NCBI GenBank assembly: GCA_027064085.1 | Contig: JAMOQH010000146.1 | Coordinates: 1-7,556 of the forward strand | Source of the DNA: a bacterium | GTDB taxonomy: Bacteria; UBP6; JAFGXH01 | DNA: 7,556 bases | Direction: 5' to 3' | In this document: piece after piece, positions 1 to 7,556 of the stretch | Numbering within the stretch: position 1 is the first letter of the stretch | Layout: each line of letters begins with the position of its first letter | Program-made: the position numbers and the translations under genes | Notes under the pieces: model-generated | The model's database searches: none | What the model saw: only the letters and a program-made list of their open reading frames with translations | Told to the model about the DNA's origin: nothing

Positions 1-126
1 AAAAAGCCTAAAGATGATGATAGCTGTTCGTTTTCAAGTAATGGGAGTTATTTAAATTTAATATTTATTATGTTTTTTCTTTTTTTACTTAGTAAAAAAA
101 GCTATAATTTAAAAAATAATTCTTAA
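1..126 (+). CDS. C-terminal tail of a protein with a probable CTERM-like sorting signal (5' partial)
   Basis: Frame 1 is open from the left edge to a TAA at 124-126 and encodes 41 residues. The translation starts KKPKDDDSCSFSSNGSY, continues with a hydrophobic stretch (LNLIFIMFFLFLL), then SKK and a short polar tail. An acidic linker, a Cys-Ser-containing motif, one membrane segment and a basic cluster at the very C-terminus match the three-part plan of C-terminal sorting signals of the Cys-containing CTERM types (MYXO-, Synergist- or JDVT-like). These tether exported proteins and are processed by membrane proteases. The body of the protein lies outside the window, so its function is unknown. 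The gene converges on the U32 gene, with 7 bases between the stop codons. Seeing the open frame and its layout is direct; the sorting role is inference. The alternative is an ordinary C-terminal membrane anchor or a chance open frame. Confidence 0.55.
   Translation, partial: KKPKDDDSCSFSSNGSYLNLIFIMFFLFLLSKKSYNLKNNS
79..101. terminator. Perfect inverted repeat, candidate bidirectional terminator
   Basis: The arms CTTTTTTTACT (79-89) and AGTAAAAAAAG (91-101) are perfect reverse complements around T90. Read on the - strand it lies 33 bases beyond the U32 stop codon, and the RNA continues into an A-rich run. Read on the + strand it lies inside the last codons of the convergent gene. The stem is AT-rich with four G:C pairs at most, so termination may be weak. 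It is the only strong hairpin after the U32 gene. Confidence 0.5.
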
Positions 127-133
127 TTAACTC

Positions 134-2191
134 TTACTTTAATTTCAAATAATAATTGAATGTCGTTGAATTTTGAGTTGCTTTTCCTGCCTTAATATTT
201 TGAACTAATTTTTGGGCAAATTTTTTATCCACAGTATTATATTCTAAATCCACATAAAATTTATAATACCCAAATTCATTTAACTCTCTTAAGCGTTTTG
301 TTAGTGAAAAATCTTTATCCGAAAGAGTTAAACTAACTCCATTTTCTCTTTTAAAAATAAATTTTTCATCTCTTAATGATTTTACTTCATCTTGTTTACC
401 TAAGTTGGGGTGAGGTGCTCTTGAAACAAACAATCTAATTTTACCATATATAGGAACAATAATATTGTTAATATTTTTAGCATCTTTCATTAATTTAAGT
501 TCATTTTTGGTAATTTCTATTGATAAAACAGAAGCTTTTAAACCTCTTGAAGAAAAAAAGTTTACAGACTCTCTGTTTATTGTATCTATTTGATGCCCGC
601 TTATTACTTCTGTTGTTTTTATACCATCAAGTAATGCTAAATGTGATAAAGAGGTTATTTCAAACTTAGTAACTCCTTGCTTTGATAAAAATTTCAAATG
701 TTGTTTTACTTTATTAATATCTGCTTCAAACATTGCTGATGGAAATGAGAAAAATACTTTTCTGAAATTATATTCTTTTAAATTATTCATATTTCTATCG
801 TTCATAGTGAGAATAACATAAGCATTTTTTAATGTTGCAAAATGTTTTATAGCTCTATAATCTGATAATTTTACAAAAAACATAGGTTCTTTTACTGGAT
901 TTTTACTAACTTGTGCTAACTTATAGTTTTTTAAATTCAATTTTTTAGCTTTTACTATTCCTCTTAGTTTATTTGGCCATTTTGTTAAAGGAGGCTGACT
1001 AATTAAATATAAAGGGTCATTTCTTTCATATCTATAATCATCACTAATTGTTAGTTGAATTTGGTCATTAATAAATCCTTGCTCATAAGGCTGTCCTTTT
1101 ATATAAACATTTTTTACTTTTGAAGTTGAAGTATAATCTTTTTTAGCATTATGTAATCTTACCCTACTCTTAGCATATAATTCTTGATACAGTTTAATAG
1201 TAACTACATTTTCTTTTTGTTTTATAACTCTTCCTATAGCCTTTCCATAAACTCCAGCTCTAAAAGGGTCTGTTACATCATTAGGTGTAGCACTCAAATA
1301 AAAACCTTGGCTTTTTCTTCTACTTATTACTTGTTCCATAATTTCTTTTGCTTCAGGAAGTGCATTTTCAAAATCATTTAAGTTATCAACTAAATGCCTA
1401 TAAGCCTTCGTTACAGTATAAACATAATCTGCAGATTTCATTCTTCCTTCAATTTTTAATGCTTCTACACCAGTTGCTGCAATTTTATCTACAATCTCTA
1501 TAGTTTCCATATCGCTTAAGCTAAATAAGTATCCTTTTTTATTATCTTTATCAAATTTAAAATTCCTTCTACAAACTTGAGCACATAAACCTCTATTAGC
1601 ACTTAATCCACCTAAATAAGATGAAAAATAACAACTTCCACTTAAAGTATAACACATTGCCCCATGAACAAATACTTCAAGTTCAACATCAGGAACAGCT
1701 CTTTTAATTTTTGAAATTTCTTGCAAAGTTAAATGTCGTTCTAGCACGACCCTTTTAAAACCCAAATCCCTTAAAGTTAATATAGATGCAGAATTAAATG
1801 TTGACATCTGAGTAGATGCATGGAGCTCTATTCCTAATTGAATTATTTGTGTTCTTGTTTTAATTAAATGTAATAATCCTACATCTTGAACTATCAATCC
1901 ATCTGGTTTTAAATCTTCAATTATTTGTAAAAATCTATATAACTCAACTAATTCATCATCTTTTATTATAGTATTAAGAACAATAAACATTCTTTTATTT
2001 AATTTTTTTAAATATTTTTTTATAGTATAAAGTTCATTTATATTAAAATTACTTGCTTTTCCTCTTGCATTAAACTTTTGAAAACCCAAATAAACAGAAT
2101 CAGCTCCTCCTTCTATTGCAGCATATAAATTTTCAGCCTTTCCAACAGGAGAGAGTATTTCCGGTTTATTTAATATTATCTTTTTCTCCAT
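134..2191 (-). CDS. U32 family protein, RlhA/YdcP-like RNA hydroxylase (annotated 'peptidase U32')
   Basis: This 685-residue cytoplasmic protein belongs to the U32 family. Characterised members (RlhA, TrhP, UbiU/UbiV) are Fe-S hydroxylation proteins; RlhA makes 5-hydroxycytidine in 23S rRNA and depends on prephenate. Residues 9-265 form the U32 barrel: PEILSPVG near the start, GGADSVYLG at 28-36, HASTQMS at 124-130, then the signature with Cys180, Cys187, Cys203 and Cys207 (HGAMC, SGSCY, SANRGLCAQVCRR). The spacing C-x6-C-x15-C-x3-C is that of RlhA. KIEGRMKSADYV follows at 246-257. Residues about 300-415 resemble the DUF3656 domain found in RlhA-type long U32 proteins, and the length is close to E. 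coli RlhA (about 650). Residues about 435-670 look like a second, Cys-free U32-related half. The start is supported by an AAGGA Shine-Dalgarno 7 bases upstream. The exact substrate (rRNA or tRNA) cannot be read from the sequence. A true protease role is unlikely. Confidence 0.93.
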   Translation of the reverse strand: MEKKIILNKPEILSPVGKAENLYAAIEGGADSVYLGFQKFNARGKASNFNINELYTIKKYLKKLNKRMFIVLNTIIKDDELVELYRFLQIIEDLKPDGLIVQDVGLLHLIKTRTQIIQLGIELHASTQMSTFNSASILTLRDLGFKRVVLERHLTLQEISKIKRAVPDVELEVFVHGAMCYTLSGSCYFSSYLGGLSANRGLCAQVCRRNFKFDKDNKKGYLFSLSDMETIEIVDKIAATGVEALKIEGRMKSADYVYTVTKAYRHLVDNLNDFENALPEAKEIMEQVISRRKSQGFYLSATPNDVTDPFRAGVYGKAIGRVIKQKENVVTIKLYQELYAKSRVRLHNAKKDYTSTSKVKNVYIKGQPYEQGFINDQIQLTISDDYRYERNDPLYLISQPPLTKWPNKLRGIVKAKKLNLKNYKLAQVSKNPVKEPMFFVKLSDYRAIKHFATLKNAYVILTMNDRNMNNLKEYNFRKVFFSFPSAMFEADINKVKQHLKFLSKQGVTKFEITSLSHLALLDGIKTTEVISGHQIDTINRESVNFFSSRGLKASVLSIEITKNELKLMKDAKNINNIIVPIYGKIRLFVSRAPHPNLGKQDEVKSLRDEKFIFKRENGVSLTLSDKDFSLTKRLRELNEFGYYKFYVDLEYNTVDKKFAQKLVQNIKAGKATQNSTTFNYYLKLK

Positions 2192-2198
2192 TTTTATT

Positions 2199-2203
2199 TC
2201 CTT
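2199..2203 (-). promoter_or_regulatory. Ribosome binding site of the U32 gene
   Basis: On the - strand AAGGA sits 7 bases before the ATG at 2191, within an A-rich leader. This supports the chosen start, since the protein then begins MEKKIILNKPEILSPVG, the normal U32 N-terminus. Confidence 0.7.
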
Positions 2204-2242
2204 TTTTAAAAAATAAGTTTATTAATTTATTATGTTAAATAT

Positions 2243-2262
2243 AACTCTAACTAACTAGAGTT
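2243..2262. repeat. 7-bp inverted repeat in the U32 gene leader
   Basis: The arms AACTCTA (2243-2249) and TAGAGTT (2256-2262) are perfect reverse complements with a 6-base spacer. They fall just downstream of the predicted transcription start (about 2268) and about 52 bases before the start codon. The repeat could be an operator for a dimeric regulator or a small leader stem-loop. There is no U-run after it that would make it a terminator. Confidence 0.4.
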
Positions 2263-2274
2263 CATTAAGAATTC

Positions 2275-2303
2275 TTTATAACATCATTAGTATTAATTAT
2301 CAA
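2275..2303 (-). promoter_or_regulatory. Sigma70-type promoter for the U32 gene
   Basis: On the - strand a -35 box TTGATA (2303-2298) is followed by a 17-base spacer and a -10 box TATAAA (2280-2275). The -10 is preceded by TG plus one base, an extended -10. Each hexamer matches consensus at 5 of 6 positions. The predicted start of transcription near 2268 gives a leader of about 77 bases before the U32 ATG, so the U32 gene does not need read-through from the helicase gene upstream. Confidence 0.6.
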
Positions 2304-2313
2304 GAGTCAGATT

Positions 2314-2391
2314 TTAAAATCTATGAACTTGCTCTTTATTGAAATTCCATTCAGGAGTAATAATATCAAAATCATTATTTAACTTAACTCC
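2314..2391 (-). pseudogene. Possible remnant of a protein C-terminus (start-less open frame)
   Basis: A 25-codon frame on the - strand reads GVKLNNDFDIITPEWNF followed by NKEQVHRF and a TAA. Its mixed composition (Trp, Pro, His, Gln, several acidic residues) looks more like decayed coding sequence than random AT-rich spacer. There is no in-frame start codon, and an in-frame TAA directly precedes it (2394-2392). I do not recognise the family. A chance open frame is a real alternative. Confidence 0.2.
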
Positions 2392-2403
2392 TTAATTAGT
2401 TAA
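2353..2403. repeat. Overlapping hairpins downstream of the PLD-helicase gene
   Basis: Two structures share bases. The first pairs AGGAGT (2353-2358) with ACTCCT (2387-2392) and, nested, AATAAT (2359-2364) with ATTATT (2374-2379). The second pairs TTAACT (2384-2389) with AGTTAA (2398-2403). They cannot form together. They lie 29-79 bases past the stop of the gene ending at 2432, so they may act as a weak terminator or protect the 3' end. Neither is followed by a clean U-run on the - strand. Confidence 0.3.
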
Positions 2404-2431
2404 AAATGCCTAAATCTAAAACTTATAAAAA

Positions 2432-4798
2432 TTAATTAAATTTTCTTTGAAAATAGCTAGATTTCTTATAACTTAATCTATCTTTTAAGGCTAAAGTGAA
2501 CTCTTTATTATTTTTGGATATAAGCTGAAATAATTTTTCGTTTAGGGAGAATATTTTTGTGGTTTTATTATAATTGAAGTATTTTTTCATAGCTCCTGTG
2601 GATAAAAATTTTATTGGATTTTTTATAGCTAACTTTTCAAAATCTTTTAGTTGCCATGTTCTCCAATTTTTATTTGATTTGTCATTTAAGTCAAGTTGAT
2701 ATCTTCTGTTATTTGTGTAGAAATCCATAAATTTATTAGCAATAGATAAACTTGTAACTTCTTTAATTGTTAAAGAATTATTTATAAAAGATAAAATTGT
2801 AGGAATTTTATAGGATTTGCTCATAGATGTTTTTTCTATATCCAATAGAAACTCTCCAATAAGCACGTACTCTGTTAGCCACTTTTTTTCTATATCATTT
2901 AAATCTCCAATTTCGTTTCTAAATTCTAACCATGACTTAAATTTATGTCTGTAAATGTTAAATGAATAATCACTCTGTTCAAAAATATCCATAACAGTTG
3001 GAGTTTTACCTAAATTCTTTTTAATTTCTTTATACTCTTCTATTAATCTCAATTTAATAGGCTCTGTTTTCTTTAATTCTTTAAATAGATTTAACAATTC
3101 AAAATCAAAGTAAGTTTGGCAATTATCTGGAAGTTTGTAATCTTTTTCTATAGGTAGAATTTTTTTATTTTTTGCTGGATTATAATATCCTGTCAAAAAA
3201 CTATATTTAAAATCAGCTCCTTTATAATTTCCTACAAAGTCTAAAACTGTTAAGTATTCCTTGTTTGGAGCAAGCCTTAATCCTCTTCCTAATTGTTGTA
3301 TAAAAATTGTATATGACATTGTCGGCCTTAAAAATAAAACCGTTTCTATATTTGGAATATCTATACCTTCATTAAAAATATCTACTACAAATAAAACAGC
3401 AGTATCTCCCAATTCAAAATTTTCTATAATTTTTTTTCTTTCTTTCTTATTATTTACTCCACTATGTAAAGCTACTGATTTAATATTATAATTATTAAAC
3501 TCTTTAGCCATATACTCAGCATGTTTTATACTTACACAAAAAGCAACAGTTTTTCCTTGATAATAAGATTCATATTTAGAAATGATATTTTCTGTTCTTT
3601 TAGATATCATAATTACATTTTCTAATTCATTTAAATCATATTTCCCACTTCTCCAAGAGATTTTACTATAATCAATATCATCATAAATACCAAAATATTT
3701 AAAAGGAACAAGCCAAGAGTTATTTATTCCAGTTTTTAAATCACACTCGTATGCAATATTGTAATCACATAATTTATAGATATCTTTATTGTCTGTTCTG
3801 TATGGTGTAGCCGTTACTCCTAATAAAAATTTGGGATTGAAATACTCTATAAGTTTTTTATATGAATCAGCTGCTGCATGATGGAATTCATCTATGATAA
3901 TATAATCAAAATAATCTTCTTTAAAGTAATTATCATTAAGATATTTATCCTTTCCTAAAGTTTGAATTGTAGCAAAAATCACATCACTATTTTTATCTTT
4001 TTTATTTCCAATAAAGAATCCTGTATTTAAATCTTTATCAACTTTTTTATATGACTTTTCAGATTGAATTAAAATTTCTTCTCTATGAGCAATAAAGAGT
4101 ACTTTTTTATATCCCATAGAGTCAAAAACAGTTAAATATGTCTTACCAAGTCCTGTTGCGGCAATAACCATTGCTTTTTTATATCCTTCTTCTCTCGTTT
4201 GATTTAATTCATAAAGAGCAGGAATTTGAAAGTTTATTGGTTGTATATCTGTTTGTGATAGAGTTTTAACTTCAGAATATATAGTTTTTCTCCAAGTTTT
4301 ATTATAATCTCTTAAAAATTGTATACTAACAGGTTTACTTTCTTGCTCATATAATAAATTAAACTCATTAATTATATCTTCAAAATCACTCTTATTATTT
4401 GATATTTTATAATTCCATTCTATACCATAAGTTAATGCTGTTTTTGATATATTAGATGAACCAATTATCACATCTCCAATACCATTTTCATATTCAAAAA
4501 TATATGTTTTAGGATGAAAAGATCTATTAAAATCTTTATAAACTCTAATATCTAAGTTTTCACCAAGCTCAGATTTCAATAAGTACAAAGCATTTGGTTC
4601 TGTAATATTTAAGTAAATTCCTGTTAAAATTCTTATTTTTATATCATTATTTTCACTAATTAGCTCTTTTAACTCAGAAATCAGTAATTTTACCCCAGAC
4701 TCTAAAATAAAGGCTACAATAATATTAACTCTAATTGATTTTAATATTGATTTTTTAAGCTCAGGAAGCAAATCCTGTGTGCTACCAAAGAGGTTCAT
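2432..4798 (-). CDS. PLD-type (HKD) nuclease fused to an SF2 DEAD/DEAH helicase, complete
   Basis: The 788-residue protein joins two enzymes. Residues 1-150 are a phospholipase-D-superfamily nuclease with a single active-site half: H95-x-K97, Glu102, G113-S-S-N116 and E127-W-N. The arrangement H-x-K, Asn, Glu resembles metal-independent PLD nucleases such as BfiI, which work as dimers. Residues about 185-525 are an SF2 (ResIII/COG1061-like) helicase: Walker A ATGLGKT 214-220, DEFH 303-306, TATP 329-332, FNEGIDIP 475-482, QQLGRGLR 501-508. Residues about 580-788 are a helical extension ending in an aromatic and basic tail (SYFQRKFN). It presumably translocates on or remodels nucleic acid while the N-terminal domain cuts it. 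All key motifs are intact. It is a paralogue of the next gene upstream but lacks that gene's DUF3427 tail. A strong Shine-Dalgarno fixes the start. A defence or restriction role is inferred from family context only. Confidence 0.92.
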   Translation of the reverse strand: MNLFGSTQDLLPELKKSILKSIRVNIIVAFILESGVKLLISELKELISENNDIKIRILTGIYLNITEPNALYLLKSELGENLDIRVYKDFNRSFHPKTYIFEYENGIGDVIIGSSNISKTALTYGIEWNYKISNNKSDFEDIINEFNLLYEQESKPVSIQFLRDYNKTWRKTIYSEVKTLSQTDIQPINFQIPALYELNQTREEGYKKAMVIAATGLGKTYLTVFDSMGYKKVLFIAHREEILIQSEKSYKKVDKDLNTGFFIGNKKDKNSDVIFATIQTLGKDKYLNDNYFKEDYFDYIIIDEFHHAAADSYKKLIEYFNPKFLLGVTATPYRTDNKDIYKLCDYNIAYECDLKTGINNSWLVPFKYFGIYDDIDYSKISWRSGKYDLNELENVIMISKRTENIISKYESYYQGKTVAFCVSIKHAEYMAKEFNNYNIKSVALHSGVNNKKERKKIIENFELGDTAVLFVVDIFNEGIDIPNIETVLFLRPTMSYTIFIQQLGRGLRLAPNKEYLTVLDFVGNYKGADFKYSFLTGYYNPAKNKKILPIEKDYKLPDNCQTYFDFELLNLFKELKKTEPIKLRLIEEYKEIKKNLGKTPTVMDIFEQSDYSFNIYRHKFKSWLEFRNEIGDLNDIEKKWLTEYVLIGEFLLDIEKTSMSKSYKIPTILSFINNSLTIKEVTSLSIANKFMDFYTNNRRYQLDLNDKSNKNWRTWQLKDFEKLAIKNPIKFLSTGAMKKYFNYNKTTKIFSLNEKLFQLISKNNKEFTLALKDRLSYKKSSYFQRKFN

Positions 4799-4802
4799 GG
4801 TG

Positions 4803-4808
4803 CTCCTT
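4803..4808 (-). promoter_or_regulatory. Strong Shine-Dalgarno of the PLD-helicase gene
   Basis: AAGGAG on the - strand lies 4 bases before the ATG at 4798. It confirms that the protein begins MNLFGSTQ and that no residues are missing ahead of the nuclease domain. Confidence 0.8.
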
Positions 4809-4859
4809 GTTATTAGATTTTTTCATTCTTAATACACTAAAATAAAAATTTCAAAGCTA

Positions 4860-4889
4860 ACTCTACTAAATCCAAATCAAGCTTGTCAA
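4860..4889 (-). promoter_or_regulatory. Candidate promoter of the PLD-helicase gene
   Basis: On the - strand a perfect -35 box TTGACA (4889-4884) is followed by an 18-base spacer and a -10-like TAGAGT (4865-4860), 4 of 6 matches. Transcription would start near 4853, about 55 bases before the ATG. The -35 box overlaps a small inverted repeat (TTGT-caa-ACAA, 4883-4893). The -10 is mediocre, so an activator or a different -10 in the AT-rich stretch just below is possible. Confidence 0.4.
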
Positions 4890-4901
4890 ACAATAAGTAG
4901 T

Positions 4902-4938
4902 AATATTATCTATTCACATCCCCCAAAATATTATTCAC
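4902..4938. repeat. Imperfect direct repeat upstream of the -35 box
   Basis: AATATTAT occurs at 4902-4909 and 4927-4934, each soon followed by TATTCAC (4911-4917 and 4932-4938). The TATTCAC copies are exactly 21 bases apart, two helical turns. They sit 13-49 bases upstream of the candidate -35 of the PLD-helicase gene, where a regulator could bind. Chance repetition in AT-rich DNA is possible. Confidence 0.3.
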
Positions 4939-4964
4939 CCTAAGCTCTCCCACGAGCCTAAGTG
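4936..4964. repeat. Short hairpin with a CCTAAG direct repeat
   Basis: CAC (4936-4938) pairs with GTG (4962-4964) and GCTC (4944-4947) with GAGC (4954-4957) around a TCCCAC loop. CCTAAG is repeated directly at 4939-4944 and 4957-4962, forming the internal loop. This is a small, fairly GC-rich island in an AT-rich spacer. No known element is recognised. Confidence 0.3.
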
Positions 4965-4990
4965 ATCCAAATTACCAAATCTCATAATAA

Positions 4991-5010
4991 ATTAAACATT
5001 TATGGTTAAT
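4991..5010. repeat. 20-bp near-perfect palindrome
   Basis: Bases 4991-5010 are symmetric about 5000/5001: ATTAA pairs with TTAAT and CAT with ATG, with one A/G mismatch and a T/T centre. It is the first of three consecutive inverted repeats running to 5088. It could be an operator or part of a folded 3' region of the upstream gene. Confidence 0.4.
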
Positions 5011-5015
5011 TTTTA

Positions 5016-5040
5016 ATTTTTTAAACTTCGGTTAAAAAAT
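5016..5040. terminator. AT-rich hairpin with a C(UUCG)G loop on the + strand
   Basis: ATTTTTT (5016-5022) pairs with AAAAAAT (5034-5040), and AAC (5024-5026) pairs with GTT (5031-5033), leaving A5023 bulged and TTCG as the loop. On the + strand this is the very stable C(UUCG)G tetraloop. On the - strand the structure follows the GC-rich hairpin and may act as a second termination or processing site for the DUF3427 helicase transcript. Its A-tract/T-tract stem could serve either direction. Confidence 0.45.
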
Positions 5041-5050
5041 CCATGCAAAA

Positions 5051-5088
5051 CACCTTGTAGGGCGGGGGTTTTCCCTTCCCGAAAGGTG
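5051..5088 (-). terminator. GC-rich hairpin just after the DUF3427 helicase stop; candidate intrinsic terminator
   Basis: CACCTT (5051-5056) pairs with AAGGTG (5083-5088), GGG (5060-5062) with CCC (5078-5080) and GGG (5065-5067) with CCC (5073-5075), with a G:T wobble between the two G:C blocks and a GTTTT loop. 23 of 38 bases are G or C, very unlike the rest of the window. On the - strand it starts 10 bases after the stop codon (5101-5099) and the RNA continues UUUUGCAUGGAUUUUUU, so termination is plausible although the U-run is broken. A stem with blocks of G and C is also what IS200/IS605-type element ends look like, so a relic of such an element is an alternative. Confidence 0.5.
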
Positions 5089-5098
5089 GTTGGAATGT

Positions 5099-7556
5099 CT
5101 ACGCCTCAATAATATACTTATACATCTTCTCATCAATAACATCTTTCATGATAAAAAACACTTCAACAATAGGAAACTCTTTTCCTTTTGCATCTTTAAT
5201 TCTTGTTTGATGAAAGTTTTCAGAAATAGCATCTAAGTCACCAACATAAAAAAATTCTTCTTCTTTTTTTCCTTTTCTTATGAATAAGGGAAGTCTTAAT
5301 TTATTAGACATAATAGCTGAAACATCTGGACTATTTAGAGTTCTTTTTGATTTTGACATCCATTTGAAGCTCGTTCTATCAATAAATCCATCATTATACT
5401 TTGTTGTTTCGGAAATGTCAGTTGCTTTGTGATAATTTATGAAAATAGGACAATTACCTTTATCTAAATTAACTTTATAGCCACCAATATTTATTCCCAC
5501 TTCATTTAAATCCCAATTCAAAATTCTTAATATGTTTTTTCTTGAATACTTTTCATATAATTGAAATCCATCTCTCTCAAGATTTGGGTTATAATTTTGA
5601 TTAAAAACCCTTTCTGAATAATATAAAGTATCAAGTAGATACTCTTTAAATTTTGAAACCTTTAAATGTTCTAAAAAGTCGTTTTCTATTTTAAATATAT
5701 CATTTTCATATTTAACAGTATTAAAACCATATATTTCATTAACAGTTTTTAATTTTTTGTTTTTCTTTTCTGTAATAAATTCAAAATTTAGATTTTTAAG
5801 TATTGAAGTGATTTTTAGTTCATAAAGTTCTTTTTTATATTCTTTTAATTTTGATTCTAATTTATTTTTTGTTATTTGTTTATTTTTGATTAATTCTTTT
5901 AAAACTAAAATTTCTTCTATTCTCTTTCCATCTAAAATATTTTCTGAAAATAATTCTAATATTTTTTTTCTATCTTCATTTAGTTTATATTTTTCTTCTT
6001 TAATAAGATATAAAAAATTATAATATGATTTACTATAATCAACATATGATTTAGGGTTTCTTGAGTCATAATTGAGAAAATCTATCATTTTAGGCTTATA
6101 ACCTAATTTAAATTTTAATAATTTATAATCATCAATTAAATCTTTTTTAGTTTTTAAGTTAGAATTATCTAATGCCTTAAATATTCTATCTTTTGAGATT
6201 TTATCAAAGTTGATACTTGAACTTCCTGGAATATAACTACTCCCATTTATTAAAAGCTTTCTAATCTTTTCTTTATCATAACTTCTATCTCCAAATAAGG
6301 CAATTGGAATTAAATAGTTATTTTGATAATTTCCAATAAAGTCAATTACAGTTAAATAGTCTTTACCTACAACTTTTCTTAAACCTCTACCTAATTGTTG
6401 AATAAAAATAATTGCAGATTGAGTTGGTCTTAGCATAATAACTTGGTTTATTTTAGGAATATCAATTCCTTCATTAAAAATATCAACAGTTAAAATATAA
6501 TCAAGTTTATTATCTTCTAGTTTTTTAATTGCATCTTTTCTTTCAGCCTCAAAGTTTTCACCACTTAAGCTAACAGTTTTTAAACCTAAATTATTAAGTT
6601 TACTAGATAACTTTTTCGCTTCTTCATTTCTACTACAAAATATTAAACCTCTAGTTTCACCATCATCAGTGCCATAAGTTTCTATGGCTTTTAATATATG
6701 ATTAACTCTATCATCTGATGTTAGAATTTTAAAGTCACTAAGCTTATCAATACTTTCATTATCAATAATTAAATCACTTATTCCATAATAGTGGAATGGT
6801 ACAAGCATCTCTTCTTCAAGAGCTCTATTTAATCTTATTTCATAAGCAATATTATGGTCAAACTCTTTAAAGATATCATTTCCGTCTGTTCTTTCTGGAG
6901 TAGCGGTCATTCCTAATAAAAATTTAGGACTAAAATAATTTAAAATCTTTTGATATGTTTTTGCACTTACTCTATGGGTTTCATCGATTACAATATAATC
7001 AAAATGTTTTTTTGCAAATTTTTCTAAGTTTTTATCTTTAGAAATTGTTTGTATAGTTGAAAATATAAAGTCTTTATCATGTTCTTTATCATTTCCAGAG
7101 TAAAAACCCATACTTACTTTACCTTTAAAGATGTTTTTATAACTTTCCATTGCCGCTTCAGCAATATTTCGCCTATGAACAACAAATAAAAGTTTTTTTG
7201 CATTAAAGTTTTTTGCATCAAATGCTGATAAATATGTTTTACCTGTTCCTGTTGCTGATATTAAAAGAGCTTTATTTTTACCTTCTAATCTAAGTTTTCT
7301 TAGGTTGCCTAAAGCTTCTTCTTGCATTTTATTAGGTGAAATTTTTCTTAATTTATCAACTTCTTTATTTTCCTCTATTTTTTTGTATTTCCTCTTTTGG
7401 TATATTTCTTCATAAGCCTTAATAAAAGTTTCATCTACTTCAATAGCTCTTTCAAATTCTTTTTCTGCATCTTTAAAAACCTCTTCTACAATACTAGAAT
7501 TTTCTGTTGCAGAAACCATTAAATTCCACTCTTTATTAACAGAAAGAGCACTTGCT
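5099..7556 (-). CDS. SF2 DEAD/DEAH helicase with DUF3427 C-terminal domain and the end of a PLD nuclease domain (5' partial)
   Basis: The frame is open to the right edge. The ATG at 7519 is very probably internal: the 12 codons before it read ASALSVNKEWNL with no stop, and SALxxNxEWN is the close of the PLD nuclease domain, as in the downstream paralogue (TALTYGIEWN). No clear Shine-Dalgarno precedes that ATG at normal spacing. Numbered from that Met, the helicase motifs are Walker A ATGTGKT 89-95, DETH 179-182, TATP 205-208, FNEGIDIP 348-355 and QQLGRGLR 374-381. A Lys/Glu-rich, probably helical region follows at about 505-620. Residues about 650-800 match DUF3427 (LYEKYSRKNILRILNW, CPIFINYHK, TSFKWMSKSKRT, FFYVGDL). 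DUF3427 has no firmly assigned activity; it may recognise a nucleic-acid feature. The complete protein probably exceeds 900 residues. All visible motifs are intact. Defence function is an inference from the domain architecture. Confidence 0.92.
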   Translation of the reverse strand, partial: ASALSVNKEWNLMVSATENSSIVEEVFKDAEKEFERAIEVDETFIKAYEEIYQKRKYKKIEENKEVDKLRKISPNKMQEEALGNLRKLRLEGKNKALLISATGTGKTYLSAFDAKNFNAKKLLFVVHRRNIAEAAMESYKNIFKGKVSMGFYSGNDKEHDKDFIFSTIQTISKDKNLEKFAKKHFDYIVIDETHRVSAKTYQKILNYFSPKFLLGMTATPERTDGNDIFKEFDHNIAYEIRLNRALEEEMLVPFHYYGISDLIIDNESIDKLSDFKILTSDDRVNHILKAIETYGTDDGETRGLIFCSRNEEAKKLSSKLNNLGLKTVSLSGENFEAERKDAIKKLEDNKLDYILTVDIFNEGIDIPKINQVIMLRPTQSAIIFIQQLGRGLRKVVGKDYLTVIDFIGNYQNNYLIPIALFGDRSYDKEKIRKLLINGSSYIPGSSSINFDKISKDRIFKALDNSNLKTKKDLIDDYKLLKFKLGYKPKMIDFLNYDSRNPKSYVDYSKSYYNFLYLIKEEKYKLNEDRKKILELFSENILDGKRIEEILVLKELIKNKQITKNKLESKLKEYKKELYELKITSILKNLNFEFITEKKNKKLKTVNEIYGFNTVKYENDIFKIENDFLEHLKVSKFKEYLLDTLYYSERVFNQNYNPNLERDGFQLYEKYSRKNILRILNWDLNEVGINIGGYKVNLDKGNCPIFINYHKATDISETTKYNDGFIDRTSFKWMSKSKRTLNSPDVSAIMSNKLRLPLFIRKGKKEEEFFYVGDLDAISENFHQTRIKDAKGKEFPIVEVFFIMKDVIDEKMYKYIIEA

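Follow-up and report, generated by a model that had tools for sequence, protein, structure and literature searches.

Organization of the locus

The window analyzed here, a DNA stretch of 7,556 nucleotides, is an entire contig (C146) of a 3.65-Mb draft genome and carries its open reading frames (ORFs) on the minus strand, namely, P2, P1, and a U32 peptidase. The features discussed in this study are as follows:

134-2191, minus strand: U32 peptidase
2432-4798, minus strand: P1, a complete protein of 788 amino acids composed of a PLD nuclease, an SF2 motor, and a C-terminal domain (ORF list and family matches)
4319-4771, minus strand: PLD-family nuclease domain of P1, around residues 10-160 (PF13091, E = 1e-7; aligned to the nuclease domain of SauUSI)
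4508-4516, minus strand: H95-P-K97 of P1, the equivalent of H119-x-K121 in SauUSI, invariant in the family alignment
3224-4243, minus strand: SF2 helicase-like ATPase of P1 with ATGLGKT, DEFH, and QQLGRGLR (PF04851, E = 4e-35; PF00271, E = 2e-16)
2906-3049, minus strand: HNH_repeat segment of P1, the counterpart of the first coupler subdomain of SauUSI (PF18780, E = 3e-8)
2435-2881, minus strand: C-terminal domain of P1, a proposed target reader (profile, AlphaFold2, and structure comparisons)
2807-2824, minus strand: M659-x-K-S-Y663-K664 of P1, with M, Y, and K invariant in 58 sequences
2615-2620, minus strand: N727-P728 of P1, with P invariant and only M or N before it in 58 sequences
5099-7555, minus strand: P2, a predicted SauUSI-type enzyme of 818 codons, open at the contig end with its N-terminal ~142 residues off the contig (7clg; PADLOC PDLC03658)
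6323-7345, minus strand: SF2 helicase-like ATPase of P2 (PF04851, E = 1e-42)
5111-5950, minus strand: DUF3427 of P2, i.e., part of the coupler plus the SRA target-recognition domain (PF11907; 7clg alignment)
4799-5098, no strand: 300-nucleotide gap between P2 and P1, in which a partner gene was not found

Between P2 and P1, we also noticed a GC-rich stretch on the plus strand (5053-5077; CCTTGTAGGGCGGGGGTTTTCCC), which resembles a terminator or the end of a mobile element.

The original prediction on this DNA described two tandem paralogous ORFs sharing a core, and both are indeed present on the minus strand; P1 and P2 were aligned by BLASTP with 38% identity across 560 residues (E = 7e-91), and their common motifs therefore reflect homology and not chance. 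The same order of domains had also been claimed for the two proteins: the helicase cores match and P1 is complete, but the PLD domain of P2 lies almost entirely off the contig, so that the order in P2 is an extrapolation. The further idea of a duplicated core with swapped recognition modules agrees with what we found, in that P2 ends in DUF3427/SRA and P1 in another C-terminal domain.

Comparison of P2 and P1 with SauUSI

P2 is predicted to be a SauUSI-type type IV restriction enzyme, adding a member to a family that is already known. It was aligned with residues 143-928 of SauUSI (PDB 7clg; E = 4.6e-171), covered positions 143-951 of the PADLOC mREase_IV model (PDLC03658; E = 7e-177) up to the model end, and matched the families ResIII, Helicase_C (PF00271), and DUF3427 (PF11907; E = 6e-72). 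The SF2 ATPase, the coupler, and the C-terminal DUF3427/SRA reader of the SauUSI family are all present in P2 and are like those of SauUSI, while nearly all of the nuclease domain is missing from the contig; what can be seen of it is the final stretch (ASALSVNKEWN...), which aligns from residue 143 of SauUSI, and the PLD active site (HxK) is beyond the contig end, as is the region upstream of P2. SauUSI restricts DNA containing 5-methylcytosine (5mC) and 5-hydroxymethylcytosine (5hmC) (PMC3874153), and its modelled 5mC pocket consists of Y831, F841, I842, D858, and W868 with M829 as a finger (PMC7913695). In the 7clg alignment, P2 keeps five of these six residues (Y831, F841, I842, D858, and W868), and M829 is replaced with G.

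P1, in turn, appears from its sequence to be a complete paralogue of P2 and SauUSI with a different C-terminal domain, representing an undescribed variant. P1 matched PLDc_2, ResIII, Helicase_C, and HNH_repeat and was aligned with residues 55-665 of SauUSI (7clg), which comprise the nuclease, the motor, and the first coupler subdomain; a Foldseek search with the full model of P1 hit SauUSI and SF2 helicases only. Both the PLD nuclease with HxK and the SF2 motor, the features of the SauUSI family, are thus seen in P1. The active-site motif of SauUSI is H119-x-K121 (PMC7913695), and the corresponding H95-x-K97 as well as GSSN was invariant in seven P1 orthologues, with the PLD active-site residues intact. 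While P1 and SauUSI are alike in the PLD nuclease, the motor, and the start of the coupler, P1 has no DUF3427/SRA reader: PF11907 gave no match in P1, the 7clg alignment stops at residue 665, and P1 covers only positions 53-665 of the PADLOC mREase_IV model (E = 1e-89). The original prediction did not recognize the pair as a named defense system; its DUF3427 protein is, however, of the SauUSI type by these alignments, and PADLOC labels both P1 and P2 as mREase_IV. A PLD nuclease and an SF2 motor are also combined in NgoAVII and CglI, as in P1, but these systems differ in being composed of two subunits and in reading DNA with a B3 domain (PMC7913695).

Distribution of P1 and its co-occurrence with SauUSI

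P1 represents a widespread family without a name. When searched with a profile built from its last 160 residues, P1 was found in 97 of the 397 genomes (24%) of Bacillales, the order of Metabacillus, and, at E < 1e-18, in roughly 27 of the 391 genomes in the class of a Clostridiaceae genome, where weaker matches belonged to another architecture. In the phylum of the window, P1 was found in one of 28 genomes; among these 28 and 99 relatives, no P1 was found beyond the genome of the window itself. Pairwise identity among the 62 full-length members had a median of 45%, and grouping at 80% gave 48 groups; the counts of neighborhoods described below are therefore not those of copies of one locus.

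Among the 150 genomes covered by both searches, P1 was found in 43, DUF3427 proteins in 67, and both in 28, as against an expectation of 19.2 (p = 0.002, Fisher test). Twelve of the 28 Bacillales genomes holding both had the P1 and SauUSI genes within ~12 kb of each other, so that their adjacency, for which a check across genomes had been proposed, is not confined to one genome. The arrangement varies: the two genes are divergent in Metabacillus, and SauUSI is upstream or downstream of P1 elsewhere. The pair is favored but not obligate because most loci of either kind are without the other; an obligate two-component system of P1 and P2, as suggested originally, is hence not supported, and the steady partners are instead small enzymes.

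Small enzymes encoded beside P1 and SauUSI

In 62 of the 64 P1 loci (42/42 in Bacillales and 20/22 in Clostridia and others), which were the best-scoring ones and were counted irrespective of relatedness, P1 was found beside a gene for PRA-PH (MazG-like), HIT, or methyltransferase. In Bacillales, the MazG-like gene was directly upstream in 39 of the 42 loci, usually overlapping the start of P1 by 4 to 20 nucleotides, and a HIT gene was present in the other three. The loci of Clostridia and others contained PRA-PH, HIT, or class I SAM methyltransferase in variable order. The match of the MazG-like partner to PF01503 is marginal (E = 3e-4), and its acidic ExxE and ExxD motifs are conserved. Relatives of PRA-PH were also found with no such nuclease nearby. 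In the window, no gene for PRA-PH, HIT, methyltransferase, or NUDIX was found, with the top tblastn match (E = 0.002) being within P2.

SauUSI, on the other hand, had a NUDIX gene within 1.2 kb in 35 of the 40 Bacillales loci, located upstream in the same direction or downstream in a convergent orientation. In Staphylococcus aureus, the stop of NUDIX overlaps the start of SauUSI, and the two are translationally coupled; in Latilactobacillus, they are 9 nucleotides apart. The S. aureus NUDIX corresponds to PDB 5x1x, for which CTP pyrophosphohydrolases (3gwy and 2rrk) and MutT2 are the next closest. NudG is the closest NCBIfam model for the Metabacillus NUDIX, yet the score is under the equivalog cut-off (98 vs 156 bits), and the hydrolase linked to SauUSI may accordingly be described as NudG-like by closest match. 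NudG hydrolyzes 5-methyl-dCTP with kcat/Km of 3e5 per M per s (PMC3744803). The idea of the SauUSI-NUDIX pairing is mainly supported by the chemistry of NudG, because its substrate (5-methyl-dCTP) matches the target of SauUSI (5mC and 5hmC). A NUDIX partner is not mentioned in the paper on the SauUSI mechanism (PMC7913695), and our search of the freely accessible literature returned no paper in which SauUSI was linked to NUDIX or a PLD-helicase to PRA-PH.

Several individual loci deserve description. A NUDIX adjoining SauUSI (L016, 8133-8531) matches the PADLOC defense candidate PDC-S07 (E = 1e-56), for which SauUSI does not seem to be given as a partner. The coupled NUDIX gene of S. aureus strain 333 is at 4962-5354 of L192; this record contains two copies of the SauUSI region in opposite orientations, probably as an assembly artefact. 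Another type IV setting of PRA-PH was seen in L290 (3-4960), where McrB-like and McrC-like genes are followed by PRA-PH and then by an HNH protein. In L017 (1065-9146), P1 is directly downstream of DISARM-type-looking genes for 1151 and 625 amino acids and has none of PRA-PH, HIT, and methyltransferase.

These linkages might also mean that the partners are weapons; NUDIX and MazG-like enzymes would destroy the modified dNTPs of a phage and the nucleases its modified DNA, so that the same phages would be attacked at two levels. The linkage of P1 (62/64) and that of SauUSI to NUDIX (35/40) also fit this idea, as do the match of NUDIX to PDC-S07 (E = 1e-56) and the action of SauUSI on 5mC and 5hmC DNA (PMC3874153), but the HIT and methyltransferase partners are left unexplained, and we consider such a role of the partners rather unlikely.

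The C-terminal domain of P1

The C-terminal part of P1 had been described as a helical tail ending in SYFQRKFN, a view that needs to be revised: it is not a generic tail but a conserved domain, as the AlphaFold2 model of residues 557-788 obtained with 58 sequences had a mean pLDDT of 93.7 and a pTM of 0.86. Among the 58 sequences, only M659, Y663, K664, and P728 were invariant in the domain. A profile search of the domain against PDB gave MBT matches only, which we judged to be by chance.

A C-terminal domain of the P1 type recurs in a second helicase family (hhalign 97.8%), the N-terminus of which is different and nuclease-like, with a match to MTES_1575 below the cut-off. Furthermore, the first 135 residues of a McrB-like protein in the genome of the window (contig C34) matched the pooled profile of the P1 domain with a score of 37.5 (E = 5e-6), against a maximum of 24.2 in 110 control proteins. 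On this contig (L312, 431-6161), PRA-PH is encoded 14 nucleotides upstream of an SF2 helicase of 839 amino acids that ends in a domain of the P1 type, followed by the McrB-like protein; upstream of this cluster are a protein resembling NERD and a large fusion resembling RecQ/UvrD. The DNA reader of McrB sits at the N-terminus (PMC3874153). The C-terminal domain of P1 is therefore probably a target reader that senses a modification, because it recurs in the second helicase fusion and at the reader position of the McrB-like protein. McrBC is nonetheless unlike P1 in having a GTP-dependent AAA motor and a PD-(D/E)XK nuclease, and both the McrB-type and SauUSI-type comparisons speak of similarity, not of activity.

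A family of 330-amino-acid HNH endonucleases adjoins PRA-PH at four loci (L302, 3771-4763; L280, 482-1480; L292, 4195-5184; L298, 2802-3791); its N-terminal domain is weakly like the P1 domain and makes a weaker case, given that the score of 25.1 is just over the control maximum of 24.2. We also noticed a P1-like protein of 983 amino acids with a C-terminal Peptidase_S24 match in Pseudoalteromonas (L020, 11341-14895), which is directly preceded by a class I methyltransferase gene and followed by an ABC-three component system.

As to the mark to be read, the domain may be a sulfur-binding domain (SBD), in which case P1 would be a phosphorothioate-dependent restriction enzyme and its HIT, MazG-like, and methyltransferase partners would handle thio-nucleotides or released sulfide. 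HIT enzymes may act on thio-nucleotides. In VIA-align, the structure most similar to the P1 domain was that of the Hga SBD bound to phosphorothioated DNA (Z of 8.5 over 118 residues, rank 1), but this Z is near the background, with the typical best Z of the list itself being 7 to 8 and that of ORC winged helices being 8.0. The winged helices of ORC/Cdc6, MarR, and MukE in the list were taken as a common winged-helix arrangement. Foldseek gave E of 0.4 or worse for the P1 domain, the hhalign comparison with SBD was not significant (empirical P of 0.07 to 0.26, with a shallow SBD profile), and no SBD match was obtained from NCBIfam or Pfam. The pocket of SBD is formed by H116-R117 and Y164-P165 (PMC6224610), i.e., HR/HK and YP, to which the invariant Y663-K664 and [M/N]727-P728 of P1 can be matched, albeit by eye and not by structural superposition. 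SBD structures were retrieved with a consensus sequence as a probe, and the real structures were then used in the search for SBD-HNH genes, which were found in 29 of the 348 Bacillales genomes. Of 25 SBD-HNH loci, 14 have a neighboring gene of the same PRA-PH family, which is hence a partner common to P1 and SBD-HNH. SBD enzymes such as ScoMcrA, SprMcrA, and EcoWI, with which the P1 domain possibly shares a fold and pocket-like invariant residues, differ from P1 in having an HNH nuclease instead of a PLD nuclease with a motor, and their sequence match is not significant. Likeness of P1 to the phosphorothioate-reading SBD is thus a suggestive lead, and we regard P1 as a phosphorothioate-dependent enzyme as possible but doubtful.

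Defense context of P1

Enrichment of defense genes near P1, another check proposed originally, was evident: 110 neighbors of P1 matched 181 PADLOC families at E of 1e-10, while 110 control ORFs, taken from control regions in the same genome group, matched 7, the comparison being of one sample with one control and in redundant families rather than genes. Those near P1 include Orf5/SspE-type, HEC-06, PDC-S11, CARF, and Cas6 models.

Alternatively, P1 might be a helicase-nuclease for DNA repair or housekeeping, the partners of which are ordinary house-cleaning enzymes and the proximity of which to SauUSI means only a shared island. The motor of P1 is indeed similar to RadD, and the occurrence in 24% of the sampled Bacillales genomes is broad; nonetheless, P1 is patchy (1/28 genomes in the phylum of the window), its PLD nuclease is of the restriction type, its flanks are rich in defense genes compared with the control, and its domain is shared with the McrB-like protein. 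A housekeeping role is therefore quite improbable.

Proposed mechanism and significance

What the sequences show directly is how the domains are arranged, that the proteins are homologous to SauUSI, and which genes are linked. We consider it reasonably probable that both P1 and P2 belong to the modification-dependent (type IV) restriction enzymes and differ in their readers, and that each is paired in many genomes with a nucleotide-metabolizing enzyme. By analogy, a shared chassis is proposed, in which a dimeric PLD nuclease would cut DNA and the SF2 motor would translocate after the terminal reader recognizes a modified site. P2 would read 5mC or 5hmC with the SRA domain (DUF3427), as SauUSI does, and P1 would read another mark with its own C-terminal domain; reading different marks, the pair would therefore widen the range of modified invading DNA that is open to attack.

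In many genomes, SauUSI is linked to a putative NudG-like NUDIX and P1 to a predicted MazG-like NTP pyrophosphohydrolase, a HIT protein, or a methyltransferase. We infer that the partner most likely clears nucleotides bearing the mark read by the nuclease from the pool and would thereby spare the host DNA from being marked; it is less easy to see how a HIT protein or a methyltransferase would contribute to such cleaning of the pool, which counts against our explanation. This linkage with small nucleotide-metabolizing enzymes is a new element and hints at a partnership in bacterial immunity that has gone unrecognized. More tentatively, modification-dependent restriction enzymes might generally be paired with a pool enzyme for the same modification, where the hydrolase would prevent the modification from entering host DNA and the nuclease would take it as a sign of foreign DNA; one such case would be SauUSI with its NUDIX of the 5-methyl-dCTP type and another P1 and SBD-HNH with the MazG-like enzyme, and the new reader of P1 would be common to McrB-type and other nucleases.

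In S. aureus, SauUSI constitutes one of the main obstacles to gene transfer (PMC7913695), and the literature searched did not address how type IV enzymes refrain from attacking the host DNA upon scavenging of modified nucleotides. The conserved pairs of a nuclease and a hydrolase make the avoidance of self-attack by the host directly testable, and the P1 family represents a common restriction-like enzyme, previously uncharacterized, with a candidate reader domain of its own.
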